In this document: positions 1-51,511 of the stretch, one piece after another
Position numbering within the stretch: position 1 is the stretch's first letter
How the letters are laid out: every line of letters begins with the position of its first letter
Assembly: GCA_903894995.1 (NCBI GenBank)
Contig: CAITSG010000476.1
Coordinates: 1 to 51,511 of the forward strand
DNA length: 51,511 bases
Reading direction: 5' to 3'
Source of the DNA: an uncultured Burkholderiales bacterium
GTDB lineage: Bacteria > Pseudomonadota > Gammaproteobacteria > Burkholderiales > Burkholderiaceae_C
Position numbers and translations under genes: made by a program
Notes under the pieces: model-generated
Seen by the model: only the letters and a program-made list of their open reading frames with translations
Database searches by the model: none
Told to the model about the DNA's origin: nothing

Positions 1-641
1 GCGGCCAATTCGCGCCCTAATTTGCGCCCGTGCACCACATGGCCGCTGATGCTGTAAGGCCGGCCCAGCAGTGCTTGCACAGCGGGCAGGTCGCCTTTGG
101 TCAAGGCATCGCGCACGGCCGAGCTGGACACGCGCAGACCTCGCACTTCGTAGCTGTTCATGCGGGCCACGTCAAAGCCCAGGTGTTGCCCTGCAGCGTC
201 GAGCATGGCGTAATCGCCTGCGCGTTGAGTGCCAAAGCGGAAATCATCCCCCACCAGCACATAGCGAACACCCAGACCGCGCACCAAGACCTGTTGGATG
301 AAGTCATCTGGCGACTGGCTGGCCAGTCGGGCATCAAAGGGCAGGACGACCACTTGGTCGACACCGCAGCGCTCCAGCTCTTGCAGTTTGTCGCGCAGCG
401 TGGCGATGCGGGCCGGGGCTAACTCGGGCTTGTTCAGGGCCTTGGCAAAGTAGTCGCGCGGGTGCGGCTCGAAGGTCATCACGCAGCTGGGCACGCCGCG
501 GTGTGCGGCTTCGCTGCGCAAAAGCGCCAGCATGGCCTGGTGACCGCGGTGCACGCCGTCGAAGTTGCCAATCGTCAGGGCGCAGGCGGGGGCCAAGTCG
601 GGGTGGTGGAAGCCTCGGAAAACCTTCATGTCGCTGCTCAT
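1..641 (-). CDS. ribF: Bifunctional riboflavin kinase/FAD synthetase RibF (N-terminal part)
   Basis: Makes FMN from riboflavin and then FAD from FMN in the cytoplasm. Only the N-terminal FMN adenylyltransferase domain lies in the window. The translation opens MSSDMKVFRGF and shows the nucleotidyltransferase signature TIGNFDGVHRGHQAML near residues 23-38, then TFEPHPRDYF, and LRVSSSAVRDAL near residues 170-181, which is the family ISSTxIR-type motif. The riboflavin kinase domain would follow beyond the left edge. Two in-frame ATG codons, 12 bases apart, could start the protein; I took the outer one. The gene is divergent from the HNH gene across about 170 bases. It looks ordinary and intact as far as it goes. 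Confidence 0.93.
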   Translation of the reverse strand, partial: MSSDMKVFRGFHHPDLAPACALTIGNFDGVHRGHQAMLALLRSEAAHRGVPSCVMTFEPHPRDYFAKALNKPELAPARIATLRDKLQELERCGVDQVVVLPFDARLASQSPDDFIQQVLVRGLGVRYVLVGDDFRFGTQRAGDYAMLDAAGQHLGFDVARMNSYEVRGLRVSSSAVRDALTKGDLPAVQALLGRPYSISGHVVHGRKLGRELA

Positions 642-810
642 GTCCTGCCTGTGCGCTGGGCCAGGGCCCAGCTTTCACGGTTTTGTCAATGTAAGAGGGT
701 ATATTGTGACTGAGCCCGATCCCTCTGGCCGTTGCATCAGCCGCATCCAACAGGATCGAGACGGAACTTTTCGTGTCAGTGGTTTTTTGAACTGTGGGAT
801 GGAGGCGTCT

Positions 811-1368
811 GTGAAGGTTTTGAAACTCTCGGCCCAAGGCTTGCCGCAATCGTGGATCACGTTGGAGCAAGCGGTCACCCATTACGCGGCCGACGAGGTG
901 CGCTGGGAAGCAGGCCAGCAAGTGGCCGTTTTCCATGGCGGCCACAACGCGCTCACGGGCCAGCAATCCATCATCACCGTCAATAGCATCATCGGCACGC
1001 AGGGCGTGCCCCGCATCAACCCCTTTGATCTGGTTTCGGGTTTGACCAATCCCAAATTGTTTGTGCGCGATCGCAATGTCTGCGCGTATTGCGGCGGGCA
1101 TTTTCACGAGTCGGTGTTGACCCGCGAGCACATTGTTCCTGTGAGCCAAAAAGGACCGGACCACTGGATGAATGTGGTCACGGCCTGCCGCTCTTGCAAC
1201 CACCGCAAAAGCAGCCGCACGCCCGAGCAAGCCAATATGCCTCTGCTGTACGCGCCCTACGTGCCCAGCCTGTGGGAAGACTTCATTTTGCGCAACCGCC
1301 GCATCTTGAGTGATCAGATGGCGTTTTTGATGGCCCATGTGCCCAAGAACTCGCGTTTGATGGTTTGA
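811..1368 (+). CDS. HNH endonuclease family protein
   Basis: Small HNH-fold protein of 185 residues. The core starts at CAYCGG (Cys91, Cys94), continues with REHIVPVSQKG (His107) and ends with CRSCNHRK (Cys126, Cys129, Asn130, His131). These form the usual zinc-bound beta-beta-alpha nuclease fold with two CxxC knuckles. The N-terminal 80 residues carry no motif I recognise. I chose the GTG start because a GGAGG sits five bases upstream of it; the ATG four codons earlier overlaps that GGAGG. Proteins of this type are common single genes in Burkholderiales and are usually annotated only as HNH endonuclease, so the DNA target is unknown. No restriction or phage partner gene is adjacent. Confidence 0.85.
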   Translation: MKVLKLSAQGLPQSWITLEQAVTHYAADEVRWEAGQQVAVFHGGHNALTGQQSIITVNSIIGTQGVPRINPFDLVSGLTNPKLFVRDRNVCAYCGGHFHESVLTREHIVPVSQKGPDHWMNVVTACRSCNHRKSSRTPEQANMPLLYAPYVPSLWEDFILRNRRILSDQMAFLMAHVPKNSRLMV

Positions 1369-1482
1369 GTGTTGCAGGTCGGGGTCCAACAAACTGCCGC
1401 TTGTGCAGCCTCAAATTCTTTGCATTTTTTTTGAACACCAAAGGTATCATTTGATGATCTGTTGGCATTCAGGAAAGACGGC

Positions 1483-2469
1483 ATGCAAAGACGTATTTTT
1501 TTACCTTCTTTGGGGCGTTCAGGATTCAGTCCAGCGTTCCCCAAGGGCAAGAGATCCCATCTCGGTGCCGACTTACAAGAGGGGTCAGCACCATCACGAG
1601 TTGATCGCCGTCTGGCTTTGGCGGCCTGCGTCTGCGGGGCATGGTGGATGCCCACGGCTGGGGCGCAGGCCGTTCCTTCCAACGGATCAGCAGCTGCATT
1701 CAAGGAGGTGCAACTCGCCCTCGTCTGGACGCCTATGCGGTCGCCCCATGGTTTTTTGGTGAGTGAAAAATTCGACGGTGTGCGTGCGGTGTGGGATGGC
1801 AAGGTTTTGCGCTTTCGCAGCGGCCGTCCCATCTCGGCTCCTGTTTGGTTCACTTCGGCCTTGCCCCGTCAGTCCTTGGATGGCGAGCTGTGGATGGGGC
1901 GCGGCACCTTTGACCGACTCTCCGGTGTGGTGCGACAAATGGTGCCGAACGACGAGGCCTGGCGTGCCGTGAAGTACATGGTCTTTGATGCCCCTGGGCA
2001 CGTTGCGGCTTATGCAGACAGGGTGCGCGGGGTGCAGTTGGCTCTGGCGGCTGCCCGTGTGCCTTGGTTGATCCCGGTGGGCCATCAAACAGTCAAGGAT
2101 GCGCAAGATTTGCAAACCTTGCTGGCCGATACCGTGCGCCAAGGTGGAGAAGGTTTGATGCTGCACCGTGCCGATGCCTTGTGGCAATCCGGGCGAAGCG
2201 ATGCCCTGTACAAATACAAACCTGACTTGGATGAAGAGGGTTTGGTGGTGGGACATCAGCCGGGCAAAGGGCGTTTGACCCACCAGACGGGGGCTTTGCT
2301 TTTGGAGACTCCCCAAGGCCAGCGATTTGCTTTGGGTTCAGGCTTGAGTGACGCTCTGCGCCGTGACCCACCGCCTGTGGGGGCTTGGGTGACCTACCGC
2401 TACCAAGACCGCACACCTTCAGGTTTGCCCCGATTTGCCAGTTTTGTGCGGGTTCGCGACCCGGAATGA
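1483..2469 (+). CDS. Exported ATP-dependent DNA ligase (LigE type)
   Basis: Minimal ATP-dependent DNA ligase of 328 residues, expected to seal nicks using ATP. The ligase core shows motif I EKFDGVRAVWDG (AMP-accepting Lys96), motif III LDGELW, motif IV EGLMLH, motif V LYKYK and a C-terminal OB-fold ending near RYQDRTPSGLPRFASFVRVR. A basic stretch followed by a hydrophobic run and an AGAQA site (about residues 48-70) looks like an export signal, as in periplasmic LigE of Neisseria and Haemophilus, though the 45-residue lead-in is unusually long. An AGGAAAG lies just before the chosen ATG. The neighbours do not suggest a pathway. A role on DNA outside the cytoplasm, such as imported or extracellular DNA, is inferred. 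It is not the essential NAD-dependent LigA. Confidence 0.88.
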   Translation: MQRRIFLPSLGRSGFSPAFPKGKRSHLGADLQEGSAPSRVDRRLALAACVCGAWWMPTAGAQAVPSNGSAAAFKEVQLALVWTPMRSPHGFLVSEKFDGVRAVWDGKVLRFRSGRPISAPVWFTSALPRQSLDGELWMGRGTFDRLSGVVRQMVPNDEAWRAVKYMVFDAPGHVAAYADRVRGVQLALAAARVPWLIPVGHQTVKDAQDLQTLLADTVRQGGEGLMLHRADALWQSGRSDALYKYKPDLDEEGLVVGHQPGKGRLTHQTGALLLETPQGQRFALGSGLSDALRRDPPPVGAWVTYRYQDRTPSGLPRFASFVRVRDPE

Positions 2470-2477
2470 AGCATGCC

Positions 2478-2517
2478 CCGACCCCTGGGTCGGAGCTTCA
2501 AAGTCGGCTGACCGACT
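2478..2517. terminator. Two adjacent hairpins between convergent genes
   Basis: Between the ligase and the convergent acyl-CoA dehydrogenase are two perfect six-base-pair hairpins: CCGACC/GGTCGG with a four-base loop, and AGTCGG/CCGACT with loop CTGA. The second touches the dehydrogenase stop codon. Neither is followed by a good T-run, so a bidirectional terminator role is only plausible. Confidence 0.4.
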
Positions 2518-3632
2518 CAGGCAAACACGCCGGCAGTCTCTTGCATGCGTGAAGACACTTCGCCCAGTTGGTGCAATGTGTCGCCAAACGTCATGTCCAG
2601 TTGCGTCAATTTCTTGAAGTAGTGGCTGGCGATGTACTCGTCGGTGACGGCAATGCCGCCGTGCAGCTGCACCGCTTGCTGGCCGATGAAGCGCATGGAC
2701 ACGCCCAGTTGGTACTTGGCGCGGGCGAGAGCCCGGCGGCGTTCGTCAGCTGGTGCATGCAATTTCAGGCTGGCGTAGTAGCTCATCGAGCGGCCCAGCT
2801 CCAGCTGCATCTTCATGTCGGCCACGCGGTGGCGCAGAGCCTGGAAGCTGGCGATGTTCACGCCAAATTGCTTGCGGGTGTTCATGTAGTCCACGGTGAT
2901 GGCCAAAGTTTTGTCCATCACGCCCACAGCTTCGGCGCAGGTGCAGGCGATGCCGATGTCCACCGCTTCTTCCAAAGCGGCCAGGCCGTTCAGGGTGATC
3001 AGCTGGGCTGGGGCATTGTTCAGCACCACCTCGGCAGCGCGCGAGCCGTCTTGTGTGCCATAGGCTTGGGTGCTCACGCCGCTGGCGCTGCGCTCGACCA
3101 AAAACAAAGCGATTTGGCCGTTGACGGTGGCAGGTACTACGAAGGCGTCGGCTTGGTCGCCAATCGTCACTACGCTTTTTGTGCCGCTCACGGTCCATGT
3201 GCCGCCTGATTCGCTGGCCTGAGCAGCGCAGCGGTCCAGTTGGTAGCGGGCACCGCGCTCTTGCTGCGCCAGCACCACGATGGCCTCACCTGCAGCCATA
3301 CGCGGCAACCAAGCGGCTTGCAGTGCTGCAGGGGCGTGTGTTTGCAGCGTGGCGCTGCAAATCAGGGTTTGGGTCAGGGGCTCGAGCACGATGCCGCGGC
3401 CGAGCTCTTCCATGGTGACCATGGCTTCGGTGGGGCCCATGCCCATACCGCCGTTGTCTTCGTTCACATACAAGCCCGTCAGGCCCAATTCGGCCAGCTC
3501 GTTGTAGGCGGCGCGGTCAAAACCACCCGCAGCGACAATGGCGCGGCGGCGGTCAAAGTCGTAGCCCTTGTCCACCCATTTGCGCACCGCGTCGCGCAGT
3601 TGTTCTTGGTCGTCAGAAAAATCGAAATCCAT
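2517..3632 (-). CDS. Acyl-CoA dehydrogenase, small subunit (PimD-like)
   Basis: FAD-dependent acyl-CoA dehydrogenase subunit of 371 residues, oxidising an acyl-CoA to the 2-enoyl-CoA. It has the three-domain ACAD layout, with the FAD-contact motifs RKQFG (residues 253-257) and QLHGG (322-326) near the C-terminus. It starts MDFDFSDDQEQLRD, and its ATG has an AAGGAG upstream. It follows the larger dehydrogenase gene in the same direction with ten bases between them, matching the pimC-pimD arrangement (pimeloyl-CoA dehydrogenase) and the actinobacterial FadE heteromers. The two products probably form a mixed oligomer. The substrate, such as a dicarboxyl-CoA, is inferred from the family and not shown by the sequence. 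Confidence 0.87.
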   Translation of the reverse strand: MDFDFSDDQEQLRDAVRKWVDKGYDFDRRRAIVAAGGFDRAAYNELAELGLTGLYVNEDNGGMGMGPTEAMVTMEELGRGIVLEPLTQTLICSATLQTHAPAALQAAWLPRMAAGEAIVVLAQQERGARYQLDRCAAQASESGGTWTVSGTKSVVTIGDQADAFVVPATVNGQIALFLVERSASGVSTQAYGTQDGSRAAEVVLNNAPAQLITLNGLAALEEAVDIGIACTCAEAVGVMDKTLAITVDYMNTRKQFGVNIASFQALRHRVADMKMQLELGRSMSYYASLKLHAPADERRRALARAKYQLGVSMRFIGQQAVQLHGGIAVTDEYIASHYFKKLTQLDMTFGDTLHQLGEVSSRMQETAGVFA

Positions 3633-3642
3633 GTGTGTCTCC

Positions 3643-4824
3643 TTAACCCAGAACTGTCTGGGCGACGATGTTGCGTTGCACTTCGTTGCTGCCACCGTAA
3701 ATGGTGGTCTTGCGCATGTTGAAGTAGTTGGCCGCCAGCGGTGCATTGGCCACGACGCCGCCTGGGAAGTTGCCTTGCCAACCTGCGTCCATGGCTTCGA
3801 AGATGAAGGGCAGGGCAAAGGGGCCTGCGGCCTGCATCATCAGCTCGGTGTAACGCTGCTGGATTTCACTGCCCCTGATCTTGAGCAGACCGGCGATGTC
3901 GAGCGAGTTCTTGCCCGATTTTTCGGCGGACAGCACACGCAACACCAGCATTTCGAGAGCCACGATGTCCACTTCGAGCTTGGCGATTTCGTCACGAAAA
4001 CGCAGGTCGTCGTAGACACCTTCGGCTTTGGCGATGCGCTTCAAGCGCTCCAGTTCGCGCTTGGCGCGGTTCACGTCAGCGATGTTGGTGCGCTCGTGGG
4101 CCAGCAGGTGCTTGGCGTAGTTCCAGCCCTTGTTTTCTTCGCCCACCAAGTTTTCGGCGGGCACTTCGACGTTGTCAAACCAGACTTCGTTGACCTCACA
4201 TTCGCCGTCCAAAAGGCGGATCGGGCGGACGGTGATGCCGGGCGACTTCATGTCGATCAGCAAGAAGGAAATGCCGGTTTGTGGCTTGCCTTCGGTGCTG
4301 GTGCGCACCAGGCAGAAGATCCACTCGCCGTATTGACCCAGAGTGGTCCAGGTTTTTTGGCCGTTGACGATGTATTTGTCGCCCACGCGCTCGGCGCGGG
4401 TTTTGAGGGATGCCAAGTCAGAACCGGAGCCCGGCTCGCTGTAGCCCTGGCTCCACCAGACTTCGCCGCTGGCGATGCCGGGCAAAAAGCGCTGCTGCTG
4501 CTCGGCATTGCCAAAAGCCATGATCACCGGAGCCACCATCACCGGGCCAAATGGCACCACGCGGGGGGCACCGGCCAGGGCGCATTCTTCTTCAAACAAA
4601 TGCTTTTGCACGGCGGTCCAGCCGGGGCCGCCAAACTGTGTGGGCCAGCCCCAACCCAGCCAGCCTTTTTGGCCCAAAATTTTGGCCCAGCGCTGCATGT
4701 CTTCACGGGTCAGGCGCATGGCGCTGTGCACTTTTTGTGAAAGGTCGGCGGGCAAGTTGTCCTTGACCCAAGTGCGGATCTCGTCGCGGAACGCGAGTTC
4801 GTCGGGGGTGAATGCCAAATCCAT
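3643..4824 (-). CDS. Acyl-CoA dehydrogenase, large subunit (PimC-like)
   Basis: Partner of the downstream small subunit, 393 residues. Motifs in order: WGWPTQFGGPG (58-68), the substrate/FAD loop YSEPGSGSD (128-136), VNGQKTWTT (153-161) and a C-terminal TIYGGSNEVQRNI. In medium-chain acyl-CoA dehydrogenases the Glu of the equivalent YEG motif is the catalytic base; here it is Gly. Glu244 in LLAHERTNIAD lies where FadE26-type and isovaleryl-type enzymes place their base, so activity is probably kept with the base on a different helix. First gene of a two-gene operon on the minus strand, facing away from purN. The exact acyl-CoA substrate is unknown. Confidence 0.87.
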   Translation of the reverse strand: MDLAFTPDELAFRDEIRTWVKDNLPADLSQKVHSAMRLTREDMQRWAKILGQKGWLGWGWPTQFGGPGWTAVQKHLFEEECALAGAPRVVPFGPVMVAPVIMAFGNAEQQQRFLPGIASGEVWWSQGYSEPGSGSDLASLKTRAERVGDKYIVNGQKTWTTLGQYGEWIFCLVRTSTEGKPQTGISFLLIDMKSPGITVRPIRLLDGECEVNEVWFDNVEVPAENLVGEENKGWNYAKHLLAHERTNIADVNRAKRELERLKRIAKAEGVYDDLRFRDEIAKLEVDIVALEMLVLRVLSAEKSGKNSLDIAGLLKIRGSEIQQRYTELMMQAAGPFALPFIFEAMDAGWQGNFPGGVVANAPLAANYFNMRKTTIYGGSNEVQRNIVAQTVLG

Positions 4825-4978
4825 GGGGGAATCTCTCCGTTGGGGTAAGTGTTATTTGTAGCGCTGTGCAAACAAAATCAAACGACCGTGCTTTTTATCA
4901 CGAGGCAGGCGCGTGCCCATGTCCTTGGAGCGACAAACAAGGGTTTGCAGGGGGTGTGCGGGGATAATTCGCGCTCGC

Positions 4979-5554
4979 ATGAAAAACATCGTCATTTTGA
5001 TTTCAGGTTCGGGCTCCAACATGGGGGCCATCTTGCGTGCCGCCGAGCAGGAGCGCTGGGCCGAGCGCTTGAAGGCACGGGTTGCCGCCGTGATCAGCAA
5101 CAAGGCCGATGCCCAAGGTTTGGCTTTGGCCCAATCACAGGGTGTGACCACGGCCGTGCTGGACCACAAGGTGTTTGCCAGCCGGGAGGCGTTTGACGAG
5201 GCTTTGAGGGTTCAGATTGACCAGTTTTCGCCCAGTCTCGTGGTTTTGGCCGGTTTCATGCGCATCTTGACACCGGGTTTTGTGGCGCACTATGCCGGGC
5301 GCTTGCTCAACATTCACCCCTCTTTGTTGCCTGCTTTTCCGGGTCTGAACACGCACCAGCGGGCCATCGACGCCGGTTGCCAATTTGCCGGAGCCACGGT
5401 GCACCAGGTCACGGCCGATCTGGACCACGGACCGATTTTGGCGCAGGCGGTGGTGCCGGTGCTGGCCAATGACACGGCAGACGTGCTGGCTGCCCGAGTT
5501 TTGACGCAAGAGCACCTGATTTACCCGCGAGCTGTCGCAGCGTTTTGTCGTTGA
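4979..5554 (+). CDS. purN: Phosphoribosylglycinamide formyltransferase PurN
   Basis: Transfers the formyl group of 10-formyltetrahydrofolate to GAR, the third step of purine synthesis, in the cytoplasm. The protein has 191 residues, slightly shorter than the enterobacterial 212. It shows the phosphate-binding ISGSGSNM (residues 8-15), the NIHPSLLPAFPG motif holding catalytic Asn111 and His113, and TADLDHGPI with Asp149, spaced like the Asn106/His108/Asp144 set of the E. coli enzyme. I start at MKNIVILISG because upstream codons show no family similarity. No strong ribosome binding site is visible. It stands alone, divergent from the dehydrogenase operon and convergent with the serine hydrolase. 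Confidence 0.95.
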   Translation: MKNIVILISGSGSNMGAILRAAEQERWAERLKARVAAVISNKADAQGLALAQSQGVTTAVLDHKVFASREAFDEALRVQIDQFSPSLVVLAGFMRILTPGFVAHYAGRLLNIHPSLLPAFPGLNTHQRAIDAGCQFAGATVHQVTADLDHGPILAQAVVPVLANDTADVLAARVLTQEHLIYPRAVAAFCR

Positions 5555-5622
5555 AGGTCTTGGATCGCCCATCACGGCACAAATACCGCCCTCACGGGTT
5601 GGGCAGGGCTGCCCGGGTTGAC

Positions 5623-6798
5623 TCACACCAAGGCCGCGTAAACCAAGTCCCTGAACAGGGGTCGGTAGTAGTCCCGCTGGTTGGGTGCCTGGACCATCAA
5701 CATGGCGACCATGTCCAGCACCGGGTCCACAAAGAAGGTGGTGCCTGCGATGCCGCCCCAGTAGTACAGGCCCACCGAGCCGGGGACGGGCGACAGGCCC
5801 AAGTGTGTGCGCACCGCAAACCCGAGGCCAAAACCGTGGCCGGGTGGCAGCAAGGTGCCATCGGCCGGTATGCTTCCTAAGTGGTCGGTGGTCATGAAGT
5901 CCACCGTGTGCGGACCCAGCAATCGCACGCCGTCCAGCTCACCCCGGTTGCGCAGGCACTGCAAAAAGCGGGTGTAGTCCATGGCGGTGGACATCAGCCC
6001 GCCGCCGCCGCCTTCCATGGCGGGCACTTGGCGGGGCTCTAAAACCTTCATCGGCACGCCTCCGTCGGGGTCGTGCGCGAAGGGCTCGGCAATGCGGTGA
6101 TGGTGTTCTGGCGGCACGGCAAAGCCGGTGTCCACCATGCCCAGCGGACCAAAGATTTCGGCTTGCAAAAATGTGCCCAAGCTTTGCCCGCTGACCACCT
6201 CGACCAGCCGCCCCAGCACATCGGTGGCGCGGCTGTAGGCCCACACGGTGCCGGGCTGGAACTGCAGCGGCACTGCGGCCAGCGTTTGTGAAAAATCGGC
6301 ATTGGTGCGTTCGCGCGAGGCGATCTTCACTTGGCCGTATTGCTGCTGCACGGGCGATGTGCCCAAAAATTCATAGGTCAACCCGGCCGTGTGGCGCAGC
6401 AGGTCTTGAACCGTGGCGGCTTGCTTGACGGGCTCCAGACCCTGGGCGGTGGCCACTTGCTGGTTGGCGTATTCCGGCAGCCAGCGGCTGACCGGGTCAC
6501 TCAAGAGCAATTGGCCGCGCTCGACCAGCATCATCACCGCCACCGAGACGACCGGCTTGGTCATCGAATAGATGCGGAAGATGCTGTCTGTCTGCATGGG
6601 CGCGCCCGTGGCCGGGTCTTGCTGGCCCACAGCTTCAAACAATGCGATCTGTCCGTGCCGCGCCACCATGGCCACGGCACCGGGCAGCCGGCCGCTGGCC
6701 ACTTCGCGGCGCAGCACGTCCATCAGCCGCTGCGTTCGCTCGGGGCACAGGCCCACGTCAGCAGGGTGGGCGTGGGGCAAAGCGGGGTGATGGGTCAT
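5623..6798 (-). CDS. Serine hydrolase, class C beta-lactamase/family VIII esterase fold
   Basis: 391-residue serine hydrolase. The nucleophile motif is SMTK (Ser78, Lys81) and the second motif is YSR at Tyr188 in GTVWAYSRATD, as in EstB-like family VIII carboxylesterases and class C beta-lactamases. A glycine-rich EGGGGGLMS follows, and HGFGLGFAV and YYWGGIAGTTFF near the C-terminus replace the KTG box. No signal peptide is visible, so it is probably a cytoplasmic esterase rather than a periplasmic beta-lactamase. An AGGAG precedes the chosen ATG. The gene is divergent from the Fic gene. A decayed copy of its first 40 codons and upstream region lies about 2.75 kb away beyond the toxin-antitoxin genes. 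The substrate is unknown. Confidence 0.86.
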   Translation of the reverse strand: MTHHPALPHAHPADVGLCPERTQRLMDVLRREVASGRLPGAVAMVARHGQIALFEAVGQQDPATGAPMQTDSIFRIYSMTKPVVSVAVMMLVERGQLLLSDPVSRWLPEYANQQVATAQGLEPVKQAATVQDLLRHTAGLTYEFLGTSPVQQQYGQVKIASRERTNADFSQTLAAVPLQFQPGTVWAYSRATDVLGRLVEVVSGQSLGTFLQAEIFGPLGMVDTGFAVPPEHHHRIAEPFAHDPDGGVPMKVLEPRQVPAMEGGGGGLMSTAMDYTRFLQCLRNRGELDGVRLLGPHTVDFMTTDHLGSIPADGTLLPPGHGFGLGFAVRTHLGLSPVPGSVGLYYWGGIAGTTFFVDPVLDMVAMLMVQAPNQRDYYRPLFRDLVYAALV

Positions 6799-6816
6799 GG
6801 GGCGCTCCTGAAGAAG

Positions 6817-6831
6817 GGTGTTTTGTACACC
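6817..6831. promoter_or_regulatory. Operator-like dyad upstream of the serine hydrolase
   Basis: GGTGT and ACACC arms around a five-base centre, 18 bases upstream of the serine-hydrolase start. A stronger version of the same dyad lies at the equivalent place beside the relic copy, and both are followed by a shared GGTATCACCTAAAG block. Conservation in a decayed copy may simply reflect recent ancestry, so a regulator binding site is a guess. Confidence 0.35.
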
Positions 6832-6943
6832 AGCCCATCGGGATGAGGTATCACCTAAAGCAACTGGAGCATCCATAATTGGCGCTTGCTCATTGGACTG
6901 CCAATGCACTGCGTTTGAACCTGCCCACGCCTACGGATTTCGC

Positions 6944-7693
6944 ATGACCCTGCTAGACTTTTCCGACCTGGACGCGCTGAAAATCCGGCTGGATGGATTG
7001 CGCCCCTTGCCGCCTGCGGCGCTGCGCAATTTGCACGAGGAGTTGGTGCTGCGCTGGACTTACCACTCCAACGCCATCGAAGGCAATACGCTCACACTGA
7101 TGGAAACCAAGGTGGTGCTTGAAGGCATCACGGTGGGTGGCAAGCTGCTGCGCGAGCACTTCGAAGCCATCAACCACCGTGATGCGATTTTGTATGTGGA
7201 AGACGTGGTGCGCCGGGCCGAGCCTTTGACCGAATGGCAAATCCGCAATCTTCACCGTCTGGTGCTCAGGCAGATCGATGACGACAATGCGGGCCGATAC
7301 CGCCAGCTGAATGTGACGATTGCGGGTGCGCGCCATGTGCCGCCGGACATGCTGGTCGTGCCAGAGCAGATGGCGGCCTTGCTGAACTGGTACGACACTC
7401 AGGCCGGGCAACTTCACCCCGTGGAGCGGGCCGCTCGCCTGCATGTGGACTTTGTGAAGATCCACCCATTTGTGGACGGCAATGGCCGCACGGCCCGCCT
7501 GTTGCTTAACCTCGAATTGCTCAAGGCGGGCTTTCCGGCCATTGTGCTGCCGGTGGAAAAACGACTGGCTTATTACGAGGCGCTGGACAAAGCCCATGTG
7601 ACGGGCGATGTACGTGACTTCATGGTGCTGGTGAGTGACTGCGTGCGCGAGGGTTTTGCGCCCTATTGGCATGTGTTGGGCTTGGAGGGGTGA
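6944..7693 (+). CDS. Fic family protein (class II, self-inhibited)
   Basis: Fic-domain enzyme of 249 residues that should move AMP or another nucleotide moiety onto a protein hydroxyl. The active-site loop HPFVDGNGRTAR (174-185) is complete, with catalytic His174. The N-terminal helix carries SNAIEGN (42-48), matching the inhibitory (S/T)xxxE(G/N) motif, with Glu46 expected to fold over the nucleotide pocket; this makes it a class II Fic needing no separate antitoxin. The Fic N-terminal domain is present and no extra C-terminal winged helix follows. I start at MTLLDFSDLD. It is divergent from the serine hydrolase and heads the accessory block. The target protein is not deducible. Confidence 0.92.
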   Translation: MTLLDFSDLDALKIRLDGLRPLPPAALRNLHEELVLRWTYHSNAIEGNTLTLMETKVVLEGITVGGKLLREHFEAINHRDAILYVEDVVRRAEPLTEWQIRNLHRLVLRQIDDDNAGRYRQLNVTIAGARHVPPDMLVVPEQMAALLNWYDTQAGQLHPVERAARLHVDFVKIHPFVDGNGRTARLLLNLELLKAGFPAIVLPVEKRLAYYEALDKAHVTGDVRDFMVLVSDCVREGFAPYWHVLGLEG

Positions 7694-7778
7694 GGTGCTT
7701 GGCTGCTTGAATTTTTTGACCTCACGGCGGTCTATTGATCCGGCACGCTGAAGTTTGAAATGTGTGAGGCATGTCATC

Positions 7779-7860
7779 TTGTAGGTCGGCACTCGAAGAG
7801 TTCGACGTTTGGCAGCTTCGGCACAGACCCATGTCGAGGTCTTTGATCGCCGACCTACAA
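7779..7860. mobile_element. 82-bp terminal-inverted-repeat element (MITE-like)
   Basis: In the 319-base gap between the Fic and MerR genes, a perfect 12-bp inverted repeat (TTGTAGGTCGGC on the left, its complement GCCGACCTACAA on the right) encloses 58 bases. The element is flanked directly on both sides by CATC, as a four-base target duplication would be. Its interior has a small CGAA/TTCG hairpin but no open reading frame. This pattern fits a non-autonomous mini-transposon. No second copy was seen in the window. The rest of the gap holds nothing I recognise apart from the presumed merR promoter. Confidence 0.5.
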
Positions 7861-8012
7861 CATCTTTGAGCATTGAAAACTTCACAGGGCTGAATCAATA
7901 GGCTGCTGGTGCAGGCCACTCCAAACTGACGTGGTTTCAGATTTCAGGTGTTGTCGCTCATGTGTCATCTCTGAAAACCTTGGCGCTGTGCGAGCGTTGC
8001 TAGACTGAATTC

Positions 8013-8372
8013 ATGCGCATTTCAGAACTCTCGGCCAAAACGCAAGTGTCTGTGCATCGATTGTGGCGATACGAAGCAGCAGGCCTTATTGCGAGCCATC
8101 GCTTGTCCAACGGCTACCGCGATTACGACGAGAAAACCGTCAAGCACGTCATCTTCATTGCCATGTCGCGGGAGATGGGGTTTTCACTGTCCTTCATCGC
8201 TGAGTATTTGCCGCGCTTCAAAACGGGCAAATTGTCGGTGCAAGACATGATCGAGGCGATCCATCAGCGTGTGGCCGAAATTGACAAGCTCATGGCCGAA
8301 CACCAAGCCATGCGCAAGAAGCTGATCGACCACATCGGCTGGTTTGAAACCCAACAAAGGAAATTGAAATGA
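8013..8372 (+). CDS. MerR family transcriptional regulator
   Basis: 119-residue DNA-binding protein. The N-terminus MRISELSAKTQVSVHRLWRYEAAGLI is the MerR winged helix-turn-helix, followed by the wing (RLSNGYRDYDEK) and a coiled-coil dimerisation helix over residues 75-115. There are no cysteines for metal sensing and no C-terminal ligand domain, so the effector is unknown. Its TGA overlaps the ATG of the thioesterase gene (ATGA), so the two are translationally coupled and the regulator probably controls its own operon. MerR proteins often act on a promoter with a long spacer; I did not find a convincing one in the preceding gap. Confidence 0.88.
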   Translation: MRISELSAKTQVSVHRLWRYEAAGLIASHRLSNGYRDYDEKTVKHVIFIAMSREMGFSLSFIAEYLPRFKTGKLSVQDMIEAIHQRVAEIDKLMAEHQAMRKKLIDHIGWFETQQRKLK

Positions 8373-8776
8373 GCCCACTTGAGATGCTGAAAAAAATCAA
8401 CGCCATGGCCGAATTCAACCGCTGGTGTGGCATCGAAGTGACGGTTGCCGAACCCGGCTTTGTGGAAATCCAGATGCCCTGGCGCCCAGAGGTCGGGCAG
8501 TATTCAGGCTTCTTGCATGCGGGCTTGATCGGCACACTCATCGACACCGCGTGCGGTTTTGCGGCCGGGACCGTGGCGGGGCCAAATTTGTTGGCCGCCA
8601 ACTTTTCGGTCAACTGTTTGCGCCCTGCTGTGGGGCAAAACTTCATTGCCCGAGCGCGCGTAGTCAAACCGGGTAAGACCCAAGTCTTCACCAGCTGTGA
8701 TTTGTTTGCGGTGGATGCAGAAGGCGAGAAGCTGGTGGCTAACGGTCAGACTTTGCTGACGGTGATCGCTGCGTGA
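8369..8776 (+). CDS. PaaI-family hotdog thioesterase
   Basis: 135-residue single-hotdog protein expected to hydrolyse an acyl- or aryl-CoA thioester in the cytoplasm. The family motif HAGLIGTLIDTACGFAA (about residues 51-67) sits on the central helix, with the usual Asp (here in LIDTA) in the catalytic area, followed by LAANFSVNCLRPA and the final strands. It begins inside the last codons of the MerR gene, and AAAGG ahead of the ATG supports this start. The regulator-thioesterase pair suggests CoA-thioester detoxification or turnover under its own control. The acyl substrate cannot be named. Confidence 0.85.
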   Translation: MSPLEMLKKINAMAEFNRWCGIEVTVAEPGFVEIQMPWRPEVGQYSGFLHAGLIGTLIDTACGFAAGTVAGPNLLAANFSVNCLRPAVGQNFIARARVVKPGKTQVFTSCDLFAVDAEGEKLVANGQTLLTVIAA

Positions 8777-8871
8777 CAGATGCAGCGCGGTGAATGCACT
8801 TCAGTGATCGTCGCCACCCGTAGGTTAAAAAAGCGACAATATTTGTCCAATCTATTGAGCAAGTCACAGCC

Positions 8872-9126
8872 ATGCGAATCATCCCTTATTCCGAAGCGCG
8901 CAAGGGCCTGAAGTCCGTGCTGGATGGCGTGCAAGCCGATGCCGACATCACCATCATCACCCGACGCGACGGGGGTGATGTGGTGGTCATGTCCATGGCG
9001 CATTACCAAAGCATGGCCGAAACCCTTTACCTGCTGTCCAGCCCCGCCAATTCAGCGCACTTGGCGGCATCCATTGCCGAACACAAAGCAGGCAAAGTCA
9101 AACGACGCCAACTGCTGTCCACCTGA
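8872..9126 (+). CDS. yefM: Type II antitoxin, Phd/YefM family
   Basis: 84-residue antitoxin. The start MRIIPYSEARKGLKSVLDGV is the conserved N-terminal dimerisation and DNA-binding half of YefM; the charged C-terminal half (AHLAASIAEHKAGKVKRRQLL) would wrap the toxin. It should bind the YoeB toxin encoded five bases downstream and repress their joint promoter. A plausible promoter lies in the 95-base gap before it. The protein looks complete, in contrast to its partner. Confidence 0.92.
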   Translation: MRIIPYSEARKGLKSVLDGVQADADITIITRRDGGDVVVMSMAHYQSMAETLYLLSSPANSAHLAASIAEHKAGKVKRRQLLST

Positions 9127-9131
9127 GCCCG

Positions 9132-9383
9132 GTGATTGCCTTCACCTCGCATGCTTGGGGTGATTACCTGTACTGGCAAGGACAGGATAAAAAGACGCTC
9201 AAGCGAATCAATCTGTTGATAGATACCGCCCGGCGCGACCCCTTTGAAGGCATCGGCAAGCCTGAGCCCTTGCTTGGCAATTTGTCTGGTTATTGGTCGC
9301 GGCGCATCGACGACGTCCATCGACTGGTTTACGCCGTAGACGATGTGGAGTTGACCGTGATTGCTTGTCGGGGCCGTAACTAA
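9132..9383 (+). CDS. yoeB: YoeB-family mRNA interferase, C-terminal active site altered
   Basis: 83-residue toxin closely matching E. coli YoeB (84 residues), a ribosome-dependent endoribonuclease. WGDYLYWQ, INLLI, DPFEGIGKPEPL, NLSGYWSRRI and HRLVYAV are all kept, including the equivalents of Glu46 and Arg65 (here Glu45 and Arg64). The E. coli protein ends CRYHY, where His83 and Tyr84 contribute to catalysis; here it ends CRGRN, so both are replaced and no frameshift explains it. Starts at a GTG five bases after yefM. It can probably still bind YefM and act as a corepressor, but RNase activity is likely reduced or lost. Confidence 0.9.
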   Translation: MIAFTSHAWGDYLYWQGQDKKTLKRINLLIDTARRDPFEGIGKPEPLLGNLSGYWSRRIDDVHRLVYAVDDVELTVIACRGRN

Positions 9384-9435
9384 TAAGTGTTGTTCAAATT
9401 GTGGCGATGGCCCAGGCCCGCAGGGCCATTACCCG

Positions 9436-9557
9436 CTAAGCCTTGTTTGTATCGTTGGTCACTTTCCTATGCAGCGCGTTCAGCAGGCGTTGAGTGTGCT
9501 CCGGGCACAGGCCAACATCGGTGCGTTGGGCGCGGGCACAGCTTTTTATACAGTCAT
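9436..9557 (-). pseudogene. Relic of a second serine-hydrolase gene (5' end only)
   Basis: On the minus strand the frame reads DVGLCPEHTQRLLNALHRKV, against DVGLCPERTQRLMDVLRREV in the intact serine hydrolase: 13 of the first 18 residues agree. The aligned ATG is followed by a stop at codon four and a one-base indel, and similarity ends soon after residue 33 with an in-frame TAG. The upstream non-coding bases also match the intact gene. This is a truncated, dead copy lying between yoeB and the restriction-modification gene. Confidence 0.75.
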
Positions 9558-9560
9558 CGG

Positions 9561-9614
9561 GGTGTAAAAACAACCTTTTACACCAGTAACCGCTGTGGGG
9601 TATCACCTAAAGAA
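9561..9614. promoter_or_regulatory. Conserved upstream region of the relic, with a 9-bp dyad
   Basis: The 351-base gap between yoeB and the restriction-modification gene holds the relic and this region. A perfect inverted repeat GGTGTAAAA/TTTTACACC with a six-base loop is followed by GGGGTATCACCTAAAG. The intact serine hydrolase has the same order (GGTGT/ACACC, then GGTATCACCTAAAG). It may now serve the divergent restriction-modification gene. A separate ATGGCCC/GGGCCAT hairpin lies about 30 bases after the yoeB stop. Confidence 0.45.
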
Positions 9615-9734
9615 ACTACAGCAAGCATCTGTGGCGTAAGCAATTCTTCAAACCAACAAATTTGCGGTGCAAAGTGATTCTGATGAATCAGAAATCAACT
9701 AGATAATGCAATGCGAAACAGAGGATGCAGACCC

Positions 9735-12700
9735 ATGAGTCAGATATTGATCAACGACTACCTCAAGCAGCTGGACATCATCAAGAAGGTCAGTGGCAGC
9801 CAGCGTGAAACCATCGTGCGCGAAGCCTTCAAAGATTTGCTCAAGGCTTGGGGAAAGCAAAGTAACCTCACCTTTTTAGCCGAGTACCCGCTCAAGACTG
9901 CTACCAAATCCAATATCTCCTTGGATGGCGCTTTGTTGCATGAGTTGCGGATGCCTTTAGGGTATTGGGAAGCCAAAGACGCAGACGACGATCTGGACGA
10001 AGAGGTGGTCAAGAAGTTCAAGAAAGGCTATCCCCAAGACAACATTATTTTCAGTGACGATGCGGTCGCTGTGCTTTGGCAAAACCGAGCCGAGGTCTTG
10101 CGTTGTGACATGACTGACACAAAGGCGCTGGCCAAGTTGCTGCAATTGTTTTTCAGGTTTGAACGCCCTGAAATTGCCAACTTCCGTGCCGCTGTAGAGC
10201 AGTTCAAGACCGATCTGCCTGCGGTGCTGCTGGCGCTCCGCGAAATGATCGAGCAGGAGCACGACAAAAATGAAGCGTTCAGAGCTGCCGAAGTCAAGTT
10301 CTTGGCGCACGCTCAGGAGGCCATAAATCCCATACTGGGAGATGCCGATGTGCGTGAGATGCTCATCCAGCACATCTTGACAGAGGAAATTTTTGCCAAG
10401 GTGTTTGATGAATCTGATTTTCATCAGCACAACAACGTGGCCAAGGAGTTGTATGCGCTGGAAGGTGCTTTTTTTACGGGGGCGCTTAAAAAGCAGACAT
10501 TAAAAGGGCTGGAAACCTATTACGCAGCCATTCGCGCTGCCGCAGCGCAAATCAGCAGCCATGGCGAAAAGCAAACTTTTCTGAAGATCATTTACGAGAA
10601 CTTCTACAAGGTTTACAACACCAAGGCCGCCGACCGCTTGGGCGTGGTTTACACGCCCAACGAAATTGTGCGGTTCATGATTGATGGCGCCGACTGGCTT
10701 TGCGAAAAGCACTTTGGCAAAAACCTGATCGACAAAGATGTGGACATCCTCGACCCGGCTACCGGCACGGGCACCTTTATCTGCGAACTGCTGGAGCACT
10801 TTCGCGGCCAGCCCAAGAAGTTGGAGCACAAATACAAGCACGAGCTGCATGCCAATGAGGTGGCTATCCTCCCGTATTACGTGGCCAACTTGAACATTGA
10901 ATCCACTTACGCCGCCATTACCGAAAAGTATGAAGGGTTCCCCAGCCTGTGCTTTGTGGACACACTGGACAACGTGGGCCTGCACACTGCAGCAAAGGGC
11001 ACCACGGCCGAATTGTTTGGCAGCGTGAGCGAAGAAAACGTAGCCCGCATCAAACGCCAGAACGGTAAACGCATCAGTGTGGTGATTGGCAACCCGCCCT
11101 ACAACGCCAACCAAGCGAATGAGAACGACAACAACAAGAATCGCGAATACCCGCAGATAGACGCACGCATCAAGCAAACCTACATTGCCGAGAGCACTGC
11201 GCAAAAGACCAAGCTGTATGACATGTACGCCCGATTCTTTCGCTGGGCCAGTGACCGCCTCGATGAGAACGGCATCTTGGCGTTTGTGACCAACCGAAGC
11301 TTTATCGAAAGCCGCACCTTCGATGGTTTTCGCAAAACTGTGGGCCAAGAATTTTCTGACATCTATGTGGTGGACTTGGGCGGCGATGTGTGCGCCAACC
11401 CCAAGCTCAGCGGTACCAAACACAATGTGTTTGGCATACAGACGGGCGTTGCCATCAGCTTCATGGTCAAGCGCGCACAAGCCGTCAAGGACAAGCGGCC
11501 TGCCCGTGTTTATTACCTGCGCAGGCCGGAGATGGAAACGGCTGAGGAAAAGCTGAGCTTTATTGCCAGCCATCCCATGCGCGACATGGGCTTTGATGAA
11601 GTGCAGCCGGATAAGACGCACAACTGGATAAATCTGACGAGCAACGATTTTGATACTTTGATTCCGTTGGCGACTAAGGAGACGAAGGCAGCGACCAGCA
11701 GTCGCGAAATTAAAGCCATTTTTCGCAAGTTTTCACTTGGCGTTGCTACTAATCGGGATGACTGGGTTTACGACGTTGATGAATCGTCGTTAACGAGGAA
11801 GATTGAGTTCTTTTGCAAAATATATGAGGCTGAGCGTAAGCGCTGGCGCCAATATGCAGTTCAAAACTCGCAGCTTTTAGTCGACAAACAGGTAGTTCGA
11901 GATTTCGTTGATCGGTCGATAAAGTGGACAGAAGAGCTGGAAGCGCACTTGGTGAGAGGAACTCAGCTTGGTTTTTCCAAGTTACATATTTATCCTTCTG
12001 CGTACAGACCTTTCAGTCCGTCGTACACCTACTATGCACGGGCAATTACGCACCGCATATATCAACAAGATGCTTTTTTTCCTCTTTCTGGCACTTGGAA
12101 AAATCAAGCAATTTGTATTTCTGGTGGTAGTTCGAGCAAGCCGTTTCAAGCTCTTTCAGTGGATAAGCTTCCTGGCTTAGATTTTTTGGAAAAAACGCAA
12201 ACCTTGCCTCTTTATCGTTATGAAATGGGTCAGCGTGTTGACAACATCACCGACTGGGCACAGAAGCAATTCGCTGCGCACTACGCCGCCGAGATCGGCA
12301 AAGGAAAATCTGCCCTAAAGATCACCAAGGAAGGCATCTTCCATTACTGCTACGCCGTTTTGCACGATCCACTGTACCGCGAGAAATACGCGCAGAACCT
12401 GAAGCGCGAATTTCCACGCATTCCGTTTTACAAGGATTTCTGGAAATGGGCCGAATGGGGTGAGCGCCTGATGGCACTTCATATTGGCTATGAAACCCAA
12501 GAGCCGTTTGCACTTACGCGAACCGACACGCCCGATGCCAAAGTTCGCGCCACGGGAATGAGTCCCAAAGCCATACTGCGCCCCGACCCGGCATCGGGCA
12601 GCATTGCCCTGGACAGCGAAACCACGCTGCGTGGCATTCCGCCAAAGGCATGGACCTACAAACTTGGTAACCGCTGCGCCATCGATTGGGTGCTGGACCA

Positions 12701-12863
12701 ATACAAAGAAAAGAAACCCAAAGACCCGACCATCCGCGAAAAATTCGATACCTACCGATTCGCTGACTACAAAGAGAAGGTGATTGATTTGCTTCAACGC
12801 GTGACCACGGTGAGTGTGGAAACGGTGAAGATCACTGAAGCGATGGCGCGCGTGAGCCGCTGA
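9735..12863 (+). CDS. Single-chain restriction-modification enzyme (type IIG/ISP-like)
   Basis: 1042-residue protein that appears to combine nuclease, adenine methyltransferase and target recognition. Near the N-terminus, Asp64 and EAK (79-81) fit a PD-(D/E)xK nuclease core. A helical connector follows, then the N6-adenine methyltransferase with motif I DPATGTGTF (340-348) and motif IV NPPY (453-456). The C-terminal 400 residues should hold the specificity domain. True type ISP enzymes are about 1600 residues with a helicase; that part is absent, so type IIG-like is the better label. The stretch for roughly residues 635-835 is clearly more AT-rich than the rest (lines near 30-40% GC), suggesting a swapped recognition domain. 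GAGGA precedes the chosen ATG. Confidence 0.87.
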   Translation: MSQILINDYLKQLDIIKKVSGSQRETIVREAFKDLLKAWGKQSNLTFLAEYPLKTATKSNISLDGALLHELRMPLGYWEAKDADDDLDEEVVKKFKKGYPQDNIIFSDDAVAVLWQNRAEVLRCDMTDTKALAKLLQLFFRFERPEIANFRAAVEQFKTDLPAVLLALREMIEQEHDKNEAFRAAEVKFLAHAQEAINPILGDADVREMLIQHILTEEIFAKVFDESDFHQHNNVAKELYALEGAFFTGALKKQTLKGLETYYAAIRAAAAQISSHGEKQTFLKIIYENFYKVYNTKAADRLGVVYTPNEIVRFMIDGADWLCEKHFGKNLIDKDVDILDPATGTGTFICELLEHFRGQPKKLEHKYKHELHANEVAILPYYVANLNIESTYAAITEKYEGFPSLCFVDTLDNVGLHTAAKGTTAELFGSVSEENVARIKRQNGKRISVVIGNPPYNANQANENDNNKNREYPQIDARIKQTYIAESTAQKTKLYDMYARFFRWASDRLDENGILAFVTNRSFIESRTFDGFRKTVGQEFSDIYVVDLGGDVCANPKLSGTKHNVFGIQTGVAISFMVKRAQAVKDKRPARVYYLRRPEMETAEEKLSFIASHPMRDMGFDEVQPDKTHNWINLTSNDFDTLIPLATKETKAATSSREIKAIFRKFSLGVATNRDDWVYDVDESSLTRKIEFFCKIYEAERKRWRQYAVQNSQLLVDKQVVRDFVDRSIKWTEELEAHLVRGTQLGFSKLHIYPSAYRPFSPSYTYYARAITHRIYQQDAFFPLSGTWKNQAICISGGSSSKPFQALSVDKLPGLDFLEKTQTLPLYRYEMGQRVDNITDWAQKQFAAHYAAEIGKGKSALKITKEGIFHYCYAVLHDPLYREKYAQNLKREFPRIPFYKDFWKWAEWGERLMALHIGYETQEPFALTRTDTPDAKVRATGMSPKAILRPDPASGSIALDSETTLRGIPPKAWTYKLGNRCAIDWVLDQYKEKKPKDPTIREKFDTYRFADYKEKVIDLLQRVTTVSVETVKITEAMARVSR

Positions 12864-12886
12864 AGACCTAGAAAGTGATGCACTTT

Positions 12887-14809
12887 ATGCGCACAGCCCA
12901 AGATCTACTGACCGAACTGAATGCCAGCGATGAGTCGACGCGCATTGAAGCCAAACGTGCCCGTGAAATGGGTAAATCCATTTTGGAAACGGTGATTGCG
13001 TTTGCAAATGAGCCGGGTCTGGGAGGTGGGTATTTGTTGCTGGGTGTGGATTGGGCTGTTAATGAAAAGGGCGATGTTCGTTATTGGCCAGATGGTGTGC
13101 CTGATCCGGATAAGTTGCAACGTGATTTGGCAACCTTGTGTGCCAGCACGCTGAATGTAGTGCTGCGGCCAGAGATCGCAGTTGAGCGGTTGGATGAGTG
13201 GACGGTGATTGTGGTGTTTGTCCCTGAAGCCGATGTCAGTCAAAAACCTGTCTATTTGACGGCGACAGGTTTACCTAAAGGGGCGTATCGCCGTGTTGGT
13301 TCCACCGATCAACGTTGTGTAGATGAAGATCTGTGGATATTGCGGGGGTCCAGTCAGCCGCAAATGGGGCCAGACATGGCGTTGGTTGCAGATGCGCGGC
13401 TGGATGATCTGGATCTTGCAGCTGTTGCTGAATACCGTCGCTTGCGTGCGCTAGCCAATCCGCATGCCGAAGAGCTTGGCTATGAGAATGGCGACTTGTT
13501 GGAGGCTTTATCAGCCGTGCGGCGTGTAGGGGACGTGGTCAAGCCCACGCTGGCCGGCGTAGTGCTTTTTGGCAAGCCCATGGCTTTGAGACGTTTGTTC
13601 CCAGCTTTGCGGATGGACTATGTGCGGGTGGTGGGTACACAGTGGGTGGATGACCCGGAATCTCGATTCACATCGGTGGATATTCGTCAACCACTCATGC
13701 TGGCTTTGGCCAAGATGGAGGCGGCGATTGTGGATGACTTGCCACGCGGCTTCCGTTTGCCTGAGGGGGAGTTGCAAAGTCAGCAAGTGCCTTTGTTGCC
13801 GCGCAAGGTGATTCGTGAAGCACTTGCCAATGCAGTGATGCACCGAAGTTACCAAGACCACAGTCCTGTGCAGATCGTGCGCTACAGCAATCGGATAGAG
13901 ATTTTGAATCCGGGCTTTTCGCTGAAGGACGTGAGCAGTTTGGGGGCGCCAGGTTCAAGACTGCGCAATCCGGCCATTGCCGCTGTGTTGCATGAGATCA
14001 ATTGGGCTGAAACAAAAGGTTCAGGGATTCGAACCATGCGGCGTTTGGCCGCAGACGCGGGTCTGCAACTTCCTGAGTTTTCATCAGATAGGCAACGAAA
14101 TGAATTCAGGGCAACGCTTTTCTTGCATCATTTGCTGACCGAAGAAGATTTTGCTTGGCTCAAAATTTTGGCGGGTGATGCTGTGTCTGCCGATGAGGCC
14201 AAGGCTTTGATTTATGCCCGAGAAACCGGGGCTGTAGACAACACCGCCTGCCGGGATTTTTCGGGACTGGATACTTTGCAGGCCAGTAATTTGTTGCGTC
14301 GATTACGTGACAAGGGATTGCTGGAAAAGCAGGGTGCTGGAAATCGGACGCACTATGTATTGCTTGCGTATTCGAGGGTTAACCCTGAATTTGGCGATCT
14401 TTTCGGCGATATAGGTGGCAAGCTGGAGCCTGAAGGTGGCAACTTGGGCTCCGAAGGTGGCAACCTAGAGACCGAAGGTGGCAACCTAGATGTTTCGCCC
14501 AACATGCGCCAGTTGCCACAACTGCCTGAACACTTAGTAATTCGTTTAATCAGCCCTGGCAAGCGAATGGGGACTTCAGGTTTGCGTGGACTGATTTTGG
14601 ACTTGTGCGCTTGGCAACCCTTGCGGGCGGATGAGTTGGCTACGTTGTTGCAGCGCGATAAAAAGTACCTGCGCAACAAACATCTCACACCTATGGTGCA
14701 GGCGGGTCATCTGTTATTTTTCTATCCAGAATCACCTAACCACAAGTGGCAGGCGTATTTGCCTGCAAATGGTCACCACATCAAGTCGAACGCGGACAAT
14801 AGCCGTTGA
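12887..14809 (+). CDS. AlbA_2 / GHKL-ATPase protein (RecG-like family, Schlafen-related)
   Basis: 640-residue protein. The N-terminus (ESTRIEAKRA ... FANEPGLGGGYLLLGV) is the AlbA_2 domain found in Schlafen-related and so-called RecG-like bacterial proteins. REALANAVMHRSYQ (about 310-323) is the ATP-binding HATPase_c_4 motif with its Asn, followed by the GSGIRTMRR glycine loop. Two winged-helix-like segments follow near 440-485 and 565-625, separated by a linker of four seven-residue repeats (GGNLxxE). It starts 23 bases after the restriction-modification gene, so they are probably co-transcribed. Two other in-frame starts lie 9 and 12 bases upstream. Function is unknown; context suggests defence or regulation of the upstream gene. 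Confidence 0.83.
   Translation: MRTAQDLLTELNASDESTRIEAKRAREMGKSILETVIAFANEPGLGGGYLLLGVDWAVNEKGDVRYWPDGVPDPDKLQRDLATLCASTLNVVLRPEIAVERLDEWTVIVVFVPEADVSQKPVYLTATGLPKGAYRRVGSTDQRCVDEDLWILRGSSQPQMGPDMALVADARLDDLDLAAVAEYRRLRALANPHAEELGYENGDLLEALSAVRRVGDVVKPTLAGVVLFGKPMALRRLFPALRMDYVRVVGTQWVDDPESRFTSVDIRQPLMLALAKMEAAIVDDLPRGFRLPEGELQSQQVPLLPRKVIREALANAVMHRSYQDHSPVQIVRYSNRIEILNPGFSLKDVSSLGAPGSRLRNPAIAAVLHEINWAETKGSGIRTMRRLAADAGLQLPEFSSDRQRNEFRATLFLHHLLTEEDFAWLKILAGDAVSADEAKALIYARETGAVDNTACRDFSGLDTLQASNLLRRLRDKGLLEKQGAGNRTHYVLLAYSRVNPEFGDLFGDIGGKLEPEGGNLGSEGGNLETEGGNLDVSPNMRQLPQLPEHLVIRLISPGKRMGTSGLRGLILDLCAWQPLRADELATLLQRDKKYLRNKHLTPMVQAGHLLFFYPESPNHKWQAYLPANGHHIKSNADNSR
14411..14494 (+). repeat. 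21-bp tandem repeat, four units, in frame
   Basis: Four imperfect direct copies of a 21-base unit with core GGTGGCAAC, each encoding seven residues of the GGNLxxE type, inside the AlbA_2 gene between two winged-helix segments. The last two copies are nearly identical, so copy number may vary between strains without shifting the frame. Confidence 0.9.
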
Positions 14810-14815
14810 TGTTGA

Positions 14816-15433
14816 CTATGGGCGCAATTGTGCCCAAAGCGTCATACCCCGCTGCGCCTTGCTCGCATCGCTGGGCACAAGCATCACGGGGCCCAGTGGC
14901 GTCTGGCGCAGCACATCGGCCAACGCCATCAGGGCCTCCTTCGGGCCGCTAAGCAGTTCCAATTCCAGCTCCAGCAGTGGATCGCTCAGCTCTGTACCGG
15001 GTACATGGATGCGGCCTTGGTCCAGCGCCACTTCGATCTGCGCGCCTGCATAGGTGATGTCCCAGCGCTGGCGTTCGAAGTCGGTGCAAAACAAGGCGCG
15101 CAAATTCGGGCGCAGCGTCATCAGGTCTTGCGCCAGCACGGCGTTATCCACCAGGGTGTCGAACTGCAGCGCACCCGGTGTGGTCGGGCCTTCCCATTCT
15201 TGCCTGCGCGACAAGCCGTTTTGGCTTTGGCCTGCGGTTTTGACAGTCAGCAGCCATTGCTCACCCGCCAGCCGTTCGCGCACCGCCATGCGGCGCTGCT
15301 GCAGGGCCAACTCGGGCGTGTCGAAATAGGTGTTGAGCAGTCGCTGTGTGCTTGCGCTTGTGGCCAGCAGCGGGTGGGTCAGCAGGCGCGGCAGGTCTGC
15401 TTCGTTCAGACTGAGTTTGAGTTCGGTTTCCAT
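14816..15433 (-). CDS. CYTH domain protein (inorganic triphosphatase YgiF-like)
   Basis: 205-residue CYTH-fold protein. The signature ExExK is at the very start (METELK: Glu2, Glu4, Lys6), followed by LLNTYFDTPELALQQRRMAVRER, LLTVKTAG, RRQEWEG, IEVALDQGRI and LELELELLSG, which supply the charged tunnel that binds triphosphate and metal. Members hydrolyse inorganic triphosphate or make cAMP or thiamine triphosphate; in Burkholderiales triphosphatase is most likely. YgiF also has a CHAD domain, absent here. It ends six bases from the convergent AlbA_2 gene and returns to core-like sequence, marking the right border of the accessory block. Confidence 0.87.
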   Translation of the reverse strand: METELKLSLNEADLPRLLTHPLLATSASTQRLLNTYFDTPELALQQRRMAVRERLAGEQWLLTVKTAGQSQNGLSRRQEWEGPTTPGALQFDTLVDNAVLAQDLMTLRPNLRALFCTDFERQRWDITYAGAQIEVALDQGRIHVPGTELSDPLLELELELLSGPKEALMALADVLRQTPLGPVMLVPSDASKAQRGMTLWAQLRP

Positions 15434-15512
15434 GGACGAATGGCGGGGTCAGGGGGCTTGTCGGGGCTGATGCCGCCGACCTGTCTGCGGTTGTTGTCTT
15501 GCAGGCGGAAGT

Positions 15513-15899
15513 TCAGGCAAAGCGCTCGCGCAAATACGCCACGATCGCGGCAGAGTCTTGCAGCCAACGTGTTTGGCCATTGGCTTCGGTGATCTTCAGA
15601 CACGGCACCTTGGTTGTGCCCGTGCCTTGCAGCAAGGCGTCGCGGTTGGCGGCGTGGTGCTGCGCGTCGCGCTTTTCAATGGGAAGCGACAGGCTGCGCA
15701 TTTCCTGGCGCACCTTGATGCAAAACGGACAGGTGCTGAACTGGTACAGCGCCAGGCTTTGGCACTGCTGATCCACACTGGCTTGCGCCGCAGCTTCGCG
15801 CACCACGCCGGTGGGCTGGGTGAGGCGCTCTTTGAGCAGCATGACGGGGCCGAGCACAAGGCGCAGGGTTCTGAAGAAAGTACGGATCACGGTTTTCAT
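15513..15899 (-). CDS. Glutaredoxin-like protein with N-terminal hydrophobic segment
   Basis: 128-residue protein. After a short N-terminal hydrophobic stretch (IRTFFRTLRLVLGPVMLL) comes a thioredoxin-fold domain with the active site CPFC (FSTCPFCIKVRQEM) and the later TTKVPCLKI segment with the cis-proline, ending QDSAAIVAYLRERFA. It is of the glutaredoxin/GST-N type and should exchange disulfides with glutathione; whether it is membrane-anchored is uncertain. The start MKTVIRTFF is chosen because everything upstream is REP-like repeat. It follows the CYTH gene's promoter side and precedes the uvrA end. Confidence 0.82.
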   Translation of the reverse strand: MKTVIRTFFRTLRLVLGPVMLLKERLTQPTGVVREAAAQASVDQQCQSLALYQFSTCPFCIKVRQEMRSLSLPIEKRDAQHHAANRDALLQGTGTTKVPCLKITEANGQTRWLQDSAAIVAYLRERFA

Positions 15900-15936
15900 A
15901 GGTGCTTGAAATTTCAAAAGTGGTTGGATGAAAAGG

Positions 15937-16010
15937 TGTGGGAGCCCCGCCCTCGGGGCGATGTGTGGTGGTCTGCGAGGCTCCATCGCGGCGAGGGCGC
16001 CGCTCCCACA
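15937..16010. repeat. Inverted pair of REP-like repeats
   Basis: Two 27-base units in opposite orientation, both reading TGTGGGAGC outermost and GCGATG innermost, each with a GC-rich hairpin built around GCCCTC. They lie between the glutaredoxin-like gene and the end of uvrA. The consensus is that of REP/BIME elements in Pseudomonas and Xanthomonas, normally moved by RAYT transposases. No RAYT gene is in the window. Confidence 0.75.
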
Positions 16011-16044
16011 AAAAAGCGTGAATAGCCAACATCATCGGGCCGGA

Positions 16045-18987
16045 TCAACAGAGCAATCGTGCCAAATAGTGGCCGGTGAAGCTCGCCTTGTTTTTGGCCA
16101 GTTGTTCCGGTGTGCCTTCGCCCAGCACCGTACCGCCACCCGCGCCGCCCTCTGGCCCCATGTCGATCAGCCAATCGGCGGTTTTGATGACGTCGAGGTT
16201 GTGTTCGATGATGACGATGGTGTTGCCCGCGTCGCGCAGCTGGTGCAAAACTTTCAGTAGCAAGTCGATGTCGGCAAAATGCAGACCGGTGGTGGGCTCG
16301 TCCAGGATGTAGAGCGTGCGGCCGGTGTCGCGTTTGGACAGCTCGAGCGCAAGCTTGACGCGCTGTGCCTCGCCGCCCGACAGCGTGGTGGCGCTTTGTC
16401 CCAAACAGATGTAAGTCAGACCCACGTCGAGCAGGGTCTGCAACTTGCGTGCAATGTTGGGCACGGCGTTGAAAAATGCATGAGCCGTTTCCACCGTCAT
16501 GTTCAAAATCTGCGCGATGTTTTGGCCCTTGTATTGCACCTCCAGCGTTTCTCGGTTGTAGCGCATGCCGTGGCACACGTCGCAGGGCACATACACATCG
16601 GGCAAAAAGTGCATCTCCACCTTCACCATGCCGTCGCCTTGGCAGGCTTCACAGCGGCCACCACCCGACGATGCGCTCACGTTGAAGCTGAAACGTCCCG
16701 GACCGTAACCACGTTCGCGTGCGGCAGGCACTTCGGCCATCAGCTCGCGGATGTGGGTGAACAGGCCCGTGTAGGTCGCGGGGTTGCTGCGCGGCGTGCG
16801 GCCAATGGGCGACTGGTCGACGTTGATGACTTTGTCGAAGTGCTCCAGGCCCAAGATGGCTTCGTGCGCGGCAGCTTCGTCGTGGGCACGGTGAATCTGG
16901 TGCGCGGCGGCGGTGTAGAGCGTGTCGTTGACCAGGGTGGATTTGCCCGAGCCTGAAACACCCGTCACGCAGGTGAGCAGACCCACCGGGAACTTCACAT
17001 TCACGTTTTTCAGGTTGTTGCCCGACGCACCGACGATCTGGATGAAATCCTTGCCCGCTTTGTGGCGCTTCGGAATCTCGATCTTTTTGCGGCCCGACAT
17101 GTATTGGCCCGTGACCGAATCGGGCGCGGCCAAAATGTCTGCGCAAGTGCCTTGCGCCATCACGCGTCCACCATGCACGCCTGCACCCGGTCCCATGTCG
17201 ATCACATGGTCAGCCACGCGGATCATGTCTTCGTCGTGTTCGACCACCAGCACGCTGTTGCCGATGTCGCGCAGGTGTTGCAGGGTGCCGATCAGGCGGT
17301 CGTTGTCGCGCTGGTGCAGTCCAATGCTGGGCTCGTCGAGCACATACATCACGCCCGTGAGCCCTGACCCGATCTGGCTGGCCAGGCGGATGCGTTGGGA
17401 TTCCCCGCCCGAAAGCGTGTCGGCGCTGCGGTCCAGGCTCAAATAATTCAGGCCCACGTCGTTGAGGAACTTCAGGCGCAGCGCGATCTCGCGCACCACC
17501 TTGTCGGCGATCTCGGCCTTGGCCCCGTGCATTTTCAGGCCCTGAAAATACTGTTGCGACTCGCCCAGGGTGATGTGGCTGATGTCGTAAATGGCGCGAG
17601 ACTGCGCGCCTTCACCAATGCGCACATGGCGGGCTTCACGCCGCAAGCGCGTGCCTTGGCAATCGGTGCAGGCCTGCATGTTGCGGTAACGCGCCAGGTC
17701 TTCGCGCACCACGGCCGAGTCGGTCTCGCGGTAGCGGCGCGTCATGTTGGGGATGATCCCCTCAAACGGGTGCTTCTTGCTGACTTTCTTGCCTTGCGAG
17801 GCTCCTGATTCCATCGTGTAGCTGAACTTGATTTCCTCCAGCCCCGAGCCGTGAAGCAAGACCTGTTGGTGAATCGGTGCGAGTTTCTCGAACGGCGTTT
17901 CGATGTCGAACTGGTAATGCTTGGCCAGGCTTTCGAGCATGCTGAAGTAAAAGCCATTGCGCCTGTCCCAGCCCTTGATGGCACCGCTGGCCAAGCTGAG
18001 CGAAGGGAAGGCCACGACCCGCTCCGGGTCAAAAAACGCCATGCTGCCAATGCCGTCGCAAGTCGGGCACGCGCCCATGGGCGAATTGAAGGAGAACAGC
18101 CTCGGCTCCAGTTCGCTGATGGAATAAGTGCACACCGGGCAGGAGAACTTGGCGTTGAACAGGTGTTCTTTGCCGGTGTCCATCTCCAAGGCCACGGCGC
18201 GAAACTCCGCCAGTTGCAGCGCGGCCTCAAAACTTTCGGCCAAGCGCTGGCGCAGTGCGTCGCGTGTTTTGGCATCGGCTTCCGACCTGACTTTGATGCG
18301 GTCCACCACCACGTCGATGTTGTGCTTCTCGGTTTTCTTGAGCGTGGGCAGGTCTTCTATCTCCACCGTCTGGCCATTGATGCGAAAACGCACATAGCCC
18401 AGGGCCTGCATCTGCTCAAAGACTTTTTCAAACTCGCCTTTTTTCTCGCGCGCAATGGGCGCCAAGATCATCAGCTTGGTGTCTTCGGGCAGGGCCAGCA
18501 CGGCGTCCACCATCTGGCTCACGGTTTGCGCTTGCAAAGGTAAATTGTGGTCGGGGCAATAAGGCGTGCCCGCGCGGGCAAACAGCAGGCGCAGGTAGTC
18601 GTGGATTTCGGTCACGGTGCCCACAGTCGAGCGCGGGTTGTGGCTGGTGGCTTTTTGTTCGATGGAAATCGCAGGCGACAGGCCTTCAATCAGGTCCACA
18701 TCAGGCTTGTCCATCAGCTGTAAAAACTGCCGGGCATAGGCCGACAGGCTTTCCACATAGCGGCGCTGGCCTTCGGCGTACAGGGTGTCAAAAGCCAGGC
18801 TCGACTTGCCCGAGCCCGACAAGCCGGTGATCACCACCAGTTGGTTGCGCGGGATGTCCAGGTCGATGTTTTTGAGGTTGTGGGTGCGCGCCCCGCGCAC
18901 GCTGATGTGGGTTTGCCGCAGCGCTGACGCCAAATACCGCGATGGTTCGGGTTCGTCGGGCAAGAGAGGGGGGTCAGCAAGTTTCAC
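16045..18987 (-). CDS. uvrA: Excinuclease ABC subunit A
   Basis: DNA-damage sensor of nucleotide excision repair, loading UvrB at lesions. About 980 residues, somewhat longer than the usual 940 because of an N-terminal extension before [14 protein letters not shown]. Both ABC ATPase modules are complete: Walker [10 protein letters not shown] and GVSGSGKST, signatures LSGGESQR and LSGGEAQR, and Walker [10 protein letters not shown] and ILDEPTTGL. Zinc-binding CxxC pairs occur in the insertion domain (CPVC, CPTC) and in module two (CEAC, CDVC), with another at CTDC. The start is uncertain: I use a GTG, and a TTG lies seven codons upstream. Divergent from the MFS transporter. Confidence 0.96.
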
Positions 18988-19103
18988 GGTGGGCGGCCAG
19001 ATCAGCAAAACCTTTGATTATCCCCGCCGGGGCATTGGCGGGCATCGGGTGCCGTCAATCAGGGACAATCGCGCTTTTGTTTTTACCCTGTTTGGGGTCT
19101 TGT

Positions 19104-20327
19104 GTGACCGTTCTTTCGCAGACATCAGCTTCTTTGGACATGACGCCCACCGAGCTGCGCGCCAGTGCGTCCTTGACGGGTATTTTTGCCTTGCGCATGC
19201 TGGGCCTGTTTTTGGTGTTGCCGGTGTTCGCCCTGGAGGCGCGTCACTACCCCGGGGGCGAAGACCCTGTTTGGCTGGGCCTGGCCATGGGTATTTACGG
19301 CTTGACGCAGGGTCTGTTGCAGCTGCCCTTTGGCATGGCCTCGGACCGTTTCGGGCGCAAGCGGGTGATCGTTTTGGGCCTGATCATTTTCGCCGTAGGC
19401 AGTTTTTGGGCGGCCGTGGCCACCGATCTGACCCAGCTGCTGATCGGGCGCAGCCTGCAGGGGGCTGGGGCCGTGTCGGCTGCTGTGACGGCTTTGCTGG
19501 CGGACCTGACGCGGGACGAGGTTCGCACCAAGGCCATGGCCTTGGTGGGTGGCAGCATCGGGCTGGTGTTTGCGCTGTCTTTGGTGGTGTCACCTGTGCT
19601 GACGGCCTGGATCGGTTTTTCGGGGCTGTTCTGGTTGACTGGCGCGCTGGCGCTGGTGGGGGTGGCGGTGGTCATTTGGGGCGCTCCGCCCGCGTCACCG
19701 CCCGTGTTGGGGCAAGGCCGTGGGCGGCTGGCCGATGTGCTGGCCCATGCCGACTTGATGCGCCTGAACCTGGGTGTGTTTGTGCTGCATGCCGTGCAGT
19801 TGGCCATGTGGGTGGCCGTTCCGTCCTTGTTGGTGCAAGCGGGTCTGGGCAAGGCGCAGCATTGGCAGGTGTATTTGCCAGCGGTGGTGCTGTCATTTTT
19901 GTTTTTGGGGGTGGTGTTCGCCTTGGAGAGGCGGGGGCATCTCAAAAAAGTGTTTTTGCTCTCGATTGGCCTGATTGTGCTGGTGCAGTTGGCTTTGCTG
20001 GTGCTGTCGCTAGGCACGCCTGGCCTGGGTGGTTTGGCTGCGGTGCTGCTGGTGTTTTTTTGTGGCTTCAATGCGCTGGAGGCGACCCAACCCAGCCTGG
20101 TTTCGCGCATCGCGCCTCGGGCCATGCGCGGCACGGCGTTGGGCGTTTACAACACGCTCCAGTCCCTGGGGTTTTTTGCGGGCGGTCTGGCGGGCGGCTG
20201 GCTGGTCAAATCATGGGGCAGTCCGGCACTGTTTTTGTGCTGTGGTGTGGCCATGCTGGTGTGGCTGATGGTGGCTTGGTCCATGCAGGCTACGGGTCGA
20301 AGTGCATCCTTGGTGCAGACCTCTTGA
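19104..20327 (+). CDS. MFS transporter
   Basis: About 407 residues with twelve predicted membrane segments. The loop after segment two has the MFS signature GMASDRFGRKRVI, and the second half has FALERRGHLKKVF in the matching loop. It is of the drug/sugar-efflux type found between uvrA and ssb in many Burkholderiales, a stable position suggesting an ordinary core gene. Substrate unknown. Start uncertain between this GTG and an ATG twelve codons later; neither has a strong ribosome binding site. The ssb gene follows 88 bases later. Confidence 0.87.
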   Translation: MTVLSQTSASLDMTPTELRASASLTGIFALRMLGLFLVLPVFALEARHYPGGEDPVWLGLAMGIYGLTQGLLQLPFGMASDRFGRKRVIVLGLIIFAVGSFWAAVATDLTQLLIGRSLQGAGAVSAAVTALLADLTRDEVRTKAMALVGGSIGLVFALSLVVSPVLTAWIGFSGLFWLTGALALVGVAVVIWGAPPASPPVLGQGRGRLADVLAHADLMRLNLGVFVLHAVQLAMWVAVPSLLVQAGLGKAQHWQVYLPAVVLSFLFLGVVFALERRGHLKKVFLLSIGLIVLVQLALLVLSLGTPGLGGLAAVLLVFFCGFNALEATQPSLVSRIAPRAMRGTALGVYNTLQSLGFFAGGLAGGWLVKSWGSPALFLCCGVAMLVWLMVAWSMQATGRSASLVQTS

Positions 20328-20415
20328 GCCGGTTTGGGTGGGGCACAGGCTCGGTTTTTTGACCATGAACAGGACGGGATTGGCCGCATAATTGGGCATC
20401 ATTGAGGAGTTTTTC

Positions 20416-20919
20416 ATGGCATCCGTCAACAAAGTCATCATCGTCGGCAACCTGGGTGCCGACCCCGAAACCCGTTACTTGCCCTCGGGCGATGCGGTCA
20501 CCAGTATCCGAGTGGCCACCACCGACCGTTACAAAGACAAGCAGTCGGGTGAGATGAAAGAGGCCACCGAGTGGCACAGCATCAGCTTTTTTGCCAAGTT
20601 GGCCGAGATCGCGGGCCAGTACCTGCGCAAAGGCAGCCAGGTGTACGTCGAGGGCAGCTTGCGCACCCGCAAATACACCGACAAAAATGGCGTTGAAAAG
20701 TACGCCACCGACATCCGAGCCGACAGCATGCAGATGCTGGGCAGTCGCCAAGGCATGGGCGGCTCCGCCGAAGACGGCGGTGGTGGTGGCTATGCGCCGC
20801 GTCAGTCGGCTCCACCAGCCCGTCCCGCAGCAGCACCGGCACAGCGTCCAGCCCCAGCCCCAGCCAACAAGCCTGCGGCCAGCAGTTTTGATGACATGGA
20901 TGACGACATCCCCTTTTGA
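20416..20919 (+). CDS. ssb: Single-stranded DNA-binding protein
   Basis: Coats single-stranded DNA in replication, repair and recombination, and recruits partners through its tail. 167 residues: the OB-fold ([20 protein letters not shown] ... [21 protein letters not shown] ... [16 protein letters not shown]) occupies the first 110, followed by a Gly/Pro/Ala-rich linker and the acidic tip [15 protein letters not shown] before the ATG is a strong ribosome binding site. A rho-independent terminator follows. Having ssb near uvrA, separated only by the MFS gene, is common in this order. Confidence 0.97.
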
Positions 20920-20941
20920 GACCTTTTATGGTTTGTCTTCA

Positions 20942-20970
20942 AACCCGTGGCCTGCGCCACGGGTTTTTTT
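20942..20970 (+). terminator. Rho-independent terminator after ssb
   Basis: Perfect ten-base-pair stem AACCCGTGGC/GCCACGGGTT with loop CTGC, running straight into a T-run. Ends the ssb transcript 20 bases before the next gene. Confidence 0.93.
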
Positions 20971-20986
20971 CTAGAAAAATCGCCCT

Positions 20987-22000
20987 ATGACACAGCGGGT
21001 GTCTTTTGCATCTGTGCAGCATTTGGGGTTTGCGTGGTTCGCCATGGTCATGGGACTGTGTGGCCTGTCGCTGGCCTGGTTGCGCGCTGTGCCGCACGGT
21101 GGACTGGCGGCCGTGCAGGTGTCATTGGGTTTGGGCGTATTGGCGGCATGTGTGTTTGTGCTGCTGGTAGCCTTCCAGTTGTGGCGTTCGGTCCACTTTC
21201 CTGCGGCCATGCTGGACGATGTGCGGCATCCTTTGCGTCATGTGTTTGTGGCCGCGCTGCCGTCTTCGCTGGTCTTGCTGTCCACGGTTTGGGTGGCGCA
21301 TCGTGGGGACCCTCGGTGGGTCGATGCGGTGTGGATGCTGGGCGCTGTGGGTTTGTTGATGTGCACCGCGGGTGTGGTGTGGCGCTGGTTACAGCCGGGC
21401 ATGAGCGCCGACGATTTTTGGCGCGGCATGACGCCTGCGCTGTTCATCCCGGTGGTGGGCAATGTGCTGCCCGCTTTGGCCGGGGTGGCGCTGGGCCACC
21501 CGGTTTGGGCGGCTGCGCAGTATGGCGTGGCGCTGTTTTTGTGGCCGGTGGCATTGGTGCTCGTGTTGGTGCGCATCGGCATGGTCGGTATGTGGCCACG
21601 GCAGCTGTTGCCCACCACGTTCATCACCATCGCACCGCCGTCCGTGCTGGCCTTGTCGGGGCAACTCTTGGGTGCACCTGAAGCCTTGGTGCACATGCTT
21701 TGGGGCGTGTCTTTGTTCTTCACCTTGGTGTCTTTGACGGTGCTCAAACGCTGCTTGCAGCAGCCGTTTGGCATGCCTTTTTGGAGCATGTCCTTTCCCT
21801 TGGCCGCCTCGGCTGCACTGTCCTTGCATCTGGCGCCTTTGCAAGGATGGGGTCATGTCTTGGCCATGGTGTGGTTGGTCTTGATCACCTGCTTCATAGG
21901 TGCCCTGTTGGTGGCCACGGTTCGAGGTTTGATCAAAGGCCAATTGCTGACCGAGCAAGCGCCTCTTTTAGCGCTTCAGCCCGCTTCTGCTCGGCCTTGA
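20987..22000 (+). CDS. TDT family (TehA/SLAC1-like) membrane transporter
   Basis: 337 residues with about ten predicted membrane helices. The order of helices and motifs such as PALFIPVVGNVLPAL, MWPRQLLPTTFITIAPPSVLAL and FGMPFWSMSFPLAASAAL match the tellurite-resistance/dicarboxylate transporter family, which includes E. coli TehA and plant SLAC1 anion channels. It probably passes an anion across the inner membrane; tellurite resistance itself should not be assumed. The gene begins 17 bases after the ssb terminator, so it needs its own promoter in a very short space or read-through. The DUF3422 gene follows in the same direction. Confidence 0.82.
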   Translation: MTQRVSFASVQHLGFAWFAMVMGLCGLSLAWLRAVPHGGLAAVQVSLGLGVLAACVFVLLVAFQLWRSVHFPAAMLDDVRHPLRHVFVAALPSSLVLLSTVWVAHRGDPRWVDAVWMLGAVGLLMCTAGVVWRWLQPGMSADDFWRGMTPALFIPVVGNVLPALAGVALGHPVWAAAQYGVALFLWPVALVLVLVRIGMVGMWPRQLLPTTFITIAPPSVLALSGQLLGAPEALVHMLWGVSLFFTLVSLTVLKRCLQQPFGMPFWSMSFPLAASAALSLHLAPLQGWGHVLAMVWLVLITCFIGALLVATVRGLIKGQLLTEQAPLLALQPASARP

Positions 22001-22071
22001 GTTGGCACGATAAGTCTTTTTTCTGACCGCCGGGGGTATTCGGCACGCCATAACTTGGTCAGAATGTTGAT

Positions 22072-23406
22072 ATGAACGAAATCACATCCCGTTTCCTTCC
22101 CCAGGAAGATGCACAGCGTCATGAACTGCACAACGAAGTGCATGCCCGGCCTTCGGCGCGTGTGCGATTGCCCGCCTTGATTGTGTATGTGGCGGTGCTC
22201 AATGAGGGCATTTCCCGCGAACAGGAATGGGCCCATTTGCGGCGCCTGCCAGGTCATGAAGATTTAAGCTTGGAGAGTTTGAAGGGCAATTTTCTGCGCC
22301 TGCGCTGCGATCTTTTCACCGTCAAATGGGAGCGGCACACCGAGTTCACACGCTACTCGATCGTGCAGTCCCTGCCTGCGCATGCAGATTGGGGGGCCGT
22401 GTTGCCCGAGCTGGCTTCGCATGTGGACACCGGCACCGACTGGCTCAGGTGTTTGCCGGGACAAACCATGGCCGCCATCCATTTGGGCATGTTGCAAGCG
22501 GACATGACGGTGTCCGACCTGATTCCAACGGCCCAGGCTTGGCTGGGCGACGGGACGGTGTTGGCCTCGCGCATGGGCAACACCACCGAGGGCTTGCCGC
22601 ACTCGTGCATCTTGACCCATTTTCTCATTGGTGCCGATGGCTTTGAACGCATGCTGGTCTTGGCGCCCGAAGGCACGAGTGAGGCGCGTGCAGGCCGCAT
22701 ATCGCAGCGTGTGCTCGAAGTGGAAACCTACCGCCTGATGGCCTTGCGTGGCTTGCCGGTGGCGAAAAACTTGTCATCCATGCTGTCTGCCGCTGAGTTG
22801 CAGCTGGCCGACATCACCGGCCGTTTAGAGCGCAAAGGCGAAAGCGACCAGGCTTTGCTCGATTTGCTGGTGTCTTTGGCGGCCCGCATCGAGCGGGCCA
22901 CGGCCGAACACGGTTTTCGGTTTTCAGCCACGCGCGCTTACGACACCTTGGTCAGCCAGCGCTTGGCCGAGCTGCGCGAACGGCCAATTTCGGGGACCCA
23001 GACCCTGGGTGAGTTCATGCAACGGCGCTTGTCGCCCGCCATGGCCACGGTGCAGGCCACTGAAAAGCGACTGGCCTCACTGGCCGAGCGGGTCTCGCGC
23101 ACCAGCGCTTTGCTGCGCACCCGGGTGGACATTGCCACCGAGGCGCAAAACCAGGTGTTGTTGGAAAAACTCACGCGCGGCCAGGAACTGCAACTGCGCC
23201 TGCAGGTCACCGTGGAAGGCCTGTCGATGGCTGCGATTTCTTACTACGTGGTCAGCTTGCTGCTGTATGCCTTCAAGGGAATGAAGGCTTATGGCGTGCC
23301 GATCCATCCGGAAATCGCGGTGGCTTTTTTGCTGCCCTTGGTGTTGTGGACGGTGTGGCGCAGTCGCCAAAAAATACACGAAAAACTGCACCAGCCGGAC
23401 GCCTGA
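22072..23406 (+). CDS. DUF3422 family membrane protein
   Basis: 444 residues. The N-terminus HELHNEVHARPSARVRLPALIVYVAVL and the middle segments LKGNFLRLRCDLFTVKWERHTEFTRY and GASRMGNTTEGLPHSCILTHFLIGADGF-like stretch are typical of DUF3422. A long coiled region (about residues 250-375) is followed by two C-terminal membrane helices (about 385-405 and 412-428), so the bulk is probably cytoplasmic and tethered to the inner membrane. No biochemical function is known to me for this family. It ends four bases before the LysR regulator, which is odd because that regulator appears to serve the downstream tcu genes. Confidence 0.85.
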   Translation: MNEITSRFLPQEDAQRHELHNEVHARPSARVRLPALIVYVAVLNEGISREQEWAHLRRLPGHEDLSLESLKGNFLRLRCDLFTVKWERHTEFTRYSIVQSLPAHADWGAVLPELASHVDTGTDWLRCLPGQTMAAIHLGMLQADMTVSDLIPTAQAWLGDGTVLASRMGNTTEGLPHSCILTHFLIGADGFERMLVLAPEGTSEARAGRISQRVLEVETYRLMALRGLPVAKNLSSMLSAAELQLADITGRLERKGESDQALLDLLVSLAARIERATAEHGFRFSATRAYDTLVSQRLAELRERPISGTQTLGEFMQRRLSPAMATVQATEKRLASLAERVSRTSALLRTRVDIATEAQNQVLLEKLTRGQELQLRLQVTVEGLSMAAISYYVVSLLLYAFKGMKAYGVPIHPEIAVAFLLPLVLWTVWRSRQKIHEKLHQPDA

Positions 23407-23410
23407 GTCG

Positions 23411-24394
23411 ATGGAGCTGAGGCAACTTCGCTATTTTGTTCGGGTGGTCGAGGTTGGCAGCATCAGCCGTGCCGCACTCGATTTGAATCTGGTGCAGTCG
23501 GCGCTGAGCCAGCAAATCACGCGGCTTGAGAGCGAGTTGTCAACCCGGCTTTTGCAGCGCACGTCCCAAGGCGTGAGCCCGACCGAGGCGGGTGTGGCGT
23601 TTTTTCGCGAAGCACAATTGACCCTGAGGCATGCCGAGCAGGCCATGCGTGCTGCGAAGTCGGCGCGTTTGTCGGGCACGGTGAGTGTGGGCTTGGCACC
23701 CACCACGGCCGCCGTGTTGGGTTTGCCCTTGATGCAGGCCATGCGCGAGCGCTATCCGGATGTGCGCCTGCACATGGTGGAAAGCCTGTCGGGGCATTTG
23801 TCGGGCATGCTCAATGCTCGGCAACTCGATCTGGCGGTTTTGTTTGACATGCCCGTGGATGGGGTTTCTTCTGCACAGTCGGCGCGGCGCTGGAGTGTGC
23901 AGCCGCTGATGGAAGAGGACATTTTTTTCATCGCTGCACGGCATGTCGTCAAGCCGCGTGCCCCTGACAGGGTGCGCATGGCGCAGCTGAAAGATGAAGC
24001 GCTGATTTTGCCCACCGGCCCACACGGTTTGCGCAGCATGCTGGATGCGGCTTTTATGCGCGCCAAAGTCAAACCCCTGGTGGCGCTGGAAGTGGATTCG
24101 CTGGCCATGCTGATGGACGCGGTGCGCGCGGGCATGGGGGCCACATTGCAGCCTTGGGCGGCGGTGGCGCGGCAAGCCGATGCGGCGCAGGCCTTGCACA
24201 TGGCCCGCATCACCGACCACCAGGTCAGGCGCAGCAATGTCCTGTGTTGCCTGTCGGACGATGAGCTGTCTCCTGCGGCTTTGGCGGCGCGCGTGGTATT
24301 GGTCGATTGTGTGCGAGCGCTGGTGGGTTCTGGTGCATGGGTTGGCGCGGCAATGAGCGATGCCAGTCCAGCCAAGGTATCCGCCAAAACTTGA
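23411..24394 (+). CDS. LysR family regulator of the tcu cluster (TcuR-like)
   Basis: 327-residue LysR-type regulator. The N-terminal helix-turn-helix is GSISRAALDLNLVQSALSQQITRLE (residues 17-41), followed by the linker helix and a substrate-binding domain from about residue 90. It lies directly upstream of, and in the same direction as, the SDR-tcuA-tcuB genes, whereas many LysR genes are divergent. The 126-base gap to the SDR holds a strong T-N11-A dyad that is the likely binding site. By analogy with Salmonella TcuR, the inducer may be tricarballylate or a related tricarboxylate; this is inference from context. Confidence 0.87.
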   Translation: MELRQLRYFVRVVEVGSISRAALDLNLVQSALSQQITRLESELSTRLLQRTSQGVSPTEAGVAFFREAQLTLRHAEQAMRAAKSARLSGTVSVGLAPTTAAVLGLPLMQAMRERYPDVRLHMVESLSGHLSGMLNARQLDLAVLFDMPVDGVSSAQSARRWSVQPLMEEDIFFIAARHVVKPRAPDRVRMAQLKDEALILPTGPHGLRSMLDAAFMRAKVKPLVALEVDSLAMLMDAVRAGMGATLQPWAAVARQADAAQALHMARITDHQVRRSNVLCCLSDDELSPAALAARVVLVDCVRALVGSGAWVGAAMSDASPAKVSAKT

Positions 24395-24420
24395 AGCTGT
24401 CGGGGGCTTGAAAAAAAGTT

Positions 24421-24443
24421 GGGTATCACGGTTTGTGATACCC
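24421..24443. promoter_or_regulatory. LysR-type operator upstream of SDR-tcuAB
   Basis: Perfect nine-base inverted repeat GGGTATCAC/GTGATACCC around a five-base centre. The inner part fits the LysR box T-N11-A exactly, with dyad symmetry. It is 77 bases before the SDR start and 26 after the regulator stop, so it most likely controls the SDR-tcuA-tcuB operon. Confidence 0.72.
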
Positions 24444-24520
24444 CCATGCCATGGCTTGGCTGAGCAATCGACCTGATTCACCTTAAAGTCCTTACTTCCT
24501 CATCACAAGAATAGACAACC

Positions 24521-25276
24521 ATGGACTTGCAACTCAACAACAAAACCGCCTTGGTCACGGGTGCCAGTGTGGGCATTGGGCGCGGTATTGCCAAAGCTTT
24601 GGCCGCTGAAGGCGTGCGCGTAGCGGTATCGGCCCGGCGTGTGGACAAGCTGCGCGAGTTGGCTGATGAAATCGTGGCCGCTGGCGGACAGGCACCGGTG
24701 ATCATTGAATCTGACCTGTATGCAGACGACGCAGCCAAACGCTTGGCCGAGGCGGCCCTGGCCGGTTTGGGCAGTGTGGACATTTTGGTGAACAACGCCG
24801 GGGGCTCGCGCAGCTTCAAAGAGTTGCATGTGAGCGAAGAAGCCTGGCAAGAGGCCATCACTTTGAACTTTCACCGCCCACGCCAAGTGGCCGATGCGCT
24901 GATCGACCAGATGATTGAGCGCCAATGGGGCCGCATCATCAACATCACCGGCAAGAGCGAACCCGAGCACACCAACGGCGCGTTTTGCGCCAAGGCGGGC
25001 ATGCACAGCTGGGCCAAAGGTTTGTCGCGCATGGTGGGCAAACACGGCGTCACCGTGAACTGCGTGCCCCCAGGGCGCATCCACTCCGAGCAGATTTTCC
25101 GCAACTACACCCCCGAGTACCGCCAGTGGCAGTGCGACAACGAGATTCCAGTGGGCCGCTATGGTGAGCCGGAAGACATGGCGAATTTGGTCACCTTCTT
25201 GGCCTCGCCTTTGGCCAGCTACATCACCGGCGCGGTGATCCCGGTGGATGGTGGTTTGCGCAAGTACCAGTTCTGA
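24521..25276 (+). CDS. SDR family protein lacking the catalytic tyrosine
   Basis: 251-residue Rossmann protein of the short-chain dehydrogenase/reductase family. The NAD(P)-binding TGASVGIG (residues 14-21), the NNAGG motif and the C-terminal ITGAVIPVDGGLRKYQF are standard. The active-site region reads INITGKSEPEHTNGAFCAKAGM: the Lys of YxxxK is present but the Tyr position is Ala, and the usual Ser is Thr or Lys. Classical SDR chemistry is therefore unlikely. It precedes tcuA by 45 bases under the LysR-type operator, so it probably acts on the same substrate class, perhaps as an isomerase, dehydratase or binding protein. Confidence 0.86.
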   Translation: MDLQLNNKTALVTGASVGIGRGIAKALAAEGVRVAVSARRVDKLRELADEIVAAGGQAPVIIESDLYADDAAKRLAEAALAGLGSVDILVNNAGGSRSFKELHVSEEAWQEAITLNFHRPRQVADALIDQMIERQWGRIINITGKSEPEHTNGAFCAKAGMHSWAKGLSRMVGKHGVTVNCVPPGRIHSEQIFRNYTPEYRQWQCDNEIPVGRYGEPEDMANLVTFLASPLASYITGAVIPVDGGLRKYQF

Positions 25277-25321
25277 TTTGATCAGGGCTTTGTGCCCTGT
25301 GCCTTTGCCCTGAAAGTGTTT

Positions 25322-26764
25322 ATGACGGTGGATGTTTTGGTGATTGGCGGCGGTAACGCGGCCTTGTGCGCAGCGCTTATGGCCCGCGAGGCGGGGGCCA
25401 GCGTGATGCTGCTGGAGTCGGCGCCGCGCGAGTGGCGCGGCGGCAATTCGGGCCACACCCGCAACTTGCGTTGCATGCACGATGCGCCGCAAGACGTGCT
25501 GGTTGACGCCTATTCGGAAGAAGAGTTCTGGCAAGACCTGCTCAAAGTCACGGGTGGTTTGACCAACGAGCATTTGGCGCGCTTGGCGATTCGCCATTCG
25601 GCCACTTGCAGGCCTTGGATGGTCAAGCATGGCGTGCGTTTTCAGCCTTCGCTGTCCGGTGCATTGCACACGGCGCGCACCAACGCTTTTTTCATGGGTG
25701 GAGGCAAGGCGCTGGTCAATGCTTTCTACCGCAGCGCCGAAAAGCTGGGCGTGCAGATCCACTACAACGCCGAAGTGGACACCGTCGAATTGGACGAGGG
25801 TCGTTTTGTCGCCGCGTCGGTCATGCACAAACTGGCCGATGGCAGCGTGCGGCGGGAACGCATTGAGGCCCGCACCTGCGTGTTGGCTGCAGGAGGCTTT
25901 GAGTCCAACCGCGAGTGGCTGCGCGAAGCTTGGGGCCAAAACGAGCGCGGCGAATACCCGGCCGACCGGTTTTTGATCCGCGGCACGCGCTTTAACCAGG
26001 GTGTCTTGCTCAAACACATGCTTGAGCAGGGCGCTGACCGCATTGGCGACCCGACGCAGGCGCACATGGTGGCCATTGACGCCCGTGCGCCCTTGTACGA
26101 CGGCGGCATTTGCACCCGCATTGACTGTGTGTCTTTGGGCGTGGTGGTCAACCGCGAAGCCCGGCGCTTTTACGACGAAGGCGAAGATTTTTGGCCGAAG
26201 CGCTACGCGATCTGGGGCCGTTTGGTGGCGCAGCAGCCGGGGCAGGTGGCGTATTCCATCATCGATGTCAAGGCGGTAGGCCGCTTCATGCCGCCTGTGT
26301 TTGAAGGCACCAAGGCCGACAGCCTGCCAGAGTTGGCCCGTAAATTAGGCCTGGATGAAGTGACCTTCATGCAAACCCTGAACGACTACAACGCGGCCTG
26401 CCGCGAAGGCAAGTTTGACCACACGGCGCTGGACGATTGCCACACCGAGGGCGTGAGCCCCGCCAAAACCCATTGGGCAAGGCCTCTGGACACCGCCCCT
26501 TATTACGCCTATGCCGTGCGGCCTGGCGTGACTTTCACCTATTTGGGATTAAAAACCGATGACACCACCGCTGTGCGATTCAACGACCAGCCCAGCCCCA
26601 ACTTGTTTGTGGCGGGCGAAATGATGGCGGGCAATGTGCTGGGCAAGGGCTACACCGCCGGGGTGGGCATGACGATTGGCACGGCCTTTGGCCGCATCGC
26701 GGGTGAACAGGCGGCCAAAGCCGTCCAAGCGCAAAAACAAGGAGCTACTCATGCAAACGCTTGA
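25322..26764 (+). CDS. tcuA: FAD-dependent tricarballylate dehydrogenase TcuA
   Basis: 480-residue flavoprotein of the fumarate reductase/succinate dehydrogenase flavoprotein family. The N-terminus [30 protein letters not shown] is the FAD Rossmann motif; [24 protein letters not shown] and the C-terminal [39 protein letters not shown] match TcuA. In Salmonella TcuA oxidises tricarballylate to cis-aconitate and TcuB reoxidises the flavin. The start [10 protein letters not shown] is chosen by similarity. It overlaps tcuB by 14 bases, indicating translational coupling. The true substrate could be another tricarboxylate-like acid. Confidence 0.9.
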
Positions 26765-27917
26765 AGCCCTGACCCAAGATGCCCGAGCGTTGGCGCGTGG
26801 CGAGATGACGGCACCCGAAGCCGAAGTGGCACGCCAAATGCAAATTTGCAATGGCTGCCGTTATTGCGAAGGTTTTTGTGCGGTGTTCCCGGCCATGACC
26901 CGTCGGCTGGAGTTTGGCAAAGCCGACATTCATTACATGGCCAACCTGTGCCACAACTGTGGCGCGTGTTTGCACGCTTGCCAATACGCGCCGCCGCACG
27001 ACTTTGCCATCAACGTGCCCAAGGCCATGGCTCAGGTGCGGGGGCAGACCTATGCCGACTACGCTTGGCCGCCCGCATTGGGCAGTTTGTACCAACGCAA
27101 CGGCCTGACTTTGTCGGTGGCCTTGGCGTTTGGATTGGCCTTGTTTTTGGCGTTGGCCATGTTGCGCCAAGGCACGCTGTGGGGAGCGCCCGTGGACGGC
27201 GGTTTCTATGCGGTATTCCCCCATAACCTTATGGTCAGTTTGTTTGCGCCCATCTTCTTGTTTGCCGTGCTGGCGCTGGCAATGGGGGTGATGCGCTTTT
27301 GGCGCGATGTGACGCCCGCCACCAGCGGGGCCGGTTTGACCACACCCGCTGCGGCCGAGGCCACAAATGCCGCTTTGCGCCTGAAGTACCTGGACGGTGG
27401 ACACGGCGAGGGCTGCCACAACGAAGACGACGCCTGGACGCACGCCCGCAAGCGCTACCACCACTTGACCTTTTACGGCTTCATGTTGTGCTTTGCTGCC
27501 ACCAGCGTGGCCACGCTGTACCACTATGTGCTGGACTGGCCTGCGCCTTACGATTTGACAAGCCTGCCCAAGCTGTTGGGCGTGATCGGTGGCGTGAGTT
27601 TGACAGTCGGCACAGCTGGTTTGTGGCGTTTGAACCTGCGCCGCCACCCGGATCACGGCGACGCCGCCCAAAAACCCATGGACCGCGGCTTCATTGCCTT
27701 GCTGTTCTTGGTCAGCGTGACCGGTTTGCTCTTGTGGCTGGTGGGCCAAACGGCGGCCATGCCCTTGATGTTGGCCGTGCACCTGGGTGCGGTGATGGCC
27801 TTGTTCCTGACCTTGCCCTACGGCAAGTTTGCGCACGGCATTTTCCGAACGGCAGCTTTGTTGCGCTTTGCCGTCGAAAAGCGCCAACCCAACCAATTGG
27901 GTCTGGGCGGGGAATAA
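26751..27917 (+). CDS. tcuB: Tricarballylate utilisation 4Fe-4S membrane protein TcuB
   Basis: 388 residues. Two 4Fe-4S clusters are formed by [11 protein letters not shown] (about residues 29-39) and [11 protein letters not shown] (about 65-75). About six membrane helices follow, with several histidines that may bind haem. TcuB takes electrons from the reduced FAD of TcuA and passes them to the quinone pool. AAGGAG lies ahead of the ATG inside the end of tcuA. The usual third gene tcuC (an MFS tricarballylate carrier) does not follow; the next gene is mnmA on the other strand, one base away. Confidence 0.9.
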
Positions 27918-27918
27918 G

Positions 27919-29091
27919 TCAGTCCGTTTTGGAGGGGCAGGCGCTGGCCGACTGGATCACGCCGCCACCCAAACACACTTCACCATCGTAAAGCACCGCG
28001 CTTTGGCCGGGCGTGACAGCCCATTGAGGATCGCTGAACGAGAGCTCAAAGCCCGCTGACCCATCGGGCATGCTCAGCGCTTGGAGGTCACATGGCGCAT
28101 CAGTTTGACGGTAGCGGGTTTTGGCGGCATAGCTGCTCGGTGTGGGGTCGGTGCCTGCGCACCAGCTCACGTCGGTGGCTTGCAATTGGGGCGACAGCAA
28201 CCAAGGATGGTCATGGCCTTGCACCACCCACAAGGTGTTGTTGGGGATGTCTTTGCGGGCCACAAACCAAGGGGTGTGCTCCCCCGCGCCCCGCAATCCG
28301 CGTGCTTGTAAGGCTTTCATGTCCGCGCCTTTGGCTTTGATGCCGCCAATGCCCAGGCCCTGGCGCTGACCCAAGGTGTAAAAGCTCAGGCCCACATGTT
28401 GGCCAATGGTGCGCCCTGATGGGTCTTTGATCGGACCGGGTTCTTTGCTGATGTAGCGGTTCAAAAACTCGCGAAAAGGCCGCTCGCCGATGAAGCAGAT
28501 GCCGGTCGAGTCTTTTTTCCGGGCGTTGGGCAGGCCGATCTCTTCGGCAATGCGGCGCACCTCGGTCTTGTGCAGCTCACCGACCGGGAACAGGGTTTTG
28601 GACAGCTGTGCCTGGTTCAGGCGGTGCAAAAAGTAGCTTTGGTCTTTGCTGGGGTCCAGGCCCTTGAGCAGCTCGTGGCGGCCCGTCGCGGCATTCAGCC
28701 GAACTCGGGCGTAATGGCCGGTGGCGATTTTTTCGGCCCCCAAGCGCATGGCGTGGTCCAGAAACGACTTGAACTTGATCTCGGCGTTGCACAGGATGTC
28801 GGGGTTGGGCGTGCGCCCGGCTTGGTATTCGCGCACAAACTCGGAAAAAACGCGGTCTTTGTAATCGGCCGCAAAATTGACATGTTCAATCTCGATGCCC
28901 AGCACGTCGGCCACAGCCGCGGCGTCGACGAAGTCAACGTTCGATGAGCAATATTCGCTGTCGTCGTCGTCTTCCCAGTTTTTCATGAAGATGCCGATCA
29001 CCTCATAGCCTTGTTGCTTGAGCAGGTGAGCGGTGACAGCGGAATCGACGCCGCCGGACAAACCGACGACCACACGGTTGGGATGGGACAT
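27919..29091 (-). CDS. mnmA: tRNA 2-thiouridine(34) synthase MnmA
   Basis: Thiolates U34 of the Lys, Glu and Gln tRNAs, using sulfur passed by the Tus relay and ATP. 390 residues with the PP-loop [10 protein letters not shown] (residues 9-18), the first catalytic Cys in [13 protein letters not shown], the second in [13 protein letters not shown], and [17 protein letters not shown] in between; the C-terminal beta-barrels follow. It ends [10 protein letters not shown]. Convergent with tcuB and divergent from the lytic transglycosylase gene. In E. coli it is linked to the Nudix gene nudJ; here a NudJ-like gene lies about 4.7 kb away beyond the acetylation operon. Confidence 0.96.
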
Positions 29092-29173
29092 GAGGTGATT
29101 ATCCCGTGAGCGGTCAAGGTCGGACTAAAGACATGGCCCACAAATTTATAATAGAGGGCTGGTCTTTATTCTG

Positions 29174-29902
29174 ATGCCCCTCCACTGCACTTGGTGCCCC
29201 CCCATTCGAACGGTCTTGCGCGACATTGCGCAGGGCTTGTTCCTTGTCACTCACAGTGGTTTGGCCATGGTGGGCTTGAGTGCGACTGCGGTGGTGTTGG
29301 CGCTGTGGTGGCATCCTCAGGGCTTGCACATGGCCGAGGAAGCCTTGTTCAATTGGCTGCGTGATCGCCAAGTGCTGATTTCCTGGTTGCCACAAAACAC
29401 GGCTGATCGTGCCACGGCGGTTGATCTGAAAGACCTGCCACGCCCGCAAGCGGCCGTGGCCACTTGGCTGGGTCAGAAATACAAAATTGCGCCCGAGCCC
29501 TTGGCGGCATTGGTGGCCGAGGCCCATGTCTTGGCCAAACGGTACAAGTTAGCCCCCCATTTGATCTTGGCGGTCATGGCCATCGAGTCCAACTTCCATC
29601 CTTATGTACAAAGCCATGCCGGGGCCCAAGGCCTGATGCAGGTGATGACCGCGATTCACGTCAAGCGCTATGAAGCCTATGGGGGCAAATTGGCCGCTTT
29701 CGACCCGATCACGAATTTGCGCGTGGGCGTGGCTGTTCTTTACGATTCGATCAAACTCAAGGGCGGTTCTCTGGAGGATGGTTTGCTCTTTTATTTGGGG
29801 GGCGACGCTGTCACTGATGATGGTGGTTACGTGGCCAAAGTCCTGGCCGAGCAGGCCCGCCTTGACCAAGTGGCTGCAGGTGTGAACGTGCCCCTTCAAT
29901 GA
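29174..29902 (+). CDS. Lytic transglycosylase, membrane-anchored SLT domain
   Basis: 242 residues. One membrane segment near residues 28-47 should anchor the protein in the inner membrane with its SLT domain in the periplasm. The catalytic motif is AVMAIESNFHPYVQSHAGAQGLMQVM, with Glu138 as the acid/base, followed by the family segments DPITNLRVGVAVLYD and YLGGD. It cleaves between MurNAc and GlcNAc and releases 1,6-anhydroMurNAc, a reaction blocked when the MurNAc C6 hydroxyl is acetylated. It heads an operon with acetylation and deacetylation genes. A TATAAT lies about 22 bases before the ATG, without a clear -35 box. Confidence 0.87.
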   Translation: MPLHCTWCPPIRTVLRDIAQGLFLVTHSGLAMVGLSATAVVLALWWHPQGLHMAEEALFNWLRDRQVLISWLPQNTADRATAVDLKDLPRPQAAVATWLGQKYKIAPEPLAALVAEAHVLAKRYKLAPHLILAVMAIESNFHPYVQSHAGAQGLMQVMTAIHVKRYEAYGGKLAAFDPITNLRVGVAVLYDSIKLKGGSLEDGLLFYLGGDAVTDDGGYVAKVLAEQARLDQVAAGVNVPLQ

Positions 29903-29912
29903 GCTTGAGTCC

Positions 29913-31325
29913 ATGAGTTTTGTTTCGCCGGAATTCGGACTTTTTTGCCTGCTGTTTTTGCCCGCTTATTGGGCATTGGCCAGCAGGCCAGGCTGGCAGC
30001 GGGGTTTGCTCATTCTGACGGGCTACGGTCTGTACGCCACTTGGGTGCCCAAGTTTGCAGTTGTTTTACTCGTTTACAGCACCGCCATGTGGGCATTGGG
30101 GCGGCGCATGCAAAGCGTGCCGGACAGTCGTCGCCCTTTATGGCTGGGTTTGTGGCTGGCGGGCTCTTTTTTGTTGTCGCTCAAATACTATGAATTTGTG
30201 CGCGAGACCTTCCAGAAAATGTTGCAGGGCATGGGTTTTGATGCCTTGTTGCCTGTGCTGGATGTGGTGACCCCTGTGGGGGTGTCTTTTTTCACCTTCC
30301 AGGCGGTGACCTATTTGGTCATGGTCGGGCGGCAGCCGGGTTTGGCGCGTTCTTGGGCAGATGTGCTGCTGTTTTTGAGTTTTTGGCCCACTTTGTTTGC
30401 GGGCCCTATTTTGCGGGCCGAGCATTTTTTTGCCCAACTCGATGAGCGCGATCCGCAACTTCGCGTGGGCCTTCCCAAACAATCCTGGCTGGCGCTTTAC
30501 CTCATCGTTTTGGGTTTGGTGCAAAAAGTGGTCCTGGCCTCGAGCTTGTCGGCCCAATGGGTTGACCCGGTGTACAAATTTCCTGAACAATTCAGCAGCC
30601 TGGCTTTGATGGCCGCCATGCTGGCTTACAGCTTGCAGATTTTTCTGGATTTTGCAGGCTACACCTCGATCGTGACCGGCTTGGCCTTGTTGTTGGGTTT
30701 CACTTTGCCCGTGAATTTTCGGCAGCCCTATTTGGCACGCAATCTTTCAGACTTCTGGTCACGCTGGCATGTGTCTTTGTCCAGCTTTATCCGCGACTAC
30801 ATTTACATTCCCTTGGGCGGCAATCGCCGGGGCTTTGCGCGCACCCAGCTCAATGTGCTGCTGGGCATGCTCATCAGTGGCTTGTGGCATGGGGCCAACT
30901 GGACCTTTGTGGTGTGGGGCTTGTTGCACGGCTTAGGGGTCATTGTGGTGAACGGGGCACAGCGCTTGGGCATGCCTTTATGGCCTCGTTGGGCTGCACA
31001 AATGATGACTTTTGTGTTTGTCAGTGTGGCTTGGGTCTTTTTCAGGGCTGATTCGGTGTCTCATGCCTTGCAAATGCTGCTGGGTTTGTTTGTCAACCCC
31101 AAAGGCTTTTGGGCCGACGACATTCCGCAGGCCTGGGGCTTGGTGTTGATCGCGTTGTGTATAGGGGGACTTAGCCCGTGGGCCGCTGATTTGCAACGCA
31201 AAGCAACCGTTTACTTGGAGCGCTTGAGCCCTCGTTGGGGTGTGATGGTGTTGACCATTTTGCTTTGCGCGGTGCTGTTTTATGGTCCCGAAGGGGTGCC
31301 CAATTTCATTTATTACCGGTTTTGA
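29913..31325 (+). CDS. patA: MBOAT acyltransferase, probable peptidoglycan O-acetyltransferase PatA
   Basis: 470-residue membrane-bound O-acyltransferase with about eleven membrane segments, in the AlgI/PatA/DltB group. NLSDFWSRWHVSLSSFIRDYIYIPLGGNR is the conserved MBOAT core, and LWHGANWTF carries the catalytic His. Such proteins move acetyl groups from acetyl-CoA across the inner membrane to an extracytoplasmic partner. It begins ten bases after the lytic transglycosylase and its stop abuts the PatB-like gene by one base. The PatB-like and Ape1-like neighbours make peptidoglycan the most likely acceptor; alginate or another polysaccharide is possible, but no alginate genes are nearby. Confidence 0.82.
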   Translation: MSFVSPEFGLFCLLFLPAYWALASRPGWQRGLLILTGYGLYATWVPKFAVVLLVYSTAMWALGRRMQSVPDSRRPLWLGLWLAGSFLLSLKYYEFVRETFQKMLQGMGFDALLPVLDVVTPVGVSFFTFQAVTYLVMVGRQPGLARSWADVLLFLSFWPTLFAGPILRAEHFFAQLDERDPQLRVGLPKQSWLALYLIVLGLVQKVVLASSLSAQWVDPVYKFPEQFSSLALMAAMLAYSLQIFLDFAGYTSIVTGLALLLGFTLPVNFRQPYLARNLSDFWSRWHVSLSSFIRDYIYIPLGGNRRGFARTQLNVLLGMLISGLWHGANWTFVVWGLLHGLGVIVVNGAQRLGMPLWPRWAAQMMTFVFVSVAWVFFRADSVSHALQMLLGLFVNPKGFWADDIPQAWGLVLIALCIGGLSPWAADLQRKATVYLERLSPRWGVMVLTILLCAVLFYGPEGVPNFIYYRF

Positions 31326-31326
31326 G

Positions 31327-32319
31327 ATGGCCCATCGTTTGTCTGCACGTCAATTGAGCTGGATGCTTCCTGCGGTCGCTCTGATGGTGACCCTGTGCTG
31401 GCTCACCTCGCTTGAAAGGTATTTAGGCGTGAGGTACCACGTCAGCTTGGAAGCTGCGCTGCCTGAAGCCCTGTCGAACGCTTTGTTTACCCCGTCGCGA
31501 TGGTTGGATGACCGGGTGCGGGCTGGCGGTTCGCGGCCTTTGTTTCGCCTGGCGTGGCCATCCTCCAATGAAGAGCTTGAGCAAACACCTGTGGTGGTTC
31601 GGACTCCTCAACCGCCACAGTTACAAGACTTGCCCCCAGCTTTGCCCAAAGGGCAGTTCATGCCCAGTTTGGCGCAGCAAAAACTCAAACCTGGTGTGCA
31701 GCGCATTTTGCTGGCCGGAGATTCGATGATGCAAGGTGTGGCCCCCTTGCTGATGCGTGATCTGACACGTTTGCACCCCGATTGGGAAGTGCATGATCTG
31801 AGTCGTCAAAGTACCGGCTTGACTGTGCGGCGGTATTTCGACTGGCCTCAACGCATCGTGGAAGAAATGGATGCCAAGAGCTTGAGCTTGGTGGTGATTT
31901 TTTTGGGGCCCAATGACCCTTGGGACTTGGTGGTCGATGGGCAGCGCCATGGATTTCCATCACCGGGCTGGGCGCTGAACTATGCCTTGCGGGTGGACGA
32001 GGTGGTGGCTGCAGCGGTTGAGCGCCAAGTCCGGGTGATCTGGATGGGCTTGCCCTCCATGCGAGAGGGGCGGGTACGCGATGGCGCAGTGTTGCAAAAC
32101 CACATTTTTCATGCTCGCGCCCAAAATTGGGGCACTGATTACCTGGCCACCGAGCCTCTCATCGGCGTGTTGTCTGAGCCATTTCAGAAATTCAAACTGG
32201 GCGCAGACGGTCAGCCCGTGAACTTGCGAGCTGAAGACGGCATTCACATGACGCCCTCTGCCCTGCGCTTGGTCAAACAAGCCTTGCTTGAACACATTCA
32301 AAAGGCAGCGCAACCATGA
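31327..32319 (+). CDS. patB: SGNH (DUF459) protein, probable peptidoglycan O-acetyltransferase PatB
   Basis: 330 residues. An N-terminal signal anchor (about 12-28) is followed by an SGNH domain: LLAGDSMMQG (Ser133), FLGPNDPWD, and EDGIHMTP with Asp304 and His307 near the C-terminus. As I recall, the triad of Neisseria PatB is Ser133, Asp302 and His305, a striking match in position. PatB takes the acetyl group from the MBOAT protein PatA and places it on MurNAc C6. ATGA at its end overlaps the start of the next gene. Without context it would be annotated only as a DUF459/GDSL hydrolase. Confidence 0.8.
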   Translation: MAHRLSARQLSWMLPAVALMVTLCWLTSLERYLGVRYHVSLEAALPEALSNALFTPSRWLDDRVRAGGSRPLFRLAWPSSNEELEQTPVVVRTPQPPQLQDLPPALPKGQFMPSLAQQKLKPGVQRILLAGDSMMQGVAPLLMRDLTRLHPDWEVHDLSRQSTGLTVRRYFDWPQRIVEEMDAKSLSLVVIFLGPNDPWDLVVDGQRHGFPSPGWALNYALRVDEVVAAAVERQVRVIWMGLPSMREGRVRDGAVLQNHIFHARAQNWGTDYLATEPLIGVLSEPFQKFKLGADGQPVNLRAEDGIHMTPSALRLVKQALLEHIQKAAQP

Positions 32320-33758
32320 AAAAGTCTTGGGTTCCGGGCTTGTTGGCCCCTGTGGCCTTGTGTTTTTTCAGTGGCGTTTTGGTGGCCCAAACATTGCCCT
32401 CGGTGCGAGCCGATGTGCAGCAAACCATCTTGCCCGTCCAGACACGCCGTGGTGCGCCTGACTTGCAATGCAGTCAGCGGCCAACTGCACCTCGGGCCAA
32501 TACAACCCGTGAGGTGGACCCCCAAGAAGTACCCGATGACGTGGATGTTCAAACCCAGTTAAGGCAGTTTCAAGATGTTTTGCCCAACGCCCCATTGGCT
32601 GAGCTGCGCCCACAAAAACGCACTTTGTGGCAAGCCCAAGCGGGCCAACCATTGCGCGTGGGCATATGGGGCGACAGCCATCTGGCGGCTGCTTTTTGGA
32701 GCCAGGAATGGGCGCGTTTGTCTCAGTTGCCCCCCGACGCTGTGGGCAGCCGGTTCTTGCCAGCCAGCATGAACAGGCCTGGGGTGCGCTTGCCCTTGCG
32801 CAAAAGCTGTGTGGGAGCGGGGTGGCAATACGAGCCCGCGCATGCCATGCCTGCAGGCGCCAGTGAGCCCGGGCCGGGTTTGGTCAATATGTGGACGCAG
32901 GGCAAGGATGCCTGGATGTCGCTGGACGTTCGCAATGCCACGGCTCAAGCCGACAAGTCTCAGTTGCGCTTGTTGTATCAGCAAACCCGAGATCCGATCA
33001 GTTTGGCCATTCGCGTCGATGGAGGTGAGGAGCAACGCATCGATTTGCAGGGCCGCGAAGGCCCAGCTGTGCTGGATTTGGTGGGCGACGATGTGATGTC
33101 CACCCTTGAGTTGCGCGTGCTTGAAGGCCCGTTCAGGTTGAATGGCCTGGAATTGCCACTGCCCGTGGACATCCGTCTGCAACTCGATGTGTTTGGATAC
33201 CCGGGGGCCACTGTGGCCGGCTGGCGTCAGGTGCAAGCGACGGCGATGGCGCCTTGGTGGGGAGCCTCAACTTACGATGTGGTGGTGATGGCCTTTGGCA
33301 CCAATGAGGGCAATGTGCAGCCATTCGACGCAGCGGCCTACACCCAGAGCTTGCGTTCATCGGTGGCTGCTTGGCGGCAACTTTTTCCTCAGGCCACCTG
33401 CTTGCTGGTGGCACCAGGAGATCGGGGAATATTGGTTCGGCGGTCTCAAAAAAACCGGTCTGGTGCTGTTCATGGCACCAGACCCGTCCCTGCAAAATTA
33501 CCAGATTTTCTCAAATTTACCCGGGTTCACGCTGAAATTGGGCGCATTCAAAAGCAGGTGGCGCAAGCCCACGGGTGCCACTTTTGGAGCATGCTCAGCG
33601 CCATGGGCGGGGCTGGCGGTTCTTACCGATGGGCCCAACAAAACCCGGCTTGGATGGCCAAGGATTTGATCCATTTCACAGTGCCAGGCTACCAGCGCTT
33701 GGCGCAGTCCATGGCACAGGATTTGGGCTGGAATGCTTCTGTTTTTGCCCCTAAGTAG
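32316..33758 (+). CDS. ape1: SGNH esterase, probable O-acetylpeptidoglycan esterase Ape1
   Basis: 480 residues with a signal peptide (KKSWVPGLLAPVALCFFSGVLVAQ). The catalytic motifs are widely separated: GIWGDSH (Ser121), VMAFGTNEG near residue 330, and DLIHFTVPGY (Asp450, His453). Between the first two lies a roughly 150-residue beta-rich stretch, in the place where Neisseria Ape1 carries an inserted CBM35-like domain. Ape1 removes acetyl groups from peptidoglycan so lytic transglycosylases can act. Last gene of the operon, translationally coupled to the PatB-like gene. The assignment rests on motif spacing and context; another polysaccharide esterase is the alternative. Confidence 0.74.
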   Translation: MKKSWVPGLLAPVALCFFSGVLVAQTLPSVRADVQQTILPVQTRRGAPDLQCSQRPTAPRANTTREVDPQEVPDDVDVQTQLRQFQDVLPNAPLAELRPQKRTLWQAQAGQPLRVGIWGDSHLAAAFWSQEWARLSQLPPDAVGSRFLPASMNRPGVRLPLRKSCVGAGWQYEPAHAMPAGASEPGPGLVNMWTQGKDAWMSLDVRNATAQADKSQLRLLYQQTRDPISLAIRVDGGEEQRIDLQGREGPAVLDLVGDDVMSTLELRVLEGPFRLNGLELPLPVDIRLQLDVFGYPGATVAGWRQVQATAMAPWWGASTYDVVVMAFGTNEGNVQPFDAAAYTQSLRSSVAAWRQLFPQATCLLVAPGDRGILVRRSQKNRSGAVHGTRPVPAKLPDFLKFTRVHAEIGRIQKQVAQAHGCHFWSMLSAMGGAGGSYRWAQQNPAWMAKDLIHFTVPGYQRLAQSMAQDLGWNASVFAPK

Positions 33759-33798
33759 CGATCTGCCCAGCGGGACCGAGCCGTGTACATGAATGCAT

Positions 33799-34293
33799 TC
33801 AAGCCTTCAGATGCGGTAAATCCTTGACCGCAGGGTCGGTGTAAATGACCCCGAGTGGGTAACGCTGCCCGGCCAGATGGTCTTCAATGCATTGCAAAAC
33901 CAGAGGGCTTCTGTGACGGGATGCGCTCGCCCTGATTTCCTCGGGTGTCATCCAGAGGGTGCGCTCGATGCCTTCATCAAGTTGTCGACCCTTTTGCAAT
34001 TCACCCAATTCACCACAAAACGCCATTCGGACGTAGGTCACGTCCTCTGCCGTGGCAAGGCGTTGAAAACGGGACAGGTAAATACCCACTAAAGCTGTGG
34101 GGTTAAAAAGGTGCGCTGTCTCTTCCAAAGTCTCTCGGGCACAAGCCTCGGCAGGCGACTCCCCAGGGTCCAAATGCCCTGCGGGGTTGTTCAGGCGCAG
34201 GCCTTCTGGGGTGTGTTCTTCGATCAACAAGTAGCGGCCTTCTTTTTCAACGATGGCGGCGACGGTGACATTGGGTTTCCAGCGTGTATCCAT
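33799..34293 (-). CDS. Nudix hydrolase, NudJ-like
   Basis: 164-residue cytoplasmic pyrophosphohydrolase. The Nudix box is GHLDPGESPAEACARETLEETAH (split: GHLDPGE at 39-45 and RETLEETAH at 53-61), correct except that the final Gly of the consensus is Ala60. The opening KPNVTVAAIVEKEGRYLLIEE and the PAGHL phrase match NudJ, which hydrolyses thiamine-precursor and other nucleoside pyrophosphates. The start MDTRWKPNVT is chosen by similarity; the frame is open much further upstream but without family similarity. Divergent from pntA across 215 bases that hold no recognised element. Substrate not deducible. Confidence 0.88.
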   Translation of the reverse strand: MDTRWKPNVTVAAIVEKEGRYLLIEEHTPEGLRLNNPAGHLDPGESPAEACARETLEETAHLFNPTALVGIYLSRFQRLATAEDVTYVRMAFCGELGELQKGRQLDEGIERTLWMTPEEIRASASRHRSPLVLQCIEDHLAGQRYPLGVIYTDPAVKDLPHLKA

Positions 34294-34508
34294 CTGATGA
34301 ATTATCAAGGGTGGTGTGCCTGCATGGTCGCTGTCAGGTCTTTTTGGGAAAAGACGTGTCATTTTTGGATTTGGATCAACAGGGGTTGGTGTTGGATTGT
34401 TCAACTTGAAACAGGGGTTGAGTGCTTCAGGGCAGGGCAAAATCAGGTGGACATCGGTTAAGCTGGAATAATTGATTATTTTTTTGTGGATTGAGTGAGG
34501 AGACAAAC

Positions 34509-36110
34509 ATGCAAACTGGCGATACAGCCCCAACGCCTCAGCGCATTGGCGTGCCGCGAGAGATTTTTCCCGGTGAAAAACGGGTGGCCACGGTCCCCGA
34601 TGCGGTGACCAAACTGGTCAAGCTCGGCTTTGCCGTGGTGGTGGAACAAGGCGCGGGCGAACTCGCTGACTTGTCGGATGCGGCCTATGTCGAAGCCGGT
34701 GCCACGATTGCGCCGAGCGCGACGGCCTTGTGGAGCGGCAGCGACATCGTCTTTAAAGTGCGTGCCCCCACGCCCGACGAAGTGGCGCTGATGCATGAAG
34801 GCCAGACCTTGATTGGCTTTTTGTGGCCCGCCCAAAACCCCGATTTGATGCAGCAGCTCGCGGACAAAAAGGTCACCGCGCTGTCGATCGACGCACTGCC
34901 CCGCACATTGAGCCGCGCCCAGAAGATGGACGCGCTGACCTCCATGGCGGGTGTCAGCGGTTACCGCGCGGTGGTGGAAGCCGCCAACGCCTTTGGCCGT
35001 TTCTTCAACGGCCAGATCACGGCCGCGGGCAAAGTGCCCCCCGCCAAAGTGTTCATCGCCGGTGCCGGTGTGGCCGGTTTGGCCGCCATTGGCGCAGCCG
35101 CCAGCCTGGGTGCCATCGTGCGCGCCAACGACACCCGCGCCGAAGTGGCCGACCAAGTGGTGTCGCTGGGCGGTGAGTTCGTCAAAGTGGACTATGAAGA
35201 AGAAGGCTCGGGCGGCGGCGGTTACGCCAAGGTCATGAGCGAAGGCTTTCAGGCCGCGCAGCGCGAGATGTACGCCAAACAAGCCAAAGAGTGCGACATC
35301 ATCATCACCACCGCGCTGATTCCCGGCAAGCCCGCGCCCAAGCTGATCACCGCCGCGATGGTGCAAAGCATGAAGCCCGGCAGTGTGATCGTGGACATGG
35401 CCGCCGAGCAAGGCGGCAACTGCGAGTTGACCGAACCCGGCAAGGCCGTGGTCAAGCACGGTGTGACCATCGTGGGTTACACCGACCTGGCTTCCCGCAT
35501 GGCGCGCCAGTCGTCCACCCTGTACGGCACCAACTTGTTCCGCCTGACCGAAGAGCTGTGCAAGACCAAAAATGGCGTGATCAACGTCAACATGGAAGAC
35601 GACGCCATTCGGGGCCTCACGGTCATCAAAAACGGTGAAATCACCTGGCCTGCACCGCCATTGGTGGTGGCCCCCAAGCCAGCCCCTAAGCCCGCTGCCG
35701 CGCCTGCCGCCAAAAAAGGCCACGGCCACGGGGAGCCATCCGGCCCCATGCCGGTGGGCCAGTTGCTCATCGTGTCAGCGGTCGCTGCTGTGCTGCTGGT
35801 GCTGGTGGGCGCGTATGCGCCTGCTGCTTTCCTGTCGCACTTCACGGTGTTTGTGTTGGCCTGCTTTGTGGGCTACATGGTGGTCTGGAACGTCAAGCCC
35901 GCGCTGCACACCCCGCTCATGAGCGTGACCAACGCGATCAGCTCGATCATCGCTATCGGTGCGCTGGTGCAGATCTCGCCTTTGGCTGCAGCTGGGCGTC
36001 CCAATACGCTGATCGCCATCTTGGCCTCTTTGGCCCTGGTGCTCACCGCCATCAACATGTTTGGCGGCTTTGCCGTCACCCAGCGCATGCTGGCGATGTT
36101 CCGAAAATAA
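34509..36110 (+). CDS. pntA: NAD(P) transhydrogenase subunit alpha
   Basis: Membrane proton-translocating transhydrogenase, NADH-binding subunit, 533 residues. The soluble domain I has [19 protein letters not shown] at the start, the nucleotide motif [17 protein letters not shown] (about 178-194), [18 protein letters not shown] and [19 protein letters not shown] Pro/Ala-rich linker and a His/Gly patch lead to four C-terminal membrane helices, so this is the fused PntAA-PntAB form. GAGG eight bases before the ATG supports the start. The partner pntB follows after an unusual 142-base spacer with three tandem hairpins. Supplies NADPH using the proton gradient. Confidence 0.95.
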
Positions 36111-36111
36111 T

Positions 36112-36238
36112 GACTTTGGGGACAGATCTTCAGCTCTGTCCCCAACCGATTAAGACTTTGGGGACAGATCTTTAGCTCTGTCCCCGACTGATTGAAGAAT
36201 TTGGGGGCAGATCTTTGGCTCTGTCCCCGACCGATTGA
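36112..36238 (+). repeat. Three tandem hairpin repeats between pntA and pntB
   Basis: Three direct copies of a unit with a 42-43 base period. Each unit is GACTTTG-like, then a stem GGGGACAGA/TCTGTCCCC with an eight-base loop (TCTTCAGC, TCTTTAGC or TCTTTGGC), then CGAC/ACCGATTGA-like spacer. The first stem extends to 11 base pairs; the third has one G-U pair. Loop and spacer changes leave all stems intact. The array fills the whole pntA-pntB gap and stops 14 bases before the pntB start. Confidence 0.93.
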
Positions 36239-36252
36239 TAAAAGAGACCCTT

Positions 36253-37671
36253 ATGAACTCAAGTCTGGCCACGGTCGCTTACATCGGCGCGACCATCCTT
36301 TTCATCCTCAGCCTGGGTGGTTTGTCCAACCAGGAAACCGCTCGCCGCGGCAACCTTTACGGCATGATCGGCATGAGCCTGGCCGTGCTGGCCACCATCT
36401 TTGGCCCGCAAGTCACGGCCGAGGGCATCCCCATGATCGTGGGCTCCGTGCTGGTGGGTGCGCTCATTGGCCTGTACGCTGCGCGCAAAGTGCAGATGAC
36501 ACAAATGCCCGAGCTGGTGGCGTTGATGCACAGCATGGTCGGCATGGCGGCGGCGCTGGTCGGTTACGCCACCTATGTGGACCCTGAAGCCTCCAAGAAT
36601 TTGGAAGGCGCAGCACACGCCATCCACGCGGGTGAAATTTACATCGGTATTTTCATTGGCGCGGTGACCTTCTCCGGCTCGGTGGCGGCGTTTGGCAAGT
36701 TGTCAGGCCGCATCGGTGGCAGCCCCTTGTTGTTGCCTGCCCGCCATTGGCTCAACTTGGTGGGCTTGATTGCAGTCATTTATTTTGGCCGTGAGTTCAT
36801 GAACGCCCACACCGTGCAAGAGGGCATGGTGCCCTTGATCATCATGACCGCCATCGCCTTGTTGTTCGGCATCCACATGGTCATGGCCATTGGCGGCGCC
36901 GACATGCCGGTGGTGGTGTCCATGCTCAACAGTTACTCCGGCTGGGCTGCAGCGGCCACCGGCTTCATGCTGAGCAACGACTTGTTGATCGTGATCGGTG
37001 CTTTGGTCGGCTCCAGTGGCGCGATTTTGTCCTACATCATGTGTAACGCCATGAACCGCAGCTTCATCAGCGTGATCGCCGGTGGCTTTGGCACTACAGC
37101 CGCAGCGCCCAAGCCAACAGGTGAAGCGGCAGAGCCGCAAGGTGAAGTCAGCCCCATCTTGGCGGCCGAGACCGCGGAGTTGCTGCGCGACGCCAAAAAC
37201 GTGATCGTGGTGCCTGGCTACGGCATGGCCGTTGCGCAAGCGCAGCACACGGTGTTTGAAATCACCAAGCAACTGCGTGAAAAAGGCGTGAACGTGCGCT
37301 TTGGCATCCACCCGGTGGCCGGGCGCATGCCGGGTCACATGAACGTCTTGCTGGCCGAGGCCAAAGTGCCTTACGACATCGTGTTCGAGATGGACGAACT
37401 CAACGACGACTTCCCAGATACCGACGTGGCCATCGTGATCGGTGCCAACGACATCGTGAACCCCGCTGCCCAAGACGACCCGACCAGCCCGATTGCGGGC
37501 ATGCCGGTGCTCGAAGTCTGGAAGGCCCGCACCAGCATCGTCATGAAGCGTTCCATGGCCAGCGGCTACGCCGGTGTGGACAACCCCCTCTTCTACAAAG
37601 ACAACAACCGCATGTTGTTTGGCGATGCCAAAAAGATGCTGGACGAGGTGCTGATGGCCTTGAAGGCTTGA
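36253..37671 (+). CDS. pntB: NAD(P) transhydrogenase subunit beta
   Basis: 472 residues. About nine membrane helices carry the proton path (domain II), followed from about residue 290 by the soluble NADP-binding domain III with [57 protein letters not shown] and [17 protein letters not shown], all characteristic of PntB. It works with PntA to reduce NADP+ with NADH driven by proton entry. The chosen ATG follows GAGACCCTT, a modest ribosome binding site directly after the hairpin array. A strong terminator ends the transcript. Confidence 0.96.
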
Positions 37672-37692
37672 GGCTGCCGCCGCACTTCAGAC

Positions 37693-37717
37693 AAGGGGCC
37701 CCTATGGCCCCTTTTTT
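37693..37717 (+). terminator. Rho-independent terminator after pntB
   Basis: Perfect eight-base-pair stem AAGGGGCC/GGCCCCTT with loop CCTAT, followed by a T-run. Sits 21 bases after the pntB stop. Confidence 0.92.
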
Positions 37718-37872
37718 AATGGGCCTGATGATTGGAAAAAACAGGGTGTGAATCGTTGGCTTGATCAGGTCATTCGATCATTTTGTGTATTTTTGAATCA
37801 TAAAATTGGCAGTTGTTGGCTCGGACTTACGCGTCGCCTTCGACGGACTTTTTTTGGATGGATAACTGATTC

Positions 37873-38751
37873 ATGTTTCATCACCCTGAGACACTGCGGG
37901 CTTCAGCCGCAGCTTTCTTTTCCTTAACCGACAGTGGACGCAACGGATGGTGGCGTTACATCTTGGGTGCTCTCCTGGTCAAGACAGTGGTTTTGGTGGC
38001 CAGCATCGTGATTTCAGAACTGATGTCGCACCAAGTTGCAGGCGACGTGAGCGAATTTGTGGCCACCCATGTGGATTTCATTCTTTTGATTTTGGGCACC
38101 TGGATGCTCCATGTGTTTTGGCATCGCAGACCCTGGCGCACCTTGATCACCACCCGCCAAGCCATCTCTTGGCCGCGGATTTTCCAGGGGGCGGCCGTAT
38201 GGGGCGTGATCATGCTGTGCTCCGTGGGGATCGAGAGCATGCTTTTTCCTGGACGATACGTTTGGAGTTTTGATGCCCAGCGCTGGCTGCTGTTTTTCAT
38301 GTTGGCCCTGCTCTTGACACCCCTACAGTGCGCAGCGGAAGAGCTGTTTTTCAGGGGCTACTTGCTGCAGGCTTTCGGGCGTATATGCCGTCATCCTCTG
38401 GTGGCTGCGTCACTCAGCAGTGTGATGTTCACCTTACCTCATTTGGTCAACCCTGAAGCAGTTGCGAACGGCATGTGGATCATGGTGGTCTCTTACTTCA
38501 CCATGGGTTTGTTTTTTGCACTGGTCGCTTTGCGTGACGCGCGTCTGGAGCTTTCCATCGGGGCACACACCGCCAACAATTTTTTTCTGATTGTGTTTTT
38601 CGGCTACAAGGATTCGCCTCTGCCCACATCGGCCATGTTCACGACACAGGCCTACGATCCGGTCTTTTCTTTGGTGTCCGTTGTGGTGAGTTCATTGGTT
38701 TTTTATGCATGGTTTTTTCATCGTCCACGGTGGGGAGCCAACAGGGCGTAG
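37873..38751 (+). CDS. CPBP family intramembrane metalloprotease (CAAX protease-like)
   Basis: 292-residue membrane protein with about eight membrane helices. The CPBP (ABI) motifs are complete: AEELFFRG (EExxxR) near residue 156, FTLPH (FxxxH) near 186, and GAHTANN (HxxxN) near 236. These ligate the catalytic zinc inside the membrane. Such proteins are implicated in peptide or bacteriocin-immunity processing, but no bacteriocin genes are adjacent. It stands alone between the pnt operon terminator and fadD and has no obvious partner. The substrate is unknown. Confidence 0.87.
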   Translation: MFHHPETLRASAAAFFSLTDSGRNGWWRYILGALLVKTVVLVASIVISELMSHQVAGDVSEFVATHVDFILLILGTWMLHVFWHRRPWRTLITTRQAISWPRIFQGAAVWGVIMLCSVGIESMLFPGRYVWSFDAQRWLLFFMLALLLTPLQCAAEELFFRGYLLQAFGRICRHPLVAASLSSVMFTLPHLVNPEAVANGMWIMVVSYFTMGLFFALVALRDARLELSIGAHTANNFFLIVFFGYKDSPLPTSAMFTTQAYDPVFSLVSVVVSSLVFYAWFFHRPRWGANRA

Positions 38752-38841
38752 TCTTTGCTTGCAAACCTCGGGAAATCCAGCATGAGTCAGAGTCAGCTTG
38801 ACGTCAGGAGTGCGGTAGACTGACCTCAGGAGAACCCCCGT

Positions 38842-40524
38842 ATGAACCTGAACCCCGTTTGGCTCAAGAGTTACCCCGAAGGCGTGCCCGCCGACATCGA
38901 TCCCACCCAATACAGTTCGCTGGTGGGCTTGCTCGAAGAGAGCTTTTCAAAATACGCCAATCGCACTGCTTACAGCTTCATGGGCAAGGATTTGAGCTTT
39001 GCCCAAACCGACCAAGAAAGTTTGGGCCTGGCGGCTTACTTGCAATCGCTGGGCTTGAGCAAAGGCGATCGCGTCGCGGTCATGATGCCCAATGTGCCGC
39101 AGTACCCGGTGGCGGTGGCGGCCATTTTGCGGGCCGGCTTGGTGGTGGTCAATGTCAACCCGCTGTACACAGCCCGTGAGCTGGAGCACCAGCTCAAGGA
39201 CTCGGGAGCCAAGGCGATTGTCATCATCGAGAATTTTGCCGCCACCCTCGAAAAGTGCATCGCGCAAACGCCAGTGCAGCATGTGATTTTGGCGGCCATG
39301 GGTGACCGACTGGGCCTGCTCAAGGGCGGCTTGGTGAATTACGTGGTGCGCAAGGTCAAAAAAATGGTGCCGTCCTTTAGCCTGCCCCAGGCGGTGCGCT
39401 TCAACGACGCTTTGTCCAAAGGGCGCCAACAAGCCTTTCGCAAGCCCGAGTTGACCGCCGATGACATCGCGGTGTTGCAGTACACAGGCGGCACCACTGG
39501 CGTGTCCAAAGGTGCGGTGCTGCTGCACCGCAACGTGATCGCCAATGTGCTGCAGTCCGAGGCCTGGAACGAACCAGCGATGAAACGCTTGCCAGCGGGA
39601 CAACAGCCTACATCCGTGTGCGCTTTGCCCCTGTACCACATCTTCGCTTTCACGGTGAACATGATGCTGGGCTTGCGCATGGGCGGCAAAACGATTTTGA
39701 TTCCCAATCCGCGTGATTTGCCTGCAGTGCTCAAGGAACTGTCCAAGCACACCTTTCACAGTTTCCCAGCTGTCAACACCTTGTTCAACGGCTTGGCCAA
39801 CCACCCTGATTTTGGCACGGTGAATTGGTCTAATCTGCTGGTGTCTCTGGGTGGCGGCACTGCCGTCACACCCAACGTCGCCAAGTTGTGGCTGGAAAAA
39901 ACCGGTTGTCCGATTTGCGAAGGCTATGGTTTGTCAGAAACCAGTCCGTCGGCCAGTTGCAACCCGACCATCAGCAAGGCATTCACGGGAACGATTGGTG
40001 TGCCGATTCCCGGCACCTTCATGAAGTTGCTCGATGACGATGGGCAAGAGGTGACAGCACCGGGTATGCCTGGCGAGATCGCCATCAAAGGCCCTCAGGT
40101 CATGGCCGGTTACTGGCAGCGCCCAGACGAGACCGCCAAAGTCATGACGGCTGACGGCTATTTCAAGTCGGGCGATGTGGGCACCATGGATGAGCGCGGC
40201 TACTTCAAGATTGTTGACCGCAAAAAAGACATGATTTTGGTCAGTGGCTTCAACGTCTACCCCAATGAGGTGGAAGAAGTGGCTTCGGCTTGTCCGGGTG
40301 TGCTGGAATGCGCGGCCATTGGTGTGCCCGATGAAAAAACCGGCGAAACGGTGAAGCTGGTGGTCGTCAAAAAAGACCCCGCACTGACCGCCGAGCAAAT
40401 CATGGCCTATTGCCGCGAGAACATGACCGCTTACAAGCAGCCTCGGGTGATCGAGTTCCGCGCCGAGTTGCCCAAAACGCCTGTGGGCAAAATCTTGCGG
40501 CGAGAGTTGCGCGATAAGGCTTGA
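38842..40524 (+). CDS. fadD: Long-chain acyl-CoA synthetase (FadD-like)
   Basis: Activates fatty acids with ATP and CoA at the inner membrane for beta-oxidation or phospholipid synthesis. 560 residues, matching E. coli FadD (561). ATP/AMP-binding motif YTGGTTGVSKGAVL (about 214-227), GYGLSETSP (about 360), GWFKSGD-type YFKSGDVGTMDERGYFKIVDRKKDMILVSG and the C-terminal KTPVGKILRRELR with its catalytic Lys are all in place. AGGAG lies upstream of the ATG. A terminator follows 36 bases after the stop. Not clustered with other beta-oxidation genes. Confidence 0.93.
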   Translation: MNLNPVWLKSYPEGVPADIDPTQYSSLVGLLEESFSKYANRTAYSFMGKDLSFAQTDQESLGLAAYLQSLGLSKGDRVAVMMPNVPQYPVAVAAILRAGLVVVNVNPLYTARELEHQLKDSGAKAIVIIENFAATLEKCIAQTPVQHVILAAMGDRLGLLKGGLVNYVVRKVKKMVPSFSLPQAVRFNDALSKGRQQAFRKPELTADDIAVLQYTGGTTGVSKGAVLLHRNVIANVLQSEAWNEPAMKRLPAGQQPTSVCALPLYHIFAFTVNMMLGLRMGGKTILIPNPRDLPAVLKELSKHTFHSFPAVNTLFNGLANHPDFGTVNWSNLLVSLGGGTAVTPNVAKLWLEKTGCPICEGYGLSETSPSASCNPTISKAFTGTIGVPIPGTFMKLLDDDGQEVTAPGMPGEIAIKGPQVMAGYWQRPDETAKVMTADGYFKSGDVGTMDERGYFKIVDRKKDMILVSGFNVYPNEVEEVASACPGVLECAAIGVPDEKTGETVKLVVVKKDPALTAEQIMAYCRENMTAYKQPRVIEFRAELPKTPVGKILRRELRDKA

Positions 40525-40560
40525 TGTTGCGCTGCCCGGATGCGCCGGGACTGAGTTAGG

Positions 40561-40588
40561 CGGCCACAAGTTCTTTTGTGGCCGTTTT
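40561..40588 (+). terminator. Rho-independent terminator after fadD
   Basis: Perfect nine-base-pair stem CGGCCACAA/TTGTGGCCG with a six-base loop, followed by four Ts. Confidence 0.9.
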
Positions 40589-40631
40589 CAATTTGACGCC
40601 TATTTCTGGCGAACAGAACAAAGGATGATCC

Positions 40632-41393
40632 ATGGCGGTGATCGGCATCATGAGTGCCCTGCACGAAGAGTTGGCTGCTGTGCTGGCCGACATGCCCGAC
40701 GAGCAGCGGGTGGTGGTGGCGGCGCGCGACTTTTGGGTGGGTCACTGGCAAGGCCATGCGGTCGTGGCGGTGCTTTCGCGCATCGGCAAAGTGGCGGCGG
40801 CCACCACCGCCACGGTGATGCTGGAGCGCTTTGGGGTGGATGCGCTGGTGTTCACCGGCGCGGCGGGTGGATTGGGTCCGGGGGTGCGTGTGGGCGATGT
40901 GGTGGTGGCCAGTGGCTTGGTTCAGCACGACATGGATGCCTCGCCACTGTTTCCCAGGCACGAGGTGCCGCTGTATGGTCGGGCCCTTTTTGAGGCCGAT
41001 GCCGCATTGTCCTTGCAACTGGCCGAAGCCGCGCAGCAGGTGCTGCAGGCGGCTGAGCGGCATTTGGGCCCGGACACCTTGGCCCAGTTTCAATTGAGTT
41101 CGCCCAAGGTACACCAGGGCTTGATCGTCAGCGGTGACCGCTTTGTCTCGACCAGCGCCGAAAGCCGAGCGCTTCGCGAGGCCTTGCCAGAGGCTTTGGC
41201 GGTGGAGATGGAGGGCGCAGCAGTGGCGCAGGTGTGCTTTGACTATGGCGTGCCGTTTGCGGCTGTTCGCACCATCTCGGACCGCGCAGACGACACGGCC
41301 CACACCGATTTCAATCGTTTTATTTGTGAGGTGGCCAGCCGCTACAGCCGGGCCATTTTGTTGCAGTGGTTGCGCGAGCGCGCTCCCACTTGA
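40632..41393 (+). CDS. mtnN: 5'-methylthioadenosine/S-adenosylhomocysteine nucleosidase
   Basis: Removes adenine from 5'-methylthioadenosine and S-adenosylhomocysteine in the methyl cycle; the second reaction feeds LuxS or homocysteine recycling. 253 residues. The start MAVIGIMSALHEEL holds Glu12, equivalent to the catalytic Glu12 of E. coli; VFTGAAGGLGPGVRVGDVVVAS is the purine-site region; VEMEGAAVAQVC and the catalytic Asp in TISDRADD complete the active site. AAAGGA precedes the ATG. It has about 20 residues more than the E. coli protein, mostly in the middle. Convergent with corA, seven bases apart. Confidence 0.93.
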   Translation: MAVIGIMSALHEELAAVLADMPDEQRVVVAARDFWVGHWQGHAVVAVLSRIGKVAAATTATVMLERFGVDALVFTGAAGGLGPGVRVGDVVVASGLVQHDMDASPLFPRHEVPLYGRALFEADAALSLQLAEAAQQVLQAAERHLGPDTLAQFQLSSPKVHQGLIVSGDRFVSTSAESRALREALPEALAVEMEGAAVAQVCFDYGVPFAAVRTISDRADDTAHTDFNRFICEVASRYSRAILLQWLRERAPT

Positions 41394-41400
41394 GTGGGTT

Positions 41401-42387
41401 TTATTGGAGCCAACCGCGCCGGCGGAAATACCACATGGGCACCACGGCGCTGGCGATCATCAAGATCAACGCGTAGGGGTAGCCCCATTTTTGGGACAGT
41501 TCAGGCATGTGCTGGAAGTTCATGCCGTACAAGCTGGCGATCAAGGTCGGCGGCAGCAGCGCCACACTGGCCACCGAGAAAATCTTGATGATCTTGTTCT
41601 GGTTGATGTTGATGAAACCAACGGTGGCGTCCATCAAGAAGTTGATCTTGTCGAACAAAAACGCGGTGTGGGAGTCCAGCGAGTCGATGTCTCGCATGAT
41701 CTGGCGGGCGTCTTCAAACTGGTCGGCGTTGAGCATTTTGGAGCGCATCATGAAGCTCAGGGCGCGGCGCGTGTCCATCACGTTGCGTCGAATGCGCCCG
41801 TTCATGTCTTCTTGCCGCGCAATCGCGCCCAGCACTTCACTGGCCATGGCGTCGGTCACATCGCCTGACAGGACGGTGTTGCCCACTTTTTCGAGCTGGT
41901 CGTAAATGCCTTCGAGCGTATCGGCCGAATATTCGGCGTCGGCGTCAAACAGTTTGAGCAGGACTTCCTTGGCGTCTTCGATCAGCCCGGGTGCCCGCCG
42001 TGCACGCATGCGCAAAAGGCGAAAAACTGGCACGTCTTCGTCGTGGATGGAAAACAGCACGCCTTGGCTTTTTAAGTCGGCGTTGTGCTGGTTCAGGATG
42101 AAAGCGCAGCGCACGGTGCGGGGCTCGTCATCGTCGGCGATCAAGAAGTCCGAGCGAATGTGCAGCTCGCCGTTGTCCTCTTCATAAAAGCGCGCGGATT
42201 CCTCGATGTCCTCGTCCATCGCGTCTTCCGGGATGGACAGGCCGAAGTACTGTTTGATCCAGCGCTTTTCTTCCGTTGTGGGCGACTCCAAGTCGACCCA
42301 GATGGGCTGGAAGCGGGAGAGTTCTTCCAATGACTCGATCTCTTCTTGGAAGAGGCGGCCGTTCACGAGGGTGAAGATGTTGAGCAT
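41401..42387 (-). CDS. corA: Magnesium/cobalt transporter CorA
   Basis: 328-residue CorA channel subunit that lets Mg2+ into the cell as a pentamer. The long cytoplasmic N-terminal domain is followed by two C-terminal helices, with the GMN selectivity motif in SLYGMNFQHMPEL between them. The final cytoplasmic tail is short and basic (YFRRRGWLQ). The protein looks complete. Its upstream region holds a 12-bp inverted repeat that would lie in or near its 5' leader. Whether this is connected with magnesium control is not shown. Confidence 0.94.
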   Translation of the reverse strand: MLNIFTLVNGRLFQEEIESLEELSRFQPIWVDLESPTTEEKRWIKQYFGLSIPEDAMDEDIEESARFYEEDNGELHIRSDFLIADDDEPRTVRCAFILNQHNADLKSQGVLFSIHDEDVPVFRLLRMRARRAPGLIEDAKEVLLKLFDADAEYSADTLEGIYDQLEKVGNTVLSGDVTDAMASEVLGAIARQEDMNGRIRRNVMDTRRALSFMMRSKMLNADQFEDARQIMRDIDSLDSHTAFLFDKINFLMDATVGFININQNKIIKIFSVASVALLPPTLIASLYGMNFQHMPELSQKWGYPYALILMIASAVVPMWYFRRRGWLQ

Positions 42388-42447
42388 GGCGAATCCGAAA
42401 AATGGCCAAGTGCCAAAAGTTCAAAGGGGCGGCGAAGGGGTTTTTGC

Positions 42448-42490
42448 AGCTTTCGAACGATGGGCAGGGTGCTCAGCGCGTTCGAAAGCT
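42448..42490 (-). promoter_or_regulatory. 12-bp inverted repeat upstream of corA
   Basis: AGCTTTCGAACG and its exact complement CGTTCGAAAGCT, 19 bases apart, between corA and the patatin gene. Read in the corA direction it forms a 12-base-pair stem with a 19-base loop ending about 60 bases before the start codon. It could be a leader structure, an operator, or the terminator of the upstream patatin gene, though no T-run follows in either direction (five A/T bases only). Confidence 0.5.
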
Positions 42491-42541
42491 ACCGACTCGG
42501 GGTAGTTTCCATGGCAATCTTTACCAGAATTAATCGGCGGA

Positions 42542-43792
42542 TTATCGCACCGGATGATGCGGTGTCGGATTTACAAAAGTCACGATTTCCTCGGCTCGAG
42601 CCGAGACGTCTGCCCGGCCCAAGGCCATGAGTGCACCCACGAACTCCGACTCAAACAGCAAATAACTCGCCAATGCCGCACCGCTGCCGCGAAGTGCTCC
42701 CAAGCCTTGCAGTACCCGAAGAATGGGTCTGGGCAGTGTGTGGGCAAACTTTTGGGCCAAGTCATCCAGTGATGCACTGGGTTGCAGCGTCAAAACATCG
42801 ACTGAACGCAGAGGCAACTGCGCTCTCAAGGCGTCGGGTAAAACGCGCAGCGTCTGGTTGATGTGGCTGATTTGTTCCACATCGGCCTCCAGTGTGTCGT
42901 GGAACACACTGTTCATGGCATGCCCTGCGATGGTGCCCAGTGATGGGCGTCCAGGAGTTTGGGTCGCCATCTCTGGCCCACCTTTTTGGGGCTGACTCAC
43001 GCCAATGGCCAAAATCCGGTCAGCGCCCAGATGCACGGCCGCCGACAAAGGTGAAATCTGGCGCATGGCACCATCCCCAAAAAATTCCATTCGGCCGTCT
43101 ACCCACAGGGGAGTGGATGGAAAAATGAAAGGAATGGCGCTCGATGCCATCAGATGCTCGATGGTGATGGGCTGCTGTTCGGCCCGCCTGCCGGGACGAC
43201 TCCACGGTATGGGTCGGCCATCGCGGGTTTGGCAAAAAGTCCAATGCACACCGCTGGAATAGCTCGAAGCCGTGACGGCCAAGGCTTGCAGCACACCTTT
43301 TTGCAGGGCTTGGTCGATCCGCTCCAATGCAATGGCCCGGTGCAGGGTGTTGACCAGGGCCAGATTGTCCATGGCGGCAGCATGTGCGCGTGCCGAGCTG
43401 AGCAAGCCCAGCGCAGTCGCCCAGCGGCTGAATTTGTCCAAAGGGGTTTGTGGCAAGTGGTAAACGTCGCTGGTTCGAATATGGGCCCAAAAATTCGCCA
43501 AATCGTTCAGACCGTTCAGGCCATCCAAGGCCTTGCTGGCCAGGAATGTGGCGTTCAAGGCCCCAGCCGATGTCCCCGCCAAGACTTGGAACGGAAAACT
43601 TTGAAGTTTTGCTTCTTGTCGGTCCAGCAGTTGGCCAATCGCCTGCAAAGCACCTGCCTGGTAAGCCGTGCGTGCACCACCCCCCATGAGGACCAGGCCA
43701 TTGACATGGGCTGGCCTCAGTGGGTCCGGACGTGCGGGCGTTAGATTGGCAAGCGGCGAAACGGGTTGGGCGGTCAGGTTGTCAATGGGCAT
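42542..43792 (-). CDS. Patatin-like phospholipase family protein
   Basis: 416-residue patatin/RssA-type acyl hydrolase. The oxyanion loop is LVLMGGGARTAYQAGAL, the nucleophile elbow GTSAGALNA (Ser near residue 74) and the catalytic Asp lies in FFGDGAMRQ (DGA motif near residue 240), giving the Ser-Asp dyad. No signal peptide or membrane anchor is visible. The family hydrolyses lipid acyl esters; the substrate is unknown. Upstream of and in the same direction as corA but separated by 154 bases, so an operon is uncertain; divergent from the MFS transporter. Confidence 0.87.
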   Translation of the reverse strand: MPIDNLTAQPVSPLANLTPARPDPLRPAHVNGLVLMGGGARTAYQAGALQAIGQLLDRQEAKLQSFPFQVLAGTSAGALNATFLASKALDGLNGLNDLANFWAHIRTSDVYHLPQTPLDKFSRWATALGLLSSARAHAAAMDNLALVNTLHRAIALERIDQALQKGVLQALAVTASSYSSGVHWTFCQTRDGRPIPWSRPGRRAEQQPITIEHLMASSAIPFIFPSTPLWVDGRMEFFGDGAMRQISPLSAAVHLGADRILAIGVSQPQKGGPEMATQTPGRPSLGTIAGHAMNSVFHDTLEADVEQISHINQTLRVLPDALRAQLPLRSVDVLTLQPSASLDDLAQKFAHTLPRPILRVLQGLGALRGSGAALASYLLFESEFVGALMALGRADVSARAEEIVTFVNPTPHHPVR

Positions 43793-43884
43793 GGCAACAT
43801 GGGCGGGTGAACAAGGCTGTAAAAGGAGGAGAAGGCCAGGGGCTGGATGGGTGTTAAATTCAGACGATTTACCGGCATTGTTTC

Positions 43885-45108
43885 ATGATCCCCCACCTGA
43901 CCCCACGGCGCGAGCGCTGGTTGCTCTTGACTTTGGCCGGTATCCAGTTCACCCACATCCTTGATTTCATGATCATGATGCCGCTGGGGCCACAGTTCAC
44001 GGCCTTGTTTGGCATCAGCAACGCCGAGTTCGGGCTGCTGGTCTCGGCCTACACCTTGTCGGCCGGCTTCTCGGGTTTGATGGCGGCCACTTACATTGAC
44101 CGTTTCGGCCGCAAACAGTTGCTTCTGAGCATGTACGCCCTGTTCGGGTTGGCCACGCTCGCTTGCGCCTTTGCCCCCGACTATGTGTGGTTGATGGTGG
44201 CGCGTGTGGCTGCAGGCTTGTTTGGCGGGGTCTTGTCGGCCCTTTCACAGACCATCGTGGCCGATGTGATCCCCTTCGAGCGCCGGGGCCGAGCCATGAG
44301 CGTGGTGATGACCTCGTTTTCCGTCTCCACCGTGGCGGGTGTGCCACTGGGTCTGTTTTTGGCGGCGCATTTCAACTGGCATGCCCCTTTTGTGGCCATC
44401 GCTGTGCTGGTGGGCTTGCTGGCGCTGGGGGCCTGGCAAACCTTGCCCCGTTTGGATGCGCACTTGCACCACCCCGAGCGGGTGAGTGTGTGGCGCGGCA
44501 TTGGCCAAGTTTTGGCCGAAGCCAACCACCTCAAGGCTTTTGCGGTGTCGGGCCTGATGATGTTTGCAGCTTTCAGCGTCATTCCTTACATCACCATTTA
44601 CCTCCAATCCAACGCGGGCATGCAGGCCTCTGAAGTGCCATGGATTTACCTGTGTGGGGGTGTCGCCACCTTGCTCAGCGCACGGTTTTTTGGTCGCTTG
44701 ACCGACCAGGTGGGCAAGGTCAAGATGTTTCAGCGCCTGGCTTTGGCGGTGACGGTTCCCTTGATGGCCACCACGCTGTCGCAAGGGCTGCCTTTGTGGG
44801 GTTTGCTGGTCATCTCCACCTTGTTGTTCACGGTGATGAGCGGGCGCATGATTCCCGGCATGGCGATGATTTCTTCGGCCGCCCTGCCTCGTTTGCGTGG
44901 CACCTTCATGACCCTGAACTCGGCCGTGCAATCGGCCTCGATGGGCTTGGCAGCCTTGGTGGCGGGGCTGATCATCGGGCGCGACGCGCAAGGACAGCTC
45001 ACCTTGTATTGGGTGGCGGGTTTGTTGGGGGTTTTGGCCAGTGTGCTCAGTGTCTGGTTGGCCGGGCATTTGCGCCTGCATGGGGCACCTGCGCCGGCTG
45101 TGGGCTGA
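43885..45108 (+). CDS. MFS transporter
   Basis: 407 residues with twelve membrane segments. The signature TYIDRFGRKQLLL is in the loop after segment two and the matching FFGRLTDQVGKVKMFQR loop is in the second half. It is closest in look to arabinose-efflux/drug-efflux (AraJ-like) permeases. No local partner. It occupies the place where many betaproteobacteria have rpoN or the lpt genes upstream of hpf. Substrate unknown. Confidence 0.87.
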   Translation: MIPHLTPRRERWLLLTLAGIQFTHILDFMIMMPLGPQFTALFGISNAEFGLLVSAYTLSAGFSGLMAATYIDRFGRKQLLLSMYALFGLATLACAFAPDYVWLMVARVAAGLFGGVLSALSQTIVADVIPFERRGRAMSVVMTSFSVSTVAGVPLGLFLAAHFNWHAPFVAIAVLVGLLALGAWQTLPRLDAHLHHPERVSVWRGIGQVLAEANHLKAFAVSGLMMFAAFSVIPYITIYLQSNAGMQASEVPWIYLCGGVATLLSARFFGRLTDQVGKVKMFQRLALAVTVPLMATTLSQGLPLWGLLVISTLLFTVMSGRMIPGMAMISSAALPRLRGTFMTLNSAVQSASMGLAALVAGLIIGRDAQGQLTLYWVAGLLGVLASVLSVWLAGHLRLHGAPAPAVG

Positions 45109-45190
45109 GTTGCAGGGTGTGCTCGTATGCGCGCGGAGCGATTGGTTACCGAGTCAGGCCTTGGTTTCAAACCGGACGATAGCACTGAAA

Positions 45191-45206
45191 TGGCACGTTG
45201 GGCGCA
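45191..45206 (+). promoter_or_regulatory. Sigma-54-like promoter candidate upstream of hpf
   Basis: TGGCAC, five bases, then GCGCA: the invariant GG and GC of the -24/-12 consensus are present at the right spacing, although the TT of TTGCA is missing. It lies 149 bases before hpf in a 246-base gap. A weak match that could be chance. Confidence 0.25.
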
Positions 45207-45275
45207 AAAGCGGCGGGCTTTACAGGTTTAGTTGCAGGCGTATTGCTTTTCCATTTTTGGGCGCGCATAGTGGGG

Positions 45276-45321
45276 TTGAACCACCCCGAAAAGGTGGTTC
45301 AAGGCCCCACACCGGCGGGGC
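45276..45321 (+). promoter_or_regulatory. Two stem-loops in the hpf leader
   Basis: A perfect ten-base-pair stem TTGAACCACC/GGTGGTTCAA with a seven-base loop is followed two bases later by GCCCC/GGGGC with TTT. The second could terminate transcription; a strong AAGGAGG for hpf lies 19 bases further on. The arrangement resembles a leader able to attenuate. Confidence 0.5.
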
Positions 45322-45354
45322 TTTCCCTAGCTTGAATTCAAGGAGGCGACGATT

Positions 45355-45684
45355 ATGAATTTAACCATCAGCGGGCATCATTTAGAAGTGACCCCGGCTT
45401 TGCGCCAGTACGTCACGGGGAAACTTGACCGCATCACCCGGCATTTTGATCAGGTGGTCGATGTCAAAGTGCTGCTGACCGTCGAAAAGATGAAGGAAAA
45501 GGAAAAGCGCCAGCGCGCAGAGTGCAATATCCACGTCAAAGGCAGTGACCTGTTTGCAGAAAGTGCTCACGAAGATCTTTATGCAGCCGTTGATGAACTG
45601 GTGGACAAGTTGGACCGACAAGTGGTCAAGCACAAGGACCGCATCACGGACCACCACCACAGTGCACCTAAACGCATGATGTAA
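45355..45684 (+). CDS. hpf: Ribosome hibernation-promoting factor (short form)
   Basis: 109-residue HPF/YfiA family protein that binds the decoding site of idle 30S subunits and helps form 100S dimers in stationary phase. It starts [31 protein letters not shown] and has the basic patch [17 protein letters not shown], then [23 protein letters not shown]. The long-form C-terminal domain is absent. AAGGAGG eight bases upstream is one of the strongest ribosome binding sites in the window. Followed by a terminator and then ptsN, as in other proteobacteria, but with no rpoN before it. Confidence 0.95.
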
Positions 45685-45701
45685 GCGTAGTTGGAGCCAA
45701 C

Positions 45702-45733
45702 AGGGGCCGCAGCAAGCGGCTCTTTTTGTTTTT
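45702..45733 (+). terminator. Probable terminator after hpf
   Basis: GCCGC/GCGGC core with loop AGCAA, extended by G-U and A-U pairs to about nine, followed by a T-rich run. Likely ends hpf before ptsN. Confidence 0.75.
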
Positions 45734-45832
45734 GTGCCCCCACTTTGGCCTGAATAGTCCAACTCAGACACCGCGGCGACACGTGGTATCCCGACCCTCA
45801 GGACCGAACAGGTGCATAATCCGGCCTCGACC

Positions 45833-46300
45833 ATGAATCGCCTTTCCTCCATATTGCCTGTTGCCCAAGTACTTGTCGGGGTGGAAGCCACCAGCAAAAA
45901 ACGTGCATTTGAAGAAGCCGGACTTCTCTTTGAGAACCTGCACGGGTTTTCTCGTGCGCTGGTGACCGACAGCTTGTTTGCGCGTGAACGCTTGGGCTCA
46001 ACCGGTTTGGGCCATGGCGTGGCCATACCACATGGTCGCATCAAGGGTCTCAAGTCTCCCATGGCAGCCGTCTTTCGACTGGTCCAGCCTATAGGTTTTG
46101 ATGCACCTGATGAACAGCCCGTTAATTTGCTGATTTTTTTGCTGGTGCCAGAAGCGGCCACCCAAAAACACCTCGAAATTCTTTCCGAAATTGCCGAATT
46201 GCTCAGTGACACCGTCTTGCGTGAAAACATCAAGAACAGTTCAGCCCAAGAGGGCTTGCACCAGTTGATTGCTCAGTGGCGTTCAGCGCAAACCGTCTGA
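45833..46300 (+). CDS. ptsN: Nitrogen-regulatory PTS protein EIIA-Ntr
   Basis: 155 residues. Phosphorelay protein receiving phosphate from NPr; in its dephosphorylated form it regulates potassium uptake and other systems. The phosphorylatable His is in [16 protein letters not shown] (about residue 66-68). The rest, with [31 protein letters not shown], is standard EIIA fructose/mannitol type. Start MNRLSSILP is chosen over an in-frame GTG seven codons earlier. It is 28 bases before hprK, so the two are probably co-transcribed. Confidence 0.95.
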
Positions 46301-46328
46301 AGCGCCAAACCTCAGGAAGATTGCTGCG

Positions 46329-47270
46329 ATGAAGCCATCCGTCATCAGTGCCGATGTTCTGTTTGAAGATCACCGGGGAAAATTAAAGTGGCAATGGCTG
46401 GCGGGACTGGGCGCTTCAGAGCGTCGGTTTGACGATGTGGCCGTTCGCGAAGCCCGATCCGGTGCCGATTTGGTGGGTTATCTCAATTACATTCACCCCT
46501 ACAGAGTCCAGATTTTAGGGCCGCGAGAAGTGGCTTACCTGACCAACTCCACGCCCGAAGATTGCGCCCGACGCATTGCCCGCATTGTGACCTTGGAGCC
46601 CCCCGTTTTGGTGTTGGCCGATGGACAGTCAGCGCCAGAGGCCTTGCTGTCCATGTGCGAGCGGGCACAAATTCCCATGTTCTCGACCGACCAGTCATCG
46701 GCGTTCGTGATCGATGTTCTTCGGGCTTATTTGTCCAAGCATTTTGCCGATCGCACCACCATGCACGGTGTGTTCATGGACATTTTGGGCATGGGCGTGC
46801 TCATCACCGGCGAGTCCGGTTTGGGCAAGAGTGAGTTGGGGCTGGAGTTGATTTCGCGCGGCAATGGTTTGGTGGCCGACGATGCGGTAGATCTTTACCG
46901 CATCAACCAGACCACCATTGAAGCAAGATGCCCTGATTTGCTTTTGAATTTGCTGGAGGTCAGAGGGATTGGCCTGCTTGACATCCGTGCCATTTTTGGC
47001 GAAACCGCTGTGCGCCGCAAAATGCGGCTCAAATTAATTGTCCATTTGGTGCGCAAGGAGACCCTGGAGCGGGACTATGAGCGTTTGCCATCAGAGCCTT
47101 TGATCCAGGACGTGCTGGGCATTCCCGTGCGCAAGGTGGTCATTCAGGTGGTGGCAGGTCGCAACATTGCGGTCTTGGTGGAGGCTGCCGTTCGCAACAC
47201 CATTTTGCAGATGCGGGGCATTGACACTTACCAGGAGTTCATTGAACGCCAACGCCGCGCCATGACATGA
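46329..47270 (+). CDS. hprK: HPr(Ser) kinase/phosphorylase
   Basis: 313 residues. Bifunctional enzyme that adds or removes phosphate on Ser46 of HPr-type proteins. The P-loop [15 protein letters not shown] (about 156-170) and the signature [20 protein letters not shown] (about 205-224) are characteristic. AGGAAG precedes the ATG. In betaproteobacteria it lies between ptsN and rapZ; here no rapZ follows, and the next gene is fur on the opposite strand 21 bases away. Confidence 0.95.
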
Positions 47271-47291
47271 AGGGCATCAGCCGCTGTCTGT

Positions 47292-47726
47292 TCATGAGCC
47301 GGGGTTGCGATGGGGACAGGGGTTTTGAATGCAATGGGCATACAGGCTCAGTGCGTGGTCCGCAATCACAAAACCTTTGGCTTGTGCGACGGCTTGTTGG
47401 CGCGACTCGATCTCAGGGTCAAAAAACTCTTCAACACGCCCGCAGTCAAGACACACCATGTGGTCGTGGTGTTGCCCTTCATTGAGTTCATAAACAGCTT
47501 TGCCACTTTCGAAGTGGTTCCGGCTCAAAATGCCTGCCTGCTCAAACTGGGTCAATACCCGGTAAACCGTGGCCAAGCCAATGTCGGCGTTGTCCTGGAG
47601 CAAATGACGAAACACATCTTCGGCTGTCATGTGGCGCATCTGGGCGCTTTGAAAAACTTCCAGGATTTTCAAGCGGGGCAAAGTGGCTTTGAGGCCATTG
47701 CTTTTGAGTTCTTCGATGTGGCTCAT
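47292..47726 (-). CDS. fur: Ferric uptake regulator Fur
   Basis: 144-residue iron-responsive repressor. The winged helix ([31 protein letters not shown] ... [21 protein letters not shown]) is followed by the metal-binding [16 protein letters not shown] with the CxxC zinc pair and a terminal [11 protein letters not shown]. Start [13 protein letters not shown]. Divergent from bamE with 84 bases between, which include a dyad that may be an autoregulatory Fur site. Convergent with hprK. Confidence 0.96.
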
Positions 47727-47779
47727 GGGTTCAGGGGTTCGGTCAGGGATTGCCTTGGCTGTGCAAAGCTGCCGCTACA

Positions 47780-47792
47780 ATGATCTGATCAT
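47780..47792. promoter_or_regulatory. Fur-box-like dyad between fur and bamE
   Basis: ATGAT and ATCAT arms three bases apart. The Fur consensus core has the same arms with one base between, so the match is partial. TACAAT overlapping its left arm may be a -10 box for bamE, with TTGGCT 15 bases upstream of it. Confidence 0.3.
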
Positions 47793-47810
47793 ATCGGTAC
47801 GCCCACAACC

Positions 47811-48353
47811 ATGACAGTTTCCATGACATTTCGCACACCCTCTCTTCTTGTTGCGCTTTTTTTGAGCGTGGGTTTGAGTGCTTGTGGCGGTTTTTCCGGC
47901 AACATCAACCGCGACACCTTCAAGCCATATGTGCCCGAGGTGGTGCAAGGCAATTTCGTCTCCAAAGAGCAACGACAGGCGCTGCGCCCCGGAATGCAGC
48001 GGGCGCAGGTTCGGGACATCCTGGGCACGCCGTTGATTGCCAGTTTGTTTCACGCCGACCGCTGGGACTACGCGTTCAGCATTGACCGTCAAGGTGTCCC
48101 ATCTCAAAATTTCAGAATGACGGTGTACTTCAAAGGCGATGTGCTTGAACAGGTGGACAGCGATGTGCTGCCCAGCGAGTCGGAGTTTGCAGGACGCTTG
48201 GCGGGTCCCAGGGCCAATGTGAAGGTCCCCGTTTTAGAGGCCACCGAGGAGGTCTTGAAGAAATTCGAGTCCCCAAAACCCGCCAGTGACGCCGTTCGGC
48301 CCGCAACCGGCCTGCCCAGCCAGTACCCCCCTTTGGAGCCAGCACTGCGCTGA
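47811..48353 (+). CDS. bamE: Outer membrane assembly lipoprotein BamE
   Basis: 180 residues. Lipoprotein of the BAM complex that inserts outer-membrane beta-barrels. The signal peptide ends in the lipobox LSAC, giving a lipidated Cys near residue 25. The SmpA/OmlA fold follows: NFVSKEQRQALRPGMQRAQVRDILGTPLIASLFHADRWDYAFSI, then YFKGDVLEQVDSDVLPSE. An alternative ATG four codons in is possible. The C-terminal Pro-rich tail is longer than in E. coli. Head of a run with dapB, exbB and exbD. Confidence 0.93.
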   Translation: MTVSMTFRTPSLLVALFLSVGLSACGGFSGNINRDTFKPYVPEVVQGNFVSKEQRQALRPGMQRAQVRDILGTPLIASLFHADRWDYAFSIDRQGVPSQNFRMTVYFKGDVLEQVDSDVLPSESEFAGRLAGPRANVKVPVLEATEEVLKKFESPKPASDAVRPATGLPSQYPPLEPALR

Positions 48354-48416
48354 GCTACACAGCCTTTTTATTGCCAAAGTGCTGTTCTTTTTTTGTGATT
48401 TACTTGCTTTGAAGCC

Positions 48417-49232
48417 ATGACCTCTTTGAATTTATTGCCAATCACTGTTGCGGGTGCTTCGGGCCGAATGGGGCACATGCTGATTGAGGCCATATTGGCC
48501 TCTGATGATTGTCGGCTGGCCGGTGCGCTGGACATGGCCTCAAGCCCCGCCTTGGGTCTGGATGCTGGGGTCTCTTTGGGCCAAGTCACTGGCACGGTTG
48601 TAACCGCTGATTTGCACGTCGGCCTGAGCGGCGCGTCCTGCTTGATTGATTTCACGCGCCCTGAAGGAACGCTGGCCCACCTTCACGTTTGTCGTGAACT
48701 TGGGGTCAAGGCGGTGATTGGTACCACGGGTTTTAGTGAAGTACAAAAAGTTGAAATTGCCGAGCTGGCCAAAGACATGGCCATTGTCATGGCTCCCAAT
48801 ATGAGCGTGGGGGTGAACGTGACCTTGAAGCTTCTGCAAATGGCCGCTCAGGCCATGTCCACCGGTTATGACATTGAGATCATCGAGGCGCACCACCGCC
48901 ACAAGGTCGATGCCCCCTCGGGCACGGCCCTCAAAATGGGTGAGGTGATTGCCCAGGCCATTGGCCGGGATCTCAAGGATTGTGCGGTTTACGAGCGCTA
49001 TGGCCATACCGGTGAGCGCGATCCTTCCACGATTGGTTTTTCCACCATCCGTGGCGGTGACATTGTGGGTGACCACACCGTCCTTTTTGCGGGCATTGGT
49101 GAGCGCATTGAGGTCACGCACAAATCGTCCAGTCGTTCGACCTATGCGCAAGGCAGTTTGCGTGCCGTTCGCTTTTTGGCTGGGCATGACCGCGGATTGT
49201 TTGACATGTTCGACGTGTTGAATCTGCGTTGA
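48417..49232 (+). CDS. dapB: 4-hydroxy-tetrahydrodipicolinate reductase
   Basis: 271 residues. NAD(P)H-dependent step of lysine and diaminopimelate synthesis. Nucleotide motif [11 protein letters not shown] (about residues 11-21), GTTGF (about 103), the catalytic [20 protein letters not shown] with His pair and Lys (about 160-180), and the C-terminal [17 protein letters not shown]-type segment are all present. Ordinary member. Follows bamE by 63 bases and precedes exbB by 24. Confidence 0.96.
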
Positions 49233-49256
49233 ACTGACCGGTAATCGAAATTTGTC

Positions 49257-49904
49257 ATGAACCTGAACGATTTCTTGTTGCACAGTGATGTGCTCAGTCG
49301 GGTGTTGGCGGTTTTGCTTTTGGCGCTGTCGGTCGGCAGTTGGGTGGTCATGGCCTGGAAGTGGCGCTTGTTGACCCGAGTGGCTCGGGATGTTCCCCGC
49401 AGTGTGGCCGCTTTTTGGCAGTCCTCGGGTTTTGAGGATGCCCGTCAAAGGGTGGCTCAATTTGACCGTGACGCTTGTGTGCTGCCTTTGCTGGAGGCCA
49501 CCGTGGAACCCTTGGGCGGAACTTTGGCTTCGGCGGGCAAACGTCACCCTCAACTGACCCGGGTGTTGCGGGACGCGATGCAATTGGTTTTGCGTCGCCT
49601 GCAATGGGGGCAGGTGCTGTTGGCGACCGCTGGCTCCATTTCACCGTTCATGGGTTTGCTGGGGACGGTTTGGGGCATTTTTAATGCGCTCACCGGCATG
49701 GCCGAAGCCGGTGCCTTGACCATTGACAAAGTGGCCGGCCCGGTGGGCGAGGCCCTGATCATGACGGCCGCTGGCCTGGCTGTGGCCATTCCTGCCGTGC
49801 TCGGCTACAACTTGCTGGGCCGACGCATTGGCCAGATTGAGGCCGAACTTGAAGGTTTTGCGCACGATCTTCGCGCACTGTTGGCAGACAAGGCCCAAGG
49901 CTGA
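49257..49904 (+). CDS. exbB: MotA/TolQ/ExbB family proton channel protein
   Basis: 215 residues with three membrane segments (about 13-34, 122-144 and 158-182). The family core LATAGSISPFMGLLGTVWGIFNALTGM and AGPVGEALIMTAAGLAVAIPAVLGYN is present. With the ExbD protein encoded five bases downstream it forms the proton-driven motor for TonB-type transporters. No tonB is seen here, so the energised partner is elsewhere. TolQ is an alternative name, but no tol-pal genes are nearby. Confidence 0.88.
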   Translation: MNLNDFLLHSDVLSRVLAVLLLALSVGSWVVMAWKWRLLTRVARDVPRSVAAFWQSSGFEDARQRVAQFDRDACVLPLLEATVEPLGGTLASAGKRHPQLTRVLRDAMQLVLRRLQWGQVLLATAGSISPFMGLLGTVWGIFNALTGMAEAGALTIDKVAGPVGEALIMTAAGLAVAIPAVLGYNLLGRRIGQIEAELEGFAHDLRALLADKAQG

Positions 49905-49909
49905 AAAAC

Positions 49910-50329
49910 ATGGCATTCGGTCGCCTGTCTGCTCGCAAATCTGATGTGCCTATGAGCGAGATCAACGTCACCCCTTTGGTGGACGTGATGTTGGTTTTGC
50001 TGGTCATTTTTATCGTGACAGCGCCCTTGATGAGCAGCGCTATACGCCTGGACCTGCCCAGCAGTGAGGGCGGCGAGCCGGGAGCTGCCCCACAGGCGAT
50101 TGCCTTGGTTGTGGACGCACAAGGGGCGATGTTCGTGAACGATCAGGCCATCACTGCTGAAGCTTTGCGTTTGAAACTCAGGGCCGCCGCGCAGCGCAAT
50201 CCCTTGACGGAGTTGGAGCTTCGGGCCGATGCGTCCGTGCCTTATGGCCGCGTGGTCGAAGCCATGGGCCTGGCCCAAAAAGCCGGTCTGACCCGAATTG
50301 GCTTTGTGGCCCAGGTGGTGTCTCCCTGA
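49910..50329 (+). CDS. exbD: ExbD/TolR family biopolymer transport protein
   Basis: 139 residues. One N-terminal membrane helix (VDVMLVLLVIFIVTAPLM) with the proton-carrying Asp in PLVDVMLVLL, preceded by MSEINVTPL, and a periplasmic domain. Partner of the preceding ExbB; the two genes are five bases apart and certainly co-transcribed. Energises outer-membrane uptake with TonB. Confidence 0.9.
   Translation: MAFGRLSARKSDVPMSEINVTPLVDVMLVLLVIFIVTAPLMSSAIRLDLPSSEGGEPGAAPQAIALVVDAQGAMFVNDQAITAEALRLKLRAAAQRNPLTELELRADASVPYGRVVEAMGLAQKAGLTRIGFVAQVVSP

Positions 50330-51511
<1,182 letters not shown>

Follow-up and report, generated by a model that had tools for sequence, protein, structure and literature searches.

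A probable patA-patB-ape1 cassette for peptidoglycan O-acetylation behind a resident lytic transglycosylase gene in Limnohabitans

How bacteria stop their lytic transglycosylases (LTs) from destroying their own cell wall is an open question. O-acetylation of peptidoglycan has been proposed as a brake on these enzymes since at least 2005, when control of LTs by acetyl turnover had already been put forward (PMC1199599). In the locus described here, a single operon seems to encode the cutting enzyme together with its brake and the means of releasing that brake. It lies in the window—the whole analysed stretch of 51,511 nucleotides—from a freshwater bacterium that we assign to Limnohabitans, a genus for which our literature search found no published account of peptidoglycan O-acetylation. 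Does the LT gene belong to the acetylation cycle encoded beside it? We conclude that genes two to four very probably constitute a patA-patB-ape1 operon for reversible peptidoglycan O-acetylation, and that the LT gene is the resident behind which this cassette sits.

The four genes and their products

Four open reading frames on the plus strand at 29174-33758 encode an LT, an MBOAT protein, a PatB-like SGNH protein and an Ape1-like SGNH protein (Table 1). The intergenic gaps are 10, 1 and -4 bases, and the Pfam matches run in the order SLT, MBOAT, DUF459 and Lipase_GDSL_2. The sequence-only reading had described a four-gene operon with these gaps, and its reading frames, positions, spacing and families were all confirmed. 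The assembly of origin (G000, 3.92 Mb in 558 contigs) contains five SLT matches, one DUF459 match and one MBOAT match. It is likely that the LT gene and the trio formed by genes two to four are read on one transcript. A scan of 5.4 kb found no sigma-70-like promoter before the LT gene; the only consensus match in this stretch lies inside patA, with 1.9 matches expected from shuffled sequences, and the promoter and terminator scan is uninformative on operon status. A ten-pair inverted repeat at 33457-33484 with a run of T after it on the minus strand resembles a terminator and lies inside ape1, in a length-variable loop of Ape1.

Table 1. Features of the operon and its flanks in the window, and loci of the alternative module in other Limnohabitans genomes
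Feature	Position	Strand	Remarks
MnmA-type tRNA modification enzyme (flank)	27919..29091	-	Pfam tRNA_Me_trans; divergent from LT; taken by us to be mnmA
Lytic transglycosylase (LT)	29174..29902	+	242 aa; PF01464
PatA-type MBOAT acetyltransferase	29913..31325	+	470 aa; PF03062
PatB-type peptidoglycan O-acetyltransferase (P0003)	31327..32319	+	330 aa; PF04311 (DUF459)
Ape1-type O-acetylpeptidoglycan esterase (P0004)	32316..33758	+	480 aa; Lipase_GDSL_2
NUDIX protein (flank)	33799..34533	-	convergent; downstream edge of accessory interval
Pyridine nucleotide transhydrogenase subunit (flank)	34491..36110	+	presumably PntA type
Alternative module, G151	L118:6331-9706 with L217:261-3424		
Alternative module, G170	L224		
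Alternative module, G179	L223		
Alternative module, G195	L119/L218		
Alternative module, G200	L216		
SGNH gene with weak LysM match	L119:5845-6996	-	
SGNH gene with weak LysM match	L223:6216-7286	+	
SGNH gene with weak LysM match	L118:5087-6351	-	two ORFs in L118

The SLT domain of the LT spans residues 121-207 (PF01464, 2.3e-15, 56.6 bits against a cut-off of 21.3), and a single hydrophobic stretch, read by eye, covers approximately residues 27-46 at the N-terminus. Glu138, which we take to be the catalytic position of the family, sits in ESNFHPYVQSHAGAQGLMQ. The protein is thus predicted to be a membrane-anchored lytic transglycosylase that would cleave the glycan to 1,6-anhydroMurNAc.

The MBOAT protein matches PF03062 at 6.7e-28, with His326 in LWHGAN, and ends in the acyl-carrier hexapeptide FIYYRF, which contains Tyr467. 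Among 27 relatives in the genus, 25 end in FIYYRF and two in FIYFRF. The tyrosine of this hexapeptide carries the acetyl group in PatA, and the motif is common to other MBOAT-SGNH systems (PMC12148441); therefore, it supports the mechanism and not the target. The MBOAT family, the conserved histidine and the C-terminal tyrosine hexapeptide do not separate PatA from other MBOAT proteins, and the sole NCBIfam match is DltB, with a score far below the equivalog cut-off.

The product of the third gene, with N-terminal helices, matches PF04311 at 9.9e-53, and its triad Ser133/Asp304/His307 is invariant in 16 aligned sequences. These triad positions had been quoted correctly in the sequence-only reading; for gonococcal PatB, Ser133 and His305 are given (PMC12148441). 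In an alignment numbered by hand, the gonococcal Ser161 (block II), Asn196 (block III) and hydrophobic-wall residues Leu250 and Ile304 (PMC12148441) correspond to Ser162, Asn196, Val250 (a change from Leu to Val) and Ile306 here. The predicted fold is nearest to solved PatB, the chains of which make up the top five structural matches by a wide margin. The score of 133 bits does not reach the NCBIfam PatB equivalog cut-off of 580 bits, and the protein is a family member outside the curated equivalog group. By analogy, it would transfer acetyl groups to the C6 hydroxyl of MurNAc.

The fourth product carries a signal peptide (read by eye) and matches Lipase_GDSL_2 at 5.9e-12, and its triad Ser121/Asp450/His453 is invariant in 15 aligned sequences. 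A carbohydrate-binding-like domain is inserted in its GDSL/SGNH core, the alignment extends over the full chain, and Ape1 entries are the top three structural matches of the model, again by a wide margin. A Lys/Ala-rich insert at approximately residues 377-400 is short in the window and reaches about 60-70 residues in relatives (L070, L072). As the structural check proposed earlier anticipated, both SGNH proteins group with PatB and Ape1 in sequence as well as in predicted fold, and the trio consequently reads as an OAP operon.

The trio resembles the Neisseria-type OAP cluster in its order (MBOAT, DUF459 SGNH, GDSL SGNH), families, folds and triads (PMC1199599, PMC6174289). A strict order of pat, ape2 (later patB) and ape1a has been described for OAP clusters (PMC1199599), and the pat operon of N. 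meningitidis consists of patA, patB and ape1 (PMC7083599). The difference lies upstream: an LT gene precedes patA by 10 bases here, while the published description names other neighbours, including, in Zymomonas mobilis, a "nearby cell wall hydrolase" (PMC1199599). No description of an LT as the first gene of an OAP operon was found in the literature searched, mainly open papers.

A core transglycosylase gene and an accessory trio

How widely is this arrangement shared? A PatB match occurs in 29 of the 90 Limnohabitans genomes, the genome of the window and named isolates included, which rejects the notion of a one-genome oddity or an assembly artefact. In the 28 other genus loci, where a script chose the start codons, the LT and MBOAT genes are 10 bases apart in 18, 9 apart in seven and overlap by 4 in one of the 26 that could be measured; the MBOAT-PatB gap is 1 in 19 of 27, and the PatB-Ape gap is -4 in 25 of 28. 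This repeated spacing confirms that the tight packing exceeds chance. The LT gene directly precedes patA in 28 of the 29 trio-bearing genomes. G225 was dismissed as an exception, as it reflects a contig break (mnmA-LT-MBOAT ends C44, and PatB-Ape lies on C192). The true exception is G200, where the trio contig begins 40 bases before patA—bases in which no LT end is recognisable by eye—and runs to the NUDIX gene and pntA, and where the mnmA-linked LT gene lies on another contig.

Beyond the genus, a search of 150 family genomes gave 27 genomes with a DUF459 match at an E-value of 1e-3 or better. Three of them match strongly (4.7e-53 or lower), two from Limnohabitans and the third from G126, a member of another genus. 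G126 was rejected as a related system (MBOAT identity 38%, DUF459 identity 27%, and no LT or Ape match within 12 kb) and was left out of the gene-order counts. Its MBOAT and DUF459 genes form a pair (L032:4881-7783), the DUF459 protein bears a long Pro-rich tail, and the pair possibly serves a different acetylation target. The four-gene order, for which a survey of the Comamonadaceae had been proposed, is therefore conserved in Limnohabitans, and elsewhere in the family it was not found among the 150 genomes.

The LT gene itself is distributed quite differently from the trio. Of the 90 genus genomes, 86 have it with an identity of at least 57%, and 149 of the 150 family genomes contain LT homologs. 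Among the 61 genus genomes without the trio, the locus was read in 20, and in all 20 mnmA and the LT gene stand side by side; the stretch is free of trio genes in 17 of these loci and has a different MBOAT gene in three. The MnmA-type gene thus adjoins the LT gene with or without the trio. On a tree of LT and MnmA from 46 genomes, the trio label takes eight changes, at least five of which are forced by well-supported branches. Since the LT gene is core and keeps its place beside mnmA without the trio, the LT gene is the resident, and the trio is an accessory cassette behind it that has been gained or lost repeatedly. The sequence-only reading had made the LT a member of a self-contained acetylation cycle. 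This claim is not supported as stated, because the LT is a core gene found in the same place in all 20 trio-less loci read, and it stayed while the trio was lost or gained at least five times. The LT distances correlate with the three trio distances (r of 0.92, 0.95 and 0.84), as joint vertical descent would predict; the corresponding values for MnmA are lower (0.59 to 0.72), but MnmA evolves more slowly and is less informative.

The occurrence of the LT gene in far more genomes than patB, its near-universal presence in the family, its position beside mnmA in the trio-less loci and the repeated turnover of the trio all favour a rival explanation: the trio is a real OAP operon, and the LT gene is a mere neighbour, next to which the cassette landed or was kept by chance, with no regulatory or physical link. 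We regard this as quite possible, somewhat short of an even chance. It is opposed by the conserved distance between LT and patA, 9 or 10 bases at 25 of 26 loci, and by the loci described in the following section.

Transglycosylases and acetylation genes at other loci

We surveyed the OAP loci of the best 80 of 255 relatives, 27 of them Limnohabitans-type and 53 outside, using an SLT motif and then a wider motif with a small HMM to include MltD-type enzymes. Among these best 80, an LT gene adjoins the OAP cluster in 32. The Limnohabitans-type loci account for 25 of 27, and the sequence of the other two (L151, L159) begins with or within the cluster. In L152, a metagenome-assembled genome titled Nitrosomonadales, the LT gene overlaps patA by 4 bases, and a helicase gene takes the place of mnmA. 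Recurrence of this gene order in a different genomic setting argues against chance neighbourhood. In two Rhodocyclales loci (L162, L163), the LT gene lies upstream on the same strand as the OAP genes, whereas in four Oxalobacteraceae-type loci (L167, L174, L176, L185) it is convergent, behind ape. Pfam confirmed SLT for five of the seven outside LTs (L152, L162, L163, L167, L174). The LTs of Rhodocyclales and Oxalobacteraceae are 30-47% identical to those of Limnohabitans and other Comamonadaceae and form their own branches, so LT and OAP genes may have become neighbours on more than one occasion, which again speaks against a chance neighbour. The Oxalobacteraceae LT stands among cell-wall genes, which makes it weaker as independent evidence. 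In 46 of the 53 outside loci, some of which are truncated where a contig stops, no SLT gene was seen in the stretch examined.

Three MltD-like ORFs (L167, L174, L176), each lying about 1 kb past the LT gene, are the only further SLT-type genes seen in the 80 loci. In these loci (L167:9529-12695 for the first), a convergent LT gene, a small SGNH gene and the MltD-like gene form a wall-enzyme cluster behind patB-ape. The Oxalobacteraceae-type loci L167, L174, L175 and L185 have PatB-Ape pairs, with their sole MBOAT match on the opposite strand at a distance of about 4 kb and a further weak SGNH match beside it.

A second, non-orthologous acetylation-like module occupies the same site in five Limnohabitans genomes (G151, G170, G179, G195, G200; loci in Table 1), a further point against the LT gene as a mere neighbour. 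This glucosaminidase/MBOAT/DHHW/Ape1-like module fills the interval between the LT gene and NUDIX/pntA in G151, G170, G179 and G195, where its order is SGNH, glucosaminidase (PF01832), MBOAT, DHHW (PF14286) and Ape1-like SGNH; in G200, it converges on the LT gene. A second glucosaminidase-like gene follows the Ape1-like SGNH gene, and the first is visible only partly in G179, beside a run of N. The SGNH gene that leads from the LT gene into the module has a weak LysM match of 16.5 bits, below the cut-off. The MBOAT protein is 30-32% identical to that of the window, the best PDB match of the Ape1-like protein is Ape1 4k3u (5.7e-19), and the DHHW protein matches 4nzk (8.6e-43) and B. cereus PatB1 (1.3e-10). 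A recA similarity over 32 residues of the Ape1-like protein in L217 was taken as chance.

DHHW occurs in five of the 90 genus genomes, always on the contig of the LT gene and within about 3.5 kb of it, and in none of 399 sampled genomes of the order in a search run without a positive control. Across the 90 genomes, PatB occurs in 29, DHHW in five and both in one; these counts do not support a claim of mutual exclusion between the two modules. DHHW is described as a family of secondary-wall-polymer acetyltransferases, and the PatB1 homologs listed in the source come from Bacilli and Clostridia (PMC9487903). PatB1 of B. cereus is a circularly permuted enzyme with a secondary wall polymer as its acetylation target (PMC9487903), and nothing of its system is present in the window; the likeness lies in the pairing of an MBOAT with an SGNH acetyltransferase, with DHHW relatives at the Limnohabitans site in five genomes. 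We speculate that the interval beside the LT gene is a dedicated slot for peptidoglycan O-acetylation modules, that the DHHW set with its Ape1-like lipoprotein is a second, undescribed Gram-negative system of PatB1 type for peptidoglycan acetylation, that a glycan cutter leads and an Ape1-type enzyme ends both, and that the LT and the acetyl cycle form a physical or regulatory unit; we hold this whole proposal to be rather doubtful. Should peptidoglycan be the target of the DHHW module, Gram-negative bacteria would have a second route to its acetylation.

A possible cycle of acetylation and cutting

The families, triads, folds, conserved spacing and accessory distribution were obtained directly by computation. 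The chemistry and the target are borrowed from published work on relatives, and would run as follows.

Acetylation: PatA would move an acetyl group from acetyl-CoA onto its own Tyr467, and PatB would use its Ser133 to pass the group on to MurNAc, at the C6 hydroxyl.

Deacetylation and cutting: Ape1 would strip the acetyl group from MurNAc. Because lytic transglycosylases need a free C6 hydroxyl, acetylation would shield the glycan, and Ape1 would open sites to the LT. A shared transcript would co-express the cutter, the shield and the shield remover.

A precedent exists in N. meningitidis, where LtgA and Ape1 form a complex, stimulate each other and cooperate on acetylated peptidoglycan (PMC7083599). 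LtgA is an outer-membrane lipoprotein (PMC7083599), unlike the LT here with its N-terminal hydrophobic stretch. Functional coupling of the LT with the acetyl cycle is, in our judgement, close to an even proposition, tilted slightly against. The reading made from the sequence is thus partly supported: its OAP operon and conserved gene order hold, membership of the LT in the cycle is not supported as stated, and a coupling of lysis to acetylation is a reasonable proposal. Counting against our preferred reading of an OAP cassette behind a resident LT gene are the excess of LT over PatB (86 versus 29 of 90 genomes), the NCBIfam scores, the LT genes without the trio, G200, the promoter scan and the outside loci lacking an LT gene.

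The main use of the trio might instead be protection from outside lysozymes or predators, with Ape1 freeing the cell's own LTs and the operon LT incidental. The role of O-acetylation against lysozyme is published (PMC6174289, PMC1199599), and patchy presence among species fits a niche-dependent trait; this use is compatible with the OAP cassette reading, and we consider it possible at well under an even chance.

That the trio instead acetylates an exopolysaccharide or another envelope polymer, in the manner of alginate or cellulose acetylation, is very improbable: MBOAT proteins are alike across systems, DltB is the sole NCBIfam MBOAT match and the C-terminal peptide is shared (PMC12148441), but the explanation was rejected on family, block order and fold, since PatB and Ape1 lead the structural matches, a wall-cutting enzyme gene heads the operon, and the serine comes first and Asp..His last (S133 before D304/H307 in P0003, S121 before D450/H453 in P0004), unlike the permuted AlgX/DHHW order (PMC9487903). 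AlgX/AlgJ is not among the 50 structural matches listed per model, which carries no weight by itself, as such a list does not exclude unlisted families.

The probable OAP cassette behind a resident LT gene also offers a natural comparison. Among sister species, the same cutter occurs both with the brake behind it and without, which makes the coupling testable, and the arrangement of the LT gene and the trio makes it plausible that acetylation and cutting of the wall are linked.
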